From assembly GCF_034258515.1 (NCBI RefSeq), contig NZ_CP139438.1:1984001-2048000 (forward strand): a DNA stretch of 64,000 nucleotides. The letters run 5' to 3'. The DNA comes from Pseudarthrobacter oxydans. Lineage in GTDB: Bacteria; Actinomycetota; Actinomycetes; Actinomycetales; Micrococcaceae. The position numbers and the translations under genes were made by a program. Numbering within the stretch: position 1 is the stretch's first letter; every line of letters starts with the position of its first letter. The notes beneath the pieces were generated by a model. The model was not told the origin of the DNA. It ran no database searches and saw only the letters and a program-made list of their open reading frames with translations. Below, piece by piece: positions 1 to 64,000 of the stretch.

Positions 1-120
1 CACGATGGCCGGGTCGGCAGCCATAGTGTGGGTGCTGATTTCACCGGTGGCCGGGTTCAGCGCGTGGCCGACAACGTTGACCGCGTGAACATCCAGACCA
101 ATGAAAGTATGCTCAAACAT
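1..120 (-). CDS. IS110-family transposase, N-terminal 40 residues (runs off the window)
   Basis: The reading frame starts with ATG at 120 and is open to the window edge. It begins with the IS110-type RuvC-like start IGLDVHA (Asp10 would be the first acidic residue of the DEDD catalytic set), followed by the typical GHALNPATGE and MAADP segments. IS110 enzymes are DEDD recombinases that move circular intermediates without terminal inverted repeats, guided by an RNA from the non-coding end. The rest of the protein, including the C-terminal serine domain, lies outside the window, so it is unknown whether the element is intact. Confidence 0.8.
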   Translation of the reverse strand, partial: MFEHTFIGLDVHAVNVVGHALNPATGEISTHTMAADPAIV

Positions 121-420
121 AGCCGGGACCTCCCAAACTTCACATGTGGCACTACCATTGCACTCCCCGCCGAGCCGTCAGGCCAAGGAAGGCGTTAATG
201 GCAACCCACGACCCTGTGAAACAGAAGGCCCCGGCCCTCTCCTGCCCGTCCGGGATAGAGGACATTACCGCCGGGTACGAGGTTCCGGCCAGCGCCACCC
301 TTTCCAGCAAGAGCCAAACGCGACACCCTAGGCCCGGCGCTGGCGGGACCGCCCGGCGACAATGGCCGGCCCGGACGCGCAGCACCACGACCCGGTTGTC
401 ACTTCATATCGTCTAAGCCC
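121..420 (-). ncRNA. Non-coding end of the IS110 element, candidate bridge-RNA locus
   Basis: About 300 bases upstream of the transposase start hold no convincing gene. In the IS110 group (as opposed to IS1111) the long non-coding end lies 5' of the transposase and encodes the bridge RNA. Position and length here fit that. The RNA ends, the donor and target loops and the exact element boundary cannot be fixed by eye; the element must end before the HAD gene stop at 448. Seen: a gene-free leader. Inferred: the RNA. Confidence 0.4.
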
Positions 421-447
421 TGACAGGCTCGCTGCTGCCCTCGGCCC

Positions 448-1113
448 TCAGGCCAGGGCGGCAGCCAGCCGGTCCAGCCCGGGAACGGTGTAATCCGGAG
501 CCTGAAAATATCCGGGGTACTGCCCGCCGGACCGGTTGATCCACGCCGTGCCCAGACCGGCCCTCGCCGCCCCGTGAATATCCCACGGATGAACGGCCAC
601 CAGCAGCAACTCCCCGGGCGCTGCGCCGCACGCCGACGCTGCGTACTCATACGCGGCCCGTCCAGGTTTCCAGGACTGGGCGCCCTCCACGGAAAGCAGC
701 AGTTCAAAGCTGTCCCTGATCCCGGCCTCCGTGAACAGTTTTTCGGCAACGCCGGTTGAGCCGTTGGTCAGGGTCACCAGCCGGAAACCCGCAGCCTTGA
801 GTGCCTTCACTCCTTCCGGGACGTCCGCATGCAGTCCCAGTCCCGTCAGGCCGGTCATGACATGGTCCACGGCGGCGTCCGGCGTCCTGTCCACATCCAT
901 GCCGGCGAACAGGCCGCGGAGGGCTTCGGCGCCGATCCCGGCGAACGATCCATTGTCTCCGGCAGCTGTGAGGGCGAACCCGTCGCGCAGCAGCGTGGCG
1001 AACCACAGCTTCGCCAGTGATGCCGGGGCACCTACCTCTTCGAACCGTTCGGCCAAGGGCGACATATCCGACAGGGTTTCGTTGACATCAAAAACAATGA
1101 TCGAGGGTTTCAT
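448..1113 (-). CDS. HAD-superfamily hydrolase, haloacid dehalogenase type II-like
   Basis: 221 residues starting MKPSIIVFDVNETLSD. Asp9 is the expected nucleophile of HAD motif I, LTNGS is motif II, and SWKPGRAAYEYAA carries the motif III lysine. This set is typical of type II 2-haloacid dehalogenases and related phosphatases. The ATG at 1113 was chosen over an upstream one at 1185 because a GAAGGGAAA ribosome site precedes it and the fold starts there. It is the last gene of a leftward cluster after thioredoxin. The substrate is unknown; a role in dehalogenation is only one option. Confidence 0.8.
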   Translation of the reverse strand: MKPSIIVFDVNETLSDMSPLAERFEEVGAPASLAKLWFATLLRDGFALTAAGDNGSFAGIGAEALRGLFAGMDVDRTPDAAVDHVMTGLTGLGLHADVPEGVKALKAAGFRLVTLTNGSTGVAEKLFTEAGIRDSFELLLSVEGAQSWKPGRAAYEYAASACGAAPGELLLVAVHPWDIHGAARAGLGTAWINRSGGQYPGYFQAPDYTVPGLDRLAAALA

Positions 1114-1203
1114 GCAAGGTTTCCCTTCATCCGTGGGTGGACGTTCAGGCACCGCCCGTCCACCCTGTTTCCTGCTTCCGTGCAACCGCGCAGTTGGCGG
1201 TGG

Positions 1204-1530
1204 TCAGCGCAAATATTCGGCAAACTCTTTTTCCAGGTAGTGCTTGGGCCGGGCGCCGACCACTGAGGACTTCAGGGCGCCGTCCTTGAACAGGTAGATG
1301 GCCGGGATGGAGGTGATGCCGTATTCTGCCGCTACCCGTGGATTTTCGTCGATGTTGACCTTCACGACGTCGACCGTTCCGGCGTGCTCGACCGCAATCT
1401 GATTCAGGACGGGGGAGACCATCCTGCAGGGCCCGCACCAATCCGCCCAGAAATCCACGATAACCGGTTTGTCCGATTGCAGGACCTCCTGCTCAAACGT
1501 GCCATCGGTGACATCTTTTGTGGTGCTCAT
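1204..1530 (-). CDS. trxA: Thioredoxin
   Basis: 108 residues with the classic active site WCGPC (Cys32, Cys35), the VDFWADWCGPC strand-helix context, the cis-proline segment SIPAIYLFKDG and the C-terminal helix. It is a cytoplasmic disulfide reductant. AAAGGAAA precedes the ATG. The start codon overlaps the stop codon of the upstream flavoprotein reductase once that gene's frameshift is corrected (ATGA at 1530-1527). Reductase and thioredoxin were therefore built as a translationally coupled pair, which suggests a dedicated redox partner in the metal-stress cluster. Confidence 0.95.
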   Translation of the reverse strand: MSTTKDVTDGTFEQEVLQSDKPVIVDFWADWCGPCRMVSPVLNQIAVEHAGTVDVVKVNIDENPRVAAEYGITSIPAIYLFKDGALKSSVVGARPKHYLEKEFAEYLR

Positions 1531-2890
1531 AGCGTTTCCTTTCTGTATTTGAGGTTGTCGAGGGCCATTTGGAAAGCCTCGCTGTAGCTGGGAAACTGCG
1601 CGACCTGGTCGTGAAGGACGGCAATGGGTATTTTGGCGCGGATCGCGAGGGAGGCCTGGTGGATCCATTCCCCGGCCAGGGGCGAGACAGCCCAGGCACC
1701 GATGAGAATCCCCTCATCGGTGTCCGTGAGCAGTCCAAGATGCCCGCGGGGTTCCTGCTCATAGGTCCAGGGCGGGCGAGCGATTTGGCCAGGTCCAGTT
1801 CAGCGAACGCAGTTGACCGTCCCTGCTCATCGGCTTGGGCCTGGGTGAGTCCTGCAGCCGCGATCTCCGGGTCCCCGAAAACCACCCTGGGAATGCCCTC
1901 GTAGGTGGCCGGGCGTGGCCGGTCCAGGATGGCGTCTGCGACGATGCGCCCCTGGTACTTGGCAACGTGGGTGAAGGGCATGACGCCGGTGACATCGCCG
2001 ATCGCCCAAACGTTGTCCCCGGCCCGGCAATGGTCGTCGATCTGCACCGCGCCGCGGGCATCGAGGGACACTCCTGCCGTTTCGAAGCCCAAATCGCTGC
2101 TTCGTGGCCGGCGGCCGGTGGCGAAAATGACGACGTCGGTACCCACCGATGTGCCGTCGTCGAGATCCAGAAAGCTGGTGTTTCCTTCCCGTCTGGCCCA
2201 GACGGCGCTGGCGCCCAGCCGCACGTCGACCGCTGTCTCTTTGAGATAGAGGCGCGCCAATTCACCGATCCGGGGTTCTTCGCGTTCCATCAGGTTCTTG
2301 CCGCGGTGTACCAGGGTGACGGCGACGCCGAAGCGGGCCAGGAACGTGGCGGTTTCGATGCCCACTGCGCTGCCGCCAATCACCACTGCCCGTTCGGGCA
2401 ATTCGGTGGTTGTGAATGTTTCCCGGTTTGTCCAGGTGGTGACGTTCTCCGCGCCTTCCAGTTCGGGGACGACCGCTTCTGAGCCGGTGGCGATGATGAT
2501 GTGCTCGGCAGTGATGGTCCTGTCGCCGGCCTGGAGGGTGCCCGGCCCGGTGATCCTGGCCTCGGTTTTGATGACTGTCGCGCCCTGGCCCGTGTAGCCG
2601 TCAACCTGCGCTGTGTCGTCCCGGTGCCGGATCATGTAGTCGCGGTAGTCGCTGGCCGCTGCCCAGTCCAGTTCGGCGCCGGTGACGCCTGCGGTGCGGC
2701 CGGCAGCCGTCCTGGCCTCCGGGGCCCGGAGCAGTGTCTTGGACGGGACGCAGGCCCAGTAGGCGCATTCGCCGCCGATCAGTTCGCGTTCGATCACGAC
2801 GACCTTCTTGCGGGCTTTCAGCAGCCGGTCCGCTGCCACTTCACCCCCGGGGCCCATGCCCAAGGCAGCTACATCGAAGTGTTCCTCCAT
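1527..2890 (-). pseudogene. FAD/NAD(P)-dependent disulfide oxidoreductase, interrupted by a -1 frameshift
   Basis: From the ATG at 2890 (ribosome site AGGCAGGA) the product shows an FAD-binding GMGPGG loop, the redox motif ECAYWACVPSK (Cys42, Cys47), an NAD-binding GGSAVGIE loop and a GDVTG FAD motif. It belongs to the dihydrolipoamide dehydrogenase/mercuric reductase-like family. Near 1768 one base is missing: the frame leaves ELDLAKSLARP and enters nonsense. The +1 frame continues with a good dimerisation domain (WTYEQEP, TDTDEGILIGAWAVSPLAGEW) to a TGA at 1527-1529. The break may be a true mutation or an assembly error in a C/G run. Confidence 0.85.
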
Positions 2891-2933
2891 CAGTTCCTGC
2901 CTTTCGCGTTGTGTCGGCCTGCCTGGAGCGTGG

Positions 2934-4379
2934 TCATGTTGCACAACAGGAGAGCCGGGAGACGTCGGTGGTGTAGGACTGTGCCGCGATCCTGATGCCC
3001 TCAGCCATGGTCAGGTAAGGGCTCCAGAGGTTCGCGACCTGGTCAACGGTCATGCCTGCTTCCAGGATGTAGACCCCGGCGGCAGCCAGGTCGCCGGCTT
3101 CCTTGCCGACAGCGGTAAGTCCCAGGATCTTCCCGGTCCCATTCTCGGCCACAAGCTTGATGAAGCCCCGGGTGTCCCGGTTCACGAGGGCGCGCGGAAC
3201 GTACTCCAGCGGCAGGACTCGGCATTCACAGCTGATGCCCGCACCGTTGGCCTCCCTATCGGTCAGCCCGACGGCGGCCACGGCCGGGCTGGTAAAGGCC
3301 ACCCGGGGAAGGTACCGGTAATCAACTTCCCGGCGGGCGCCGCTGAAAGCGTTGTCGACGGCGAGGGCGCCGTGGGCTGACGCCACATAGACGAACTCAC
3401 GGTGCCCGGTGACATCGCCCGCGGCCCAGATCCGCGGATTGGTGCTGGCCAGTGTCTTTTGGACCAGGACTTCACCGCGGTCCCCGGTCTTCACGCCGAC
3501 CGTATCCAGCTTCAGTCCCTCGGTGACCGGACGGCGCCCGGTGGCCATCAGCAGCCGGGCGGCACGGAAATCCTCCCGGCTGCCGGCGACCTCGGCCACC
3601 ACCGTCACATCGCCCGTGCTTTCATCACGGCTTACCGAGGACAAGATGGCGCGGCGGATGACACGGATGCCTTCATCGGTGAAGACACTCATCAGGGCCA
3701 GTGACACTTCAGGTTCCTCCGCCGAGGCGAGCCGGGAGCGGACCAGCATGGTCACCTTGGACCCAAGACGAGCGAACAGCTGGGCCTGCTCCAGGGCCAC
3801 ATAGCCGCCGCCGACCACCAGCAGCGAATCCGGGACCTCCTCCAGCTCCATGGCAGTGGTGGAGGTCAGATAGCCGGTATCCGAAAGTCCGGAAACCGGC
3901 GGAGCCCATGGCGTGGAACCCGTGGCCACAAGATAATGTCCGGCGATCACTGACTCCCGGGCACCGTCGGCCGAAGTGATGTCCAGCACTGGTTCCTCCG
4001 GCGTGCCCGAAAAAGCGGCAGTGCCATGGCGGAGATCCCAACCGTAGTCCTCAATCAGGTCGACATACTTGTCCGAGCGCATCCCTTCCACCAGGTCACG
4101 CTTCCCGCCGATCAACGCTGGCATGTCCACCGGCCCGGCGCCCGCCGCGATCCCCGGAAACCGACTTCCGGCGTCCAGGGCCACGTGGCGGGCCTCGGCC
4201 GCGGCGAGCAGCGCCTTGGAGGGAACGCACCCGGTGTTCACGCAGGTCCCGCCAATTGTCGACCGCTCAACCATCAGGACACTCTTGCCCAGGTTGCTGG
4301 CGCGGATGGCCGCAGCGAAGGCACCCCCGCCAGAACCGATGATTGCCAAATCAAAGTCAAAATGTGGTGCGGCAGACAT
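2934..4379 (-). CDS. merA: Mercury(II) reductase
   Basis: 481 residues. FAD loop GSGGGAFAAA near residue 15, redox motif GGTCVNTGCVPSK (Cys46, Cys51), NAD loop VVGGGYVALE, GDVTG motif, and the diagnostic C-terminal vicinal cysteines in LSCCAT that hand Hg(II) to the active site. It has no N-terminal heavy-metal domain. It reduces Hg(II) to volatile Hg(0) in the cytoplasm with NADPH. Start: ATG at 4379 after TTGGAGG, 43 bases of spacing to the next reductase. No merB, merT, merP or merC is seen nearby, so uptake must come from elsewhere. Confidence 0.88.
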   Translation of the reverse strand: MSAAPHFDFDLAIIGSGGGAFAAAIRASNLGKSVLMVERSTIGGTCVNTGCVPSKALLAAAEARHVALDAGSRFPGIAAGAGPVDMPALIGGKRDLVEGMRSDKYVDLIEDYGWDLRHGTAAFSGTPEEPVLDITSADGARESVIAGHYLVATGSTPWAPPVSGLSDTGYLTSTTAMELEEVPDSLLVVGGGYVALEQAQLFARLGSKVTMLVRSRLASAEEPEVSLALMSVFTDEGIRVIRRAILSSVSRDESTGDVTVVAEVAGSREDFRAARLLMATGRRPVTEGLKLDTVGVKTGDRGEVLVQKTLASTNPRIWAAGDVTGHREFVYVASAHGALAVDNAFSGARREVDYRYLPRVAFTSPAVAAVGLTDREANGAGISCECRVLPLEYVPRALVNRDTRGFIKLVAENGTGKILGLTAVGKEAGDLAAAGVYILEAGMTVDQVANLWSPYLTMAEGIRIAAQSYTTDVSRLSCCAT

Positions 4380-4457
4380 GAAACCTCCAAGTACGGCATT
4401 TGACAACGCCCCCGGCCCGCAGATCTCTACCGGCGACTCCTCGTCCTTCCTGGTCCC

Positions 4458-4489
4458 ACCCTGCACCTTCCCCTGTGGGGGAAGGTCAA
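4458..4489 (-). promoter_or_regulatory. MerR-type promoter/operator driving the merA cluster
   Basis: A perfect dyad with 9-bp arms, ACCTTCCCC / GGGGAAGGT, lies at 4465-4486 around TGTG. On the minus strand TTGACC (4489-4484) is a -35 box followed after 19-20 bp by a weak -10 (GCAGGG or CAGGGT). The long spacer filled by a dyad is the hallmark of promoters activated by MerR-family proteins through DNA distortion. It lies between merA and the divergent regulator gene and can serve both. Confidence 0.75.
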
Positions 4490-4617
4490 GAAAAACCGGG
4501 ATCCCCTGACGGCAGACGGTTCGGCCGGCCAGGAGAACCTTCACCTATGCTGGAATGTAGAGGTCGTCCAGAAGCCCCAAACGGGCCGGCCCAGGATCGT
4601 AGAAAAGAGGACAATAC

Positions 4618-5007
4618 ATGCGTATCGGTGAAGTTGCCGACGTTGTGGGCATGACGCCCAAGACCCTTCGGTTCTACGAGGAGCAGGGCCTTCTCCCGCC
4701 TGCGCGACGGGGTACCAACGGGTACCGGCAATACGACCACGACAGCGTGGACCGGCTTGATTTCATCGCCCGGGGCAGGACGGCCGGGCTGTCCGTAAAC
4801 CAGATCCGCAACATCCTCGCTGTCCGGGAGCCCGGAAGCGCCCCGTGTGCCCACGTCAGGGACATTCTGGCTGGCCAACTGGCTGAACTGGACCAGAAGA
4901 TTGCGGAGTTGACTGCACTGCGGGCCGGGGTGGCCGCCTCCTATCAGGCCGTGGCGGCCGGAGACCCGGCAGCATGTGACCAGTCCAGGATCTGCAGCTA
5001 CCTCTGA
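4618..5007 (+). CDS. MerR-family metal-responsive regulator
   Basis: 129 residues. N-terminal winged helix (MRIGEVADVVGMTPKTLRFYEEQGLL), a wing region GYRQYD, a long dimerisation helix from about residue 79 and cysteines at 77, 120 and 126. Mercury-sensing MerR uses three cysteines with a ~35 then 9 residue spacing. Here it is 43 then 6, so mercury is likely from the neighbouring merA but other thiophilic metals are possible. It is divergent from merA, with the shared dyad in between, and is expected to repress without metal and activate with it. Confidence 0.85.
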   Translation: MRIGEVADVVGMTPKTLRFYEEQGLLPPARRGTNGYRQYDHDSVDRLDFIARGRTAGLSVNQIRNILAVREPGSAPCAHVRDILAGQLAELDQKIAELTALRAGVAASYQAVAAGDPAACDQSRICSYL

Positions 5008-5020
5008 CCGCCCCGGCAAG

Positions 5021-5305
5021 TCATTCCTCGATCCGCACGCCCCGGCAGAAAGCAACACGGTCTTTAATCGGGGCAGCGCGCTTCTTGGGATCGCTGTAGA
5101 ACCAGGCCGCATCCGCGTTAACCTGCCCGTCAACCTCCAGCGTGTGATAGCTGGCTTGCCCCTTCCACGGGCAGACGGAATACATGTCGCTGTCTTTCAG
5201 ATACAGCGGATTCACCGCCTCACGCGGAAAGTAGTGGTTGCCCTCAACGATCACCGTGTCCTCCGACTCGGCAATGACTTTTCCGTTCCAGATTGCCCTC
5301 ACCAT
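5021..5305 (-). CDS. DUF427 domain protein
   Basis: 94 residues that are almost entirely one DUF427 domain: MVRAIWNGKVIAES at the start, a GNHYFPREAV segment, CPWKGQASYH and AAWFYSDPK. These are conserved in this family of small cytoplasmic proteins. Function is not established. A GAAAGGTAAAG ribosome site precedes the ATG. It is convergent with the MerR gene and separated from the following hydrolase by about 200 bases without a gene. Confidence 0.88.
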   Translation of the reverse strand: MVRAIWNGKVIAESEDTVIVEGNHYFPREAVNPLYLKDSDMYSVCPWKGQASYHTLEVDGQVNADAAWFYSDPKKRAAPIKDRVAFCRGVRIEE

Positions 5306-5554
5306 GTTCTTTACCTTTCACCGTTCTCTCGGCCGTCCGGAAACGCAGGAACAACGGCCCCTATCGCCCCGGCATGCAGATGCTTCAGTTCTGTAGCGCC
5401 ACCATAGGCGGACTGCGGCCGGGACTCTGCGATCTCGAACACACACCCCACCGGGCCTTGCTGTTGAGCCTGTGGCACGCCGACAACAGTCCAACACCTT
5501 GTTGGGCAGGCTAACGTGGTCCCTCAAAGGATCCGCTTCATTACGCTCAATGAG

Positions 5555-6382
5555 ATGGCCATGACCGAACGTCAGCCCATGCTGGAAAACGCTCAGGGCC
5601 GGTGGACCGAACAAGGGACCGGCGCCCCGGTCATCCTCGTTCACGGCATCCCCACCTCACCGCGCCTCTGGCGCCACGTCATGCCTCTGGTGCAGGGCCG
5701 ATGCCTGGCATGGGAAATGCCCGGCTACGGCACAAGCATCCCTCAAGATGCCAACAAGGATCTCAGCCTTTCCGCCCAGGCAGGCTACCTCCTGGAGTGG
5801 CTCGACTCCCTGGACCTTGGCCAGAAGCCTGTGCTTGTTGGCCATGACCTGGGCGGGGGAGTGGCCCAAATCGCCGCCCTGCGACAGCCGGATGCTTTCG
5901 CCGGGCTTATGCTGACAAACTCCGTGGCCTACGATTCCTGGCCGGTCCCCAGCGTTAAGATGATGCAGCGCCTTGCCCCTGTAATGGCCCGCCTTCCTGC
6001 ATCCCTGATCTATCCCACCATGGTCCAGCTCCTTCACCGCGGTCACGACAACCGGCAGCGGGCACTGGAATCCATCCGCGAACATTGGGCGCCATACAGT
6101 ACCCATGGAGCTGCGCGTGCCCTGATGAGCCAGGTCCTTCCGCTGACAGCCTCGGATACGAAGGAAATTTCCGCCCAGCTGCACACACTTGGATTGCCCG
6201 CACGCGTAGTTTGGGGCGCGGCCGACCGGTTCCAAAAAATCAGGTTTGGTGAACGGCTGGCAGCGGAACTGGGCTGTGACATCATCACAATCCCCGAAGG
6301 GAAACACTTCACACCCGAAGACCACGCGGAAACGGTCGCAGCCGCCATCAACTCGCTGCTCGCCGAAGCCCAGAAGCACTAG
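5555..6382 (+). CDS. Alpha/beta hydrolase, epoxide hydrolase/haloalkane dehalogenase-like
   Basis: About 275 residues. The oxyanion segment VHGIPTSPRLW, the nucleophile elbow GHDLGG with Asp (not Ser), the acid-bearing WGAADRF and the C-terminal GKHF histidine form the Asp-His-Asp type triad used by epoxide hydrolases and haloalkane dehalogenases. The start is uncertain: ATG at 5555 or 5561, or GTG at 5516; none has a strong ribosome site. The substrate cannot be read from the sequence. A HAD dehalogenase-like gene lies 4.5 kb away but not in an operon with it. Confidence 0.82.
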   Translation: MAMTERQPMLENAQGRWTEQGTGAPVILVHGIPTSPRLWRHVMPLVQGRCLAWEMPGYGTSIPQDANKDLSLSAQAGYLLEWLDSLDLGQKPVLVGHDLGGGVAQIAALRQPDAFAGLMLTNSVAYDSWPVPSVKMMQRLAPVMARLPASLIYPTMVQLLHRGHDNRQRALESIREHWAPYSTHGAARALMSQVLPLTASDTKEISAQLHTLGLPARVVWGAADRFQKIRFGERLAAELGCDIITIPEGKHFTPEDHAETVAAAINSLLAEAQKH

Positions 6383-6423
6383 CTCCGCGCGGCTACTGGC
6401 GCTGTCGCACGGGGCATTCCGGG

Positions 6424-6714
6424 GTTGTTACCGGCTTCGTCCTGACCGGCCCGGTCTGTCCCGTCGAACGTGTTGGTCAGGAGTGTCCACCGCGCCCCGT
6501 GTCAGGGGCCGCGGTTGTGGCCATGGACGGGGATGCCGCCCGGGGCTCAACACAAACCGATAGCACCGGGGCCTTCCACCTGACGCTGCCTGACGGTCGC
6601 TACGTGCTCAGAGCGACCAACATCGGCGGTTACGCATCGACGGCTACCGAGTTGGTGGTCATCTCAGACACGCCCGTTCACGTCACGCTGGTTGTCGACA
6701 CCGGGATTCGCTAA
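6424..6714 (+). pseudogene. Carboxypeptidase-regulatory-like domain fragment, N-terminus missing
   Basis: The frame reads VLTGPVCPVERVGQECPPRP followed by a beta-sandwich repeat with GSTQTDSTGAFHLTLPDGRYVLRATN, typical of the carboxypeptidase regulatory-like domain of secreted proteins. The domain's conserved start lies upstream of any good start codon (the first is GTG at 6499, inside the domain). There is no signal peptide, so this looks like the tail of a lost lipoprotein gene. The frame stays open back into the hydrolase gene. Confidence 0.55.
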
Positions 6715-6883
6715 GCCTGATCCACGCAGGGCTGGTAGATTTTGCCGTCACTCAATGCCATGAGTGATCACAGGCATCCTCGTTTCTGTGGCGGCTAGGT
6801 GAGCGTAGGCCCGCGGAGCCTGTTAACAGAGCCCACGAGTGCGCTGTCTAGTCTGTGAGCCTACTGCTCGGTGAAGGGGCGGA

Positions 6884-7437
6884 TCAGTCTTCGGGCTTGA
6901 GGGTGGCGGCCGCGTCGAGGGCGGCGTCGACAACGATGAGGTAATTGTCGCGTCCGGCGGCGAGCGGAATGGAGTGTTCGCCGTATTTGTCGTAGGCGAG
7001 GTCTACGGCGTCGGCGGCGCTGGTGACGTTGAGTCGGCGCAGGAGCCGGGCGATGTCGAGGGTGTCTTTGTCGCGTTCGGCGGCTATTTTCATGGCAAGG
7101 AGCGTTTCGGTGTCTGCGGCCTGGATGGTGAGGCGTCGAGCTGTTCGAGGGCGACCCAGGTGGCGTTGTCTGGGACGAAGGCTGCGGCGTTGGTGTTGAG
7201 CCAGTCGGGGGAGAGGTCGTAGTCTGCTGCCATGTCGGCGACGACGGCGTGGATAGTGGTTGGGTCGGCGTAGCTGGCGTCGATGTCTGCGGTGGGGCGG
7301 TTGCCGATGCCTTGGAGGATGAGGGCGGCCCCGCCGACGAGTTTGACGTCGCCGTGGGCGCCGGCGGTCTGCAGGCGCCTGCCGAGTTCGTGGAGGAGTG
7401 CCCTGATTTGTGTGGCGGTGAGTTCTCCGCCGGTCAT
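6884..7437 (-). pseudogene. Nucleotidyltransferase toxin (AbiEii/DUF6036-like), -1 frameshift
   Basis: From the ATG at 7437 the product has the nucleotidyltransferase core VKLVGGAALILQGIGNRPTADID. Near 7131 one base is lost: the first frame ends soon after VALEQLDAS, while the next frame continues TIQAADTETLLAMKIAAERDKDTLDIARLL to the stop at 6884. Both halves together match the usual ~185-residue toxin. The ATG overlaps the stop of the Xre gene (ATGA). As read it would be a truncated, probably inactive toxin with an intact partner. Confidence 0.72.
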
Positions 7438-8054
7438 GCGGTGGCCAGGCTGCGTTCGCGGATGAAGACGTTCAGGTCGGCGAGTTCTTGGGGTGTTTCG
7501 GACATGGTGAGTTTCTTCATGGGTTCTCGGATTGTGCGGTAGGACTGGGCTGGCATCCATGCCTCGTCGAGGGGCTTGATTCGTCGCGTCCATGGTGGTG
7601 CGGCTTGGCCGAGTCGGTGTGCGGTGTAGTTGGTGATTCCGGCGAGGGCCGCTGACCAGTGCGGGTCTTTGAGGCGGGGGCTGCGCTGGAGGAGCGGCAT
7701 GCCGGCAGTGAGGGATGCGCTGGCATAATCGGCGAGCATTTTGATCGCGAACTCAAAGTCCCGTTCGGCGATAAGGCGCGTGAAGGTTGTCGCGTAGTCG
7801 CGCCGTGCCGGGTCGAAGTCTCTGCCGCGGGGGATGGGATCTGTGGCGGCCAAGGACAGGCCGAGGGCGGCCATGACGGCCAGGGTTTTACCGAGTTCGG
7901 CGCGGTCGTGGCCGGCTTCCAGATCGATGAGGAACTTCCGTGACACCCCGGCCATGTCGGCAAGGGTTCGCTGGGACAGCCCGCGGGCTGTGCGGTGGGC
8001 GCGGATGAAGGCGCCGGCTGCCGCCGGGGTCTCGATGGTGCTTTCCAGTGTCAT
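7434..8054 (-). CDS. Xre-family antitoxin-like regulator
   Basis: 206 residues. Helix-turn-helix at about 15-70 (FIRAHRTARGLSQRTLADMAGVSRKFLIDLEAG), then a helical C-terminal region ending MKKLTMSETPQELADLNVFIRERSLATA. It precedes and overlaps the nucleotidyltransferase gene, as in two-gene toxin-antitoxin operons. GTAGGAGGGG precedes the ATG, and a palindrome (8079-8096) upstream suggests autorepression. Confidence 0.78.
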   Translation of the reverse strand: MTLESTIETPAAAGAFIRAHRTARGLSQRTLADMAGVSRKFLIDLEAGHDRAELGKTLAVMAALGLSLAATDPIPRGRDFDPARRDYATTFTRLIAERDFEFAIKMLADYASASLTAGMPLLQRSPRLKDPHWSAALAGITNYTAHRLGQAAPPWTRRIKPLDEAWMPAQSYRTIREPMKKLTMSETPQELADLNVFIRERSLATA

Positions 8055-8078
8055 GGTATCCCCTCCTACCGTCGATTA

Positions 8079-8096
8079 TGTCACCGAATGGTGACA
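8079..8096. promoter_or_regulatory. Palindromic operator upstream of the Xre antitoxin gene
   Basis: TGTCACC-GAAT-GGTGACA is a perfect 7-bp inverted repeat 25 bp upstream of the antitoxin start. Xre antitoxins usually bind such sites to repress their own operon. Confidence 0.6.
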
Positions 8097-8273
8097 CTTG
8101 CATTTCCTGCTGCAGGGTTCGGCGGTTAGCTGACATTCCTTCGGTTTGTACCGCGGTGCCTCTCTGATGGTGCAGGCCCGCTGGAGCCTCGGACTCTTGT
8201 CAGCACAACGAAGAACAGCATCTCCAGATGACGCGCGGTGGGTGGCAGGAAGGCTTGAAGCGGAAAATTTGGG

Positions 8274-8660
8274 GGTGTGGACAATGTCCACACTTTGCTC
8301 CTCGGACTGGGTGGTATGGGGGTCGGACCGGGCCGGATTCCGCATGTTTCCGCGGGTTCCCAGTGTTCGCACGGGCTGGAATGCAGTTCGAGTCCCACCT
8401 CGGGCACAGCAGATCCCCTCGTCGGAGGGGCTTTTTGCTTTAACGTGCTGACGTGGCTTGTGGTGGTGTCCCCCTGAGGGCTGGTTCGCGGGCTTTTGGC
8501 CAAGCTGCCGCTTTGCCAATTCAGGTGTGTGGGGTGGCGGGTTCAGGTCCCTGGCTGGTGGGCCTTCCGCATGCCGGGGCTGGGTTATGTGGTTCCTCGT
8601 TCCGGTTCTGTCGGGGGTGGCCAACACCTATTCATGGGCCGGTGGAGCGGGGACGACATG
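8274..8660 (+). repeat. R1 repeat, copy 1 (right part missing)
   Basis: Begins with the palindrome GTGTGGACAATGTCCACAC (8275-8293). It then carries CGGATTCCGCATGTTT, a tRNA-like 3' end (8386-8407), a terminator hairpin (8415-8440) and a G/T-rich right part ending at GGACGACATG. It aligns by eye with 11700-12204 and 59080-59592 in the same order and direction. It does not encode a convincing protein. The reverse strand gives the familiar spurious peptide seen behind tRNA ends. Confidence 0.8.
8415..8440 (+). terminator. Intrinsic-terminator-like hairpin in R1 copy 1
   Basis: CCCCTC-GTCG-GAGGGG followed by CTTTTTGCTT. It directly follows a tRNA-like 3' end TTCGAGTCCCACCTCGGGCAC at 8387-8407. 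The other R1 copies keep the stem with compensating base changes. Confidence 0.6.
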
Positions 8661-8830
8661 CGGCATCCTGGTCAGGGTGCGCGGCGCCGGCAGCGTCAGC
8701 GACGTCACCGAGCGCGTGCTCGAATCCCTAAGCGACGTGGTGGGCGCCGCCTGAGCCATCGTCGCGTCGGCGATGACCTACGGTCCGCGTAGGGGAATGC
8801 ATACTCCATGGTTCTGCCAACCCGAGCCTA

Positions 8831-8965
8831 GAGTGGGGCATTCGTGCCGGCAAGGGCGGCGGCGACCACAACCTGATCCGTTCCTTGGGCCTGGTCATGG
8901 TGTTCTTCGGGCTTCTCTTTGGCGTCGCAATGGTCCAGGGATACTTCAACGTCACTGAAGAGTGA
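8831..8965 (+). pseudogene. Fragment of a small membrane protein
   Basis: The open frame reads a hydrophilic lead (AGKGGGDHNLIRS) and a single hydrophobic helix (LGLVMVFFGLLFGVAMVQGYF) to a TGA. No start codon or ribosome site is present in the frame. It is part of a stretch of gene remnants; the parent protein is not recognised. Confidence 0.35.
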
Positions 8966-9069
8966 CGGGGGCGCAAGGCCCGGAAAGGCAGCGGGCTGCC
9001 GAAGCCCTGGTGGGAGACCGACGATGACCGCGCCAACGAGTAGTTCCTGGAGCACTCCGATCCATGCCC

Positions 9070-9340
9070 TGCCGGCGGACCTGAGTTCACGGAGCTCTTC
9101 CAGCCGCTGCTGCCAGCGTGCCGCGTCGTCAGCCTTGCGCGTCGAGAACTTATCCCAGTCAGGAATGGACTCACGGGAGTCTCCGTAGGCGGGGAGAGGG
9201 CCCCGGCCGCAACCTCGCGGCGGCGCCTATATAGCCACGCGCCCAGCGCCCTCTCCCGTGGCGTCTTCCCGCCAGGGCTGTGGAGCCGCCCCTTGGCCTC
9301 GTGGAAAGCGATGACGTCGGCAAGGTTCCGCAGACCCGAC
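9070..9340 (-). pseudogene. Helicase-associated-domain protein remnant, frameshifted
   Basis: The minus strand reads LRNLADVIAFHEAKGRLHSPGG, RERALGAWLYRRRREVAAGALSP. After a frame change near 9186 it reads AYGDSRESIPDWDKFSTRKADDAARWQQRLEELREL. This pattern of W-rich helical repeats is the helicase-associated domain common in actinobacterial orphan proteins. There is no start, no stop in frame and no helicase part. Confidence 0.6.
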
Positions 9341-9499
9341 TTTGAGGGCCTCGTAACTGGGTCTACCTTCGCGGATCGGTGTTGGGCCAGCAGCCCGGCG
9401 TCTGCCCGTTTTGCGATGGAGCTTCTTCCAGCGCGGCAATCCTGGCCGCAAAAAGGCCCCGGTGGTACATCTCCACCCATTCAGCCCGCGGTGCTGGCT

Positions 9500-9694
9500 G
9501 CCGTGCGGGTCTCCCTGGCGCCTGGAGTCTCCTGCAGGAGGGGCGGCACGGCGCATTTCGGCGATGCGCAGCCGCAGGAACGTGATGACCAGGATCAGGA
9601 CGTAGATGGCCAGGCCCGTCAGCACCGCCATGAACACGAAGTAGAGGCCACCATGAAGTCGAATCGCGGAGGGTAGTTCAAGGGTCCCCCAATG
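9500..9694 (-). pseudogene. Single-pass membrane protein fragment
   Basis: The minus strand encodes one clear transmembrane helix (LYFVFMAVLTGLAIYVLILV) followed by LRLRIAEMRRAAPP. It is joined in frame to the penicillin-binding-protein remnant on one side and to nonsense on the other, so it is most likely debris. Family not recognised. Confidence 0.3.
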
Positions 9695-9751
9695 GTTGCG
9701 TCCTACGAGCCTAGCGCGGCTCTCCGTACTCTTGGGGCAGCGCGACCGGGG

Positions 9752-10006
9752 GAGTGGTGAACGACGGACGTTGACCACGACGACATACTGGGGATCGTCC
9801 ACTGGGGCTATGCCCACGAGCGAGGCGGTGTACCCGTCCAACACGATGCCATCGTCGGCGACGGCTTTCGCGGTCCCGGTCTTCCTGCCGACCCGGTAGC
9901 CGGGGACCTCGATGTCTTTGGTTCCGCCGGCGGTGACGACGCTTTCCAAAATATCCACGTGCCTGTCGTGCTTGGTGTCGCTGACGGCCCGGGCCTCCGG
10001 TTGCAC
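9752..10006 (-). pseudogene. Penicillin-binding protein transpeptidase domain fragment
   Basis: The minus strand reads RHVDILESVVTAGGTKDIEVPGYRVGRKTGTAKAV and then DGYTASLVGIAPVDDPQYVVVV. The KTGT box and the preceding VPGYRV segment are the third active-site motif of class B transpeptidases (FtsI/PBP2 type). The SxxK and SxN motifs are absent. It is a C-terminal scrap, not a working gene. Confidence 0.75.
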
Positions 10007-10169
10007 TGGATGCTTGCGTCATCGGGGTCGGTACAGGACTTGTCGCACTTGACTTGCACATCATTTTTAAAGCCCCTAGGTTGTCCCGGACAGGGTTCCT
10101 AACAGACTTGTGGGCCCTGACGCCTGCTCAGCAGGGCGGGTGATATCTAGTTATTTGGGGGTTTCTAGA

Positions 10170-10823
10170 GTGGTTTATTTATCTACGTCTTGGTCGAGAG
10201 TTTCTTGGATATTAACGACCATTGTTGCGGTAATTGGGCTCGTTTTTGTTTCGGTGGCGCCCGCTGACGCTTCGGGGAGTAAAACGATAAGCGCGGGTGG
10301 ATCTGGAGTTGTGTTGCACGAGCCCACGGCAGCTTAAAAGGCAGAGGCCATGCGGCGTTTGGATCAGGCGCAAAAAGCAGACCCCGAGGGCTTCGACGAG
10401 CGGCTCCGCCTGATCAAGAATTCCAAGGAGCTTATGACTTACCTCTCCTCGGATAGTCGTTTCGACGCCGGACTCCAACAGAAGTTCCTTGCTGCTTCCA
10501 TGCCTACTGAAGTTCTTCAGTCGCTGGTTTCATTGACAGAAACAGGGTACTTAACTCTTGAGGTAAAAGACGGTCCTAACAACACCAAGGTGGCCAAGTT
10601 CAGCAAGGCTGAGCCGACCCTGGTAGGCGGCGGTAAGGGAAGCATGGCCATGAAGCCCATGTTCCCACAGTGTCCCTCGGCCTGGGCCGCTATGTGGGCT
10701 TGGTGGGGAACAAATGCAGCTTTCTGTGGCGCCATGGGCTTCTTCGGGCCGGGTGCCGCTATCGCCTGCTCCGGCTTCATGATGCTTGCCGGCTCCGCTA
10801 TCGATTTCAACAAAGGGTGCTAA
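10170..10823 (+). pseudogene. Halocin-C8-like bacteriocin precursor candidate, interrupted by an in-frame TAA
   Basis: From GTG at 10170 a signal peptide (hydrophobic WILTTIVAVIGLVFVSV, cleavage after ADA) leads to a TAA at 10335-10337. The same frame continues from 10350 for 157 residues. That part has a charged helical pro-region and a hydrophobic, Trp/Gly/Ala-rich tail of about 50 residues with four cysteines (108, 126, 140, 157 of the second part). A secreted leader, propeptide and Cys/Gly-rich hydrophobic tail resemble halocin-C8-type bacteriocins. A single GAA to TAA change would explain the break. Base composition is lower in GC than the flanks. Confidence 0.5.
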
Positions 10824-11209
10824 TGACGACTACTTCTAAATCAACCGAGCGCAACTACTGGCTGGCGTTGTCGGCCCTGTTCGGAGTGACGGTTAGTGTT
10901 GTGGCCATGACGGACCCGCCATGGTCCGTGGCGATGGTCCTAGCCTTCGTTCTGTTCGTGGTTCTGCAAAGCATCCACTACAGACAAATCGGTCACCACG
11001 TACAAGGGAAACTTGCTACCGCCAACCCAGGGGTTGGCATCCTCGGGGCTGTCTTCGGAGGCGCAGCAGTTCTCATCCATGGCAGCCCGATAGCTCTATG
11101 GGCAGGGCCCGTCCTCGGCCTCGTGACCTTTGTCGGTCTGTTCCTGTTCCTCCAGCGGTTTGGTCGATTCCACCACAGTCACAACACGAACTCCATCTGG
11201 ACCAATTAG
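10823..11209 (+). CDS. Small four-helix membrane protein, possible immunity protein
   Basis: 128 residues with about four hydrophobic helices (YWLALSALFGVTVSVVAM, VAMVLAFVLFVVLQ, GVGILGAVFGGAAVLI, LVTFVGLFLFLQ) and a His-rich C-terminus. The ATG at 10823 overlaps the stop of the preceding candidate bacteriocin gene (TAATG), so the two are translationally coupled. Membrane proteins in this position often protect the producer. The family is not recognised and the role is inferred from context only. Confidence 0.6.
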   Translation: MTTTSKSTERNYWLALSALFGVTVSVVAMTDPPWSVAMVLAFVLFVVLQSIHYRQIGHHVQGKLATANPGVGILGAVFGGAAVLIHGSPIALWAGPVLGLVTFVGLFLFLQRFGRFHHSHNTNSIWTN

Positions 11210-11215
11210 CCTGTG

Positions 11216-11261
11216 TTGAGGGCCGTACGAGCGGGCATTATCAGCCCCGTACGGCCCTCAA
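11216..11261. terminator. Strong hairpin after the bacteriocin-like pair
   Basis: TTGAGGGCCGTACG (11216-11229) and CGTACGGCCCTCAA (11248-11261) form a perfect 14-bp stem just after the stop codon at 11209. There is only a short U tract (CGTTTCC) downstream. It can terminate in either direction. Confidence 0.7.
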
Positions 11262-11699
11262 CTCGTTTCCCGTTGAAGTGGCAGTTCATTCCTATCACCG
11301 TGAAACCTGCTGGTTAAAGAAAGAGAGCCTTCCAAGACTGAGCAGCAGCGGCTCGTGGACGTACGCCACAGATGCCCAGTACAGGGTGGCCGGGTCCACC
11401 AACGTCTGGACCCGCAAAGCACCCAGGCCAGCGTCTACTGCTGAGTGTTGCCCTGAAATGTCCGCTTCACTCGGACGGGCCTGTCGATATGGAAAGGAGC
11501 CGGAGCTGCCCCGGCCGTCACCAACGCTGCATCGCCCCAGTGGAACGGTTCCCGGATCTGCCTGGATTCGGTCACACCGAGGTCCGGACGGGTTCGTCTA
11601 GCCGGGTCAACGGCAACGTCTATTAACAACTGGTGAAGTCGGGTGGCCTTGGAGAGTAATTCAAAGGTGGCGTTCCTAAGCACCAGCTCGGGGGAAAAG
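11262..11699. other. Stretch without a supported gene
   Basis: Only short, unlike frames are open here. No conserved motif, ribosome site or RNA gene was recognised between the hairpin and the second R1 copy. Confidence 0.5.
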
Positions 11700-12204
11700 G
11701 AGTGTGGACAATGTGCACACTCCTGGCCTCGGAGTAGCCCGTAAAGCCGCCGGACTGCTTCGGATTCCGCATGTCTTCGCGGGTTCCCAGTGTTTTCAAG
11801 GGTGGGAATGTAGTTCGAGTCCCACCTCGGGCACGACATATCGCCTCGTCAGAGGCGATCTTGCTTTGACGTGTGTACAAAGCTTGATTCTCGTCGCTCT
11901 GACGGGTTGGTTCGCGGGCTGTGGCCTGGCTGCCGCTGAGCCTATTTAGGTGTGTGGGTGGCGGGTTCAAGGCCCTTGCTGGTGGGCCTTCCGCCTGCTG
12001 TGGCTGCGGTTATGCGGTACCTCGTGTTGGTTGTCTCGGGTTGGCCGGGGGTGGCCTACACCTGTTCATGGACCGGGGGAGCGGGCACAACATGACTTCG
12101 CCGATTGCGGTGCGAAACTTCCTTGGACGGCCCCGCTTTTTGGGCGCGGGAACTGGGGAACCGCTGTTTTGTCCTGCCAAAGGAGGTGTGGACAGTGTCA
12201 ACAC
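11700..12204 (+). repeat. R1 repeat, copy 2 (full-length reference copy)
   Basis: Bounded left by GTGTGGACAATGTGCACAC (11702-11720) and right by GTGTGGACAGTGTCAACAC (12186-12204). Inside are CGGATTCCGCATGTCTT, GCGGGTTCCCAGTGTT, a tRNA-like T-arm/acceptor end (11813-11834) and a hairpin (11841-11858). A right half rich in GGTGGGCCTTCCGC and ACACCTGTTCATGG motifs follows, then GTCCTGCCAAAGG before the right palindrome. About 505 bp. Same orientation as copies 1 and 3. Confidence 0.8.
11841..11870 (+). terminator. Terminator-like hairpin in R1 copy 2
   Basis: TCGCCTC-GTCA-GAGGCGA followed by TCTTGCTTTG. Compared with copy 1 (CCCCTC/GAGGGG) the second stem pair has changed from C-G to G-C on both sides, which keeps the pairing. 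Confidence 0.6.
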
Positions 12205-12680
12205 TTACTTCTGCCTTAAGGGCCGCTGGGGCCGACTTGTGGGCGTTGCAGCAGATTCCAGATTGCCGGCCGAGCATACCGCCTCGATTCCGCAGGGGAG
12301 TGGCCCCATCCAGGTGCTGGAAATGACAGACAGCGACGCTGGATCTGGTTGTACAAAAAGTGCAGGGAGGGGCCTGGCCGCTCTGAGTTCTTGGGGCACT
12401 AGCTGGCGGCGCGGCAGCCCTGGCAGTGTGAATTTGTTTGCCTTCCTATGTGCCCATTGACCGGCTGCAGTACGTCCGGACGGGCATGAAACCGACGAAT
12501 GACCTGGCCGTGTCCTTTTGAGTGGCGTGGCGGTTTGAGCGGAGTCAGAAGTGTCCGGTTTGGGTCTACGAGTTTCTTGAGCCATCGCCACAAAAATGGA
12601 GGAGGGGCCCTACTCTGACACCTGGCACACGCCAGCCTGACGTGTGCCTCATCATGGAGCCGGCCCCGGCCGGGAAGGGG
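12205..12680. other. Stretch without a supported gene
   Basis: Short open frames only. A segment at 12535-12600 reads on the minus strand as WLKKLVDPNRTLLTPLKPP, which may be debris from a mobile element, but nothing confirms it. Confidence 0.4.
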
Positions 12681-12709
12681 AAAGCCCTCGACCGGAGCGG
12701 GTCGAGGGC
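12681..12709 (-). terminator. Terminator of the MHS transporter gene
   Basis: On the minus strand GCCCTCGACC/GGTCGAGGGC forms a 10-bp stem with a 6-base loop, followed by TTTCCCCTT. It lies 37 bases past the transporter stop. Confidence 0.65.
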
Positions 12710-12745
12710 CTTCTTCATGTGCAGTGCTGGGGAGGAGATGGAGGT

Positions 12746-14167
12746 CTACGCCTTGGAACTGTTCGCCTGGGTCCCGCCGTGTGGAGTCTCGAAGAGCAGG
12801 TGCTCTCCTTCGAGCACTTCGGGGTCTGCCGGTGCGACGGTGGCACGTGGGCCCTTGCTGCCGGTCTCGGGGAGCGTGAAGTAGACGAGGAGGGAGAGGG
12901 TGACAATGGCGATCATGTAGTACGCAACGAACATGGGCTGTCCGGCGCCGACGAATGCAGCGGCGATAAGTGGTGCGGTGCCACCGAAGACGGCGATGAC
13001 GATCTGGTGCGCGAAGCCGATGCCTGCTACCCGGACTGAGGCCGGAAAGAGCTCGGCCTGGATTGTCGGGTAAACGGCCTGCCAAATACCGAGAACTACC
13101 CACCCGGATGCCGAAACTAGAACGTATACCCAGAAGCCTGGCTGGTTCAGCAGCAGAAGCAGTGGGTAGAAGAGCACGATCATGCCGATGGCACCGATGA
13201 TGGGGAAGATCTTGCGTCGGCCGAGGCGGTCGGAAAGGTATCCGCAGACCGGCACGATGACCACGAGCAATACCAGCCCGATAACGCTCCCGGCCAGGGT
13301 GGAGGACAGGTCCCGGCCGGTGGTCAGCTTGGCATAGGTGGGGAGGAAGGTGGCCCAGGTGTAGTAGGCCACTGCCGGGGCAGAGAGTGCCGCTGCCTGG
13401 AGCAGAGCCTTCGGGTGTTCGCGGATAAGGTCTTTCAGGCGCGCCCAGGCGGACTTTTGATCGACGAGGGCAGCTGCCTCAAACTCAGGGGTCTCATCCG
13501 AGCGGGCCCGCAGGATGAGACCGGCGACGCCGAGAACGCCGCCGATGACGAACGGGATTCGCCAACCCCAGGCTGCGAGTTCGGCGGGAGCAAAGGATGA
13601 TGTCACGATTGCGGCGGAACCGGTCGCTGCGAGGGTTGCGAGGCCGCTTGCCATGTTGGAGAACGAGCCGAACAGGCCCCTCCGGTTCGCGGGAGCGTGT
13701 TCGACCATGAACGCGATGGCGCTTTGCTGCTCGGTGCCGGCCGAGATTCCCTGGAGGATGCGTGCAACCAGGAAGAGAACAGGTGCTGCGTAGCCGATCG
13801 TCGCGAATGAGGGGGTGAGGCCGATGATGAGAGAGCCGAGCGCCATTCCGGAGATGGACAGCGTCAGGATGAGCCGGCGGCCGTAACGGTCGGCCAGCGG
13901 CGAGATGATGATTCCGCTGAGCGGGCGTATAACAAAACCGACGGCGTAGGTGAGCAGCGCTGCGACAAGGGACGCGAAGGGGTTCTCGCTTGGGAATATC
14001 TGTCCCGCGAACACCGCTGCCAGCAGCCCGTAGATGTACCAGTCGTACCACTCCACAAAGTGGCCGATCGTGCCTGCCACCATGTTGACGGAGCGCCGGG
14101 GCGGCTCCGGCACTTCCAAAAATTCAGAAGGGCCCGAGCTGTCGAGCGCATCTTTTGAGGTCTTCAT
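12746..14167 (-). CDS. MHS-family MFS transporter (metabolite:proton symporter)
   Basis: About 473 residues with 12 predicted membrane helices. HFVEWYDWYIYGLLAAVFAG at the start, ADRYGRRLILTLS in the first cytoplasmic loop and GISAGTEQQSA are marks of the MHS subfamily (ProP, ShiA, KgtP), which imports organic or sugar acids with protons. An ATG at 14179 is also possible, but GGAGAG is placed better for the ATG at 14167 (MKTSK). The promoter region holds three copies of the GCAACCGATCTCA-type box also found before the aldolase and dehydrogenase genes. It is therefore probably the importer of this catabolic regulon. Confidence 0.88.
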   Translation of the reverse strand: MKTSKDALDSSGPSEFLEVPEPPRRSVNMVAGTIGHFVEWYDWYIYGLLAAVFAGQIFPSENPFASLVAALLTYAVGFVIRPLSGIIISPLADRYGRRLILTLSISGMALGSLIIGLTPSFATIGYAAPVLFLVARILQGISAGTEQQSAIAFMVEHAPANRRGLFGSFSNMASGLATLAATGSAAIVTSSFAPAELAAWGWRIPFVIGGVLGVAGLILRARSDETPEFEAAALVDQKSAWARLKDLIREHPKALLQAAALSAPAVAYYTWATFLPTYAKLTTGRDLSSTLAGSVIGLVLLVVIVPVCGYLSDRLGRRKIFPIIGAIGMIVLFYPLLLLLNQPGFWVYVLVSASGWVVLGIWQAVYPTIQAELFPASVRVAGIGFAHQIVIAVFGGTAPLIAAAFVGAGQPMFVAYYMIAIVTLSLLVYFTLPETGSKGPRATVAPADPEVLEGEHLLFETPHGGTQANSSKA

Positions 14168-14255
14168 TGAACTCTCCATACTTTCACGTTTGCTGAGGAG
14201 GGGTTAGGGATTGCACCGGAGGCAATCGGTCCTCCGGCTTTTCACCGGAACCAAT

Positions 14256-14293
14256 AAGATCGATTGCTGAGATCGGTTGCAGAGATCGGTTGC
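14256..14293. promoter_or_regulatory. Tandem operator boxes upstream of the MHS transporter
   Basis: Three adjacent boxes: AAGATCGATTGC (14256-14267), TGAGATCGGTTGC (14268-14280) and AGAGATCGGTTGC (14281-14293). The middle one is the exact reverse complement of the boxes at 15800-15825. Spacing of 12-13 bp puts them nearly one helical turn apart. Likely target of the LacI regulator encoded at 16817. Confidence 0.7.
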
Positions 14294-14507
14294 AACAACA
14301 CTAAGGGTGGCAAAAGAGACTTGTCAACGTCTTTTTGTGAGTCGCGTCGCAGATTCTGGCATTGCCGCCTCCGGAGGAGAGCAACCACTTTGTGCACTGG
14401 AGGCCTGCCTCGGTCGATTTAGGGGTGGTGTGGCCAATTCATGCTGCAGGCTGAAAGAGCGGCCCGCGTAGAACTGGCCGAAATGAGCGGCTCTGGCGGC
14501 TGAGCCG

Positions 14508-15056
14508 TCACCCCTCTGCCGGAAGGGGTGTCTCGTTGTTGAAGTCCAGGTACTGCACGCCTGACCACGTGCATTCCAAACTCCCATAGACGGACCAGTA
14601 CTCATCCCAATGGGAAAGCTTCCACTGGTCCCGTTCCAGGCCGCGGCGGGTCAGCCGGTCCCGCAGAAGGTCCTGGGGGACCCTTACCCGCACCACCGTG
14701 GTCTCAGAAGGTGGCCAATGGAACTTTTCTGCCGCGCGCGTCAGAAAATCCGGATCGTCAAAGTAGGCTCCGAAAGGGGCATCGAGCACGACGGACCGGC
14801 CCAGACGCAGGTTGGCTCCGGCCACGTCCATGAGTGTCTCGTACTCGAGGGGCAGCAGGTTGTCGCGATAGTAGTCGTTGGATTCCCGGTCGGTGGGGTC
14901 GTGTCCAGTTGCCTTCAGCGCGAACTCGACGAAGCGTCCGCATATCCGGTCTTTGTCCAGGTATGCCGCGTTGTTTTCTTGTGCTGTTCTCTGCGCGATC
15001 GTGGTTTTCCCGGAGCCCGCCGGGCCGATGACAATAAAGACGCTGGGGACTGTCAT
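14508..15056 (-). CDS. P-loop sugar or sugar-acid kinase candidate (AAA/gluconokinase-like)
   Basis: 182 residues. Walker A GPAGSGKTT at about residue 11, a lid region with ESNDYYRDNLLPLEYETLM, the Walker B-like VVLDAPF and a late RRGLERDQWK segment. It resembles gluconate-kinase-type P-loop phosphotransferases. The start codon overlaps the stop of the KDPG aldolase gene (ATGA), so the two are co-translated. It may phosphorylate the 2-keto-3-deoxy acid that the aldolase splits, replacing the usual PfkB-type KDG kinase. That role is inference. Confidence 0.7.
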   Translation of the reverse strand: MTVPSVFIVIGPAGSGKTTIAQRTAQENNAAYLDKDRICGRFVEFALKATGHDPTDRESNDYYRDNLLPLEYETLMDVAGANLRLGRSVVLDAPFGAYFDDPDFLTRAAEKFHWPPSETTVVRVRVPQDLLRDRLTRRGLERDQWKLSHWDEYWSVYGSLECTWSGVQYLDFNNETPLPAEG

Positions 15057-15700
15057 CGGCGGGCCTCTGCCACTGCGGAAAGGAACTCTTCGGCGGCTTT
15101 GGTGACGCGGCCAAAGTCGCCATCGGGCTGCCAGGCTTTGGTCACATAGCTGCCGACGCCGACACCTGCAACGCCCGCGGCAAACCATTCGCTGACGTTC
15201 TCCAGCGTTACGCCGCCTGCCGGCATGATCGGCAGGTGTGCCAGCGGAGCGAGCACGGACTTGGCGTAGGGGATGCCGCCAGCCTCGGTGGGGAAGAGCT
15301 TGAGGATGTCAGCGCCCGCCTCTGCGGAGTTAACAAGCTCGGTCGGCGTGTAGGCCCCGCTAATAGTGGGTATCTGGTAGCGGTTCGCTGTCCGGATCAT
15401 CGCCGGGTTCAGCTGGGGACTGACCAGGAATTCAGCCCCGGCGCGGATGCACTCGTAGGCCGAGTGCTCGTCCAGTACCGTTCCGGCGCCGATCGCGACT
15501 CCATTGGACCCATGTTTGGCGGAGAGCCGGCGGATTACCTCGACGGCGCCCGGGATCGACAGTGTGATTTCAAGGGCGCGGAAGCCTCCGGCGATGGCAG
15601 CTTCCGCAACGCGTTCTGCCACGTCGGCGTTCTCCAGGCGGACGATGAGGACGGCGCCTGATTCGTCGATGGTCTGCAGGGTGCGAAGTTTCTTATACAT
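15053..15700 (-). CDS. eda: KDPG/KHG aldolase (2-dehydro-3-deoxy-phosphogluconate aldolase family)
   Basis: 215 residues. ALEITLSIPGAVEVI carries the family's catalytic Glu, GAGTVLD and the ILKLFPTEAGGIPYAKS segment with the Schiff-base lysine follow, then PAGGVTLENVSEWFAAG. It is a class I aldolase making pyruvate plus a short aldehyde or glyceraldehyde 3-phosphate. AAAGG precedes the ATG at 15700. Its divergent promoter contains two perfect tandem GCAACCGATCTCA boxes. The exact substrate stereochemistry is open. Confidence 0.9.
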   Translation of the reverse strand: MYKKLRTLQTIDESGAVLIVRLENADVAERVAEAAIAGGFRALEITLSIPGAVEVIRRLSAKHGSNGVAIGAGTVLDEHSAYECIRAGAEFLVSPQLNPAMIRTANRYQIPTISGAYTPTELVNSAEAGADILKLFPTEAGGIPYAKSVLAPLAHLPIMPAGGVTLENVSEWFAAGVAGVGVGSYVTKAWQPDGDFGRVTKAAEEFLSAVAEARR

Positions 15701-15799
15701 GGTGGCCTTTCTTGGGCCCAAGCGGGTTTGGTTTTGCTTATCGTCTGGGCCGCTGTTGTGGTGTCGTTGACAAACTCTCCCACCATCCATAGTGTTATT

Positions 15800-15825
15800 G
15801 CAACCGATCTCAGCAACCGATCTCA
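15800..15825. promoter_or_regulatory. Two perfect tandem 13-bp operator boxes between divergent operons
   Basis: GCAACCGATCTCA occurs at 15800-15812 and again immediately at 15813-15825, between the aldolase gene (left) and the dehydrogenase gene (right). The same 13-mer, inverted, is at 14268-14280. One regulator would coordinate all three transcription units. Confidence 0.75.
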
Positions 15826-15843
15826 TACAAGGGGGTATCGCGG

Positions 15844-16824
15844 TTGACTCACGAACGCACAATCATTCTTGGTGCTTCCCACTGGCACGTTCCGCTGTAC
15901 GCACAGGCGATTGCCGAAATGCATCAGGTCGTCGGCGTCAGTGACGACGACGTGTCCCTCGTCCAGGGCCTGGCCGATGGCTGGGGAGCACCGGTGGAAG
16001 CTGACTGGCGGAAGCTGGTTGACCTTCCCGACATTGGGCTCGCCTACGTTTTTGGCCCCCATTCCGACATGGCGGAGAAGTGTCACGCCCTGATCGAACG
16101 CGGTATTCCCTTCGTGGTGGAGAAGCCGCTGGGAACTTCCCTTGCCGAACTCTCTGCTGTGCGCAAGGCCGCCGATGCAGCCGGCGTCCCTGCCACCGTC
16201 CCGCTGGTCCAGCGGGACGGTCCAACCGACCGATGGCTTGCTAAGGCAGGGCGGCCGACGTACCAGCGAACGTCATTCATTGCCGGACCGCCGTCCCGCT
16301 ACCTCGACAACGCCAATCCCTGGATGCTCGATCCTGTCAGCGCAGGCGGGGGATGCCTGGCGAACCTGGGCCCCCACTTTGTCGACCTGTTCCTGCAGAG
16401 CTGCGCAGAACCGGCGGCACATGTCGACTCGCGGCTTTCGTCGGTTCTGCACGGCGGAGCCGTTGAGGACCACGCCAGCCTCATCATCTCCACGCCGGAG
16501 GGGCGGGAAGCCATCGTGGAGGTCGGTTACGCATTTCCCGGCTCCCCGCTTAAGCGCTACTGCAGCTACACCTCGGTCGGTGAAGCAGGATTCGCCTCCG
16601 TTGACTCCGATGGCTCTGCTACCTTCACCGCCGTGGACGGGACCACGGAGTCCGCCAAAATCGACGTGGACAGCGACCCGTTGTACGGTCCGTTCGTACG
16701 GCGTGTGGCTCAGACACTGGAAGATGGATTCCGGGGCCTGCCGACGCTGGCCCAGCTCGAAAACGTCATGCGCCCCATTTGGCAGGCATATGACGACCAG
16801 CACGGAGGAAAAGAACATGCCTGA
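15844..16824 (+). CDS. Gfo/Idh/MocA-family oxidoreductase
   Basis: 326 residues starting at TTG after AGGGGG. N-terminal Rossmann segment (TIILGASHWHVPLYAQAIAEM, slightly degenerate glycine loop) and the EKPLGTSLAE motif that holds the catalytic Lys, then the alpha/beta substrate domain with GGGCLANLGPHFVDLFL. Such enzymes oxidise or reduce sugars and inositols with NAD(P). First gene of a rightward operon whose genes overlap by 4-8 bases. The substrate is unknown. Confidence 0.85.
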   Translation: MTHERTIILGASHWHVPLYAQAIAEMHQVVGVSDDDVSLVQGLADGWGAPVEADWRKLVDLPDIGLAYVFGPHSDMAEKCHALIERGIPFVVEKPLGTSLAELSAVRKAADAAGVPATVPLVQRDGPTDRWLAKAGRPTYQRTSFIAGPPSRYLDNANPWMLDPVSAGGGCLANLGPHFVDLFLQSCAEPAAHVDSRLSSVLHGGAVEDHASLIISTPEGREAIVEVGYAFPGSPLKRYCSYTSVGEAGFASVDSDGSATFTAVDGTTESAKIDVDSDPLYGPFVRRVAQTLEDGFRGLPTLAQLENVMRPIWQAYDDQHGGKEHA

Positions 16825-17812
16825 CCTGAGTATTGACGTTGTCGCGAAAGCCGCCGGTGTCCACCGGTCCACCGTCTCCCGGGCATTCTCCCGCCCGGAA
16901 GCTGTGAAAAGCGAAACACGCGAGCACATCCTCCGGGTCGCCGAGGGGCTGGGCTACACGATGAGTCCACTCGCCCAGGCGCTTCGACGAAAAACCAGCA
17001 CCTTCATCCCGCTGATCGTCCCTGACATCACCAACCCGTTCTTTGCAGAACTTGCCAAGACGATGACGCAGGCGGCGGACGAGCGCGGCTACCAGCTGCT
17101 GCTCTGCGTAACCAATGGTGACCCTGCCAAAACTGAGGGTTACTTCACCGCCATGCAGGCCATGTATGCCCCGTTCGGGATTGTCGCGCCCTCCACCAAG
17201 GTCGATACCGAGGCCTTGAAACGCTTCGACTTCGGACACAAGGTGGTCGTGATCGACCGGGTGGAAGGCGACGATGCGGTCCCAACGGTCACCGTCGACA
17301 GCCGCCGCGGAATCATGCTCGCCCTGGACCATCTGCATTCACTGGGGCACACCTCGATCGGCTACGTCTCCGGTATCGCCGGTACACACACCGCCCAGGA
17401 CCGGATAGAGGCGTACCTGGAGCTGTCAGCGGAGAGCGGCAGCACGCCCGTCGTTTTGGACAGTGGATCGGACTTGGATGCTGGCACGCGTGGGGCAGAG
17501 CATTTCCTCGAAATGGACAACCCGCCGACGGCGATCATCGCGGCCAATGACATGGTGGCCTTTGCGGTCATCTCGGCCCTCGGCAAGAGCGGCGTGCGTG
17601 TTCCGGAGGACGTGTCGGTCATCGGTTTCGATGGTCTGGCCCTAGGAGCCCGGTTCAACCCTCCTCTGACAACGGTGCGGCAGCCGATCGCCGACATGGG
17701 CCACATCGCCATCGAACTGGCTGAGAAGCAGAATATCGACGGCTCCGTGGGCCACATCGTCCTCGAGCCTGAGCTTCTGGTCCGTGGCTCCACCTCGGGA
17801 CCGCGCGCATGA
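16817..17812 (+). CDS. LacI-family regulator of the catabolic cluster
   Basis: 331 residues. Helix-turn-helix IDVVAKAAGVHRSTVSRAFSRPE, hinge helix, periplasmic-binding-type effector domain (PDITNPFFAELAKTM, VIGFDG). The ATG lies 8 bases inside the end of the preceding dehydrogenase gene after GGAGGAAAAG. It probably binds the GCAACCGATCTCA boxes; their ACCGAT core resembles half of a LacI-type site with its central CG. The inducer would be an intermediate of the pathway. Confidence 0.9.
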   Translation: MPDLSIDVVAKAAGVHRSTVSRAFSRPEAVKSETREHILRVAEGLGYTMSPLAQALRRKTSTFIPLIVPDITNPFFAELAKTMTQAADERGYQLLLCVTNGDPAKTEGYFTAMQAMYAPFGIVAPSTKVDTEALKRFDFGHKVVVIDRVEGDDAVPTVTVDSRRGIMLALDHLHSLGHTSIGYVSGIAGTHTAQDRIEAYLELSAESGSTPVVLDSGSDLDAGTRGAEHFLEMDNPPTAIIAANDMVAFAVISALGKSGVRVPEDVSVIGFDGLALGARFNPPLTTVRQPIADMGHIAIELAEKQNIDGSVGHIVLEPELLVRGSTSGPRA

Positions 17813-18393
17813 CCGCGCAAATGGATGGCGCCCCGGCAGAAACACTGCGGCGGCTGCCGGGGCTCCAGCACACGGACCACGTCGGCCTGACCGTCCCCAA
17901 CCTTGAGGAAGGTATCCGGTTCTTCGTCGACGTGCTCGGGGCCGAGGAACTGTACCGCTCAGAGCGGGGTCCCGACGAAGAATTCATGCCCACAAACTTT
18001 GACGTCCCGGCAGACGCGAAACTCACGCTGGCCATGCTGCGACTGCCCCCGAACCTCAATATTGAACTCTTCGAATGGAGCAGTGCTGAGCGGCGCGAAA
18101 CCCCGCCGCGGCATTGTGATGCCGGCGGACACCACCTGTGCTTCGTCGTGGGCGACGTCGATGAAGCGCTCGCCGTGCTCCGGGAAATACCTGGGGTACG
18201 GGTGCTCGGTGAGCGCAAAGAAGTCGCAGGCGACAGCCCGCGCGTAGCCGGCAACCGCTGGACTTACTTCCTTACCCCCTGGGGCCTGCTGATGGAGATC
18301 GTCGACCGGTCCCGCGTCGCAGCCCCACCGAGGCTGGTCGGTCCCGCGGACTGGGCAGCGGCTCCAAACACTTCCAGAAAGGACACTCAATGA
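17809..18393 (+). CDS. VOC (glyoxalase/dioxygenase-fold) family protein
   Basis: 194 residues. Two beta-alpha-beta-beta-beta modules, with TDHVGLTVPNLEEGIRFFVDVLGAEE at about 20-46 and GGHHLCFVVGDVDEALAVL at about 103-121. Metal-ligand candidates are His25, Glu84 and His106. The start overlaps the LacI stop (ATGA). VOC enzymes cover isomerases, dioxygenases and glyoxalases. In this sugar context an epimerase or ring-opening role is possible but not proven. Confidence 0.82.
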   Translation: MTAQMDGAPAETLRRLPGLQHTDHVGLTVPNLEEGIRFFVDVLGAEELYRSERGPDEEFMPTNFDVPADAKLTLAMLRLPPNLNIELFEWSSAERRETPPRHCDAGGHHLCFVVGDVDEALAVLREIPGVRVLGERKEVAGDSPRVAGNRWTYFLTPWGLLMEIVDRSRVAAPPRLVGPADWAAAPNTSRKDTQ

Positions 18394-19295
18394 TGCGGCT
18401 TGCAGGTCACACCCTCGGAACCCCGGACCACACGGTTCCCCAGGCACTGGCGCTCTTCAAAGCTGCCGGCCTCGACGCCGCGGAGGTTATCTACCAAGAC
18501 GACTACCTGTCAGGGCTGCCTCTGGGAGATCGGCGCGCCGCGATGGAGGCATTGAAGGCTTCCGATAGTGAAGGCGTGCCGATCGTAGGCCTGACGCCAT
18601 ACACGACAGCCATCAACTCCCTTGAGGACGTGGAGTGGCGCGGCGCGGTCGATGAATTTCGGGGTGCCATTGAAACCGCGCATATGGTCGGGGCCGATCG
18701 GGTCCGTGTCTACGCCGGGTCCTGGCATGCCGGGGACTCCGACCTTGCCCGGCGGTGGGCAAAGCTCGTGCATGCGTTGCAGACCCTTGCGCCTGAAGCT
18801 GAACAGGCAGGCGTACGGCTGTGCGTTGAGAACCACTTCGGCACAATGACCCAGTCCGCGGCCGAAACCGCAGCCCTGGTCCGCGAAGTCGCGCACCCGG
18901 CCATCCGCGTTCTGTACGATCAGGCGAACCTGACGTTCACCCACGACGAAAAGTTCGAGCAGGCCCTCGCCGTCCAGGGCGACTTGATCGGCCACGTGCA
19001 CGTGAAGGACCTTGTCTTCACCGATCCCAACGCAGCATTCCGCGCAACCGAAACAGCGCGTGTCAACGCTTCCGAGCGGGCCGTACGGTCCCGCGTCGTA
19101 GGAAGCGGCGTCGTTCCCTGGCCCCAAATCCTCTCCGGGCTGGTGCAGCACGGCTACAACGACGTGCTCAGCATCGAACTTGAATACCGCTGGCACCGGC
19201 AAGACCTTCCCAAGCCCGAGGACGGATTCAGGGAATCAGCCGACGTCCTGCGCGCCATGCTCTCCGATCCCGCCCATGTAAGGAACGCCCGATGA
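18390..19295 (+). CDS. Sugar phosphate isomerase/epimerase-type TIM-barrel protein
   Basis: 301 residues of the AP-endonuclease-2 superfamily. Metal-site segments are VCVENHFG (Glu), LYDQANL (Asp), GHVHVKD (His) and SIELEYRW (Glu), the usual four-ligand set of IolE/IolI/xylose-isomerase-like enzymes. It overlaps its neighbours by 4 bases on both sides. It likely isomerises or dehydrates a keto-sugar made by the Gfo/Idh dehydrogenases. Confidence 0.87.
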   Translation: MMRLAGHTLGTPDHTVPQALALFKAAGLDAAEVIYQDDYLSGLPLGDRRAAMEALKASDSEGVPIVGLTPYTTAINSLEDVEWRGAVDEFRGAIETAHMVGADRVRVYAGSWHAGDSDLARRWAKLVHALQTLAPEAEQAGVRLCVENHFGTMTQSAAETAALVREVAHPAIRVLYDQANLTFTHDEKFEQALAVQGDLIGHVHVKDLVFTDPNAAFRATETARVNASERAVRSRVVGSGVVPWPQILSGLVQHGYNDVLSIELEYRWHRQDLPKPEDGFRESADVLRAMLSDPAHVRNAR

Positions 19296-20287
19296 ACACC
19301 AACCGCCTCCGCGTCGGCGTCATCGGCGCCGGAAACATCGCCACCATTGCCCAATTGCCCACACTCGTACAGCGGCATGACGTTGAGCTTGCCGCCCTGG
19401 TATCACGCCGTGAGGATCCGAGCAGCCTGGTCCGACGCTGGGGCTTCGACTCCGCCTACAAGTCGGTCGAGGACATGCTGGACTCACAGGATCTGGACGC
19501 AGTGTTCGTCCTCACACCCCGGTCCGAACACGCACACGCGGTCCAACTGTGCCTGAACCGCGACGTCGACGTGTTCTGCGAAAAGCCTCTGGCCCCGGCA
19601 ACCGAGGAGGCAGAACGTCTGGCAGACCTCGCCGACGAGCGCGGCCGCATCCTGATGGTCGACTTCAACCGCCGCTATGCCCCCGTTTACACCGCCGGCC
19701 GGGAGCTGTTTGGCACGAAGGGCGCTACCTTCTGCGTGGCCCAGAAGAACCGCCCCGGATCGGAATACCGCGCAACCTTCGAGAACGCCATCCACATGGT
19801 CGATCTGCTCCGCTGGTACTGCGGTGGCGAACCTGTTGACGTGGCGGCGCACGCAGCGGGCGACGACCCGTGGGAGGAAGACGGCGTCGCGGCCATGATC
19901 CGCTTCAGCACCGGCAACACCGGAGTGCTCATGGCAGCCCGGACAGCCGGTGCCTGGAGCGAAAAACTCGATGCCTACGGCGACGGCAAGACCGTAGAAG
20001 TGAGGGCCCCGGAAACCGTCTCGACCACTGTCCAGGGAGTCACCACATCACGCGAGCTCAGCGCCGAGGCGTACGGCTGGGCAACGGCCACCGACACGCT
20101 CGGATTCTCCGCCGCCGTCCATCACTTCCTGGACCGCGTCGCCGACAGGGCCCAGCCACTGACCTCCGGCCGGGAAGCTGTCCATACCCAGAGGCTGCTT
20201 GACCAAGTCCTCGCCGCCTCGGGACTGCCCACAGAAGAACAAGCAGGCCGGGAATGGGCCAGCCACGCCACCAGCGGCAACAGCTAG
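19292..20287 (+). CDS. Gfo/Idh/MocA-family oxidoreductase (second)
   Basis: 331 residues with a clean dinucleotide loop VGVIGAGNIATIAQLP, the EKPLAPATEEAE lysine motif and the later FENAIHMVDLLRWY histidine segment. It overlaps the isomerase gene by 4 bases. With the first dehydrogenase and the isomerase it forms an oxidation-isomerisation-oxidation set typical of inositol-like or uronate-like pathways. Confidence 0.9.
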   Translation: MNTNRLRVGVIGAGNIATIAQLPTLVQRHDVELAALVSRREDPSSLVRRWGFDSAYKSVEDMLDSQDLDAVFVLTPRSEHAHAVQLCLNRDVDVFCEKPLAPATEEAERLADLADERGRILMVDFNRRYAPVYTAGRELFGTKGATFCVAQKNRPGSEYRATFENAIHMVDLLRWYCGGEPVDVAAHAAGDDPWEEDGVAAMIRFSTGNTGVLMAARTAGAWSEKLDAYGDGKTVEVRAPETVSTTVQGVTTSRELSAEAYGWATATDTLGFSAAVHHFLDRVADRAQPLTSGREAVHTQRLLDQVLAASGLPTEEQAGREWASHATSGNS

Positions 20288-20444
20288 GCAGCACGGGCAC
20301 CTGCGCCATTCTGGACCGGGGTCGGCAGAGAACCTGGGCTTCAACAGTGCGGCAGCAGGTCAGGGCGCGGAGCGGCGCTCACTGAAGCAGCCGCGCCCGG
20401 AGCGGGGACACCCTTTGAAACACCTCAACTAAGGAGCTGGAAAG

Positions 20445-20507
20445 ATGAAACGAGCAGCCCACCAGCCAGTCGCTGGGCAGCAACGGACAAGCGGAGTTAT
20501 CAGATGA
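20445..20507 (+). CDS. 20-residue leader peptide preceding the SDR gene
   Basis: ATG at 20445 has the best ribosome site of this operon (AAGGAGCTGGAAAG) and encodes a basic, Gln-rich peptide (MKRAAHQPVAGQ...). Its TGA (20505-20507) overlaps the ATG of the SDR gene (20504). It may be a translational coupler giving the SDR gene its own ribosome loading, or a regulatory leader. It is too short for homology. Confidence 0.5.
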   Translation: MKRAAHQPVAGQQRTSGVIR

Positions 20508-21253
20508 GCCTTAAAGACCAAGTCGTTCTGGTAACCGGATCAAGCGGCGGAATCGGCGACGCAGTCGTCGACGCCCTCACAGCCGAAGGGGCCATCGTCA
20601 TAGGTGCCGACCGCGGCGCGAAGGAGGGCCAAGAACTAGCCGGCTTCTTCACGCTCGACATCACCTCCGAAGAACAATGCGCCACCGTCGTCCGTGATGT
20701 CACAACCAGGTACGGGCGCATCGACGCGCTTGTCCATGCAGCTGGAGTCCTGGGTGCCACGCCGGACATCATGAAAACAACGACCGAAGAATTCGACTCC
20801 ATCATGCGGATCAACGGTTCGGGCACCTTCTCCATGGTCCGGGAAACCGCGCAATCAATGATTGGGACCGGAACTGCCGGCGCGATCGTGATCCTCTCCT
20901 CCGTTGCAGCCAAAGAGGCCCGACTCAACTATCTGCCGTACAACGCAAGCAAACTCGCAGTGCTCCACATCATGTGGTCCTTCGCCGAGCTGCTCGGCCC
21001 CAACGGCATCTCGGTCAACGCCATCGCGCCGGGCCCGGTAAACACTCCCATGTGGGCACAATTCGCGAAGGACTCGGGCCCGGATGCAGCCGCCAACCGG
21101 GCCAAGCGCGCCGCCCAGCTTCCCATGCGCCGGTTCGCCGAACCCGACGAAGTCGCCCGCGCCATCCTTTTCCTCGCCGACCCGGACAACCGCTACATCA
21201 CCGGCGTATCCCTCGATGTGGCAGGCGGAGCACACTTGGGAATGGGAACCTAA
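20504..21253 (+). CDS. Short-chain dehydrogenase/reductase (SDR)
   Basis: 249 residues, classical SDR. TGSSGGIG cofactor loop at residues 11-18, the catalytic Ser in ILSSVA, the YNASK tyrosine/lysine pair and PGPVNTPMW after the active site. NAD(P)-dependent oxidoreductase of a sugar or alcohol. It follows the regulon after a 216-base gap and is coupled to a small leader frame, so it may be its last enzyme. Confidence 0.9.
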   Translation: MSLKDQVVLVTGSSGGIGDAVVDALTAEGAIVIGADRGAKEGQELAGFFTLDITSEEQCATVVRDVTTRYGRIDALVHAAGVLGATPDIMKTTTEEFDSIMRINGSGTFSMVRETAQSMIGTGTAGAIVILSSVAAKEARLNYLPYNASKLAVLHIMWSFAELLGPNGISVNAIAPGPVNTPMWAQFAKDSGPDAAANRAKRAAQLPMRRFAEPDEVARAILFLADPDNRYITGVSLDVAGGAHLGMGT

Positions 21254-21442
21254 TCCAGGAATCCACCGAAGGACGATGCAGGGCTCCAGGCTGGCTTTGC
21301 CTGGCGCAGGAACTGGTAGCGTCTCCCTGCTAATCCCGGAGACCTGAGTGAAGCAACCTTTGATACTCCGTTGCGTGCTTTCTGGACGAACCTCGGTGCC
21401 GGTTCCCGCCCGTTGTTAGCGCCGCGCTGTTTTGCAGATGCG

Positions 21443-21841
21443 ATGTCGCCCAAGGACCCCCGCGCTCTTCTCGACCTGATTTACGAACGGACCAAAGGCG
21501 CCGGCAAGACCCCCGACAGTGAAGCCTTCGTGACCATTGCGGACGGCCTGCGGACCGGTGCCGTTCCAGCCGAACTTCGCGCCGCCCTCTACAAGGTCGC
21601 CGCCCTCATTCCAGGTGTCACACTCAGTGACCGGCAAGCAACCATTGACGGCAGGACGGGCACCGCTATCGGCATTCCATCACCTGATGGTGCGGCAAGG
21701 ACCGACATCATCATCGACCCGGATTCGGGTCTGGTCATCGGCGAACAAAATGTTCTCCTGAAGGACTACCCAGGCTCTCCTGCTGGCACCGTCACCGGCT
21801 GGACCTCGGTACGCACATCCGTGGTGGACTCCGCGCCCTAG
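21443..21841 (+). pseudogene. C-terminal part of a CU044_5270-like protein
   Basis: The open frame has SPKDPRALLDLIYERTKGAGKTPDSEAFVTIADGLR and PAELRAALYKVAALIPGVTLSD, the conserved C-terminal domain of CU044_5270-family secreted or anchored proteins. The N-terminal cytoplasmic part and membrane helix of that family are missing. No good start codon precedes it (frame open to 21371). Probably a truncated remnant. Confidence 0.55.
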
Positions 21842-21862
21842 CGAACTGGGCGCATGAACACC

Positions 21863-21904
21863 CCGGAACGGTCGGTCATCATTGGGGGTGACCGGCCGTT
21901 CCGG
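21863..21904 (+). terminator. Hairpin after the CU044_5270-like fragment
   Basis: CCGGAACGG-TCGGTCA and TGACCG-GCCGTTCCGG pair across a short loop 22 bases after the stop codon. No poly-U tract. Confidence 0.6.
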
Positions 21905-22257
21905 CATCTCCTCGGCTCTTCATTGCGTCTAATGCATCAGAGTACGCACTAAAAGGCCACGCTCAGATCGCGTTCCGGTGAAGGATCCTTTACCCGGCTC
22001 CCCACGTGGGGAAGCCGGGTGCTAGGACTCATTGAGGAGTGGTCGTCCCGTCTTAGTAGTAAAGGAACGGTTTCTGAGACAGCCTAAGCGGCCTTGGCCG
22101 GAAGGACGGTTCCTTTGATATGTGGAGTTTCCCGATAAATGGCGGCGTTTTGTGATCCCTCTTGTCGCACCATTGCGCGCCGGCTCTCTTGAATCTCTAG
22201 GGATTCGAGGCGCAGAGGTTTCGAGACAGATCCTTAGTGTGCTGCAAACCTCAGGCG
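21905..22257. other. Gene-free stretch with a second hairpin and an inverted repeat
   Basis: A strong hairpin ACCCGGCT-CCCCACGTGGGG-AAGCCGGGT lies at 21992-22020. AAAGGAACGGT (22061-22071) and its near inverse at 22104-22115 could be a decayed insertion-sequence end. No gene supported. Confidence 0.45.
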
Positions 22258-22668
22258 TTATCCCATGTTGGGAAGATGAACTGTTGCCTCGATCTGCACC
22301 TTCGCACCCAGCGGCAAACCAGCCGCTTGGACGGTGGTCCTGGCCGGAAACGGTGGGGTCAGTCGTTGGGCATAGACGGTATTGATGGCGTCGAAATCCT
22401 GGTAGTCAGTGAGGTAGATCGTCATGCGGATAATGTGGCTCATCCCCAGTCCCAGTTCATTGAGCAGCGACTCCAGATTGGCCAGCATTGCTGCGCATTG
22501 TTCGGTGACGTCACTGGAGACCAAGGCACCGCTTGAAGGGTCTTGGCCGATGATGCCCGCCGTGTAGCCGGTGTCTCCATGCCGTACGAAGTGCGAGAAC
22601 GGCGCAGTGGACTGATATAGCTGGCTGCTGAAGTGGTGACTGATCGCTGTATCAGACTGCCTGATCAA
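22258..22668 (-). CDS. RidA (YjgF/UK114) family protein
   Basis: About 136 residues. The start is probably TTG at 22668, because GAAGGAG lies 5 bases upstream; another TTG at 22689 is possible. The family's GYTAGIIGQDPSSGALV, EQCAAMLANLESLL and the terminal PLGAKVQIEATVHLP with its imine-binding Arg region are present. RidA proteins hydrolyse reactive enamines and imines. The gene overlaps the end of the regulator gene upstream. Confidence 0.85.
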   Translation of the reverse strand: MIRQSDTAISHHFSSQLYQSTAPFSHFVRHGDTGYTAGIIGQDPSSGALVSSDVTEQCAAMLANLESLLNELGLGMSHIIRMTIYLTDYQDFDAINTVYAQRLTPPFPARTTVQAAGLPLGAKVQIEATVHLPNMG

Positions 22669-23536
22669 AATGCGCTCCTTCCCGCGCAAGGGTCAGGGAC
22701 GGCCGCTGGAGGCGGGCCAGGGCTGTGGCAGTTTCGCTTCCCGGTTCTGCGGTGTAGGTGAGGACGCGGTGGCCGGAATCGTCCGGCATGGTCAGGACCT
22801 CGAACCCCAGCTCCAGTGATCCGATCTGGGGGTGGTTGAGTGTCTTGTGTCCCGACATGCAGTTCTCCACGGGGTGTTCGGCCCACATGTTCGCGAAATC
22901 CGGGCTTTTGAGGGTCAGTTCTCCAACGAGGGCAGCCAGCTCGGTGTCATCGGCGAACCGTCCGGAGAGCAGCCGCAGGGATGCCACCGCACGCCCGGCT
23001 TCGGTGCGCCAGTGCGGGTACAGGCTGCGTGTGGCCTCGTCGAGGAAGAGCATCCGGGTCATGTTCGGGCGTTCAGATGGCGTGTCCGGGGCGTCGAAGC
23101 CCAGGTGGGAGGCGACCAGCCGGTGTCCGGCCCGGTTCCAGGCCAGGACTTCAGTGCGCTTGCCCAGCACCACCGACGGGACATTGCCCATGGACTCAAC
23201 CAGGCGCTTAGTTCCGGGCCGGACGCGATCCGGCCTGCTCCGCGTGGTCTTGGCTGTGCGGCGCTTGGCCCCGGACAGATCCACAAGGTGTTTCCGTTCG
23301 ACCTCCGTCATAGCCAGGGCGCGGGCCAGCGAGTCGATGACAGCGTCGGAGGCGTTGACGTGCTGGCCCTGTTCCAGCCGGGCGTAGTACGTCACGCTCA
23401 TGCCCGCCAGCATGGCCACTTCTTCCCGGCGCAGCCCCGGCACCCGGCGCGTGCCGTAATCCATCAGGCCCACATCCGCCGGCGTCAGAGCCGCCCGGCG
23501 CTTGCGCAGGAAGTCGCCCATCGCTGATTCGTTCAT
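22652..23536 (-). CDS. Xre-type regulator with MmyB-like C-terminal domain
   Basis: 294 residues. The helix-turn-helix (GLRREEVAMLAGMSVTYYARLEQG) is followed by a ligand-binding domain (VLAWNRAGHRLVASHLGF, NMTRMLFLDE, HPQIGSLELGFEVLTMPDD) typical of actinobacterial MmyB-like regulators. ATG after CGGGGGAT. Divergent from an MFS exporter at 23680, which it most likely controls, and overlapping RidA. Confidence 0.9.
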   Translation of the reverse strand: MNESAMGDFLRKRRAALTPADVGLMDYGTRRVPGLRREEVAMLAGMSVTYYARLEQGQHVNASDAVIDSLARALAMTEVERKHLVDLSGAKRRTAKTTRSRPDRVRPGTKRLVESMGNVPSVVLGKRTEVLAWNRAGHRLVASHLGFDAPDTPSERPNMTRMLFLDEATRSLYPHWRTEAGRAVASLRLLSGRFADDTELAALVGELTLKSPDFANMWAEHPVENCMSGHKTLNHPQIGSLELGFEVLTMPDDSGHRVLTYTAEPGSETATALARLQRPSLTLAREGAHFDQAV

Positions 23537-23679
23537 ATCCCCCGAGTATTCACGATCAATCGAGAACCTGGGTAGCACTGCCCGTGCTACCCACAACACG
23601 GCGTAGCTGTTACTGCCGGCCGTCGGCAAGGTGGAGAGGAAAACCCGCTCACGCCCCCCACGGATTGGATACTCGCGCG

Positions 23680-25152
23680 ATGACAACCAAAGACACCACG
23701 CCCCTCCCTCAATTCACCGCACCACCGGAACCACCGATCCAAGACACCCCTGTCCGGATGACGGGGCGGCAACGGCTGATCATGGTCCTGCTGCTGACCG
23801 CGAGCTTCACCCTCGCAGTGGACTTCTCTATTCTCAATGTCGCCCTGCCGCGGATCGGGGCAGACGTGGGGTTCTCCCTGGAGCACCTGCAATGGATCGC
23901 CACGTCCTTCGCGCTGTGCGCCGCAGGGTTCACCCTGTTCTTCGGTCGGGTCGCTGACCTGTTCGGCCGCAAACGGCTCTTCATCGCCGGCATGGCCCTG
24001 CTCGGCATCGGATCACTGGTCGGCGGCCTCGCCACCGACCTCGGCCTCCTGCTCGCCGCCCGCGTCGCCCAGGGCCTCGCGACCGCAGCTGTCACGCCGG
24101 CTGCACTATCGCTGCTGACCACGTCCTTCCCGGAAGGCCCGCTGCGGGACAAGGCCCTGGGCCTGAATGGGTCACTGATGGCTGCCGGGTTCACCGCCGG
24201 TGCGATCCTCGGCGGGCTCCTGACTGATCTACTGTCGTGGCGGTGGGCGTTCTTCATCAACGTCCCCATCGCCGTCTTCGTCCTAGTGCTTGCAGCCAAG
24301 CTTCTCACCGAGTCGGCCCGCGGCAACAGAACGAAGCTCGACGTCCCTGGAGCGGTCACTGTGACACTGGCGCTGCTGCTGCTCGTCTTCGGCCTGACCA
24401 CTGCCGGCGAAAAGGGCTGGGCCAACAGCCTGGCCTGGGGACCCCTCGCCGGGGGCCTGTTCCTGTTCGTCGTGTTCTTCTTCATCGAGAAAAACACAGC
24501 ACACGCGCTGGTGCCCGTGGCCATCCTGCGGAGGAACAACATCGCCTGGGGCAACATCGCCGGAATCCTGGCGTTCGCGACTGAAACGTCCCTGGTGTTT
24601 GTCCTGACCCTCTACCTTCAACAGGTCCTCGGCTACACACCGCTCGGCGCCGGGCTGGCGTTCGCCGTCCTCGGGGTCGGCACCGTGGTGGGTGGCGTCA
24701 TCGCCCCGAAACTGATCGGCAAACTCGGCAACAAGAACACCATCATCACCGGCCTGACCATCCAGGCTGCAGCCACCGGCTCACTGCTCTTCATCAACAC
24801 CGACCAGGCTTCGCTAGTGATCGTGCTGATCGCCACGTTCGTCGGCGGCGTCGCGAACCTTGCAGCGATCGTCGGGTTCATGGTCACCGCCACCACCGGG
24901 CTCCCCGACACTGAACAGGGCCTCGCCACGGGGCTGACGACCATGAGCCAGCAGATCGGCATCACGATGGGCATCCCCGTCATGAGCACCATCATCGCCG
25001 CGTCCCTGCTCCAGCACGGTACCAGCGACGCCGCCCCGGGACGGGTCCTGAGCGCCCTGCTCCCGGCGATTGGCATCAATGCCGCCCTCTGCCTGGCAGC
25101 GGCCGTGATGGTTGCCCTGTTCCTCCGGAAGCCCGCACCCGTCACGGCTTAA
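23680..25152 (+). CDS. MFS drug exporter, DHA2 family (14 helices)
   Basis: 490 residues. Motif A-like GRVADLFGRKRLFI, motif C-like GGLLTDLLSWRWAFFINVPIA, and 14 hydrophobic segments typical of DHA2 (EmrB/QacA) proton antiporters. The first residues are polar and proline-rich. Divergent promoter shared with the Xre/MmyB regulator suggests induction by a small molecule. The substrate is unknown. Confidence 0.9.
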   Translation: MTTKDTTPLPQFTAPPEPPIQDTPVRMTGRQRLIMVLLLTASFTLAVDFSILNVALPRIGADVGFSLEHLQWIATSFALCAAGFTLFFGRVADLFGRKRLFIAGMALLGIGSLVGGLATDLGLLLAARVAQGLATAAVTPAALSLLTTSFPEGPLRDKALGLNGSLMAAGFTAGAILGGLLTDLLSWRWAFFINVPIAVFVLVLAAKLLTESARGNRTKLDVPGAVTVTLALLLLVFGLTTAGEKGWANSLAWGPLAGGLFLFVVFFFIEKNTAHALVPVAILRRNNIAWGNIAGILAFATETSLVFVLTLYLQQVLGYTPLGAGLAFAVLGVGTVVGGVIAPKLIGKLGNKNTIITGLTIQAAATGSLLFINTDQASLVIVLIATFVGGVANLAAIVGFMVTATTGLPDTEQGLATGLTTMSQQIGITMGIPVMSTIIAASLLQHGTSDAAPGRVLSALLPAIGINAALCLAAAVMVALFLRKPAPVTA

Positions 25153-25232
25153 ACCCCCATCCCGGCGTCCGGCTGGTTGAGGCTTTCGCCTGGCCGGCCG
25201 GGCACCACTACCCGGCAGAAAGAAGCGACACA

Positions 25233-25916
25233 ATGCCCCTAGGCTTGATAGCCCTCGCAGCCGGCGGATTCGGGATCGGGCTCACCGAATTCGTCATCCT
25301 CGGGCTCCTTCCCGAAGTCGCCTCTGACTTCAATGTCAGCATCCCGGTCGCGGGCTACCTCGTGTCCGTCTACGCGCTCAGCGTCGCCTTCGGCGGAATC
25401 TTCGTCACAGCGGTCGCGGCCGGACGGAATCCGAAAAATACCCTCGCCTTGCTCATGGTCTTGTTCATCACGGGGAACCTCATCTCGGCACTCTCCCCCG
25501 ACTACACCGTGATGCTCATCGGCCGGATCGTGGCCGCGCTGTGCCACGGGGCGTTCTTCGGGGTCGGGGCCGTGCTTGCAGCGAACCTCGTGGAACCGCA
25601 CCGGAAGGCCGCCGCGGTCTCCATTATGTTTGCCGGGCTCACTACCGCGAACGTCCTCGGCGTCCCGTTCGGTACCTTCCTCGGGCAGAACTTCGGCTGG
25701 CGGTCCACGTTCTGGGCCATTACCGGCATCGGGATCATCGCCCTGATCGGGATGCTCGCGTTCATCAGAACCCAGCCCGCCAACCAACCGGCTAATCTCC
25801 GGCTGGAGCTCAGTGCGTTCACCAACGTCCAGGTGTGGCTGTCCATCCTTGTCACCGTTTTTGGTTTCGTCTCGGAAAACAAAAGCTATTCAACACCCTG
25901 CCTCCGCTCTAAATAG
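25233..25916 (+). pseudogene. MFS transporter, DHA1-type, truncated after about half
   Basis: 227 residues against about 400 for the family. Helices 1-6 are normal (LAAGGFGIGLTEFVILGLLPEVA, RIVAALCHGAFFGVGAVLAANLV, GVPFGTFLGQNFGWRSTFW). The frame breaks off in helix 7 and ends with an unrelated tail (ENKSYSTPCLRSK). The junction near 25880 marks a deletion or insertion end. A good ribosome site (AGAAAGAAG) precedes the ATG. Confidence 0.85.
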
Positions 25917-26099
25917 CCCAGTTGGAGTGGCGTCTGGACAGGTGTCTTGATGTCTTGGAAAGTTGTCTCGCCGTGTCTTGTCTTAAATAGATGCCCGAGA
26001 GGGTTTTCTGAGGCACGATGCCTCCAGGCGAGGTCCGATCCGTATCGGCCACTGAGGTCCAAGGTCTGTCTACCCGACATGGCGTCCAGCAGCGACGTG

Positions 26100-26116
26100 G
26101 GTACCGGTTTGGTACC
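26100..26116. promoter_or_regulatory. Repeated GGTACC palindrome before the CopG/Doc pair
   Basis: GGTACC (26100-26105) and GGTACC (26111-26116) are self-palindromic hexamers 11 bp apart centre to centre, just upstream of the antitoxin start. Ribbon-helix-helix antitoxins bind short tandem palindromes, so this is a likely autoregulatory operator. Confidence 0.5.
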
Positions 26117-26123
26117 ATAGGGG

Positions 26124-26330
26124 ATGGCTATGAATCTCCGTGTCCCTGAAGACCTCGATCGGCGGCTGGAGAAGTTGGCTGCTGAGGAACATACGTCCAA
26201 GTCCGCGCTTCTGTTGCAGGGGGCAGAGTTGGTTCTGCAGCGCCACGCGCGCCGGCGTGAAATCAGCGCAGGTCTTGATTTTGTTATGGGTCATGACGCT
26301 GATCTGCTGAAGCGCCTTGAAGACGCGTGA
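26124..26330 (+). CDS. CopG-type ribbon-helix-helix antitoxin
   Basis: 68 residues. The ribbon-helix-helix region MNLRVPEDLDRRLEKLAAEEHTSKSALL is followed by an acidic C-terminal tail that would wrap the toxin. The second ATG (26130, MNLRVP) has better spacing from AGGGG than the first. It overlaps the toxin gene (GTGA). Confidence 0.85.
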   Translation: MAMNLRVPEDLDRRLEKLAAEEHTSKSALLLQGAELVLQRHARRREISAGLDFVMGHDADLLKRLEDA

Positions 26331-26695
26331 CGGCGTACCTGGACATTGAGGATGCCCTTCAGGTAGTTGATCGGTACGGCTTCCATATCCGTGATGTCGG
26401 GTTGTTGGCCTCAGCATTGGTCAGGCCGGCTACGACTGTCCTGGGCGCGGAAGCCTATCCGGAGCTCGTGGTGAAGGCGGCAGCCTTGTTGGAGTCGGTC
26501 GCCCGGTTCCGTCCACTCGTTGACGGCAACAAACGGACGGCTTGGACGCTCATGGTGCTGCTGCTGTGGATCAACGGTCACCGGCATGACTTCACCACGG
26601 ATGAAGGCTTCGACCTCGTCGTCGGAGTCGCCGCGGGCGCTATCGACCTGCCGAACGCTGCCGCCGAGATTTCCAGGCATCTGGTGCCCCGATAG
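26327..26695 (+). CDS. Doc/Fic-family toxin with altered active-site motif
   Basis: 122 residues of the death-on-curing fold. The Fic-type loop reads FRPLVDGNKRTAW: Asp66, Gly67, Asn68, Lys69 and Arg70 are intact, but the position of the catalytic His (HPxxDGNKR) is Arg62. Doc enzymes phosphorylate EF-Tu using that His, so this copy may be inactive or changed. GTG start overlapping the antitoxin stop. One G to A change (CGT to CAT) would restore His. Confidence 0.8.
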   Translation: MTAYLDIEDALQVVDRYGFHIRDVGLLASALVRPATTVLGAEAYPELVVKAAALLESVARFRPLVDGNKRTAWTLMVLLLWINGHRHDFTTDEGFDLVVGVAAGAIDLPNAAAEISRHLVPR

Positions 26696-26888
26696 GCAGA
26701 TTGCTCGCCTGTTCCCCGGGTATCCCGGGGGGGGCTATGGCTATGAGCAGGCCCAATTTCCGCCGAGACGCGTTGTATGGGTGTTCCGCTTGGCCACGTG
26801 GCATTGTGACCAGCTTGGCCAGGCGCCCCGAACAGCTTTGAGGTATGTAATGGCTATCTCGAATCGAAGGTGATTGTGAGCGTGTCCT

Positions 26889-26946
26889 GGCAGGTCTTTC
26901 TGCGGACCATGAGCGCGGTCTACGGAAAGACCTGCCGGACAGTCAG
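26889..26946 (-). terminator. Hairpin at the end of the fructan operon
   Basis: GGCAGGTCTTTC (26889-26900) and GAAAGACCTGCC (26935-26946) form a perfect 12-bp stem 9 bases beyond the stop of the exported GH32 gene. No U tract. Confidence 0.6.
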
Positions 26947-26954
26947 GACCTGGA

Positions 26955-28550
26955 CTAATGCGTTGCCTTGATTTCGTGAATGGTCAGGTCCCGGAAAGTG
27001 GCGGCTCCTTCGTGGGCGTAGAGGCGGATTGCGTTGTCGCCTTTAAGGGGGAACACCCGGTGCGAGTGCACCAGCCGTCCTTCTCCGAGGAACATCTCCA
27101 CGCTTGTGCTGTCCACGAGGATGCGGATTGTGAGCCGTCCTGCCGAGGGGTCGATCGGGGTCTGGGTTTCGCCTCCTGTTGGGTTGATCGTTGGACGCCT
27201 GTTGAGGTAGGCGAAGGGGCCCCGCAGGAATGCACCGGCGGCAACGTGCCTGCCGCCGCCCTCTGCCCGGCATACTTCAAGGCCAACGTTGGCAGGTGGG
27301 GAAGCGGGGTCCCAGACGAGCTCGCAGGTGAGGTCGTAAGCGGTCGCACGGACGTCGAGGTCACGGGTGCCCTTTACAACTATGTCGCCCAGGAGGTGGG
27401 TGCGCTTCACGTGGTTTTCCAGTGCTGACGTGGGCGCGGAGACCAGGTAGTACCCACCGTCCGCCTGTTTGAGGCGGATGTCGCGCACAATCATGTCATC
27501 GCCGTTGTACGCGTCCGTCTCAAGGGTCGGTGTGTTGTGGGGGTAGTCCCAGAAGTTCGCCCACCCGATTGCCCGGCGGAGCGTCTCATCTTCCGCACCC
27601 GAGGCGTCGTGATGTGGATAGGTGACTGCCCCGTAAAAGTCGTAGCCGTGGTCGAGCCATTCGGGCTCGGGCTGATCAGGCTTGAACGATGTTCCGTCGA
27701 AGGCGCCAGTCCAGTACGCGTAGGTGGCGGGCAGGCCACGGGCTTTGCCGTTGGCACTCGTACCGAGGATCCAGCGGGAGGTGCCGTCGTCAGCGGTCAT
27801 GCGGAAGATGTCAGGGCATTCCAGAAGCCCAAGATCGGTGCGTACAAACTCGCCAACGCGCCGCCAGGAGCGCAGGTCGGCGGATGTGTAGAAGCCGAGC
27901 TTCTGCCCCTCGGCGTTCGCCATGAACCAGCGTCCGCGGTCATCGTCCCAGATGACTTTGGGATCGCGGAAGTCGTGCACTCCGGGGTTGGGCAGCACCG
28001 GGGCCGGACCGGCGGCCCGGAACGAGCGCCCCCGGTCCGTCGAGTACCAGAGGTACTGGGCCTGGCGGCCTTCGGGCGCCTGCGTCACGAGGGCAATCAC
28101 CGCACCCTCGCCGTATCCGGCGGTATTCCGCTCGTCCACCACCAGAGACCCTGACCAGCAGTCGCCGTTGCCATCGCTGAACTTCGGGATCGCGACGCCG
28201 TGGTCAGTGAACGCGACGTGATCCGTAGTGGTCGCGCGGCGCCACGACGTGCCTCCGCCGCCGCGCAGATAGTCGGCATTGTACAGGTAGTAGTAGTGGT
28301 ATTCCCCGTCTATGTAGACGGGGCGCTGGGGGTCGTTCTTCCAGTTGTCCGGGACGCTGAAGTGAAAGGCGGGACGCATCCGGCGTGATCCTTTCGAAAT
28401 TGAGCCGTTTGATGCTGGATCTTGTGTCCTGGCCGGTGCGGCTGCGGCGGGTCCGGCGAACGCCGCAGACAGTGCGAGTGATCCGCTGAGTGCAGCCGCC
28501 CCGCTTCCGGTGAGGAGTGACCGACGGGAGACCGCGGGTGAATCTTGCAT
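26955..28550 (-). CDS. Exported GH32 enzyme (levanase or levan fructotransferase type)
   Basis: 531 residues. A Tat signal (SRRSLL, residues 8-13, then an Ala-rich stretch ending AAAAPA) sends the folded protein out. GH32 motifs: WKNDPQ (nucleophile Asp73, a variant of WMNDPNG), FRDPKV (Asp196) and ECPD (acid/base Glu244), then a C-terminal beta-sandwich. The NDPQ variant and the many tyrosines (EYHYYYLYN) differ from ordinary sucrases and recall arthrobacter levan fructotransferases, which form difructose anhydride. Last gene of the leftward transporter operon. Confidence 0.85.
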   Translation of the reverse strand: MQDSPAVSRRSLLTGSGAAALSGSLALSAAFAGPAAAAPARTQDPASNGSISKGSRRMRPAFHFSVPDNWKNDPQRPVYIDGEYHYYYLYNADYLRGGGGTSWRRATTTDHVAFTDHGVAIPKFSDGNGDCWSGSLVVDERNTAGYGEGAVIALVTQAPEGRQAQYLWYSTDRGRSFRAAGPAPVLPNPGVHDFRDPKVIWDDDRGRWFMANAEGQKLGFYTSADLRSWRRVGEFVRTDLGLLECPDIFRMTADDGTSRWILGTSANGKARGLPATYAYWTGAFDGTSFKPDQPEPEWLDHGYDFYGAVTYPHHDASGAEDETLRRAIGWANFWDYPHNTPTLETDAYNGDDMIVRDIRLKQADGGYYLVSAPTSALENHVKRTHLLGDIVVKGTRDLDVRATAYDLTCELVWDPASPPANVGLEVCRAEGGGRHVAAGAFLRGPFAYLNRRPTINPTGGETQTPIDPSAGRLTIRILVDSTSVEMFLGEGRLVHSHRVFPLKGDNAIRLYAHEGAATFRDLTIHEIKATH

Positions 28551-28618
28551 GGGTTCCTTCTTCTTGCTGGGCAGCTTCGATGCTGCTGTAAAAGTTGGTG
28601 GTGGTGTATGGCCCCGGT

Positions 28619-30175
28619 TCAGGGAAGGAGGCTCCGAGCACCGTCAAAAATGTCGGCCATGGTCCATGCGTCGAGGGAGACTACCTGTGTCGTGCCCTCG
28701 GCGGCAAGGCTGACATGGTCCCCGCCCAGCGTGGGGTAGACGCGGGCGGTGAGCGGCATTCCGTTGGCAAAAATTTCGACGGCGGACCGGTCCAGGAGGA
28801 CACGAAGGTGCACCCGTCCTTCGGGCATGGGGACGGGTCCTGACTTGTCTTCCGCATCAACGGCTGGATCAAGGCTGCTGTGGGTGCGGTCCAGGCGGAG
28901 CGTGCCATTGACGGTGTCGTCAGCCGCCCTGCGCAGCTCGATGACCGTCTCCTCGCTGGGGCCTCCGGGACTGCCAGGGACAGTGGAGCCCAGTACACCG
29001 AGCCGCACCACTGCGCCAGGTGCCAGCTGAAGGTCCAGTTCGAGGTCGAGTTGCCTGCCCGAGACACCGGTTTCCAGGGGCACCAGGTCACCGGTCAGCA
29101 CCTGCCCGCGCAGACCGGCGTGGTCCCGGCGCAGCTTCTTGATTTCCGGTACGGGTGCGAAGCGGAGGGTCCCGTCCTCGGCCGCCGTGACGGTACGCGG
29201 CAGGCTCATCACCCCGGACCAGCCGGCCTCCACCATCGCGAGATCACTTCGGCCTTCCTGCAGCCAGCCGAACATGACACGCCGGCCGGACTCATCCTGG
29301 AACGACTGCGGTGCGTAGAAGAAACGGCCGCCGTAATCGAGCCGATGCAGCGCCGCGGGTTCGAAGCTGTCCCCGGCGTACCGGCCGGTCCAGTACAGCG
29401 GGTGGCGGGTGTCGCCGTCGTTCCATGCCGAGAAAACCAGCACGTCCGGCGAGCCGGCGGAGGGTGCGGACCCCAGCGAACCCTGTCCCGCCCGGAAAAG
29501 GTCCACGCATTCCCACATGGTCCCCGTCCAGTCAGCGTCCGCAGGATCGCCCTGCGAGGCGTCGCCGATGAACAGCGGCCCGATGTAGTCCCATCGCCGC
29601 AGGTCCGCTGACTCGTACAGGAACGCTGTACCGCCGCGCTGGCTGATGCCCGAACCCACCAGCTGCCGCCACTTTGTTCCTTCCCGCCAGACGCAGTGAT
29701 CGCGGTACGCCGTGATGTCTACTCCAGCCGGCGGCGCTGCGATCACGGGATTTCCGGTGTCCTTGGTCCAGTTCAGGAGGTCCGGGGATCCGACGGCGAC
29801 GCAGGGCAGCTCCTTGCCCTCGGACCGCCCCGAATACACCAGGGTGGGCTTGCCGCCGTCGTTCACCAGGACCCCGGACCAGCAGCCCTCGGCGTCCGGT
29901 CCTGGGGACGGTTCCAGGGCAACGGGCTGGTCCTTCCACGTGACCAGGTCCGTGCTGGTGGCGTGGCCCCACTGGATGCGGTGGTGGAACGCGCCCTCCG
30001 GGTTGTACTGGTAGAAGAGGTGGTACGTGCCGTCCCATTGGCTGACGCCGTTGGGATCGTTGAGCCAGCCGGCCGGTGAGACGAAATGGAAGCGGGGCCG
30101 GAGGGGGTCGGCTTCGGCCCGGGCCACCAGTTCATCCTGTGGAACCGTTGCGAGCGGGTGGGTCAGTTCAGTCAT
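28619..30175 (-). CDS. GH32 beta-fructosidase, cytoplasmic
   Basis: 518 residues without a signal peptide. WLNDPNG (Asp40), GCWSG, the second motif as AYRDH (158-160, His instead of the usual Pro), and WECVD (Glu222), followed by the beta-sandwich. It releases fructose from sucrose-like or short fructan substrates inside the cell. Its ATG overlaps the stop of the ABC ATPase gene, so import and hydrolysis are co-translated. The substrate could be an imported di- or oligofructoside. Confidence 0.9.
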   Translation of the reverse strand: MTELTHPLATVPQDELVARAEADPLRPRFHFVSPAGWLNDPNGVSQWDGTYHLFYQYNPEGAFHHRIQWGHATSTDLVTWKDQPVALEPSPGPDAEGCWSGVLVNDGGKPTLVYSGRSEGKELPCVAVGSPDLLNWTKDTGNPVIAAPPAGVDITAYRDHCVWREGTKWRQLVGSGISQRGGTAFLYESADLRRWDYIGPLFIGDASQGDPADADWTGTMWECVDLFRAGQGSLGSAPSAGSPDVLVFSAWNDGDTRHPLYWTGRYAGDSFEPAALHRLDYGGRFFYAPQSFQDESGRRVMFGWLQEGRSDLAMVEAGWSGVMSLPRTVTAAEDGTLRFAPVPEIKKLRRDHAGLRGQVLTGDLVPLETGVSGRQLDLELDLQLAPGAVVRLGVLGSTVPGSPGGPSEETVIELRRAADDTVNGTLRLDRTHSSLDPAVDAEDKSGPVPMPEGRVHLRVLLDRSAVEIFANGMPLTARVYPTLGGDHVSLAAEGTTQVVSLDAWTMADIFDGARSLLP

Positions 30176-31266
30176 GCGGAAGCCCCTTCGTGAGCGTTCG
30201 ACGCCGGACGGCTGGGCTGGGTTGGTTCGCCCGCCAGGGCATGGCCGGCGGCGCCGGCCCACGGCCGGTAGAGGTGGCAGCGCACCCAGTGGCGGTTTTC
30301 GGGGTCTCCAACCTGGTGGCGCACGGGTTCTTCGGCTGAACAGGCCTGGTTCGGGTCGCCGTCAAAAGCGCACGTGGTCGAAGCCATCACCGCCTGCCGT
30401 AGTTCGGCCCGGCGGACGGGATCGTAGGAGCCTGCCCGGGCCGGGTCCGGGACAGCCGAAACGAGGAGTTGGGTGTAAGGGTGTGCGGGGTTGGACAGCA
30501 GGTCCAGGGACTCGCCTTCCTCAACGAGTTCACCGGCGAACATGACGGCCGTCCGGTCCGCCAGGTATCGGGCGGATGCGAGGTCGTGGGTGATGTAGAG
30601 CATGGAGATTCCCTGCTCGTCGCGGAGCTTCCGCATCAGGTTCAGCACACCGATCCGGACGGAAACGTCAAGCATGGAGGTGGGCTCGTCGGCGAGGATG
30701 ACTTTGGGTTCCACAGCGAGGGCCCGGGCAATCGCAACGCGCTGGCGCTGGCCGCCGGAGAGCTCGTGCGGGTAGGAGTTCAGCATGTCGGCCTGCAGTC
30801 CCACGGTGGTCATGAGTTCTTCGAGCCGCCGCACGGTCTCCTCCGCGGAACCGCCGCCTTTGCCGTGGATCGCCAGCGACCTCCGCAGGAAGTGCTCGAT
30901 CCGGTGGGCCGGGTTCAGTGAACCGAAGGGGTCCTGGAAGACCATCTGCAGTTGGGACCGGAACGCACGCGACGCCTGGAACCGGTCGCGCTTGAGGATG
31001 TCGACGCCGTCGATCAGGATCGCGCCGCTGCTTGGCTTCTCGAGCCGGGCAACGCAGCGGGCCAGGGTGCTTTTGCCGGAACCGGACTCTCCCACAAGCG
31101 CGACGATTTCGCCGCGGTTGATTGTCAGATCCACGCCGTGCAGGGCGCGGACTGAGTCGCGGGAGAACAGCCGTCCAATGGGGAACGATTTGCCGAGGCC
31201 ACGGATTTCAAGGGCGGGGGTGCGTGTGGAGGCCGCAGCCACCGGGGATGTCAGGGAGTGGCTCAT
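30172..31266 (-). CDS. ABC transporter ATPase, OppF/DppF type
   Basis: 364 residues. Walker A GESGSGKST, Q-loop VFQDPFGSLNP, signature LSGGQRQR, Walker B VILADEPTSMLD, H-loop THD, and the C-terminal oligopeptide-transporter region with the three-cysteine cluster (TTCAFDGDPNQACSAEE...RCHLYRP). Second ATPase of a Dpp-type importer. In this locus it most likely imports fructo-oligosaccharides, not peptides. Confidence 0.92.
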   Translation of the reverse strand: MSHSLTSPVAAASTRTPALEIRGLGKSFPIGRLFSRDSVRALHGVDLTINRGEIVALVGESGSGKSTLARCVARLEKPSSGAILIDGVDILKRDRFQASRAFRSQLQMVFQDPFGSLNPAHRIEHFLRRSLAIHGKGGGSAEETVRRLEELMTTVGLQADMLNSYPHELSGGQRQRVAIARALAVEPKVILADEPTSMLDVSVRIGVLNLMRKLRDEQGISMLYITHDLASARYLADRTAVMFAGELVEEGESLDLLSNPAHPYTQLLVSAVPDPARAGSYDPVRRAELRQAVMASTTCAFDGDPNQACSAEEPVRHQVGDPENRHWVRCHLYRPWAGAAGHALAGEPTQPSRPASNAHEGASA

Positions 31267-32225
31267 CGTGCGGCTCCTGCCAGGTCTGCGGAATCAATCA
31301 CTGGAGCGTCGGCACCAAGCGGAGCCACGAAATGGCCGGGTGCCGCCTCGGTGAGGTCGGGGATGTTACGGAACTTCATGCCGTCGGGCAGTCCCGTCAG
31401 CAGTACCCGCGGGCCGGTGAGCGGCGGGAATGCGCCCATCAGCGCCTGGGTGTAGGGGTGGCAGGGGTTGGTGTAGACGTCCTGCGCTTTTGCAGTCTCC
31501 ACGATCCTGCCGCCGTACATCACGGCCATGCGGTGCGAGAGTTCCACCATGAGTGACATGTCGTGGGTGATAAAGAGGACAGAGAAGCCGAGCTCGCGCT
31601 GGAGGTCTTTGATCTGGGCCATGATCTCCTGCTGCACCACCACGTCCAGCGCGGTGGTGGGTTCGTCCAGGATCAGGAGGGATGGCTTGAGCGCCACGGC
31701 CATCGCTATCACTGCACGCTGACGCATGCCGCCGGAGAGCTGGTGCGGGTAGGACTTGAGGCGTGCGGGGTCTATCCTCACCAGTTCCAGCAGTTCGCCG
31801 GCCCTCCGGAGGGACTCCTTGCGGGAGTAGCCGGCGTGGGTGGTGAAGATGTCCACGATCTGTTCGCCGATGGTCAGCACGGGGTTGAGTGAGTTCATGG
31901 CTGACTGGAACACCATGGCCACGTCCTGCCAGCGGAAGCGCCGCAGCTCCTCCGGGCTCATGGCCAGGACGTCCTTGCCGCCGAAGGAAATGCTGCCGCC
32001 TGCGATCTTCGCGGGATCCTTGAGCAGCCGCATGATCGAGTTGGCAATGGTCGATTTTCCGCAGCCTGATTCCCCTGCGAGCCCGAACACCTCACCGGTG
32101 CCGATGCTGAAGGAAACGCGGTCCACGGCGGTGGTGGAGCGGGTGTCGCCGATGTACTTGACGGTGAGATCCTTGACGTCCAGGACGGGTTCGTGGGAGC
32201 CGAAGGACACTTGGGAGATGGTCAT
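31263..32225 (-). CDS. ABC transporter ATPase, OppD/DppD type
   Basis: 320 residues. Walker A GESGCGKST, VFQSAMNSLNPV, signature LSGGMRQR, Walker B LLILDEPTTALD, THDM. ATG overlaps the stop of the permease gene, and its own stop overlaps the next ATPase by 4 bases. It lacks a clear cysteine cluster at the C-terminus, unlike its partner. Confidence 0.92.
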   Translation of the reverse strand: MTISQVSFGSHEPVLDVKDLTVKYIGDTRSTTAVDRVSFSIGTGEVFGLAGESGCGKSTIANSIMRLLKDPAKIAGGSISFGGKDVLAMSPEELRRFRWQDVAMVFQSAMNSLNPVLTIGEQIVDIFTTHAGYSRKESLRRAGELLELVRIDPARLKSYPHQLSGGMRQRAVIAMAVALKPSLLILDEPTTALDVVVQQEIMAQIKDLQRELGFSVLFITHDMSLMVELSHRMAVMYGGRIVETAKAQDVYTNPCHPYTQALMGAFPPLTGPRVLLTGLPDGMKFRNIPDLTEAAPGHFVAPLGADAPVIDSADLAGAAR

Positions 32226-33160
32226 TTGGAGGCGCTCCTTTCGGTATCTTTCGGGGTTTTGATCTTCCGCAGGCGCGGGTTGGTGACCTCGTCCACGGCG
32301 TAGTTGATGAGGGCCAGGGCGAAGGCGACCAGTGCGATGCAGACGCCCGAGGGAACGAACACCCACCAGCTGCCGGTCAACAGGGCGCCTTCGTTGCCTG
32401 CCCAGAAGAGGTTGTTGCCCCACGAGACCGTGCTGGCGTCGCCCAGGCCCAGGAACTCCAGGCCTGCTTGGGCACCGATGCCGTAGATGACGCAGGCAAG
32501 CAGGGTGCCCATCACGATCGAGGCCATGTTGGGCAGGATTTCGCGGAACATGATCCGGCCGGCCCGTTCGCCGGAAACCACGGCCGCGGCCACAAAGTCC
32601 TTCGAGCGGATGGACAGGGCCTGGGAGCGCAGTACACGTGCCGACCCAGCCCAGCCCGTCACAACGAGGACCAGGATCACGGTTCCCAAACCCGGCGGCA
32701 GGAACGCGGCAAGAATGACAAGGAGCGGAAGCCCGGGCAGGAGCAGGAAGACGTTGGTCACCAGAGACAGGGCTTCGTCAATGAACTTGCCAAAGTACGC
32801 CGAGGCAAGGCCCACCAGAATGCCGATGAACGTGGATGCGAAGCCCACGGTGAGCCCCACGAAGAGGGAACTCCGGGAGCCGTGGACGGTCAGGGCGAGC
32901 ACGTCCTGTCCCTTGGCTGTAGTTCCCAGCCAGTGCTCGGGAGACGGTTCCAGCGACGCCATCGCGGTGATCCGGGACGGGTCGCCGGGGAACAGCACGG
33001 GGGCCAGCAACGCAAGCACGATGAACACGACCATCACGGCCATGCCTGCCAGGGCCTTCTTGTTGGTGAGGATGCCGTGGACGAAGCTGCGGTTGGGCTT
33101 GCGGGCCGCCGGGGTTTTGGCGGCCGTTGTGCCGGGTTGCTTCAGGATTGCGGTTGTCAT
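32222..33160 (-). CDS. ABC transporter permease, OppC/DppC type
   Basis: 312 residues. Short cytoplasmic N-terminus, first helix ALAGMAVMVVFIVLALLAPVLFPGDP, the extracellular EHWLGTTAKGQDVLA segment, and the ATPase-coupling EAA-like loop (RSKDFVAAAVVSGERAGRIMFREILPN). Five to six helices. GGGAG precedes the ATG. It pairs with the DppB-type permease. Confidence 0.92.
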   Translation of the reverse strand: MTTAILKQPGTTAAKTPAARKPNRSFVHGILTNKKALAGMAVMVVFIVLALLAPVLFPGDPSRITAMASLEPSPEHWLGTTAKGQDVLALTVHGSRSSLFVGLTVGFASTFIGILVGLASAYFGKFIDEALSLVTNVFLLLPGLPLLVILAAFLPPGLGTVILVLVVTGWAGSARVLRSQALSIRSKDFVAAAVVSGERAGRIMFREILPNMASIVMGTLLACVIYGIGAQAGLEFLGLGDASTVSWGNNLFWAGNEGALLTGSWWVFVPSGVCIALVAFALALINYAVDEVTNPRLRKIKTPKDTERSASK

Positions 33161-33171
33161 GATCGCTCCCT

Positions 33172-34149
33172 CTAGTTGCTGCGCACGCGCGGGTCGAGGC
33201 GGACGTAGAGGATGTCCACCAGGAAGTTGGCCAGCAGCACGGCGGCGGTGATGGTCAGGAACAGGCCTTGCATGAGCGGGTAGTCGAGGCCCTGGACGGC
33301 GTTGAGGAGCTGGTATCCGACGCCGGGGTAGGCGAAGACCACTTCGGTGAGCAACGCACCGCCCACCACGAACCCCAGTCCCATGCCGAAGCTTGTGACC
33401 GACGGGAGCATGGCGTTGCGGGCTGCGTAGCGGAGCATGATGCGGCTTGGGCGGAGCCCCTTGGCTTCGGCCATGGTGATGTAGTCCTCGGAGTTGGTGG
33501 CGATCATGGTGTTCCGCATGCCCAGCATCCAGCCGCCGATGGAGACCAGCACGATGGTGAGTGCCGGAAGCACCAGGTGGGCGCCCACGTCGCCGATGAA
33601 CTCCCACGTGAACCCGGGCTCCAGGCCGGCGGTGAAGGCGTGGCGGATGGGGAACCAGTTCAGTACTACGCCGAAAAGGTACAGGGCGCCCATTGCGAGC
33701 CAGAAGTACGGGAACGAGCCGATGAATACGAGCAGAGGTGGAAGCGCGGAGTCGATCGCGCCGCCGCGCCGCCAGGCGGCGAGGACGCCCAGCAGGTTAC
33801 CCACGACGGCGGCAATCACCAGTGCGGTTCCGCCGAGCAGGAGGGTCCAGCCGATCTGGGACGAGATGACCTCGGTGACCGGGGTGGGGAACCGGGAGAT
33901 GGAGACGCCCATCTGCCCGGTGAAGATGTTGGTCATGTAGCCGATGTACTGCTCCCAGAGGGGCCGGTCGTCAACACCCAGCAGCTTGCGCAGGGCCTCA
34001 ATCTGTTCGGGCTGCATTCTGTCCTGGGAGCGGGCGAACATGCGGGAGACGGGGTCCCCGGGCATGAATCGGGGGAGCAGGAAATTCAGGGTGATGGATG
34101 CCCAGAAGGCGATCAGGTAGAAACCCAGGCGGCGCAGGATGAAGCGCAC
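33172..34149 (-). CDS. ABC transporter permease, OppB/DppB type
   Basis: 325 residues. N-terminal MRFILRRLGFYLIAFWASITLNFLLPRFMPGDP is the DppB signature; six helices; coupling loop NSEDYITMAEAKGLRPSRIMLRYAARNAMLP. It forms the other half of the importer channel. Separated from the binding-protein gene by 141 bases that hold a strong hairpin. Confidence 0.92.
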   Translation of the reverse strand: MRFILRRLGFYLIAFWASITLNFLLPRFMPGDPVSRMFARSQDRMQPEQIEALRKLLGVDDRPLWEQYIGYMTNIFTGQMGVSISRFPTPVTEVISSQIGWTLLLGGTALVIAAVVGNLLGVLAAWRRGGAIDSALPPLLVFIGSFPYFWLAMGALYLFGVVLNWFPIRHAFTAGLEPGFTWEFIGDVGAHLVLPALTIVLVSIGGWMLGMRNTMIATNSEDYITMAEAKGLRPSRIMLRYAARNAMLPSVTSFGMGLGFVVGGALLTEVVFAYPGVGYQLLNAVQGLDYPLMQGLFLTITAAVLLANFLVDILYVRLDPRVRSN

Positions 34150-34187
34150 GGTTTCCCTCCATTCGGGAATTACGGAAAAGTTTGGGG

Positions 34188-34216
34188 GCTGGCCGCCGGA
34201 TGATCCGGCGGCCAGC
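34188..34216 (-). promoter_or_regulatory. Intercistronic hairpin between binding-protein and permease genes
   Basis: A perfect 13-bp stem (34188-34200 with 34204-34216, GCTGGCCGCCGGA and its inverse) closes on a 3-base loop. Hairpins here in binding-protein operons commonly protect the upstream mRNA part and let the binding protein outnumber the permeases. No U tract follows. Confidence 0.65.
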
Positions 34217-34290
34217 AGTGGTGCGTGATGGGCCCACGCCGCCCGGGTTCCCTGGCCGAAGCGGAGCGAGGCTAGGGAGGCGGTGGGGAG

Positions 34291-35967
34291 TTACCTGCGC
34301 GGTTCCAGCGTGGTCAGCACAAGCACCGTAGAAGGTGAGCGGACCGAAAGGGTTGCGTAAGGGTTGTCCTCGGTGGGCCAGCCGGTGAAGCGGGTGTCAT
34401 TGAAGGCGCCCCACTCCGGACCGGAGAACAGCGGCACCAGCGGTGCGGCGTCGTCGTATTCTTCCTGCAGCTTGTTGGCGATGTCCTTCTGCTTGGACTC
34501 GTCGGACTCTGCAGCGAACTCTGCCAGCAGGGCGTCAGCCTCGGCGTCGCCGAAGCGGTGGTAGTTGTCGAACGTCTTGGTGCCCACAGGCTTGACGGTC
34601 GACGTGCCCATTGCGGCGTTGAAATACTTGTACGGGCTGGGGTCGTTGGCGCTCCAGACGATGCCGGAGTCAAAATCGCCCGTCTCGTAGCCGGCAACCA
34701 CGGCAGCCCAGTCCGGGGACTCCACCTTTGCCGTGACGCCGACTTCTGCCAGGTTCTGTGCGATCACGTTGGCCACGGACAGCCAGTCGGAAGAGGATGC
34801 GCCCACGGAGATCTTGAACTCGAACGGCTTGCCGTCCTTGAGCGTGCGCTTGCCGTCGGCACCCTTCGGGTAGCCCGCCTTGTCCAGCAGCTCATTGGCC
34901 TTCTGGACGTCCAGCTTGGTCCAGGTGCAATTCTCCTTGACCTCGTTGTTCTTCCAGGTCTCGTAGTTGCCGGAAAGCCCGGTGCAGTCCGCAGGCTCGG
35001 CGTAGCCGCTCATGCCGATCGTGGTGACCTGCTCCCGGTCAACGGCCATGCTCAGGGCCTTGCGGACGTCGACATCGTTGAAGGGTGCCTTGGTGGTGTT
35101 GAGCTGCCAGTTGATCATGGCGCCGGTGGCCGGGAACCAGTAGTGGCGGTGTTCCTTGTCCTTGGAAACGAACGTCTTTTCGATGTTCGGAATGTATTGC
35201 GGGGCCCAGTCCACATCGCCGTTCGCGGCGGCGAGGTTGGCGCCGTCGTTTCCCGCAAAAGCGAGCATCTTGATACCGGCGATCTTCTGCTTGTCCGGCT
35301 GCCAGTAGTTGGGGTTCTTTTTCAGCACGAACGACTGGGCCTGGAAACTGTCAACCTCGGTGTAGGGGCCTGTGCCGACGGGTTTGGCGTTGGCGTCCTT
35401 CTCCGGATCGGCGAGGGCGGACCAGATGTGCTTGGGCAGGATGGTGAGGTGCCCGACGTCGTACAGGGCCGGCGACCACGGCTTGTTGAAGGTGAAGGTC
35501 ACCTTGTTGGTGCCTTCGGCGCTCACGGAGTCCAGGTACTCGAAGCCACCCTTGATCTTCTTCTGGAGCTCGAAGGTGTAGGCGACGTCCTCGGCCACGA
35601 AGGGCTGGCCGTCGGACCACTTAACGCCGTCGCGCAGGGTGAAGGTGATGGACTTGCCGTCGTCGGCGGCCTTCCATTCAGTGGCCAGCCACGGCACGGT
35701 GTCACCCTTGGCCGGGTTGAAGATCAGCAGCGACTCGTAGATGGACTGCTGGACCATCGGGTTGACGGTGGGGGCGAACGGGTTGAAGTTCTGCACGAAC
35801 GTGCCCATGTCTTCACGCGGAATGGTGAGGAAGGCGCTGGCGTTTGCTGCGGCGTCGGTGCCGGCGGCCTTGTTGCCGTTGGCCGCACAGCCGGTCAGCA
35901 GCAGTGCGCCCACCGCCAGCCCGGCCGCCGTGGTGCGGGCAGCCCTCAGGAATCGGGGTTGTGTCAT
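34291..35967 (-). CDS. ABC transporter substrate-binding lipoprotein, family 5 (DppA/OppA type)
   Basis: 558 residues. Lipoprotein signal with lipobox LLTGC (Cys27), then the family-5 motifs KWSDGQPFVAEDVAYTFE, VGTGPYTEVD, DVDVRKALSMAVDRE. Membrane-anchored receptor of the importer. Part of the leftward operon beginning with LacI at 37116. The operon also encodes GH32 enzymes, so the ligand is probably a fructan fragment. Confidence 0.93.
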   Translation of the reverse strand: MTQPRFLRAARTTAAGLAVGALLLTGCAANGNKAAGTDAAANASAFLTIPREDMGTFVQNFNPFAPTVNPMVQQSIYESLLIFNPAKGDTVPWLATEWKAADDGKSITFTLRDGVKWSDGQPFVAEDVAYTFELQKKIKGGFEYLDSVSAEGTNKVTFTFNKPWSPALYDVGHLTILPKHIWSALADPEKDANAKPVGTGPYTEVDSFQAQSFVLKKNPNYWQPDKQKIAGIKMLAFAGNDGANLAAANGDVDWAPQYIPNIEKTFVSKDKEHRHYWFPATGAMINWQLNTTKAPFNDVDVRKALSMAVDREQVTTIGMSGYAEPADCTGLSGNYETWKNNEVKENCTWTKLDVQKANELLDKAGYPKGADGKRTLKDGKPFEFKISVGASSSDWLSVANVIAQNLAEVGVTAKVESPDWAAVVAGYETGDFDSGIVWSANDPSPYKYFNAAMGTSTVKPVGTKTFDNYHRFGDAEADALLAEFAAESDESKQKDIANKLQEEYDDAAPLVPLFSGPEWGAFNDTRFTGWPTEDNPYATLSVRSPSTVLVLTTLEPRR

Positions 35968-36045
35968 GATGGTTATCTCTTTCCTATCTTCATCAGCAAG
36001 GTGAAGGGGTGGGGGAGGGGTTGCTCTTCGAAAGTGATTTCGCGG

Positions 36046-37116
36046 TCAGACCGAAGAGCGTTCTAGCAGCGGACAGCCGACCAATTGCTGGTCGGCAATA
36101 ATCGGCTGTCCTGCTGTCAGAGCTGCGAGCGTCTGGACTCCCAGGGCGCCCATTTTTTCAAACGGCAACGCAACCGTGGTCAGCTTGGGCCTGAGGTAGG
36201 CCGCAATCAGTTCCTGGTTGTCGAAGCCGATCACGGCGATGTCTCCGGGGATGGTCAGGCCCCGTTCCTTGATGGCGTCGTAAGCGCCCATCGCCATGCG
36301 GTCGTTGAGGCAGAACAGCGCGGTTGGCCTGTCCTCCTGCGGGTAGCGGTCCAGGATGCAGCACGCGGCCTCATACCCGCCGTCGGCCGTTGCATATCCG
36401 GGCACCACGAGCTCGGGGTCCAGCTCGAGTCCGGCATCGGCGAGTGCTTCGCGTGCACCCTCCAAACGCCCGATTGCTGCGGGAATGGCCGGGTCCAGGT
36501 TGATGACTCCGATCCGGCGGTGGCCGGCCCGGAGCAAGCGTTCGACGGCGGTGCGGCCGCCGGCGCGTTCGTCCGGGACGATCGAGGGCAGCTTCCCGTC
36601 GGCGTCGAAGCAGTTGATCAGTACGGTGGGTACTTCCTTGGCGGTTTCGGGCACGTGCACGCCACGGTGGAATGTGGCTGCGTACAGAAGTCCTTCCACG
36701 CGCTGCTCCAGCAGCTTTTCGGTTGCTGCGTCCTCCAGGCCCTGGTTGGGTCCTACGGCATCGGCCTGGTCGGAGGGCGCGATGAGCAGGAACTTGCGGT
36801 CGAGCCAGGCTTGGTCTTGTGCACCTTTGATGATGTCGACGGCGAACGGTGCCGTGACGATCTCGGTGACAATCCCGTACCAGTCACTGCGCTGGGATGC
36901 CAGTGCACGTGCTCCGGCGTTCGGGCGGTAGCCCAAGGCCTGGACAGCTTCGTTGATCCGGGTGCGGGTCTCTTCGGAGATGCTGGCATTTTCGCGGTTG
37001 CTCAGCACGAACGAAACCGCAGTCCGGGAAACCCCCGCGTGCTTGGCAACATCATTCATGGTGACACCCCGCTGCCGCGCGGCCCCGGCATGGTTCGAGG
37101 TGGTGGTTTTCGCCAT
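36046..37116 (-). CDS. LacI-family regulator 1 of the fructan locus
   Basis: 356 residues with an extended N-terminus (MAKTTTSNHAGAARQRG) before the helix-turn-helix MNDVAKHAGVSRTAVSFVLSNRENAS. Effector domain with VIGFDNQELIAAYL and a late LTTVALPFEKMG. First gene of the Dpp-type operon; two palindromes upstream imply autoregulation and control of the whole operon. Confidence 0.9.
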   Translation of the reverse strand: MAKTTTSNHAGAARQRGVTMNDVAKHAGVSRTAVSFVLSNRENASISEETRTRINEAVQALGYRPNAGARALASQRSDWYGIVTEIVTAPFAVDIIKGAQDQAWLDRKFLLIAPSDQADAVGPNQGLEDAATEKLLEQRVEGLLYAATFHRGVHVPETAKEVPTVLINCFDADGKLPSIVPDERAGGRTAVERLLRAGHRRIGVINLDPAIPAAIGRLEGAREALADAGLELDPELVVPGYATADGGYEAACCILDRYPQEDRPTALFCLNDRMAMGAYDAIKERGLTIPGDIAVIGFDNQELIAAYLRPKLTTVALPFEKMGALGVQTLAALTAGQPIIADQQLVGCPLLERSSV

Positions 37117-37154
37117 TGAATGCTCCGGTGATAATCGGTGGTGCTGCCAGGTGG

Positions 37155-37198
37155 GTAACGCGCGTTACTTGCGCATAGATAGAGGTTACGCGCGTTAC
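37155..37198. promoter_or_regulatory. Two palindromic LacI operators before regulator 1
   Basis: GTAACGCGCGTTAC (37155-37168, perfect) and GTTACGCGCGTTAC (37185-37198, one mismatch) have centres 30 bp apart, about three helical turns, so one regulator tetramer or two dimers on the same DNA face could bind. Confidence 0.8.
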
Positions 37199-37278
37199 TA
37201 GATCTGTGTCAAGGGTTACATTTTCGCGTGCGAGGTGACCGCTGCCGACGCTCAGAGCAGCCGCACCGAGGGCTCGTG

Positions 37279-38241
37279 CTAGGCGTGCGAATGCAGCTGG
37301 GACTGATGCTGATGCTGGAGCTGTGTGCGGAGTTCGTCTTCGGTGGGGGGCCGGGCGCCGGCCCGGGATACGGTGATCGCGGCCGCGGCGGCCGCCGTGC
37401 ATCCCAGCTGGTCGAGGACGGAAGGGGCCAGGCCGCCGGTTCCGCGGGTGAGGAGTCCCAGGATCAGGGCCGACATATAGGAGTCGCCGGCGCCGATGGT
37501 GTCGACCACGGGGGTCTTCACTGCAGGAATGCTGAGGGCGGTGGTGGATGTGGCAAGCAACGAGCCTGATGAGCCCCGGGTGATGACAGCCAGCTCTGCT
37601 CCGAGACCCAGGAGGTGTGTGGCGGTTTCCTCCAGGGCCTTCCTCGGGTAAAGCCATGCGGCGTCCTCGTCGCTTAGTTTGACGACGCTGGTGAGCTGCA
37701 CCAGTTCCTCGAAAGTGTGCCGTGCTTCGGCTTGGGTTCCGAGCAGGGCCGGCCTGATGTTGGGATCGTAGGTGATGATGCACTCGCCGCGGAGTTCCTG
37801 GAGGATGGCTTTGACGCAGTTGGCGCCCGGTGGCAGGAAGCTTGCGATCGAACCGGTGTGGACGATTCTGGGCGGAGTAAGGGCAGGATCCAGCGGCGCC
37901 ACATCCCAGTCGATGTCGAAGGCGTAGCTCGCCGAGCCGTCGCGGGCAAGTGTGGCGGTCGCCGTCGACGTTCTCTCCAGTGACCGGGAGCCTGGCAAGA
38001 GCGTCACCCCGGCGCCCGTGAGGCGCTCCTCAAGTGCGTCACCGCGGCGGTCCGCGCCGATTGAGGTGAGCAGTCCGGTGCTCACCCCCAGGCGGGCCAG
38101 GCCGTAGGCGACATTGGCCGGTGATCCGCCGGGGTGTTCTGTGGTGCCGTCGGGGGTGGTGACGACGTCGATCAGGGCTTCGCCGATGACGACGACGTCC
38201 GGCACCTGCCCGGGAGGGTGGGGCTTGCCGTTGTTGTGCAT
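37279..38241 (-). CDS. PfkB-family sugar kinase, probable fructokinase
   Basis: 320 residues. N-terminal DVVVIGEALIDVV and GGSPANVAYGLARLG, C-terminal VVDTIGAGDSYMSALILGLL with the catalytic Asp, and an unusual His/Gln-rich tail (LQHQHQSQLHSHA). It phosphorylates a sugar with ATP. Location after a GH32 gene points to fructose released from fructans. Confidence 0.9.
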   Translation of the reverse strand: MHNNGKPHPPGQVPDVVVIGEALIDVVTTPDGTTEHPGGSPANVAYGLARLGVSTGLLTSIGADRRGDALEERLTGAGVTLLPGSRSLERTSTATATLARDGSASYAFDIDWDVAPLDPALTPPRIVHTGSIASFLPPGANCVKAILQELRGECIITYDPNIRPALLGTQAEARHTFEELVQLTSVVKLSDEDAAWLYPRKALEETATHLLGLGAELAVITRGSSGSLLATSTTALSIPAVKTPVVDTIGAGDSYMSALILGLLTRGTGGLAPSVLDQLGCTAAAAAAITVSRAGARPPTEDELRTQLQHQHQSQLHSHA

Positions 38242-38268
38242 GTCTTGTTCCTTGAATTGGGTGCTGCC

Positions 38269-39786
38269 TTACGCGAGCTGCGTGACCTGAAGGCTGTTGA
38301 TGGTTGCCGCGCCGCCGACGGCGTAGATTGCGAGGTCGGTGCTGGTCTCGGCCGGGAAGATCAGTTCGGTCATGGTGACCTGGCCGTCCTGGGCGAAGAC
38401 TTCAACGGAGCAGCGGTCCACGTAGATGGTGAGGGTGTAGGACCCGTGCGTTTCCTGGATGGGGGCGGTGTCGATGGAGGGGAAGGATTCGTGGAATCCT
38501 GTCTGTCCTGATTCGCGCCGGTCCACGAGGAGTGTGGCTTGCTCTGGCCGGATGCCCACACGGGTTCCCTTCGTGCCGTCCCCACGCAGGATGAGGCCGA
38601 ATTCCTCTGCGCCTCCGGGCGTGAAGCTGACGTCAATCCGCTGGACGGTGCCGGCCGCGTCCGCCAGGACCTGGGCGCCGTCGTGGATGGTGGTTCCGGA
38701 AAGGTGGAACGACTCCGTGCCGGCCAGGGCAGTCCAGTCGCCCGCGGGCTGCTGGGCCAGGCACAGTTCTCCGTCGCGGGCCTGGAGTGAAATTTCCCGG
38801 GCGAGGCTCATGGGGCTGCGCCAGGGCGTGGTGGGGATGTGGTTGGCGTATTCCCAGTTGTTCATCCAGGCGATCATCAGGCGGCGGTTGTCCGGGACGT
38901 CGCTGAAGGAAACGGCGGCGTAGTAGTCCCGGCCCCAGTCCAGCCAACGGTAATCGCCCAGTCGGGCCGGGTCCTGCGGGCCTTCGGTCACGGTGCTGGC
39001 GGAGGTGAAGGTGGTTCCGTCGAAGTCACCGATGAAGTACTGGCCGGCTGAGCCGTTGTTGGGCCCGCCGGGATTGAGGTTGACGGTGAGGACCCATTTG
39101 AGGTTGTCCGGGTCGCCGTCCACGGGCAGGGGAAACAGGTCCGGGCATTCCCAGACCCCGCCGGTGGCATTAGCCGGCCCGAAGGTGCTCAGCAGTTCCC
39201 AGTTCTTCAGGTCTCGGGACTTGTAGAGGACCACCTGGAAGTCTGTGGCTTCGACGGCGACCATCACCCAGTAACTGTCCGCGCCGCCGTCGTACCAGAT
39301 GACCTTGGGGTCACGGAACTCGGCGGAGCCGCGGTTAAGAACAGGGTTGCCTCCGTGTTTTGTCCAGCTGTAGCCCCCGTCCAGGCTGTAGGCCAGGGAC
39401 TGGGCCTGGACGCCCTCGTGCAAGGAGCCCGGTTTGAAGGCGCTGGTATAGATCGCCACCAGGGGCGCAGGGGATCCGTTGCCGAATCCGCTGGTGTTGT
39501 GACGGTCATGGACGATGCTTCCGGAAAAGATGTCTTCGTATTCGTCGCAGGCGATGGCGACGGGGTGCTCGGTCCAGGTCAGCAGGTCGGTAGAGGTTGC
39601 GTGTCCCCAGGACATGTTGCCCCAGACGTTTCCCAGCGGGTTGTTCTGGTAGTAGAGGTGGTAAACGCCGTTGTGAAAGATCAGGCCGTTGGGGTCATTG
39701 AGCCAGGTGTCCTTCGCCGTGTAGTGCAGGGCCGGGCGGTAGCTGTCTGTTGTGGCTGCCGTACTGGCCGAGGTGAGTGTATCCAT
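38269..39786 (-). CDS. GH32 beta-fructosidase (levanase/inulinase/sucrase type), cytoplasmic
   Basis: 505 residues, no signal peptide. WLNDPNG (Asp31), FRDPKV (Asp159), WECPD (Glu213), with the C-terminal beta-sandwich from about residue 350. All three GH32 motifs are canonical here, unlike the other two GH32 genes of the locus. AAAAGGAACC precedes the ATG. Co-directional with the sugar transporter upstream and the kinase downstream: uptake, hydrolysis, phosphorylation. Confidence 0.92.
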   Translation of the reverse strand: MDTLTSASTAATTDSYRPALHYTAKDTWLNDPNGLIFHNGVYHLYYQNNPLGNVWGNMSWGHATSTDLLTWTEHPVAIACDEYEDIFSGSIVHDRHNTSGFGNGSPAPLVAIYTSAFKPGSLHEGVQAQSLAYSLDGGYSWTKHGGNPVLNRGSAEFRDPKVIWYDGGADSYWVMVAVEATDFQVVLYKSRDLKNWELLSTFGPANATGGVWECPDLFPLPVDGDPDNLKWVLTVNLNPGGPNNGSAGQYFIGDFDGTTFTSASTVTEGPQDPARLGDYRWLDWGRDYYAAVSFSDVPDNRRLMIAWMNNWEYANHIPTTPWRSPMSLAREISLQARDGELCLAQQPAGDWTALAGTESFHLSGTTIHDGAQVLADAAGTVQRIDVSFTPGGAEEFGLILRGDGTKGTRVGIRPEQATLLVDRRESGQTGFHESFPSIDTAPIQETHGSYTLTIYVDRCSVEVFAQDGQVTMTELIFPAETSTDLAIYAVGGAATINSLQVTQLA

Positions 39787-39809
39787 GAGGTTCCTTTTGG
39801 AAGTGCGTG

Positions 39810-40721
39810 CTATTTGCTCGCGCCGGCTGTGAGGCCTTCGCGCAGGGTGCGTTGGCCGAAGATAAAGACGACCAGTGCGGGCAGCATGGACAGGATCACT
39901 CCAGCGAGGACCACCGATATGCTCCCGGTGCCGAGGTTGCCTTGGAGTGTGACCAGGCCGAGGGGGAGGGTGAAATTCTGTTCGCTGATAGTGAGGATCA
40001 GTGGCCGGAAGAACTCGTTCCAGTGGAAGTTGAAGGCAAGGATCCCGACGATGGCCATGCCCGGAACGGCCAGCGGCACGTAGACGGAACGGAAGATCCG
40101 CCACGGTCCGGCACCATCCAGGGCGGCCGCTTCCGCAAAATCATTTGGCAGGCCAAGGAAATACTGACGCATCAGGAACGTGCCGAAGGCGGTGGGAATG
40201 GCCGGCAGGATCAGTGCCAGCAAGGTATCGGACAGACCCATCCCACGGATGAGCATAAAGACGGGGACGATGGTGACCTGCACTGGAACCATCATCGTGG
40301 CCAGCACCAGCGAGAAGATGGCGTTCTTGCCCCGGAAGTCCAGGCGGGCGAAGGCGTAGCCGGCCAGAGTGGCGGAGGCCATCTGGCCAAGCGCGATCAG
40401 CCCGGTCACCAGGGCGCTGTTCAGGACCAGGAGGCCGACATTGATCTGCTTGAACACCTCCCGGTAGGCGGTGAAGTCAGGGTTGATGGGCAGGAAGGAC
40501 GGGGGCAAATTGAAGGATTCCGAGGGTGTTCGCAACGAGGTGGACAGGGTCCACAGGACAGGGCCGAGGGTCAGCGCCGCAGCCACCGCCAGCGCGGCGT
40601 ATCTGCCGACGGTTCCTGGAGCCGGCAGGCGGCGGTTGCGGTAGGGCTGTGGGGTGGCCGGTGTGCCGGCGGTGGAACCCGGATGCTCGTTGGTCCCGGT
40701 GTTCAGGGTCTGGCTGGACAT
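39810..40721 (-). CDS. Sugar ABC transporter permease, MalG type
   Basis: 303 residues. Six helices, the EAA loop EAAALDGAGPWRIFRSVYVPLAVPG for ATPase coupling, and LFGQRTLREGLTAGASK-like C-terminus. The ATG at 40721 follows GAGG just beyond the stop of the MalF-type permease. No ATPase is encoded in this gene set, so a shared MsiK-type ATPase is expected, as is common in actinobacteria. Confidence 0.92.
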   Translation of the reverse strand: MSSQTLNTGTNEHPGSTAGTPATPQPYRNRRLPAPGTVGRYAALAVAAALTLGPVLWTLSTSLRTPSESFNLPPSFLPINPDFTAYREVFKQINVGLLVLNSALVTGLIALGQMASATLAGYAFARLDFRGKNAIFSLVLATMMVPVQVTIVPVFMLIRGMGLSDTLLALILPAIPTAFGTFLMRQYFLGLPNDFAEAAALDGAGPWRIFRSVYVPLAVPGMAIVGILAFNFHWNEFFRPLILTISEQNFTLPLGLVTLQGNLGTGSISVVLAGVILSMLPALVVFIFGQRTLREGLTAGASK

Positions 40722-40729
40722 AAGGGACC

Positions 40730-41659
40730 TCACTGGTAGAAGACGAAGCGGCGGCTGAGGCGGAATTGCAGGGCGGTGACGGCAAGGATCAGCACGGTCA
40801 GTACGAGGCCGATGGCCGAGGCTTCGCCGAATTCCAGTTGCTGGAAGGCGGATTCAAAGATCACCATGACTGCGGTGCGGGTGGAATCCCCTGGACCGCC
40901 GTTGGTCAGTACGTAGGGCTGGTCGAAGACCTGCAGTGCGCTGATGATCGCCATGACGGAGGCGACGAGCACGGTGGGGCTGATCAGCGGAAGGGTGACG
41001 TTGCTGAACTGTTTCCAGCCCGTGGCGCCGTCCAGGTTTGCTGCTTCGTGCAGTTCTTTCGGGATGTTGCTCAGGGCGCCGAGGAAGAGGAGGAAGGAGA
41101 ACCCGAAGTTCTGCCAGACGTACACCAGGACGACGACGGCGGCGGAGGCCACGGGACTGGTCAGCCAGGGTACTGCGGGAATGCCGATGAGTGACAGGAG
41201 CCAGTTCACCACGCCAAACTGTTCGTTGAACATATACCGCATGAAGATGGACACCGACGCGGCAGACAGCACCAGGGGAAAGAAGAAGGTGGAACGGAGG
41301 AATACCCTGAGCCAGGACGGCATCCTGCCCTGGAGCATGGAAGCCAGGCTGAGTGCAATGCCGAGTTGAAGGATTACTGCGACGACCACGAACACGATGG
41401 TGTTAAGGAAGGACACGCGGACGGTGGGGTCCTGTGCCAGGGAAGCGAAGTTGGCGAAACCGACGAATTGGGGTGCCGAAATGATGTCCCAGCGGAAGAA
41501 GGCCAGGACCAGCGAGCCGATGATCGGCAGGAAGGTGAACAGGGCCATCCCCAGCAGCGTCGGGGCAAGGAAAATCATCGCCAACCGTCGCTCGACGAAC
41601 GAGCGGCGCGTGGCCGGTGGTTTTACGGTGTGGCGTGGGGTAGTAGAAGTGGTGGTCAT
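40730..41659 (-). CDS. Sugar ABC transporter permease, MalF type
   Basis: 309 residues. N-terminal Thr-rich tail, first helix AMIFLAPTLLGMALFTFLPIIGSL, coupling loop HEAANLDGATGWKQFSNVTLPLISPT, six helices. Its ATG overlaps the stop of the binding-protein gene (ATGA). Partner of the MalG-type permease. Confidence 0.92.
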   Translation of the reverse strand: MTTTSTTPRHTVKPPATRRSFVERRLAMIFLAPTLLGMALFTFLPIIGSLVLAFFRWDIISAPQFVGFANFASLAQDPTVRVSFLNTIVFVVVAVILQLGIALSLASMLQGRMPSWLRVFLRSTFFFPLVLSAASVSIFMRYMFNEQFGVVNWLLSLIGIPAVPWLTSPVASAAVVVLVYVWQNFGFSFLLFLGALSNIPKELHEAANLDGATGWKQFSNVTLPLISPTVLVASVMAIISALQVFDQPYVLTNGGPGDSTRTAVMVIFESAFQQLEFGEASAIGLVLTVLILAVTALQFRLSRRFVFYQ

Positions 41660-43116
41660 GCGTTCCTCCTGAGGGCCAGTTCGAGATCGCGCTGCAGGGT
41701 GCCCATCGCTGTCCGTACGCCGGCGGAGCTGCCGCTGACAGCGGTGGAAACGTTTTTCATCAGGGCAGTTTCGACGGCGGCCTGCTGCGGCGGCGCGGGT
41801 ATCGGGCCGGACGTGGGGAACCTGTCGAGGGTGTCGTAAAAGACCTTCCAATGCCGGGGCCCGGTGGCGGCGTAAAAGGACTCATTTACCATCGAACGGC
41901 GGGTTGGAGTGGTGTTCGGCTTGGGAATGGCCAGCTGCATCGCTTCGCGGCTGGAGCAGAACTTCACCCATTCCCAGGCTGCGTCCTTATCCTTCGCCGT
42001 ACGCATGATCGCATAGCCGGCAGCGCCGAACTGGTGCCGCTGCGTCCGCCAGCGGGGGAAGAACTGCACATCGAACTGATCGGCCGTCATGCCTGCATCG
42101 TGCAGACCTTGCGCCCAGTAGCCACCCGCTGGCGTGGTGCCGATGCGGTTGTTCCCGAACAAGCCAACGAGGGCGTTGCCGCCCCCCGATTCAGGCCGCA
42201 CGCCCAGTCCTTCGGACACGAGTTCGCGCAGGTAGTCGAAGGTCTCGATAACCCGGCCGTCCTCGGCGTTGGGAGCCAGCCATTGATACCCGCCGCCGCG
42301 GGTCGCCCGGGCAGGGTCCTTGGGATAAAAGCGGTCCCAGAGCCACTCCCCGCCGGGGGCCTTGCTCTCGGTTAGGAAGCTGGTGTCGTTGGCGTACAGC
42401 CATGGCACGACTCCGCCAAAAAGCCGGTTGGTCCAGTAGTACGGGGTGAAGTCGGCCGGGCGCGCTTTCCGCAGGGCGCGGAGCGTGGCGCTGAAGTCAT
42501 CCTGTGTCCAGTCGTCCTTTGGCCGGTCAAGGCCGGCCTGGGCGAAGGTGGTGGTATTCAAATACATGTTCGCCGCGTTCCAGTCCAGCGGAAGCTGGTA
42601 CAGGCTTCCCTGGTACATGAAGGCTTCCAGCAGGCTCGGATGAACATCATCGAAGTAGTCGCTCATGTCCCCAGCGTCCCGGCGGACATAATCATCCAGC
42701 GGCTCGGCGAGCTTGTCGGCGAACAGCTGGGCGCCCTCGGTGGCTACGTAGACGACGTCCGGCGGTGTTCCGGCGGCTGCCATGGTGAGGATCTTGGAAA
42801 AGAAATCCTTCCAGTCCGCGCCTTGGATCGCCTGCAAGCGGACCGGAATATCTGGGTGGGCGGCGGTAAAGGCGTTAACCAGGCCCTGCCGGGCCGCGGC
42901 ATCTGCTGCCGTTCCAAGGATGGCGATGTTCAGTGCCTTGCTCCCGCGGCCCGGAATGTCACTCCCGGTCAGTCGGGGCCAGGCGCCCACCGTGGCTCCC
43001 GCAACAGCGAGGCCAGTAAGGCCCAGCACGGAACGACGCGTGAGCTGCGAAAGTCCGCTGCCGGACCGCGGCGCATACGAGGGGGGTGTGTTCCCCGGTG
43101 TCTTTTCAGACGTCAT
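41656..43116 (-). CDS. Sugar ABC transporter substrate-binding protein, family 1, without lipobox
   Basis: 486 residues. Twin-arginine-like start LTRRSVLGLTGLAVAGATVGAWP after a 25-residue Ser/Pro-rich lead, then the family-1 fold (ALNIAILGTAADAAARQGLVNAF, TPPDVVYVATEG). There is no cysteine after the hydrophobic stretch, so it is not a normal lipoprotein. It may stay anchored by the uncut helix or be released. Two TAACACGTGTTA-type operators lie just upstream. Confidence 0.87.
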   Translation of the reverse strand: MTSEKTPGNTPPSYAPRSGSGLSQLTRRSVLGLTGLAVAGATVGAWPRLTGSDIPGRGSKALNIAILGTAADAAARQGLVNAFTAAHPDIPVRLQAIQGADWKDFFSKILTMAAAGTPPDVVYVATEGAQLFADKLAEPLDDYVRRDAGDMSDYFDDVHPSLLEAFMYQGSLYQLPLDWNAANMYLNTTTFAQAGLDRPKDDWTQDDFSATLRALRKARPADFTPYYWTNRLFGGVVPWLYANDTSFLTESKAPGGEWLWDRFYPKDPARATRGGGYQWLAPNAEDGRVIETFDYLRELVSEGLGVRPESGGGNALVGLFGNNRIGTTPAGGYWAQGLHDAGMTADQFDVQFFPRWRTQRHQFGAAGYAIMRTAKDKDAAWEWVKFCSSREAMQLAIPKPNTTPTRRSMVNESFYAATGPRHWKVFYDTLDRFPTSGPIPAPPQQAAVETALMKNVSTAVSGSSAGVRTAMGTLQRDLELALRRNA

Positions 43117-43129
43117 TGTCGGCTCCTCC

Positions 43130-43173
43130 TAACACGTGTTAAGTAGGGTAAATAGAGCACCTAACACGTGTCA
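43130..43173. promoter_or_regulatory. Two LacI operators before the sugar-binding-protein gene
   Basis: TAACACGTGTTA (43130-43141, perfect) and TAACACGTGTCA (43162-43173, one mismatch), centres 32 bp apart, directly upstream of the start at 43116. A related box TAACTCGTGTGA lies before LacI regulator 2 at 44402-44413. Confidence 0.8.
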
Positions 43174-43322
43174 AGTGAGACTTTTGCTGGAGCTTAGATG
43201 AACTTGAATTACGAGCGTGAGCTGCTTGACGAAGCGCGGACAGTGGGCTCCCGCGGAGGCTGGGCGAGTCATCCCTGGCATAACTTTTCCGCAGCCAGGC
43301 GCTGCGGAAACGGTCCGCCAGG

Positions 43323-44366
43323 TTAGCCGGCCGGGACCGCTGCAGTGGACGCCCGCGGTATGATCCGGCAGGGCATGTAAAGAGTGCCTGCTTCAACTTG
43401 CTCAGCTGCCGGGGCTTTTCCTTCGACCGCATCCAACAGCAGGGACATGGCCGCTGCTCCGATTTCGGCGTGCGGAAGTGCCACCGTGGTAAGGGCGGGA
43501 ACAAGGTTGGCAGCGAGGTTCTGCTGGTCGTCGTAGCCCACTACGGACAGATCCTGCGGTACGCGCAGTCCTGCGGTCGCCGCGTAGAGCAAAACGCCGG
43601 TGGCAACCCGGTCGTTGGAGCAAATGATCGCCGTCGGCCGGTCTCTGCCGCCCAGGACGGAGGAAGCGGCCCGGTAGCCCTCGTCGATGTCCCATCCGGT
43701 CGCGTGGACATGCTGTTGTTCGAGGCCCAGCCCCGCTTCGGCCATAGCCTCACGGTAACCCTGTTCACGCTGCGGGGCGGCGGGGGAGCTGAGAGTTCCG
43801 GTCAACAAGGTGATGCGGCGGTGGCCCAGGTCAAGCAGCAACTGCGCCGCCGCGCGTCCGCCGTCGATCTCTGCCGGTATCACCGAATGGAGCTGCGAGC
43901 CGGTATCAGTGCAATTGGCCAGAACGGCGGGCACGGTGAGCATCGCCGGCGGGGCCGTAATTTCGCGCAGGCTGCCGGTGGCGTACATGATCCCGTCGAC
44001 CTGTCGGTGCACGAGTTGCTGCGCCGCAGCGCCATCACGGGCCGTGTCATGTTCTGTGTCGACCACCAGGACCATGTATCCGCGGGCCAAGGCCGTGCGT
44101 GAGGCGCCGCTGATCAAACGACCGGCGAAAGGGCTGGTAACGATGTCATCCGTGATGATGCCGATCGTCGATGTCTGCTGGTTACGCAGGCTGACGGCAA
44201 CGGAGTTGGGCGTGTAATTTAGCTCCGCCGCAGCGCGGAGCACCCTCTCCTGGCGTTCGGCGGTGACGTTGCCGTCTGCCCTGCCGTTTAGTACCAGTGA
44301 CACTGCACTGCGGGACACCCCCGCCCGTCGTGCCACATCCAGTGCTGTTGCTTTACGTTTGGCCAT
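43323..44366 (-). CDS. LacI-family regulator 2 of the fructan locus
   Basis: 347 residues. Helix-turn-helix TALDVARRAGVSRSAVSLVLNGRADGNVT, effector domain with TSTIGIITDDIVTSPFAG and LSVVGYDDQQNLAANLVPALTTVALP. Probably represses the binding-protein/permease/GH32/kinase operon through the TAACACGTGTTA sites and itself through the related site at 44402. Confidence 0.9.
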   Translation of the reverse strand: MAKRKATALDVARRAGVSRSAVSLVLNGRADGNVTAERQERVLRAAAELNYTPNSVAVSLRNQQTSTIGIITDDIVTSPFAGRLISGASRTALARGYMVLVVDTEHDTARDGAAAQQLVHRQVDGIMYATGSLREITAPPAMLTVPAVLANCTDTGSQLHSVIPAEIDGGRAAAQLLLDLGHRRITLLTGTLSSPAAPQREQGYREAMAEAGLGLEQQHVHATGWDIDEGYRAASSVLGGRDRPTAIICSNDRVATGVLLYAATAGLRVPQDLSVVGYDDQQNLAANLVPALTTVALPHAEIGAAAMSLLLDAVEGKAPAAEQVEAGTLYMPCRIIPRASTAAVPAG

Positions 44367-44401
44367 GCCGATCCATCCCCTGCCTTTCGGCCCAGCATAC
44401 C

Positions 44402-44413
44402 TAACTCGTGTGA
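44402..44413. promoter_or_regulatory. LacI-type half-conserved operator before regulator 2
   Basis: TAACTCGTGTGA matches 10 of 12 bases of the perfect operator at 43130, and lies 36 bp upstream of the regulator's start codon. Likely autoregulation. Confidence 0.55.
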
Positions 44414-45176
44414 GGTTGAGAGATGCCGTGTTTGGGTCTGCTTTCTGGCGAAGACGAAACGGATGAACGTCTTGTTCGGAGGAGCCGCCGGTAATGGAAT
44501 TCGATGCGCACTGGAGGAGTAGGTGCTGCGGAACTTAGAAGTACTGCTCCGCTCGTGCCCCAGAGTCGCATCCCTGACCAGGTCACTGTCGTCTTAGCGG
44601 CCATGATCTCCTTTAGGTGCCTTCGTCGTAGACGTATGGCAGGGGGCCGAAATTGGGTGTGGACATTGTCCACAGTCTTCGTCTCGGATCGGGTTGTACA
44701 CTGGTCCGGGGTAACGTGGGAACGCCGCGGCAAGTTTTCGAAGTTCCGACCGAGCGTACGATTTGGTTGCGCAGGGGAGCGACGCCAGGACCGAGAAGTA
44801 CTGACGAGCGACCGGGTCGATGAACGTTGAAGTGGCGCTGAGTTTGAGCAAATCATGAGTCGCATTTCCGAACTTAAAGCTGCTCCGACTTCTCAGTAGT
44901 GGAGGATAAGCGAACCTCAGTCTGACTATCCCCGGCGGTTTCGTGACGTCAGGTTTGGGTGTTTCAGCCTCATACCAGCCATTCGGGTTCCGGTTGCTCG
45001 GATCACGTCTTCGCGGATTCCCAGTGTTTGGTAGGACTCGAGTGCAGTTCCATGCTTCCGCTGCGTTTATGGAGAAGTGTCCGAAGCCGCCGCCGCCAAT
45101 GGTGTCGGCGCCGGCCAACCTCCCGAATCGGGACTCCCAAGGGGTAGGGTATGCCCTAGCCGACGAAGGAGTCACG
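44414..45176. repeat. Gene-free stretch with a broken R1 copy
   Basis: GTGTGGACATTGTCCACAG (44657-44675) matches the left end of R1. The R1 core (TCTTCGCGGATTCCCAGTGTTT and GAGTGCAGTTCCA) reappears about 300 bases later at 45007-45052, without the terminator part. The middle looks inserted or rearranged. No gene is supported here. Confidence 0.55.
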
Positions 45177-45380
45177 ATGAGCTACAAATATCGAACTGTT
45201 CGGATTCGTGGTACCGAGCTGGTTGGAACAATTGCCAGGAAGCACGGGAGTTCGGCTGAAATCTACGAAACGTCCAAAGACCTGAGCACATCAGTAGTTC
45301 CGGTGTTCTTCGAGGCAACGGGCGAGATCCGTTTCTTCGACAGGTCAGTGTTGGAGGACGTTGTGGCACCAGCTAATTAA
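45177..45380 (+). CDS. Small hypothetical protein, SH3-like size
   Basis: 67 residues with a good GAAGGAG ribosome site. Mostly beta-strand-like: RIRGTELVGTIARKHG, EIYET, VVPVFFEATGEIRFFDRSVLEDVV. No signal peptide or membrane helix. Family not recognised; the pattern (basic start, acidic end) would fit a small barrel. Confidence 0.55.
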   Translation: MSYKYRTVRIRGTELVGTIARKHGSSAEIYETSKDLSTSVVPVFFEATGEIRFFDRSVLEDVVAPAN

Positions 45381-45736
45381 GCCGTCTGGGCATACCGGGG
45401 CAGTCCCTGGCGGGTGGACCCCTTCTAGGGCAAACGGGGGTGTGGACAATGATGCTCCTATTGGTGTCAATGGTCCTGAGCGCCCCCGTGCCGCGAAGGT
45501 TACCGGGGCCGGCCACTCCGGCCTCAAGGGTCTGCGATCGCTGCGCGACGGCCTGCGGCCGCCCTTGACCCGGAAGCCTCTGCCGCCCCCCGGTCGGGTA
45601 TGCATAGGCCTGGGCGCGACCGAACAGACGGTCGCCCCCGTGGTGGGTGGCCGCTGGGCCGAAGCTTGGGGTCTACCCGCGGGGCGTAGCTTGAGTTGTA
45701 GGGGATTGCCTGTCGAGCCAGGTTTCGTAGCGGTGG
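45381..45736. other. Stretch without a supported gene
   Basis: Contains another R1 left-end half site GTGTGGACAATG (45440-45451) followed by unrelated sequence. No conserved coding pattern found. Confidence 0.4.
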
Positions 45737-46219
45737 TGGGAAGTCTTCGCCGAGATGAAGGCCCTCGGGTATGCGGCCGTGTCCAGCCCAGTTACGCCAA
45801 CGTCCGGCCCTAACGCAGGGGGCCTGCTGGTCTACCTACTCGATCCGGACGGCAACCGTTGGAAGGATGCCTCCTGCGCCCAGAAGTGCCCGCAGGTCCT
45901 GGCGGACACTGTCCACGCCGCTTCGAACTTCACCGGCTCCGCGTCAGTGCCAAAGGCCGGGATGAAGGCCATGCGGGGGGAGTTCGCCGATGGCGCGGTC
46001 GATGACTACCTCCTTCAGCTCTGGCTGGCACCTTGGAAGCCCGATGCCATACTCCGGACCGGGACTCCAGGTACTGGCACCAGTCGGTCGGCAACCATCG
46101 TCGAGTGTGCGATCCGATGTCTTGGATCGTGGGCACCAAGGTTCACCGGTGCGTCGCCGAACGTATTGCTACCGGGCGACCTCAGGACGAAGGCTAGACC
46201 GGGGAACCGGAGTAGCTAG
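45737..46219 (+). pseudogene. VOC/glyoxalase C-terminal fragment joined to unknown sequence
   Basis: The start of the frame reads WEVFAEMKALGYAAVSSP, then GPNAGGLLVYLLDPDGNR, the last module of a VOC protein. The N-terminal module is missing. After about residue 45 the frame continues with unrelated sequence (VDDYLLQLWLAPWKPDAILRTG) that may come from another lost gene. Confidence 0.45.
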
Positions 46220-46674
46220 TCCGGGGCCATGCGGGCCCTGATGTTCAGGCCGACTTTCTGAGGTTCCCCCGGGCCGGGGCTGGCGACAGGGAGCCAGTAG
46301 GTGAATTCGCCGTCCTTTCCCGTGAAGATGCAGATGGTGCTGTTCCCGATGACGTTGGACTCTCGCTTGCACGGTCCGTCGGCAGTCATCGCGACACCAA
46401 CCCCCGAGACTACTGCCGCGACGTCGTTATCGGTGAGCTCTTTTCCGGTCTCCCAGCGGCGCGACAGACTCGGGCACGGGTTGGTGCTGATGCACATGAA
46501 CCGCTCGGGGCGGACAATCTCGTCGGCCGGTTTCCAGTCGGCCGGGATGGCGAATCGCCCGGCGCGGGAAAGCATGTCGGCGGTGACCTTGTCCTCGGCG
46601 GAGCGGACCATGAAGTGCGCCGTGACCCCCAGCGCCAGGACCACGGCGAAGACCAACCAGATCCTGCGTTTCAC
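46216..46674 (-). CDS. Membrane-anchored hypothetical protein
   Basis: 152 residues from GTG at 46674 (GGGGGAT upstream). One N-terminal helix (IWLVFAVVLALGVTAHFMV) and an extracytoplasmic domain with four cysteines (MCISTNPC, GPCKRES, TICIFTG), likely disulfide-linked. Ends with PVASPGPGEPQKVGLNIRARM. Family not recognised. Confidence 0.65.
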   Translation of the reverse strand: MKRRIWLVFAVVLALGVTAHFMVRSAEDKVTADMLSRAGRFAIPADWKPADEIVRPERFMCISTNPCPSLSRRWETGKELTDNDVAAVVSGVGVAMTADGPCKRESNVIGNSTICIFTGKDGEFTYWLPVASPGPGEPQKVGLNIRARMAPD

Positions 46675-46843
46675 TGGATCCCCCAATCCGCGCCTGTTCC
46701 GGTCAGCCTAACCCGCGACTGCCCCCGCTCCCAGGACACGCCCGCCGTCGTCCACCATACTGTCGGTGCCCGGGAGCACCATGGTCCTATGACGGCTCCA
46801 ACAGTTGAGGCGGCGATCCACGAACTGATGGATCTCGCCTGGA

Positions 46844-47077
46844 ATGTTGTCTACGACCTGCTCGAGGGGGCGGGGCCTGCTCGGTGACGGGTTGTTCGTC
46901 GAGGAGTACACCGGGATCCGTTCCTGGGTCGAAGACCTGACTCGCTACACCGTGGTCCACTACAGGGATGTGGCGATTCTGTTCGTTGACACCCGGCCCG
47001 TGGACGCCATTGCCTTCCATCATGACCTGCTGGGTACCGATGATCCGAAGGCCTATTTCAGGCTCCCACGGGCTTAG
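46844..47077 (+). pseudogene. Small unknown coding block, R3 copy 1
   Basis: The frame ends with YTVVHYRDVAILFVDTRP and DAIAFHHDLLGTDDPKAYFRLPRA. An 80%-like copy of the last 45 residues lies at 53765-53899. The beginning overlaps a different open frame (46787-46887) and no good start is seen, so it may be a frameshifted or truncated gene. Confidence 0.45.
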
Positions 47078-47153
47078 TGCCGGTATGCCGTAGTCTTGCT
47101 TGCCCATGCAATGAGTCGGCGCCACAGGCGGGATCGCCTATCGCATCAGCTGG

Positions 47154-47942
47154 TCACTTGCCGGACCTGAACACGATGGAGTCGAAGACGGCGCGTGCCT
47201 CTCTCGTCAGCTCCGGGTTGATCGATTCGTGGAGTTGGCTCACCGCGATCACAGCGCGCTGGCCGTTCAAGTCGACCACCCGGTAGGTTTCGCGTTCAGC
47301 CACGCTTGAGTACCAGCGTGAGCATTCGTATGAGGATCCTGAGTGGATGCATAACTTGCCGCCGTCGCAGGCTGTGATGTCCGCGTCGCCCTCGACGGAG
47401 TGGTCGAACTCGAAGCCGGAGTAATTGCCCACCATGACCTCGACGGCAGGGGTGCTTGCCGTTGACGCCTGCGACGCCATCGCATCGACGAAGGCCTTAG
47501 GCGACGAGTCGACCTCGGCGAGCTTGCCCACCCACGTGCATGCGTCCGTCGCCACATAGTCGGCGGGCCAAAAAGTGAGGTAAACGGCCCATTCATCCGG
47601 GTGATCCGGGTCGTCCTTGATCACGCTGTCGCCGTCGAAGGACTTCCAGCCGTCTGGGACGGTGATCTCGAAAGGCTCCGTGTAGCCGGGGACGAGGACG
47701 AGGTATGTGCCGGCGTCGATGTCGCCATTCTTCGGCAGAGGTGGGACCGTGCGAGTGTCGCCGCCGTTCGGCAGCGGTGGGACCGTGCGAACCTCCGTAG
47801 TCGGAGTACTCGCGGACGGGAGAGAGACGTCGTCGGACTCATACTGGCACCCGCCGAGACATCCAATCAGTGCGATAGCCACCAAGGGCAAGAGATGGCG
47901 CGGCCGCTGAGCGGCCAGTTCGAGGGGTGTCATGGAACTCAT
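47154..47942 (-). CDS. Secreted lipoprotein, hypothetical
   Basis: 262 residues. Lipobox CLGGC after a hydrophobic stretch (LLPLVAIALIGCLGGC). A linker with a tandem repeat RTVPPLPNGGDT / RTVPPLPKNGDI comes next, then a domain with EPFEITVPDGWKSFDGDSVIKDD, ACTWVGKL, CDGGKLCIHSG. The domain has four cysteines and looks like the small extracellular domains of actinobacterial orphan lipoproteins. Start: ATG at 47942 after GGTGGATCG; ATG at 47933 is possible. Confidence 0.75.
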   Translation of the reverse strand: MSSMTPLELAAQRPRHLLPLVAIALIGCLGGCQYESDDVSLPSASTPTTEVRTVPPLPNGGDTRTVPPLPKNGDIDAGTYLVLVPGYTEPFEITVPDGWKSFDGDSVIKDDPDHPDEWAVYLTFWPADYVATDACTWVGKLAEVDSSPKAFVDAMASQASTASTPAVEVMVGNYSGFEFDHSVEGDADITACDGGKLCIHSGSSYECSRWYSSVAERETYRVVDLNGQRAVIAVSQLHESINPELTREARAVFDSIVFRSGK

Positions 47943-48159
47943 CGATCCACCAAGCCGCTGCAGGGGTACTGTGAGGCCCTGCAGCCGGGTGGCCCCCGCG
48001 GGCGGTCCGGGATGGGATGCCGTCGCCTCAAGTCTCCTCCGGCACAGAACCCGTGACAATGAAGAGTTGCACGGAGATCAGTTTCGACTCAAGTAATCCC
48101 CGAAATGACAGGAACGCGCTGAGGCAGTGTTGAGGAAACGCCAAATATTGGGCAGCTTT

Positions 48160-48293
48160 TCGCTGCGCGGGTCTAAGTAGCCCGAGACGTCTAGGCGCGG
48201 AAGCAAACAGAATCTCTCCTGTGGCCGAAAACCCAGGGTGTGCCCCATAAAGCTGAGGACCTCTGATGGTGTTCTAATCGTAAGCTTTTCCAT
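48160..48293 (-). pseudogene. DUF4192 protein, N-terminal remnant A
   Basis: From ATG at 48293: MEKLTIRTPSEVLSFMGHTLGFRPQE is the DUF4192 start, then the frame decays (RFCLLPRLDV) and ends at 48078 in unrelated sequence. The segment just upstream (48294-48612) is R2. Confidence 0.65.
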
Positions 48294-48612
48294 AATCCCG
48301 TTGATTCCCCTCACCTGGTGTTGCCGGGCTTTTCTCCGGTTATTGGTTGTGGGTGTCGTTCTGGTAGGGGGACCACCCGCTGGGCTAAGGGGCCGAAGTA
48401 CAACTTGGGAAACCTGTGTCGGGAGCGAAACTTCGTTTCGAAGCCATTCCCCTCCGGTCTGGCAAGTTTTCGGTCTTGGGGTCGGCGCGGTAGCGCCCTG
48501 GTTGCGCGGAGGACCCGCCCAGCGATCGTGGGGGCATATCAGAATGACAAGCAGTTCGTACTTCTGCTCATTCATCTGGGTGCGGAGAACAGGCAGCATG
48601 ACTTCTACGGTG
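48294..48612 (-). repeat. R2 repeat, copy A (leader block of a DUF4192 gene)
   Basis: About 320 bp, about 75% alike to 52550-52868 in the same orientation. Conserved blocks: GTCGTTCTGGTAGG, ACCACCC, GGTCGGCGCGGTAGCGCC (small hairpin GGCGC-GGTA-GCGCC), ATCAGAATGACAAGCAG and CTTCTGCTCATTCATC. Both copies sit immediately upstream of a DUF4192 start on the minus strand. Confidence 0.75.
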
Positions 48613-48625
48613 GTTTGATTGGTTG

Positions 48626-49372
48626 GTGCTTCGTCTCGGACGCCTCGTGGTTCTAATCGTGTTTGCAGTTTGTGTCACAACCGCTTCATTGTCCTGGGCG
48701 CTTGGGCAAGCTGGCGTTGAAGCGCGGCGTGCCTTTTCTCCACCGCCGCGAGCGGAGGCTGAGCTCGAGATGCTGCCTGGCGGCATGACCACCGCCGTGA
48801 ATGTCACCAGAAACCCGGATGCTGACTGGGTTGTCCGGGCTGCTGGGCAGACCGGGATCCCTGAACGCGCGCTGCGGGCGTATGTTGCCGCGGCCGTGGA
48901 TGTTGCTGCTCCGACGTGCGGGATCGGTTGGAACACTGTGGCGGCCGTTGGTTTCGTCGAAACAGCACACGGGACGTACGGCGGCGGCAGCCTGACCGCC
49001 GCGGGGGAGGTGAGCCGACCGGTTGTGGGCCCGGTTCTCGACGGTGCCGGTTTCGCCGCTATCGCCGACACAGATGCGGGTGCCCTGGACGGGGATTCCC
49101 GTTGGGACCGTGCTGTGGGACCGATGCAGTTCATTCCCTCCACGTGGCAGCTCGTCGGGCGGGACGGGAACGGGGATGGCACGGCGGATCCATTCAATAT
49201 CGATGATGCCGCCCTCAGTGCGGCGACGTATCTGTGTTCCGGTGGCCGTGACCTCACCACTACGGACGGGTGGACCGAGGCGATCTACGCCTACAACCAG
49301 TCCGACGCCTACATCCGTCAAGTACGTCACCAAGCGACTGAATACGCCTCGAAGACTGGCACCAGGGGATGA
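48626..49372 (+). CDS. Lytic murein transglycosylase, secreted
   Basis: About 248 residues. A signal helix (LVVLIVFAVCVTTASLSW), then a lysozyme-like domain with CGIGWNTVAAVGFVETAHGTYGGGS (catalytic Glu in FVETAHG), AVGPMQFIPSTWQLVG, and an AIYAYNQSDAYI end. Cleaves peptidoglycan outside the membrane. Start is GTG at 48626 or TTG at 48623, both with a weak ribosome site. R2 ends just before it. Confidence 0.85.
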   Translation: MLRLGRLVVLIVFAVCVTTASLSWALGQAGVEARRAFSPPPRAEAELEMLPGGMTTAVNVTRNPDADWVVRAAGQTGIPERALRAYVAAAVDVAAPTCGIGWNTVAAVGFVETAHGTYGGGSLTAAGEVSRPVVGPVLDGAGFAAIADTDAGALDGDSRWDRAVGPMQFIPSTWQLVGRDGNGDGTADPFNIDDAALSAATYLCSGGRDLTTTDGWTEAIYAYNQSDAYIRQVRHQATEYASKTGTRG

Positions 49373-49888
49373 GCAGGAGTGTGGAGAGCCCATCCCCTCC
49401 TTCGTATGAAGAAAACGTCGGACGTGCCTATATGGCGTCCTGGCGGGACCCGAAGAGTCGCGAGCAGCAGGGCCTAACAGTTGCCTCCGAAACTGAGGCT
49501 GAAACGCTCAAACGGCTGCTGGACGCGAATGGTCAGTCCTACGAGGTCGCCCAGCATGCGATCCTGCCAAACGAGACCCGCGTTCCCACAGTTGCCGAGG
49601 TCGTCCAGGAACACATCGATCTTTTGACCCGTCCGTCCAGTGGAACCACCAGGACGTACCAGGTAATGCTGGACCTGCACATCCGGAACATCATTGGTCG
49701 ACAAAATCGACTACCGGCTCCTCAATCACTGGGCCAAATCGATGATGGCCAAGGAAAAGGCGCCCAAGACTATCCCCAGCGTTCACGGCCTGATTTCGGC
49801 AGCCATGAATACCGCGGAGATGCTCGGCTATATCGCGCGGAACCCTTGCCATGAGGTGCAGCTTCCGGGCCACTGTGGCGGACGGTGA
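49369..49888 (+). pseudogene. Tyrosine recombinase (phage integrase) remnant
   Basis: Reads an arm-binding region (AYMASWRDPKSREQQGLTVASETEAE) and a core-binding SAM-like domain (TVAEVVQEHIDLLTRPSSGTTRTYQVMLDLHIRNIIG). After a frameshift near 49695 it reads DKIDYRLLNHWAKSMMAKEKAPKTIPSVHGLISAAMNTAEMLGYIARNP. The catalytic domain with the R-H-R-Y residues is absent, so it cannot recombine. It marks an old integrated element. Confidence 0.75.
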
Positions 49889-49909
49889 TCTGCTGCCTTG
49901 TCCAGTGTC

Positions 49910-50587
49910 CTAGCGGACGATCTTGAAGTTGAAGGCAGGTGTGCCGAGTGCGCCCCAAAGGCGGAGCCAGACGGGGAGGAGCATTTCGGTGCCCCGCGCT
50001 GTCGTGATGTCGCCGAGGTCGATGACATCCTGGTGGCCGAACTCCTTTAGCAGTTCCGTGACGGTTTGCTTGGCGGCAGAATCATTCCCGGAGACAAAGA
50101 CCGTGCTGGCTTCGGGAAGGTTACCCGGACGGGCCATGAGATCGGCGTTGAGGGTGTTGAGCGACTTCACGACTCGGGCGGCGGGGAAAGCGCGCTGGAT
50201 CTGCTCGCCGAGTGAATCAGTGTCCTTGACGAACAGGGTCGGCGGCATGCCCTGGCTGAAGTCGAGGGGGTTGGCGATGTCCAGAATGACCTTGCCGTCG
50301 AGGTGTTCCACCCCGGCCTGGGCCAGGACGTCCAGGGAAGCGGCGCCATTCGTGGCGTTGACAATGAGTTCAGCCCCTGCTGCGGCGTCCGCGAAGCCGG
50401 CCAGGGCGACGCCGGGGTTCTCCGCTGCCCAGTCGGCGAAAGGTGCGTTGCCCATGGCGTCGGCCTCCGTGCGAGCAAGTGTGGCCTCACGATCGCGGGT
50501 GCCGATAGTGACACCGTGTCCGAGTTCGACCAGCCGTGCGGCGATAATGCGGCCTACGGTGCCGGTTCCGAGAATGGCGGTCTTCAT
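49910..50587 (-). CDS. NADPH/F420-dependent reductase family protein (Rossmann)
   Basis: 225 residues. N-terminal dinucleotide loop MKTAILGTGTVGRIIAARL, DIANPLDFSQG and AARVVKSLNTLNA, typical of the NADP-oxidoreductase, coenzyme F420-dependent family. Divergent from a TetR gene with a perfect palindrome between them, so probably induced by the TetR ligand. Substrate unknown. Confidence 0.85.
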   Translation of the reverse strand: MKTAILGTGTVGRIIAARLVELGHGVTIGTRDREATLARTEADAMGNAPFADWAAENPGVALAGFADAAAGAELIVNATNGAASLDVLAQAGVEHLDGKVILDIANPLDFSQGMPPTLFVKDTDSLGEQIQRAFPAARVVKSLNTLNADLMARPGNLPEASTVFVSGNDSAAKQTVTELLKEFGHQDVIDLGDITTARGTEMLLPVWLRLWGALGTPAFNFKIVR

Positions 50588-50623
50588 GGGCTGTCTCCCG
50601 TTGTCGATGACTGGATCCGATGT

Positions 50624-50664
50624 GACGGATCGTTCTCCCACAGTTTGTGACGGATCGATCCGTC
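50624..50664. promoter_or_regulatory. TetR operator between divergent genes
   Basis: GACGGATCGATCCGTC (50649-50664) is a perfect 16-bp palindrome. A half site GACGGATCG lies at 50624-50632. Both are in the 134-bp gap between the reductase and the TetR gene. Confidence 0.8.
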
Positions 50665-50721
50665 TGTCAAACTTGAAGCAGCAAGTCCTCTGGTGAGAGT
50701 TCAAATAGGAGTGGGATTTCC

Positions 50722-51300
50722 GTGGCACGCAAGACCGGCGAAGAGAACCGGCGCAACGTTCTCGAAGTGGCGACCCGCCTGTTCTACCAGCGCGGCATCC
50801 GGGCCGTCGGGATGGACACGGTGGTCAAGGAATGCGGCGTCGGCAACGCCACCATTTACCGCCAGTTTCCCACCAAGGACGCTCTCGCCACCGCCTACGT
50901 GCAGAGCCGCGCGGAAGCCTGGTTCGAACGGATGCGGCAGGCTGCCGAGGAATTCCCGGACCCCCGCGACAAGCTCGTAGCCGTCTTTGAGGTACTCGCC
51001 GGTGACACAGCCGGAGCCTCCTATCGCGGGTGCCCGATGCTGAACACGAACACCGAGTTCCCGGAGGGGGAGCACCCGGCGCATTTGGTGGCCGTGGAGC
51101 ACAAGCAGAAGGTACGGGACTGGTTCCATTCCCTCGCCGCCGAGGCCGACGCCAACGACTCCGACCAGCTCGCGGATGAACTTCTTCTTATCCTCAACGG
51201 CGCCTATGCCACAGGCTCCGTACTCGACGGCGCTGCCTACGGGACACGCGCCCTGGGCCTGGCCCGACGCATCGTCCACGATGCCTGTCCCCGCCCCTAA
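50722..51300 (+). CDS. TetR-family regulator
   Basis: 192 residues. Helix-turn-helix RNVLEVATRLFYQRGIRAVGMDTVVKECGVGNATIYRQFPTKDAL, then an all-helical ligand domain (YRGCPMLNTNTEFPEGEHPAH). GTG start after TAGGAGTGGG. Likely represses itself and the divergent reductase through the palindrome at 50649. Confidence 0.9.
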   Translation: MARKTGEENRRNVLEVATRLFYQRGIRAVGMDTVVKECGVGNATIYRQFPTKDALATAYVQSRAEAWFERMRQAAEEFPDPRDKLVAVFEVLAGDTAGASYRGCPMLNTNTEFPEGEHPAHLVAVEHKQKVRDWFHSLAAEADANDSDQLADELLLILNGAYATGSVLDGAAYGTRALGLARRIVHDACPRP

Positions 51301-51421
51301 ATCCCGGACTGCTGCTCTGCTGGCCACCCCGGTCGACGCTGGCCGTCTCCAGCAAATCGGCACGGATTGCGTAGCTTTGAACCTGATTGTGAAAGAACAC
51401 AACCCTTCATGAACCCCGCAT

Positions 51422-51553
51422 CGCACCCTCGTCGTCGTTGCCCGCCCTGATCTGGAAAATTCGCGGATCACCGCACAGCTCACCGCAGCCACCACGGAAA
51501 TGGATCACGTCACCGTCTGTGTTCTCTCCGCTGCCTATCCGGCGACTGCGTGA
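51422..51553 (+). pseudogene. Flavodoxin-like quinone reductase, N-terminal fragment
   Basis: The frame RTLVVVARPDLENSRITAQLTAA ... HVTVCVLSAAYPATA ends at a TGA. It matches the first strand and helix of the NAD(P)H:quinone oxidoreductase (KefF/MdaB-like) fold. The flavin loop and the rest are missing. It follows the TetR gene and may once have been its target. Confidence 0.5.
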
Positions 51554-51744
51554 AGTGAAATCAGAATGATCCAGGACGAAAGTATGGTCCGGAGCCTAGC
51601 GGAAAGTGCCGCAGAGGGTTCCGCTAACGGGCACGAACGGTGCGGTGATCCATGGGCGTGTGACTCGCAGCGAATTGGAAATCCCTCGATCAGGCATGTG
51701 GGGCGGGTTCCGCGCCGTGGAACCGGGCCGCTTAGGGTCGGGGG

Positions 51745-52209
51745 TCATGAGGCGCATGCCCCGGCCGGGATGCTAGCAGAGCGGAGCCATTTCAAAGCCT
51801 CCTGCTCGTCTGTGAAATACCTGCTCGGGCACTTTGGCAGGGGCAGTCCGCGCCGCCCGTGGGCGATGACCCGGTCCACCGACGTGCTGCCGAGGATTGC
51901 AAAGGCTGTGACGGTTACGGCTTCACTGAAGACACGGACGGCATCGCGGCTGACATGCTCAACGCCCGTGACCTGCAGTAAGACCGCGCAGCCCGCGCCT
52001 CCGGTCAGGGTCAGGAAGCGCTCCCGCACGGAGGTTCCGTCCGCGGCAGTAATCTGACTTCCGGGACGCAACGTAATCCGGAGAATCCGTTCGCTTTCAA
52101 CGGTGAGGGTGAAGTTCGTCGAGCCGGGCTCTGAGGTTGCGGGTCCGTCCCCGGAGCTTTCGTCTGCCAGAGAACGCTGTTCGTCTTCGGCACGGACCGG
52201 TGTGGTCAT
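51745..52209 (-). CDS. STAS-like (SpoIIAA/DUF7793-type) domain protein
   Basis: 154 residues from ATG at 52209 after GGGGGGAT. A disordered N-terminus of about 25 residues (DEQRSLADESSGDG) is followed by a beta-alpha domain: LRITLRPGSQITAADGTSVRERFL, AVLLQVTGVEHVSRDAVRVF and a tail EQEALKWLRS. This looks like a small anti-sigma-antagonist-type domain but lacks a recognisable phospho-serine motif. Possible signalling adaptor; function unproven. Confidence 0.6.
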   Translation of the reverse strand: MTTPVRAEDEQRSLADESSGDGPATSEPGSTNFTLTVESERILRITLRPGSQITAADGTSVRERFLTLTGGAGCAVLLQVTGVEHVSRDAVRVFSEAVTVTAFAILGSTSVDRVIAHGRRGLPLPKCPSRYFTDEQEALKWLRSASIPAGACAS

Positions 52210-52264
52210 CGAATCCCCCCGGATGCGGTTCAACGGCGTCCCCGCCGGCGCAGTGAGCCCCGTT

Positions 52265-52549
52265 TTACCCCAGAGCTTTGCAGGCCAGAGTACCTCGGGG
52301 CGGGCCCAGGGTCCATGAAAGACCGGATACTGGTCCGAAGCCGCGATCTGGGACCTTGCTCACGGCGACGTCGTGCTGCTCATCGGCTCGCTCCTGGCAA
52401 TCTGCCCTATGCGGGCGACGGCGCGTGCGTTGGGGGAGTTCCTGGCCGGGTTGGCGGGGGATGTCGATGCGCGGGGTCGGTCCGATGCTGTTGTCCTTCA
52501 TGGTGATGCGGACGAGGCTTTCCTGGGGCCAGAAGCCAACTGATGCATG
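52265..52549 (-). pseudogene. DUF4192 protein, remnant B (frameshifted)
   Basis: The minus strand has ATG at 52546. After a -1 shift near 52527 it reads GFWPQESLVRITMKDNSIGPTPRIDIPRQPGQEL, which is the DUF4192 core. The N-terminal ~20 residues between the start and this core are deleted relative to remnant A. Later parts are scrambled (HRADCQERADEQHDVAVSKV). Confidence 0.65.
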
Positions 52550-52868
52550 TCCCCGTTGGATCCCTTCACCCTTTGTGTTGTTGTGGTTTTCTGCGGTTGT
52601 TGATTGTGGGCGTCGTTCTGGTAGGGGACCACCCGTGGGCTGAGGGGCCGGAGTGCAACTTGGGGACCGGCGCCGGGGGAAACTTCATCTGCAGGCAATG
52701 CTTCGCTGTTTGTGTGATGAAGTTTCGGTTCGGGGTCGGCGCGGTAGCGCCCTGCTTGCGCGGAGGACGCGCCCGGCGATTATGGGGGCTTATCAGAATG
52801 ACAAGCAGCGATGGAACTTCTGCTCATTCATCGGGGCACTGAGATCAGGCAGCATGACTTCGGGGGGA
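52550..52868 (-). repeat. R2 repeat, copy B
   Basis: Second copy of R2; see copy A at 48294-48612 for shared blocks. The hairpin GGCGC-GGTA-GCGCC and the ends GTCGTTCTGGTAG / ATCAGAATGAC (partly inverted to each other) are conserved. Directly upstream of remnant B on the minus strand. Confidence 0.75.
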
Positions 52869-52985
52869 ATTATCACGCGTCAAGCATCCTGGCGGAACTT
52901 CGCGCCCTGGTACGGACAGAAAGATACAGTCCCGGCTGGCAACTTGCGGGAAATGGACGCAAGCTGAGTAGGGGGTAATGAGGGT

Positions 52986-53711
52986 GTGCCTGATCGCACT
53001 CCCGTTGCACAGGAAGGACCTGGGATTCCACAGTCAAAAAGGCAACGCAGTCCGTTGTTGCGCAAGTACCTTAATGCGGGCCGCCCCGCCGATGCGAGAG
53101 CCGGTGACCTCGGCGTGCCCAAGCCGATCGAGCCGGCCGCCTGGCGGGAGGGGATGCCCCTCCTCGGCGATGATCAGGTCTACGTGATGAAGTACGGGAA
53201 CGAGTACCACCCGGCGTGGTGCCACGTTGTGGCCGACAAGTGGGCTCACGCACCCAGGGGACTGCTGGTGACCATGGTGGCCGACGTCGGGAGGCGCACC
53301 CGTTGCCCGGAATGCGACCGGGTATTGAAGGCAGCCAGGACGTCGTCTGCCCGGCACTATCAGGTGCAAGCTCCGCCCTCTCCCGCACACCCGCCGCGTG
53401 ACATGGTGATTCCCCTGCGCGTCGTTGGGGCCGCCCATGGAATCCTCTTCCTGGCGGCCACGGCGGAATTTCAGAACCGCCTGAGGGAGACCGCGGTAGA
53501 GCCGGCCACACCGCTGCTCGTGGACGGCCGGCGTGAGGGAATAGTGTTGAGGGTGGACGCGGCCCGCGAAGAGCCCCTCTTGGTTGTCCAGTTGGATCCC
53601 CGCGTCACGTTCAGGGATGGTTTGTACCAGGTCCGCCTTCGTCGTCCCCTGCAGCGCTCGGCGGCCAAGCCATTCGCGGTGGACTCGGTTGAATCGGTCC
53701 CGTGGGCGTAG
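52986..53711 (+). CDS. Hypothetical protein with a zinc-ribbon-like segment
   Basis: 241 residues from GTG at 52986 (AGGGGGTAATGAGG upstream). Segment YVMKYGNEYHPAWCHVVADKW ... RRTRCPECDRVL has a Cys-His and a Cys-x2-Cys that could bind zinc. The C-terminal half is beta-rich (GIVLRVDAAREEPLLVVQLDPRVTFRDGLYQVRLRRPL). No membrane helix. Family not recognised. Confidence 0.55.
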   Translation: MPDRTPVAQEGPGIPQSKRQRSPLLRKYLNAGRPADARAGDLGVPKPIEPAAWREGMPLLGDDQVYVMKYGNEYHPAWCHVVADKWAHAPRGLLVTMVADVGRRTRCPECDRVLKAARTSSARHYQVQAPPSPAHPPRDMVIPLRVVGAAHGILFLAATAEFQNRLRETAVEPATPLLVDGRREGIVLRVDAAREEPLLVVQLDPRVTFRDGLYQVRLRRPLQRSAAKPFAVDSVESVPWA

Positions 53712-53764
53712 CAGGCGCACACCTGTGTCAGTGCTGAGGACTGACAGGATCTTTCTGTCTTTTG

Positions 53765-53899
53765 GTGTAGTACACGGTGGTCCACTCCAGGAGGTCGCGG
53801 TCCTGTTCGTTGACGCCCGGCCCGTGGACGCTATTGCCTTCCACCACGCCCTGCTGGGCGCCGACGACCCGAAGAGCTTCTTTCGGCTCCCGCGGTAGC
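53765..53899 (+). repeat. R3 copy 2 (duplicated coding block)
   Basis: Reads EVAVLFVDARPVDAIAFHHALLGADDPKSFFRLPR to a TAG, about 80% alike at DNA level to 46943-47077. Only this 3' part of the gene is present, without a start. Confidence 0.6.
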
Positions 53900-55018
53900 A
53901 GTCAGTCCATTGCGGTAGTGGCCGAGTCCGGCTGCACTGATTCCGTGTTCTATTGTGGAGACGCGACGGCCAGTATTGGATCATGGCGCGCTGCCAATCA
54001 GATCGGAGTCGACAAGGATGGGGGGCGGCGCCAGAGATGGCTGGGCGCTCTCCCAGTGGTGGTAAGCCAATCGTCCTCTCAGGGCAGCGCAAGGATGGCA
54101 GGCGACGAAGGCTCGGATCCGTGTGCGGTTACTTCTGAACCTGGATTAGTGCCAAGGGCCTGGCGCGCGGGTTCCCGGCGACGGGTCAGCCGATCGGATG
54201 ACCCTGGCTGCAGGTTGTCTCTCCCGGCAGAAGCTCGTGTCCCTGAATGCAGGTAGCCGACGGAGGAAGCGGAGTATCGTGGGCCAGGAAGAAAAGGCTG
54301 CTGTGGCCGTGGGCTATTGCTGAGTCTTCGCGCTTAAGCCAGGATGATCGATGGCCATCCGGCTTCATCCTGTCACCGTGTGCATGGTGGGTGTTCCTGA
54401 ATGGGTTTCTGACCACGGCTGTCAGCGACCTTCCTGCGTGCCCTGCGGTGCAGTGATTTTCGGTACAACAATTATAGGCTCGCGTTCCTCGTGGCGACAG
54501 GAAAACGTCACCCGCGGGAGGCTCAACGTGAGTCCGTTCCCCGCGAGTGGTGCGCCAGGTGATCGGAGCTGTCACGTAGGCGTCGACGGGATCAAGAGAA
54601 CTTCACGGCTGATCTCTATCCCGTTTGCCCCGCCGGCTCGAAATCAACCGGGGGCTCATCGCCCTCTACGCCGATGCCGACGCCATCCTACTGAAGCAGT
54701 TCATCATCGACTGCCAGCTAGAGTGTTGAGTCGCAAGTAGATTCCTACGTGTTCCACGGGATTTCCTGCGTGGCATCACCCGGGTCATCTGTGAGGACCG
54801 TGAGGTGCTCTTTACTATGCCGTCCTGGAGCGCCCGCCGGCTGGAAGAATGGGCAATTGCCTACCTTGAGGGAAACGTCCGGGACGGGGTCATCAGGTTG
54901 GTCAGCGGCGTTCCAGTTACCGAGCGTAGAGCGGAGCGGACTATCCGTCCCTTAGGGGCCGCCGAAGGCGTCTCTCCTCGGTTACCTTCTAGTAACCTTC
55001 GAGCGCAAGGCTGGGAGC
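53900..55018. other. Long stretch with only gene scraps
   Basis: Open segments at 54633-54727 (INRGLIALYADADAILLKQFIIDC) and 54748-54950 (FLRVPRDFLRGITRVICEDREVLFTM, then WAIAYLEGN) look coding but lack starts and context. A small hairpin GGTTAC-CTTCTA-GTAACC lies at 54980-54997, just before the next gene. No complete gene found. Confidence 0.45.
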
Positions 55019-55297
55019 ATGGACGACAATTCCGACCTGACCGATTCCCGCGGCGCAATCATTCGCTCCAACAGTGAGCTCACCTCCGGTGACTACCTAG
55101 AGGCCTACTACAAGGGCACCCTTGTCCACCGCGGTGAGGTGACGGAGATTGCCCCCAATCATGAGTTGTTTTGGATGATGGACGTGCTCACCGGGAGCCG
55201 GCGGCTTGTGGACATTGCTGAGCTTGAGGTCCTCCGCGCCGAGGCCTCAGTGCATCATCCAGACGGTTCCCAGAGCTTCTTCACTCTGCCCAAGTAG
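55019..55297 (+). CDS. Small hypothetical protein
   Basis: 92 residues, ATG after CTGGGAG. Acidic start (MDDNSDLTDSRG), then a beta-rich middle (YLEAYYKGTLVHRGEVTEI, ELFWMMDVLTGSRRLVDIAELEVLR) and an end QSFFTLPK that is like the FRLPR ends of the R3 blocks. No signal peptide. Family not recognised. Confidence 0.55.
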   Translation: MDDNSDLTDSRGAIIRSNSELTSGDYLEAYYKGTLVHRGEVTEIAPNHELFWMMDVLTGSRRLVDIAELEVLRAEASVHHPDGSQSFFTLPK

Positions 55298-55340
55298 CTG
55301 CCAAGTGTTCCTGAGCGGGCAACCCTCTAGCCGGCCGATG

Positions 55341-55508
55341 CTACGCTGCCTCGCCATCAGTCGTTTGGGCCTCCACGTGGACTTCGTGCCTGATTTCAGC
55401 CGGAGGCTGGCGCCGGGGTTTGGCCAGGGCAATCAACAAGGCCAGGGTGGTGACCATCCAGGCAAGCCCGGTAAGGAACACCAGGCCAATTGCCGCTAAG
55501 GGGTGCAT
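55341..55508 (-). CDS. 55-residue single-pass membrane protein
   Basis: ATG at 55508. The product is one hydrophobic helix (HPLAAIGLVFLTGLAWMVTTLALLIALA) followed by a short charged tail with PRRQPPAEIRHEVHVEAQ. Codon use is normal for the window. The ribosome site is weak. Small membrane proteins like this often act in complexes; role unknown. Confidence 0.55.
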   Translation of the reverse strand: MHPLAAIGLVFLTGLAWMVTTLALLIALAKPRRQPPAEIRHEVHVEAQTTDGEAA

Positions 55509-55570
55509 GGCGAAAGTCTAGGACGGCATGACCGGAGACCCGGGCGCAACTCCGTAACGCTTGCGCACGA

Positions 55571-55600
55571 AAAAAAGCGCGCCCCGTTCGCTGAGCGCGC
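55571..55600 (-). terminator. Intrinsic terminator on the minus strand
   Basis: On the minus strand GCGCGC pairs with GCGCGC across 12 bases and is followed by TTTTTTTC. The U tract is the best in the window. Confidence 0.65.
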
Positions 55601-55699
55601 CCTCCTCGATTCTCCGTGCCGTTCGCATTTGGCTGCACCTATCATAAGCATGCTTACGATATGGTTCGCAAATGGTGGCCTTGACTCGTAGCGCAAGCC

Positions 55700-55927
55700 C
55701 TACCCGCAATCCATGACTACCCGGCGTTGCGTGGATCTAGATGCTGGCCCCGAGGACATTGAGCTGCGGGCGTTGAGAGCGGTGGGGAGGCCCCGGGCCC
55801 AGAACTCGAACATCAGCCCGGCCGTGGCGGTCCCGCCGGCGAACGTCCAAGATGAGGACCATGAGCCTTCCGGGGTGGGAACAGTGAAGGCAGCCACGAC
55901 GGCGGTCACGGCCAGAATAACTTCCAC
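55700..55927 (-). CDS. Small membrane-associated hypothetical protein
   Basis: 75 residues from GTG. Two hydrophobic segments (VILAVTAVVAAFTVP, GGTATAGLMFEFWARGL) and a polar tail. It ends about 100 bases before the intrinsic terminator, which supports real transcription. No ATG start or clear ribosome site; family not recognised. Confidence 0.4.
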   Translation of the reverse strand: MEVILAVTAVVAAFTVPTPEGSWSSSWTFAGGTATAGLMFEFWARGLPTALNARSSMSSGPASRSTQRRVVMDCG

Positions 55928-55969
55928 GGCCGTCTGTAGTGGCTTGGCCCTGTAATCGGGGGTAGGCGG

Positions 55970-56331
55970 CCCGGATAGGGCTGGCCGGCGGCGAAACCGT
56001 CCTGGACCTGCAGCCGGCGCGCCCGGAAACCATTCCGGCGCTGACCGTGCAGGACCTTGAGGAACAGCTTCCGCCGTTCGATCTGGGCACCGCGGAGAAA
56101 TACCGCAACGGCCAGAAAGTGGTCCTCAACGGCCTCGAATACGGCCAGTGGTACTACGTCTACCTCAACAAGCACAGCCACCGCATCGGTTGGTTCTTCC
56201 CCACCACTCACAACACTGTGGAGTTCATCCTGCCGGCTGACGTCCAGAACGGACGCGACGACGTCGTGGTCCTCGACCAGGACGGCAAACAGGCCTCCTT
56301 CGACAGGCTGCAGGTGACCCCGAAGGGATAA
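55970..56331 (+). pseudogene. C-terminal fragment of a larger extracytoplasmic-type protein
   Basis: The frame is open after a TAG at 55967. It encodes about 120 residues with coding-like composition (PALTVQDLEEQLPPFDLGTAEKYRNG, QWYYVYLNKHSHRIGWFFPT, DVVVLDQDGKQASFDRLQV). Only an internal GTG (56047) could start it. A strong terminator follows. It reads as the beta-rich tail of a lost gene; family not recognised. Confidence 0.45.
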
Positions 56332-56357
56332 CCGGCCAGAATTCAAGGAGAGCAGAG

Positions 56358-56399
56358 TGGACAGGAACGGCCGGCGGTCACGCCGGCCGTTCCTGTCCA
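56358..56399. terminator. 19-bp perfect hairpin between convergent units
   Basis: TGGACAGGAACGGCCGGCG (56358-56376) and its exact inverse (56381-56399) with loop GTCA. It can serve the fragment on its left and the debranching enzyme gene on its right. Confidence 0.75.
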
Positions 56400-56490
56400 G
56401 AACGATGAGAAAAGATGGGACAACCGACACAACAACCCGGACCTTCGGCTGGAAATGTAGCCGGATTGTCGATCCTCCTGGCCCTATTCG

Positions 56491-58641
56491 TCAGGTTCTG
56501 CGGTCTCGGCTGGCTTGTTCTACGAGCTCGGTGATCCAGGGACGGTGCCCTCGGTGGAAGGTTATTCCTTCGGGTAGGCCCTCCATGCTGGGGACTGCGT
56601 TTGTGATGTTGATGGTGACGTGGTTGCTGCCCAGCGGCGCGTTGGTGATCTGAAGGTCGCCGTAGGATTTCGGCAGTACGGGGTCCAGCCAGACTCCGCC
56701 GCGGGAGACGTGGGCGTCGTAGCGCATCAGGCTGGTTAGCAGCAGGATCGGTGAGGTCGCTGCCCATGCCTGGGGCGAGCACGCGGTGGGATAGGGGACG
56801 GGTTCGGTGAACTGGTCGCGGCTGAACCCGCAGAAAAGTTCCGGCAATCGGCCGCCGGAAAAGTCGGCAGCTTCCAGGAGCGCCGTGGAGATCCGCTGTG
56901 CCTCCTCCACGAACCCGTACCGGACCAGGCCCGCCTGGATGATCGCGTTGTCGTGCGGCCACACGGAACCGTTGTGGTAGCTGGCGGGGTTATAGGCGCC
57001 CATGTCGCTTGCGAGCGTGCGGATACCCCAGCCACTGAACATCTCCGGGGACATCAGGTGCCCGGCCACCTGCGCGGCCTTGTCGTCGTCCACTAGTCCC
57101 AACCACAGGCAATGGCCCATGTTGGAGGCACATGCGTCGACTTTTTGCTTTTTCCCGTCGAGGGCGACGGCGTAGTAGCCGCGTTCGGGTATCCAAAACT
57201 CCTCGTTGAACCGCTTCTTCAGGACGGCTGCGCGGTCAGCGTAAGTGTCTCCGACCTCATAGTCGCCAGCGTCGTATGCCATCCATGCTCGGGCCAAGTA
57301 TGCAGCGAAGACATAGGCCTGGACTTCGCAGAGCGCGATAGGCGGCTCCGCCAGCCGCCCGTCGGCGAAATTTATGCCGTCCCACGAGTCTTTCCACCCT
57401 TGGTTGATCAGGCCATTGGGGTTGAGCCGCTGGTATTCGACGAAACCGTCGCCGTCTTTGTCGCCGTAGTCGCGGATCCATTCCAGTGCCCGGTCCGCAT
57501 GGGGCAGCAATGCGTTGATGGTTTCCTTGGCAAATCCCCAGCGGCTGACGGCCCCCAGGACGTCAACGAACAAAGGGGTGGCGTCCACGCTGCCGTAGTA
57601 GGTGGATTTTCCGCCCAGGGAGAGCCCGCTTGAGACATCGAGCCTTACTTCGTGGAGGATTTTGCCAGGTTCCTCTTCGCTGACGGGATCAACGACGGTT
57701 CCCTGGCGGTCGGCCAATGTCTGCAGCGTGCCCAGCGCCAGGGAGGGGTCCACCGGAAGCGCCATTTCAGAGGCCCAGAGCGAATCTCGGCCGAAAATGG
57801 TCATGAACCAGGGCGCTCCGGCGGCCACCACCACGCGGTCCGGATGGTCTGGGTCCTCGATTCGCAGCGCTCCCAGGTCGTCGTAGCTGCGCTGGAGGGT
57901 CCGTTCGATTGCGGGATTTCCCATCCGCAGCATCGGGATTCTGGCTACCCATTCCCGGTGGCGCCGATCGCTGGGAGACAACTCCCCGCCCGTGTGGCTG
58001 AAGGCTGGCTGGCCGGCCTTTCCCGTGGCCGGCACGGCGATGACAGTCGTGGACCATTCCGACCTTGGCTGGATTATGACCCGGCAGGTAATGGCGTCGG
58101 TGGTCACGTCAGCATCGGGAGCATTGATGACGATGTCCTTTTCGACGTCCCTCCACCGGCCGTGGATTCTCAGCACTCCAACGTCAGCGCGCCGGTGCTC
58201 CTCCCATTGCCTCTGGTTCCTGGCTTCCTTGACCTCAAACAAATCGGCAAAGTCCGACCCAACCACCAGCTGGATGACGCACTCCATGGGTATCAGGGAA
58301 AAATTCCGGACCGTGAGTTGTTCCCGGATGCCCGCACGCACTTCGCGCAGCCGTTCGACAATAAGGGGACTGTCCGCATAACCATCAGAACGCGGGACGC
58401 GTCCTGCAAAAAGGGCGCGGTAGGGCTCCTTTACCTCGGCCGCGAGCGGCTCCAGCGGCTGCCCATTAACCGTCAGGGCCCAAGTGGAAACATACCGGGT
58501 GTCCTGGACGAAAAGGCCGTGGGGATGCTCCGGATGGATGTCTCCATTCGGCATGGAGATACAGAAGGACGAGCCCTCCACCAATGTGACTGTTCCAGCC
58601 CCTAAGGGCCCGGCCGCAGTGTCGGCGTTCCACCCTGCCAT
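56491..58641 (-). CDS. Glycogen debranching-type enzyme (amylo-alpha-1,6-glucosidase family)
   Basis: 716 residues. N-terminal DUF-type beta domain (TVTLVEGSSFCISMPNGDIHPEHPHGLFVQDTRYVS), then an (alpha/alpha)6 barrel with APWFMTIFGRDSLWASEMAL, KDGDGFVEYQ, QGWKDSWDGI and SVWPHDNAIIQAGL. Those are the GH133/GH63-like signatures, where an Asp/Glu pair hydrolyses alpha-1,6 links in glycogen or similar glucans. AAGGAGG precedes the ATG at 58641. It stands alone; no glg genes are nearby. Confidence 0.88.
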   Translation of the reverse strand: MAGWNADTAAGPLGAGTVTLVEGSSFCISMPNGDIHPEHPHGLFVQDTRYVSTWALTVNGQPLEPLAAEVKEPYRALFAGRVPRSDGYADSPLIVERLREVRAGIREQLTVRNFSLIPMECVIQLVVGSDFADLFEVKEARNQRQWEEHRRADVGVLRIHGRWRDVEKDIVINAPDADVTTDAITCRVIIQPRSEWSTTVIAVPATGKAGQPAFSHTGGELSPSDRRHREWVARIPMLRMGNPAIERTLQRSYDDLGALRIEDPDHPDRVVVAAGAPWFMTIFGRDSLWASEMALPVDPSLALGTLQTLADRQGTVVDPVSEEEPGKILHEVRLDVSSGLSLGGKSTYYGSVDATPLFVDVLGAVSRWGFAKETINALLPHADRALEWIRDYGDKDGDGFVEYQRLNPNGLINQGWKDSWDGINFADGRLAEPPIALCEVQAYVFAAYLARAWMAYDAGDYEVGDTYADRAAVLKKRFNEEFWIPERGYYAVALDGKKQKVDACASNMGHCLWLGLVDDDKAAQVAGHLMSPEMFSGWGIRTLASDMGAYNPASYHNGSVWPHDNAIIQAGLVRYGFVEEAQRISTALLEAADFSGGRLPELFCGFSRDQFTEPVPYPTACSPQAWAATSPILLLTSLMRYDAHVSRGGVWLDPVLPKSYGDLQITNAPLGSNHVTINITNAVPSMEGLPEGITFHRGHRPWITELVEQASRDRRT

Positions 58642-59079
58642 GCCTGCCTCCTTGGGAAAATCCCATGCTGCCGGAACTGGCCAACAGGCCTTGCCCACCG
58701 GCCCGGCTGCCTTTGTGATCGACGCTACGCCTCCTGCCCTTTGGCCGCCAGAGCCTCAAACGGGAATTCTGGCTTGAGCCGTCAATGCGAGAACCGGCCC
58801 ACAAGCGCCAGAGGGCGATGCCCGACACCGTTGAATGCGGGCATCTCTAACTCTTGAGGCCGTCAGGCCTTAAGGACGGTGCTTGAGGCGGCGGAAATGG
58901 AAAGGGCAGCTGGCCATGACTCGATTGGAGTGTTCAGCAATCCGGTCTTGTCCCGTGCGTGAGCGCGGCGCGGGCATCCCGGCATAGATAGCATCGTGGG
59001 TTCGACGAACGCGAGAACCTGGAGCTGCTCGCCCTTGCTTCGGCGGCGCCGCTGCCATTCGGAGTAACCTGAAAATGCC
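58642..59079. other. Stretch without a supported gene
   Basis: Upstream region of the debranching enzyme gene and a gene-free stretch up to R1 copy 3. No operator or RNA recognised. Confidence 0.45.
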
Positions 59080-59592
59080 GGAAAAGGGGAGTAGCCAATG
59101 TCCATACTGTTCGTCTTGGACGGCCTTGTGTAGCAGTCACAGTGCTCCGGATTCCGCATGTTTCGCGGGTTCCCAGTGTTGGCACGGCCAGGACGACAGT
59201 TTCGAGTCCTACCTCGCGCACAATGTTTTCCCTCGTCAGAGGCGATTTTGCTTTGAGGTGTGCAGAGCTTGGGGTGGCGTCCCTCTGACGCCAGGGCGCG
59301 GGCTCGGGCCTGGCCGCCGCAGCGGCCTATTGAGGTGTGTGAGATGGCGGGTTCAAGACCCTGGCTTGTGGGCCTTCCGCCTGCTGTGGCTGGCGTTCCG
59401 CGGTTCCTCGTTTTGGTTCTGTCGGGTTGGGCGGGGGTGGCCAACACCTGTTCAGGGTCCGGGGCTGCTGACTCCATATGACGTCGCCGATGTTGGCGCG
59501 AAAGTTCCTCGGAAAGCTCTTTCCTCTAAGGCACGGGAGCTTCGGGGTGCGCCGTTTGTCCTGCCAAAGGGGGTGCGGACAGTCTGAAGTCG
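59080..59592 (+). repeat. R1 repeat, copy 3
   Basis: Left end degenerate (AATGTCCATAC at 59098-59108). Core CGGATTCCGCATGTTTCGCGG (59150 on), tRNA-like end TTTCGAGTCCTACC, hairpin CCTC-GTCA-GAGG with GATTTTGCTTTG (59231-59254), right half with GGTGGCCAACACCTGTTCA, GTCCTGCCAAAGG and a degenerate right palindrome GGTGCGGACAGTC (59572-59584). About 510 bp. Confidence 0.78.
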
Positions 59593-60137
59593 TCTGCACG
59601 AATGTCCAAAGCCATCGGCACTGCTAACTGCGGTCGTAGATGGAGCGGCCGACGACGCCGTCGCAGACCGTCAGCCGATGCTGCTGTTGACGATGAGCTG
59701 GTCGGAGTTCTCGCAGCCGGGCTTAATGTCGGCGATCACTTCACCCGTTTAGGCGACGACGTTCGGAAGTCCCTCGGGGAAGTAGCCATGATGGCGAACA
59801 GCTTGTGCTCTTCGATGCTGCCGACAATGTACTTGTCGGCCCGCTTGCTGGTCCTCGGATCCCGGGACGTGGTCAGGCCGCAGGGCACGATGGTCTGCCT
59901 GGCTTACCCGGCCGTTCTTCACCGCCACGAGAGTTCCTTGAGGATCACGGACGCGGAACTGAGTACCTCGGAACCCTTAGCACGTTTAGATGGGTGAGCC
60001 CTCGACGACGAGGGTGCCGATGGTCTCGGCCGAGAGCAGGTCGACAAACCATGCATTAAATTGCCCGTGATGCTCAATCCTGACTTGGCGGGCTAATGGT
60101 GACGCTTGACACCGCTGCAAAAACTGAACATGCTAGA
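59593..60137. other. Stretch without a supported gene
   Basis: Short frames on both strands with no recognised motif. One minus-strand segment near 60060 (HHGQFNAWFVDLLSAETIGTLVVEG) looks coding but is short and has no start. Confidence 0.4.
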
Positions 60138-60167
60138 TAATGCATTATTACGGTTGATGATGCATTA
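60138..60167. promoter_or_regulatory. ATGCAT-type operator boxes before the dehydrogenase operon
   Basis: ATAATGCATTAT (60138-60149) is a perfect 12-bp palindrome. TGATGCATTA follows at 60158-60167 and another CATGCATTAA lies at 60050-60059. Repeated AT-rich boxes in this high-GC setting, about 90 bp before the start codon, suggest a GntR-type operator. The regulator is not in the window. Confidence 0.6.
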
Positions 60168-60237
60168 CTTTTCGGGGCGGCATCAGGGCCGAAGCGCTTT
60201 GCACAACGATGCTCCGGAGCGGTTCAAAGGAGAAACG

Positions 60238-61326
60238 ATGAAAGGCATGACCACGGTCCTGGCGGCTCCGGACGAAGTGGATCAGCGGGAGTACGAGCTT
60301 TCGGATCCGGTTGCAGGCGGCATGTTGATGAAGATGATCCGCGCGAACGTTTGCGGATCGGAGGTGCACATCCTGCACGGGCACCATCCGATTGTCCGCT
60401 CTGGCTGCGTCCTGGGCCATGAGGGCGTGGGGAGGGTTGAACGCCTCGGTCTCGGAGTCACGCGGGATTTCGCAGGCAATGAACTCCACGAGGGCGACAG
60501 GGTGGTTGCCACCTATTTTCAGGCATGCCGACGCTGCCGAGAGTGCAACGCGGGACAAGGAAACCTCTGCCGTAACGCGTACGACGGGTGGGCCACCCAG
60601 GCCGACGTTGCGCCGCATTTTCATGGCACGTTCGGCACCCATTACAGTGTCGGTCCGGACCAATACGTGTACAAGGTTCCCGACAGCATATCGAGCAAGG
60701 CCGTCTCCTCTGCGAACTGCGCACTGTCTCAGGTGTACGCGGGCTGCGAAACCGGAGAAATCAGGCGTGGACAAAAAGTCATCGTTCTCGGCGCCGGAGG
60801 CCTGGGAGTCTGCGCAGCAGCTGTCGCGAGCCAAATCGGCGCAGAGGTTTTCGTGGCAGAAATGGCACCCCAGCGCCTGGAAAAGGCCCGCGAATTCGGT
60901 GCCCACCACACCATTGACCTGTCATTTCCCGACGATGGAAACGGCCGTGTTGAACTGATGAGGGAAACTACCCACGGCGGCGCGGATGTCGTCATTGATC
61001 TCACCGGCGTTCCCGGCGCATTCTCCGAAGCAGTGAAATCCGTAAGGCCTGGCGGCATCATGGTTTCCATCGGCAACATCAGCCCGAACAAGTTCACCGA
61101 ATTCGACCCGGGCCTGTTCACCCGTTCCGGCGTCCAGATCCGGGCATCCATTCGTTACCCCGCCAATGTCCTCGGCAAGGCTGTGTCCTTCATCGAATCC
61201 ACACCGCAGTTCCCCTGGGAAGACCTGGTGGATGCGGACTTTGCCATCACCAATGTCCGGGAAGCGCTGAAAGCCGCCGAGGCGCGCGAAGTGACGCGCG
61301 CCGGCCTGGTCATAGACGAGAACTAG
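60238..61326 (+). CDS. Zinc-dependent alcohol dehydrogenase (MDR family)
   Basis: 362 residues from ATG at 60238 (AAAGGAGAAACG). Catalytic zinc residues Cys39 (ANVCGSE) and His61-Glu62 (GHEG); structural zinc Cys97, 100, 103 and 111. Rossmann loop VLGAGGLGVCAAAVA. Oxidises an alcohol with NAD(P). The first gene of a four-gene operon whose products fit alcohol to acid to CoA-ester chemistry. A start at 60106 would add 44 atypical residues. Confidence 0.9.
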   Translation: MKGMTTVLAAPDEVDQREYELSDPVAGGMLMKMIRANVCGSEVHILHGHHPIVRSGCVLGHEGVGRVERLGLGVTRDFAGNELHEGDRVVATYFQACRRCRECNAGQGNLCRNAYDGWATQADVAPHFHGTFGTHYSVGPDQYVYKVPDSISSKAVSSANCALSQVYAGCETGEIRRGQKVIVLGAGGLGVCAAAVASQIGAEVFVAEMAPQRLEKAREFGAHHTIDLSFPDDGNGRVELMRETTHGGADVVIDLTGVPGAFSEAVKSVRPGGIMVSIGNISPNKFTEFDPGLFTRSGVQIRASIRYPANVLGKAVSFIESTPQFPWEDLVDADFAITNVREALKAAEAREVTRAGLVIDEN

Positions 61327-61353
61327 TAGATTTCGAGCCAGAAAGAACCATTC

Positions 61354-62769
61354 ATGTCGCACACCAAGAGCTTCATCAACGGCGAGTTTGTAGATTCTCC
61401 CGAGTCCTACCTGAACATCGATCCTTCTACCGGACAGTCGCTGGGCGCCGTGGCCCGGGGAACGGACGCCGAGGTGGATAGGGCTGTCCAAGCGGCCCGA
61501 GGTGCGCAGAAGGCGTGGTCACGCACCTCCCCAGAAGAACGCGCTAACCTGCTGACTCGGCTCAGTGAACTGATTCTGCAAAATCAGGACGAACTGGCCA
61601 GGATGGAGTCCGAGGACGCGGGCAAGCCGCTGAGCCAGGCCCGGGCCGATGCTGCGATTGCCGCCCGGTACTTCCAGTTCTACGGTCGTGCCATCGACTC
61701 CTACTACGGCCTGACAATCCCGCTGCAGTCCGACATGCATGTCTACACGCGCCGCGAGCCCTTTGGCGTCACAGGCCACGTTCTTGCGTGGAACTACCCG
61801 ATGCAGCTCTTCTCCCGCGCGGTTGCGCCGGCCATCGCGACGGGTAACTGCTCAGTGGTCAAGCCAGCTGACGAGACGCCCCGCACCGCCGTACGGATCG
61901 CTGAACTGGCCATTCAGGCAGGGGTCCCGCGCGGGGTACTTAACGTCGTCACCGGAATCGGATCCGAGGCCGGTGCAGCCCTAAGTGCGCATGCTGATGT
62001 GGATCACATCGGGTTTGTCGGCTCCACACAGATCGGCTCGGTAATCGCCGCAGCCGCCGCAGAACGTGTCGTCCCCGCCATGCTGGAACTGGGCGGCAAG
62101 TCGGCACATCTGGTCTTTCCAGACGCTGACCTGAACGCTTCAGCCTTCTATGCCACCAAGGGCATTCTGGCGAATGCCGGACAAACCTGCAGTGCCGGGT
62201 CGCGCCTCCTGGTTCACTCCAGCATCTATGACCAGATGCTGGAGAAGATCGCCGACAACTTCCGCAAGACCTCCATTGGACCCGGACTGGAAGACAAAGA
62301 CCTCGGCCCGCTGGTGTCGCTCAAGCAACAGGGAAGGGTTCGCGGTATGGTCGACGCGGCTGACGGTGAAATCGTCTTCGGCGGTGGCATTCCCGAGAAT
62401 CTTGGGGAGGGGGCCTTCTTCCAGCCCACTCTCATTTCCGGGGTTGATCCATTGTCCAAGATCGCCCAGGAAGAGGTTTTCGGTCCGGTGCTGGTTGCCA
62501 TGGCCTTTGACACGGAAGAAGAAGCCGTCGCCCTGGCCAACGGAACCGAGTACGGGCTCATGTCCGCCGTCTGGACCCGCGACCTCGCCCGCGCCCACCG
62601 GCTGTCGGCCGACATCCACGCTGGTCAGGTCTACGTCAATGCCTACGGCGCCGGCGGTGGAGTTGAACTGCCATTCGGCGGATTCAAAAAGTCCGGGTAC
62701 GGTCGGGAAAAGGGCTACGAGGCCCTCGACGCCTACACCGAAACCAAGACCGTCATCATGAAACTCTAG
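61354..62769 (+). CDS. Aldehyde dehydrogenase
   Basis: 471 residues. Catalytic Cys279 (NAGQTCSAG), general-base Glu245 (LELGGK), Asn147 (AWNYP), and the NAD segment GFVGSTQIGS. It oxidises the aldehyde from the preceding dehydrogenase to an acid. AGAAAGAA lies upstream of ATG. Gap of 27 bases to the dehydrogenase gene. Confidence 0.93.
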   Translation: MSHTKSFINGEFVDSPESYLNIDPSTGQSLGAVARGTDAEVDRAVQAARGAQKAWSRTSPEERANLLTRLSELILQNQDELARMESEDAGKPLSQARADAAIAARYFQFYGRAIDSYYGLTIPLQSDMHVYTRREPFGVTGHVLAWNYPMQLFSRAVAPAIATGNCSVVKPADETPRTAVRIAELAIQAGVPRGVLNVVTGIGSEAGAALSAHADVDHIGFVGSTQIGSVIAAAAAERVVPAMLELGGKSAHLVFPDADLNASAFYATKGILANAGQTCSAGSRLLVHSSIYDQMLEKIADNFRKTSIGPGLEDKDLGPLVSLKQQGRVRGMVDAADGEIVFGGGIPENLGEGAFFQPTLISGVDPLSKIAQEEVFGPVLVAMAFDTEEEAVALANGTEYGLMSAVWTRDLARAHRLSADIHAGQVYVNAYGAGGGVELPFGGFKKSGYGREKGYEALDAYTETKTVIMKL

Positions 62770-62777
62770 GACGGGGC

Positions 62778-63323
62778 ATGCCTGAAACACAGTCCACAGT
62801 TATACCCGGCTGGACAGGCCGGCTGTATGAGGACTTCAATCCAGGGGAGATCTATTACCACCCCTTTGGTAAGACAATCACCGAGTCAGACAACCAATGG
62901 TTCACCTTGGTCACCCAGAACGTATCCAAGACCCACGTGGACAGCCACTTCGCCAAGGAGACGGAATTCGGCAGACCCTTGGTCAACTCGGCCTTCGTCC
63001 TGGCATTGGTGACCGGCCAATCCACCATCGACCTTTCCATGAACGTCTTCGCCAACATGGGCTGGGATGAGGTTCGCATGCCCAACCCCGTATTTGCGGG
63101 CGACACCATCTATTCACGGTCCAAGGTGCTCGCGACAAGGGAATCGCGCTCACGGCCGAGCCTTGGTCTGGTGTCGGTCGCGACGGAAGGTTTCAACCAC
63201 GAAGGGTCGATCGTCATCTCCTACCGGCGTACGTTCATGGTCTACAAGCGTGGGCACCTGCCTGACGTTTCCCAGGCCCGCCCCTCAGAGACCACGCTGC
63301 CGGCGATCGAGGATCCGCGATGA
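62778..63323 (+). CDS. MaoC-family enoyl-CoA hydratase/dehydratase
   Basis: 181 residues, hot-dog fold. DFNPGEIYYHPFGKTITESDNQWFTLVTQNVSKTHVDSHFA holds the typical Asp/His active-site region, followed by NMGWDEVRMPNPVFAGDTIYSRSKVLATRESRSRP. Adds or removes water on a CoA thioester. Pairs of MaoC and CitE-like genes occur in mesaconyl-CoA or itaconyl-CoA degradation; the precise acid is not known. Its stop overlaps the next ATG. Confidence 0.9.
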   Translation: MPETQSTVIPGWTGRLYEDFNPGEIYYHPFGKTITESDNQWFTLVTQNVSKTHVDSHFAKETEFGRPLVNSAFVLALVTGQSTIDLSMNVFANMGWDEVRMPNPVFAGDTIYSRSKVLATRESRSRPSLGLVSVATEGFNHEGSIVISYRRTFMVYKRGHLPDVSQARPSETTLPAIEDPR

Positions 63324-64000
63324 GCGGGCGGAACGTCTTGTCTGCGGCGGTGGCACCGGCAGACGTGACCGCCTCCGGGATCACGGCATTGTTCGTTCCC
63401 GGGGACAGGCCGGAAAGATTCAAAAAGGCGGCGGCCGCCGGTCCAGACATGGTCATCATCGACCTTGAAGATGCCGTGGCTCCGGCCGCCAAACCCGCAG
63501 CCCTGTCGGCAGCGGTGACAGTATTGACGCCGGACCAGGGGACACCGTTTCGCTCGTTGGTACGCGTCAACGCCGCAGACTCGTGCTACTACTCCGATGA
63601 CATCGACCAGTTGCTCGATCTGGCGAGGGAGCCGGGCCACGGATTGTTGGGGGTGATGCTTCCAAAGGCTGAGGAGCCGGAAGTCATTGAGCACCTCGCG
63701 AAGCGTCTGCAGAGTGCAAGCGCCCCCTCGCTGGCCCTGGTTCCGCTGGTTGAGTCGGCCCGTGGCGTCGTCAACGCGCTGAGCATTGCCCGGATACCGG
63801 GCGTTACGCGCCTTGCCTTCGGCGCCATTGACTACGCTCTTGACATCAACGCATCCGGACAGGAGCGGGTACTGGATTACGCCCGTGCCGCTCTTGTGAA
63901 TGCGTCACGAGCCGCAGGTATCGCCGGGCCCCTGGATTCTCCTTCAATGAACATCAAGGACCTCGTCAAGGTGGCGGGATCCACGCGTTTGGGACGTGAT
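63320..64000 (+). CDS. HpcH/HpaI aldolase / citrate lyase beta-type (CoA ester lyase), partial
   Basis: 227 residues before the window ends, of about 280. N-terminal TALFVPGDRPERFKKAAAAGPDMVIIDLEDAVAP with the metal/CoA-site Asp-Glu-Asp, LVRVNAA, LGVMLPKAE, LVPLVESARGV and FGAIDYALD. Cleaves a beta-hydroxyacyl-CoA such as malyl-, methylmalyl- or citramalyl-CoA. ATG overlaps the MaoC stop. Confidence 0.9.
   Translation, partial: MSGRNVLSAAVAPADVTASGITALFVPGDRPERFKKAAAAGPDMVIIDLEDAVAPAAKPAALSAAVTVLTPDQGTPFRSLVRVNAADSCYYSDDIDQLLDLAREPGHGLLGVMLPKAEEPEVIEHLAKRLQSASAPSLALVPLVESARGVVNALSIARIPGVTRLAFGAIDYALDINASGQERVLDYARAALVNASRAAGIAGPLDSPSMNIKDLVKVAGSTRLGRD

Follow-up and report, generated by a model that had tools for sequence, protein, structure and literature searches.

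Two small overlapping genes on the plus strand of a Pseudarthrobacter oxydans chromosome raise the question of whether this strain secretes a bacteriocin and protects itself with a neighboring membrane protein. The pair, here called gene A and gene B, lies in a 64,000-nt stretch of DNA (the window; contig NZ_CP139438.1, positions 1,984,001 to 2,048,000), and an earlier note had described it as a complete bacteriocin operon, possibly halocin-C8-like. We conclude that the locus is probably a bacteriocin-like two-gene set of which this strain has lost the secreted peptide and kept the presumed immunity gene.

Gene A begins with a leader piece at 10170..10334 (+), in which translation from a GTG start gives a long hydrophobic stretch with an A-x-A-like end and then the onset of a pro-region; an in-frame GTG at 10140 is a possible alternative start. 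The Sec leader proposed in the earlier note is borne out in this form, as a putative signal. The body follows in the same frame as a 157-aa ORF at 10350..10823 (+), made up of a charged pro-region (codons 1-104) and a hydrophobic C-terminal domain at 10662..10820 (+), the presumed mature peptide, with 53 residues and four cysteines, one of them the last residue (alignment A2); both parts had been recognized in the earlier note. Leader and body are split by an in-frame TAA at 10335..10337 (+), so that the 157-aa ORF has no leader and the operon cannot be called complete in this strain. A homology search with the related protein P0004 likewise reported one TAA within its match at the window locus. 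The leader piece can be aligned with the leaders of two natural full-length homologues, P0002 and P0004, and P0002 (227 aa, encoded on a contig of 2.3 kb) is 99.1% identical to the window over residues 3-227 and has no break. Gene A is thus broken in the window copy, and the TAA itself could be a sequencing fault. No second copy of gene A was found in the strain's own genome, a single contig of 4.44 Mb, in searches with the window protein and with a protein of the second peptide class described below. GC content across 10170-11209 is 0.558 vs 0.630 for the whole window, in agreement with the lower GC noted earlier; among stretches of 1040 nt, 0.25% have a lower value, the GC minimum being at about 10000.

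Gene B (10823..11209, +) encodes a small membrane protein of 128 aa, presumed to confer immunity. Its start codon and the stop codon of gene A share the TAATG at 10821-10825 that had been proposed to couple the two genes. The four-helix membrane protein of the earlier note holds to the extent that four helices are modelled, at low confidence (mean pLDDT 54.9). Downstream, a 48-nt RNA hairpin at 11215..11262 (+) is strong (-39.7 kcal/mol, z -5.14) and is a possible terminator, but it has no T run, so that of the "strong terminator" only the hairpin stands; a terminator scan of the locus found no stem with a T run after it, and a promoter scan of the locus found no site. Homology searches with gene B recovered 36 proteins, which together with the 26 found for gene A (below) shows that the pair is no chance find, and alignment A3 holds 30 of the 37 gene B proteins (P0001 and the 36 matches). 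Relatives of both genes carry at most the database names hypothetical protein, putative permease or heme A synthase. The Pfam family Cpta_toxin (PF07254), which bears a toxin label, matches 21 of the 30 aligned gene B relatives weakly (best E 0.0013) and is not among the families listed for the window's own gene B protein. Taken alone, gene B may represent a membrane family that serves some other purpose.

The surroundings of the pair have features of their own. A repeat of ~400 nt, with copies 77-87% alike at window positions 8272-8660, 11690-12130 and 59086-59513, flanks the locus on both sides. It has eight matches in the strain's own genome, all on the plus strand and within 1908457-2043513, and the wider region has 17 matches, all on one strand, in the same-species genome G064 (G064:C1 30453-340587). 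The gene pair sits between two repeat copies and is missing in G064. On the minus strand, the ORFs in window 7090-8054 overlap and encode a helix-turn-helix domain and a nucleotidyltransferase-like domain (DUF6036), an arrangement that would suit a toxin-antitoxin pair. Also on the minus strand, at 9227-10006 upstream of the pair, is a penicillin-binding-protein transpeptidase fragment that covers PF00905 profile positions 200-281 of 299 and is likely a pseudogene piece.

A homology search with gene A found 26 homologous proteins, and a profile built from 14 sequences found 48, with a weakest E of 1.1e-22 among the 7996 candidates with the most shared words that were scored. Where named, the profile matches are hypothetical proteins of Arthrobacter, Pseudarthrobacter, Paenarthrobacter, Sinomonas or Micrococcaceae, and all 13 places found in a scan of genome contigs belong to Arthrobacter, Paenarthrobacter or Sinomonas. 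Of 198 genomes of the genus, 23 carry gene A, which makes 24 places in all; G064, from the same species, does not have it. In a search of 396 genomes of the phylum, the strain's own genome was matched and, beyond it, there was a single distant match, a weak one. Neither Pfam nor NCBIfam supplied a curated family, and no solved relative or fold match that supports a function was found for the gene A or gene B proteins; as judged from these profile searches, the family is new to the curated libraries searched. For P0005, a relative of full length, the structure model (pLDDT 63.4, pTM 0.57) has a well-predicted helical pro-domain at residues 54-125, and residues 169-210, across the cysteine region, are modelled with low confidence as a helical hairpin. 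Fold searches with models of a gene A relative and of gene B gave no match.

Conservation within gene A is concentrated at its end. Of the 50 gene A proteins recovered, alignment A2 comprises 40, ten short or partial ones being left out, and the four C-terminal cysteines are kept in 40/40, 39/40, 40/40 and 40/40 of its members, P0009 being the sole one that lacks the second. In all 40 the C-terminal end is 51-54 residues long, with 77-87% A, I, L, M, F, W, V, C, G, Y or P and a net charge of -2 to +1 that is zero in 29. Two classes can be told apart by this end: class 1 (28/40) ends in an FNRGC-like motif and class 2 (12/40) in an INWNDAC-like one, with 30% identity between them in the C-terminus. 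Mean identity in class 1 is 0.39 for the leader, 0.50 for the pro-region, 0.37 for the linker and 0.79 for the C-terminus. The ratio pN/pS, calculated for 11 of the 24 places from the genus search (55 pairs), is 0.282 for the pro-region, 0.089 for the C-terminus and 0.311 for gene B, these values being rough because pS is near saturation. With the lowest pN/pS and the highest identity, the C-terminus is on these measures the most strongly constrained part of gene A, as expected of a mature peptide. In alignments A1 and A2 and by this contrast in selection, the relatives have the build of a leader, a pro-region and a conserved C-terminal peptide, a build that is broken in the window copy.

The earlier note had suggested looking for the same two-gene order in other genomes, and a gene B-type ORF lies directly 3' of gene A at all 23 class-1 places of the 198 genomes. 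In four of the 22 class-1 genomes (G005, G112, G170 and G196) this ORF is too diverged for the search with P0001 and was assigned by its size, place and likeness to its neighbors. Beyond the pair the surroundings differ: in 12 regions compared, the commonest shared neighbor occurs in five. Genome G122 has two different class-1 sets (L002 and L024), ~4 Mb apart on contig numbering, both with gene B. A search with a class-2 protein matched 10 class-1 places (E 3.7e-4 to 4.4e-7). At the two intact class-2 places, in G012 and G038, the downstream gene is a different one: it starts within 15-20 nt of the peptide gene and encodes a small membrane protein (76-77 aa) that has one or more hydrophobic helices (ORFs L086:8272-8502 and L104:6279-6512, both on the minus strand). 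These two partners are 54% identical to each other, and a Pfam scan of the class-2 partner proteins found no family match. A different partner for a different peptide class is what would be expected of cognate immunity. Class-2 partners occur in nine of the 198 genomes, seven of which have no class-2 peptide pattern upstream; at the third class-2 place, in G079, the peptide gene is broken and no partner stands beside it, a partner-like gene being on another contig.

The peptide gene is often lost while its partner is kept. Gene A is broken at seven of the 23 class-1 places, yet none of the 23, these seven included, has lost the gene B frame. Besides the in-frame stop in the window, there are frame shifts between leader and body in L010, L014 and L019 (the last with an additional TGA), a lost front part in L013 and L023 (again with an additional TGA in the latter), and an internal loss in L021. 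Some of these breaks, in draft genomes, could be sequencing faults. Gene B is also found where gene A is not: it occurs in 40 of the 198 genomes, of which 21 have no detected gene A, the gene B match being partial only in seven of these. At all 17 gene-B-only places inspected, the C-terminal peptide motif was absent within 1.5 kb; they represent 16 of the 21 genomes, plus a second copy in G112, and the genomes outside this inspection are G006, G029, G048, G164 and G173. The presumed immunity gene can thus persist where no intact peptide gene is detected.

A small membrane gene behind ABC-2 transporter genes is a known kind of peptide-resistance setting. Relatives of gene B lie directly behind an ABC-2 permease at at least four places (L058, L059, L060 and L113), and likewise in L111, a larger region from the L058 genome. 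Both L111:4471-7038 and L113:4428-7033 (+) show the gene B relative behind an ABC ATPase and an ABC-2 permease, with Pfam matches to ABC_tran and ABC2_membrane_3 in L111. This arrangement is possibly a peptide-resistance operon.

Two readings accept the pair as a unit and give it another purpose. The pair could have nothing to do with competition: the gene A protein would have a structural or developmental role, either secreted or inserted into the membrane, and gene B would supply its partner in the membrane; the hydrophobic end of gene A could form a membrane hairpin, and a strongly conserved C-terminus would suit such a role. Set against this are the patchy occurrence of gene A, down to its absence from G064, its changing surroundings, its frequent loss without gene B, and the fact that the two peptide classes have partners of different kinds, and we consider this reading unlikely. 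Alternatively, gene B would be a maturation or export factor and not an immunity protein, with a peptide that may still be antibacterial. The constant coupling of the two genes, the overlap of the gene B start with gene A and the predicted membrane location of gene B agree with this, but the gene A precursor has its own leader, and an export helper would be useless at the seven broken places and in the 21 genomes where gene B occurs without a detected gene A. An export factor is accordingly quite improbable.

A third reading denies the break: translation would start at 10350 and yield an intracellular 157-aa product, such as a toxin with gene B as its antitoxin. The frame is open and starts with ATG, and the databases hold three proteins of 157 aa (P0003, P0007 and P0012). 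At L006, the place that matches the contig of P0007, the full-length frame is open, so short entries like P0007 can be annotation choices; moreover, the leader before the stop can still be aligned with intact relatives, and a hydrophobic tail with cysteines fits a peptide that is exported. We regard an intracellular product as very improbable.

The label of the earlier note, halocin C8, fared worse than its general idea. The corresponding model, TIGR04449 (halocin_C8_dom), had no match in the own genome and none in the 396 phylum genomes, with a positive control in Haloferax volcanii. It was not listed for the window pieces, for 14 family members (E<=5) or for 40 (E<=10), with the proviso that HMMER filters hide very weak matches, which makes a remote link to halocin C8 possible. 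Halocin C8 has ten cysteines. It resembles gene A in its layout, an exported precursor with a large N-terminal part and a hydrophobic, cysteine-bearing C-terminal peptide, but differs in that the gene A tail has four cysteines and not ten. According to the accessible text of PMC11509114 its precursor has 283 aa and its mature form 76 aa, and according to that of PMC12893001 halocins H4 and C8 release C-terminal fragments. The title of Sun 2005, as cited in these two papers, locates immunity to halocin C8 within its own precursor, whereas a separate membrane gene is present here at 23/23 class-1 places; a member of that family would carry immunity in the N-terminal part (HalI) of the precursor. 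Given the absence of a TIGR04449 match in genome, phylum and members and this separate gene, membership of gene A in the halocin C8 family was rejected as having next to no chance of being right.

Other known systems also resemble the preferred reading. In Bacillus subtilis, SDP is a hydrophobic exported peptide cut from the ~200-aa precursor SdpC, and SdpI is its membrane immunity protein, as would be the case for genes A and B. The SdpA model PF17418 had no match in the own genome (the B. subtilis control was positive), and Pfam and NCBIfam scans of gene A family members gave no match to SdpC-type models. PAMP of propionibacteria is released from the C-terminal end of its precursor. The accessible part of PMC5756557 describes both PAMP and propionicin F, from these actinobacteria, as bacteriocins proteolytically released from larger precursors, the latter cut from a propeptide and accompanied by a separate membrane immunity protein, PcfI, much as proposed here. 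No sequence family link to gene A was found for either, and propionicin F differs in being cut at both ends and in having radical-SAM and ABC-transporter partners, none of which stands beside the gene A/B pair. A circular bacteriocin of the AS-48 type is reported for an Arthrobacter isolate in the accessible text of PMC10456417. As far as that source goes, such bacteriocins share with the gene A peptide a hydrophobic, helical nature and a producer in Arthrobacter, but their clusters run to some ten genes, one of them for a DUF95 protein, in contrast to the set of two found here, with its leader of Sec type and its conserved cysteines.

The preferred reading, a bacteriocin-like set, can be put as follows. 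In relatives, the gene A precursor would be exported through its Sec-type leader, and a protease outside the cell or at the membrane would remove the pro-region and the variable linker. The released peptide would have 51-54 residues, be hydrophobic and near-neutral and carry four cysteines, presumably in two disulfides, and it may insert as a helical hairpin into the membranes of competing relatives. The small membrane protein of gene B would protect the producer, as its place behind gene A, its retention and its occurrence without the peptide suggest. In this strain the stop separates the leader from the body, so no peptide should be secreted, and the intact gene B would still give resistance to the peptide of relatives. 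The general idea of the earlier note, that a secreted peptide of bacteriocin type is coupled to a membrane protein of immunity type, gains comparative support from the gene order, the C-terminal constraint, the broken places with gene B kept and gene B without the peptide. The tail was not placed in an unrelated membrane family, and homologues did not lack the membrane protein.

A wider interpretation, to which we give somewhat less than an even chance, is that this is an undescribed, widespread competition system of Micrococcaceae, with two classes of four-cysteine membrane-active peptides, each served by a small membrane immunity protein that is unrelated to the other's; the peptide would be lost repeatedly and immunity kept for resistance, in some lineages behind an ABC transporter. 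The message of the window copy is more modest: its peptide gene is dead, and the presumed immunity gene next to it is still live. If the bacteriocin reading is right, common soil actinobacteria would have a bacteriocin-like family that is missing from Pfam and NCBIfam, and a single genus would offer, ready from nature, producers, strains with a broken peptide gene and strains with immunity alone, in which it could be tested how frequently a strain stays resistant to a rival's peptide after losing the means to produce it.
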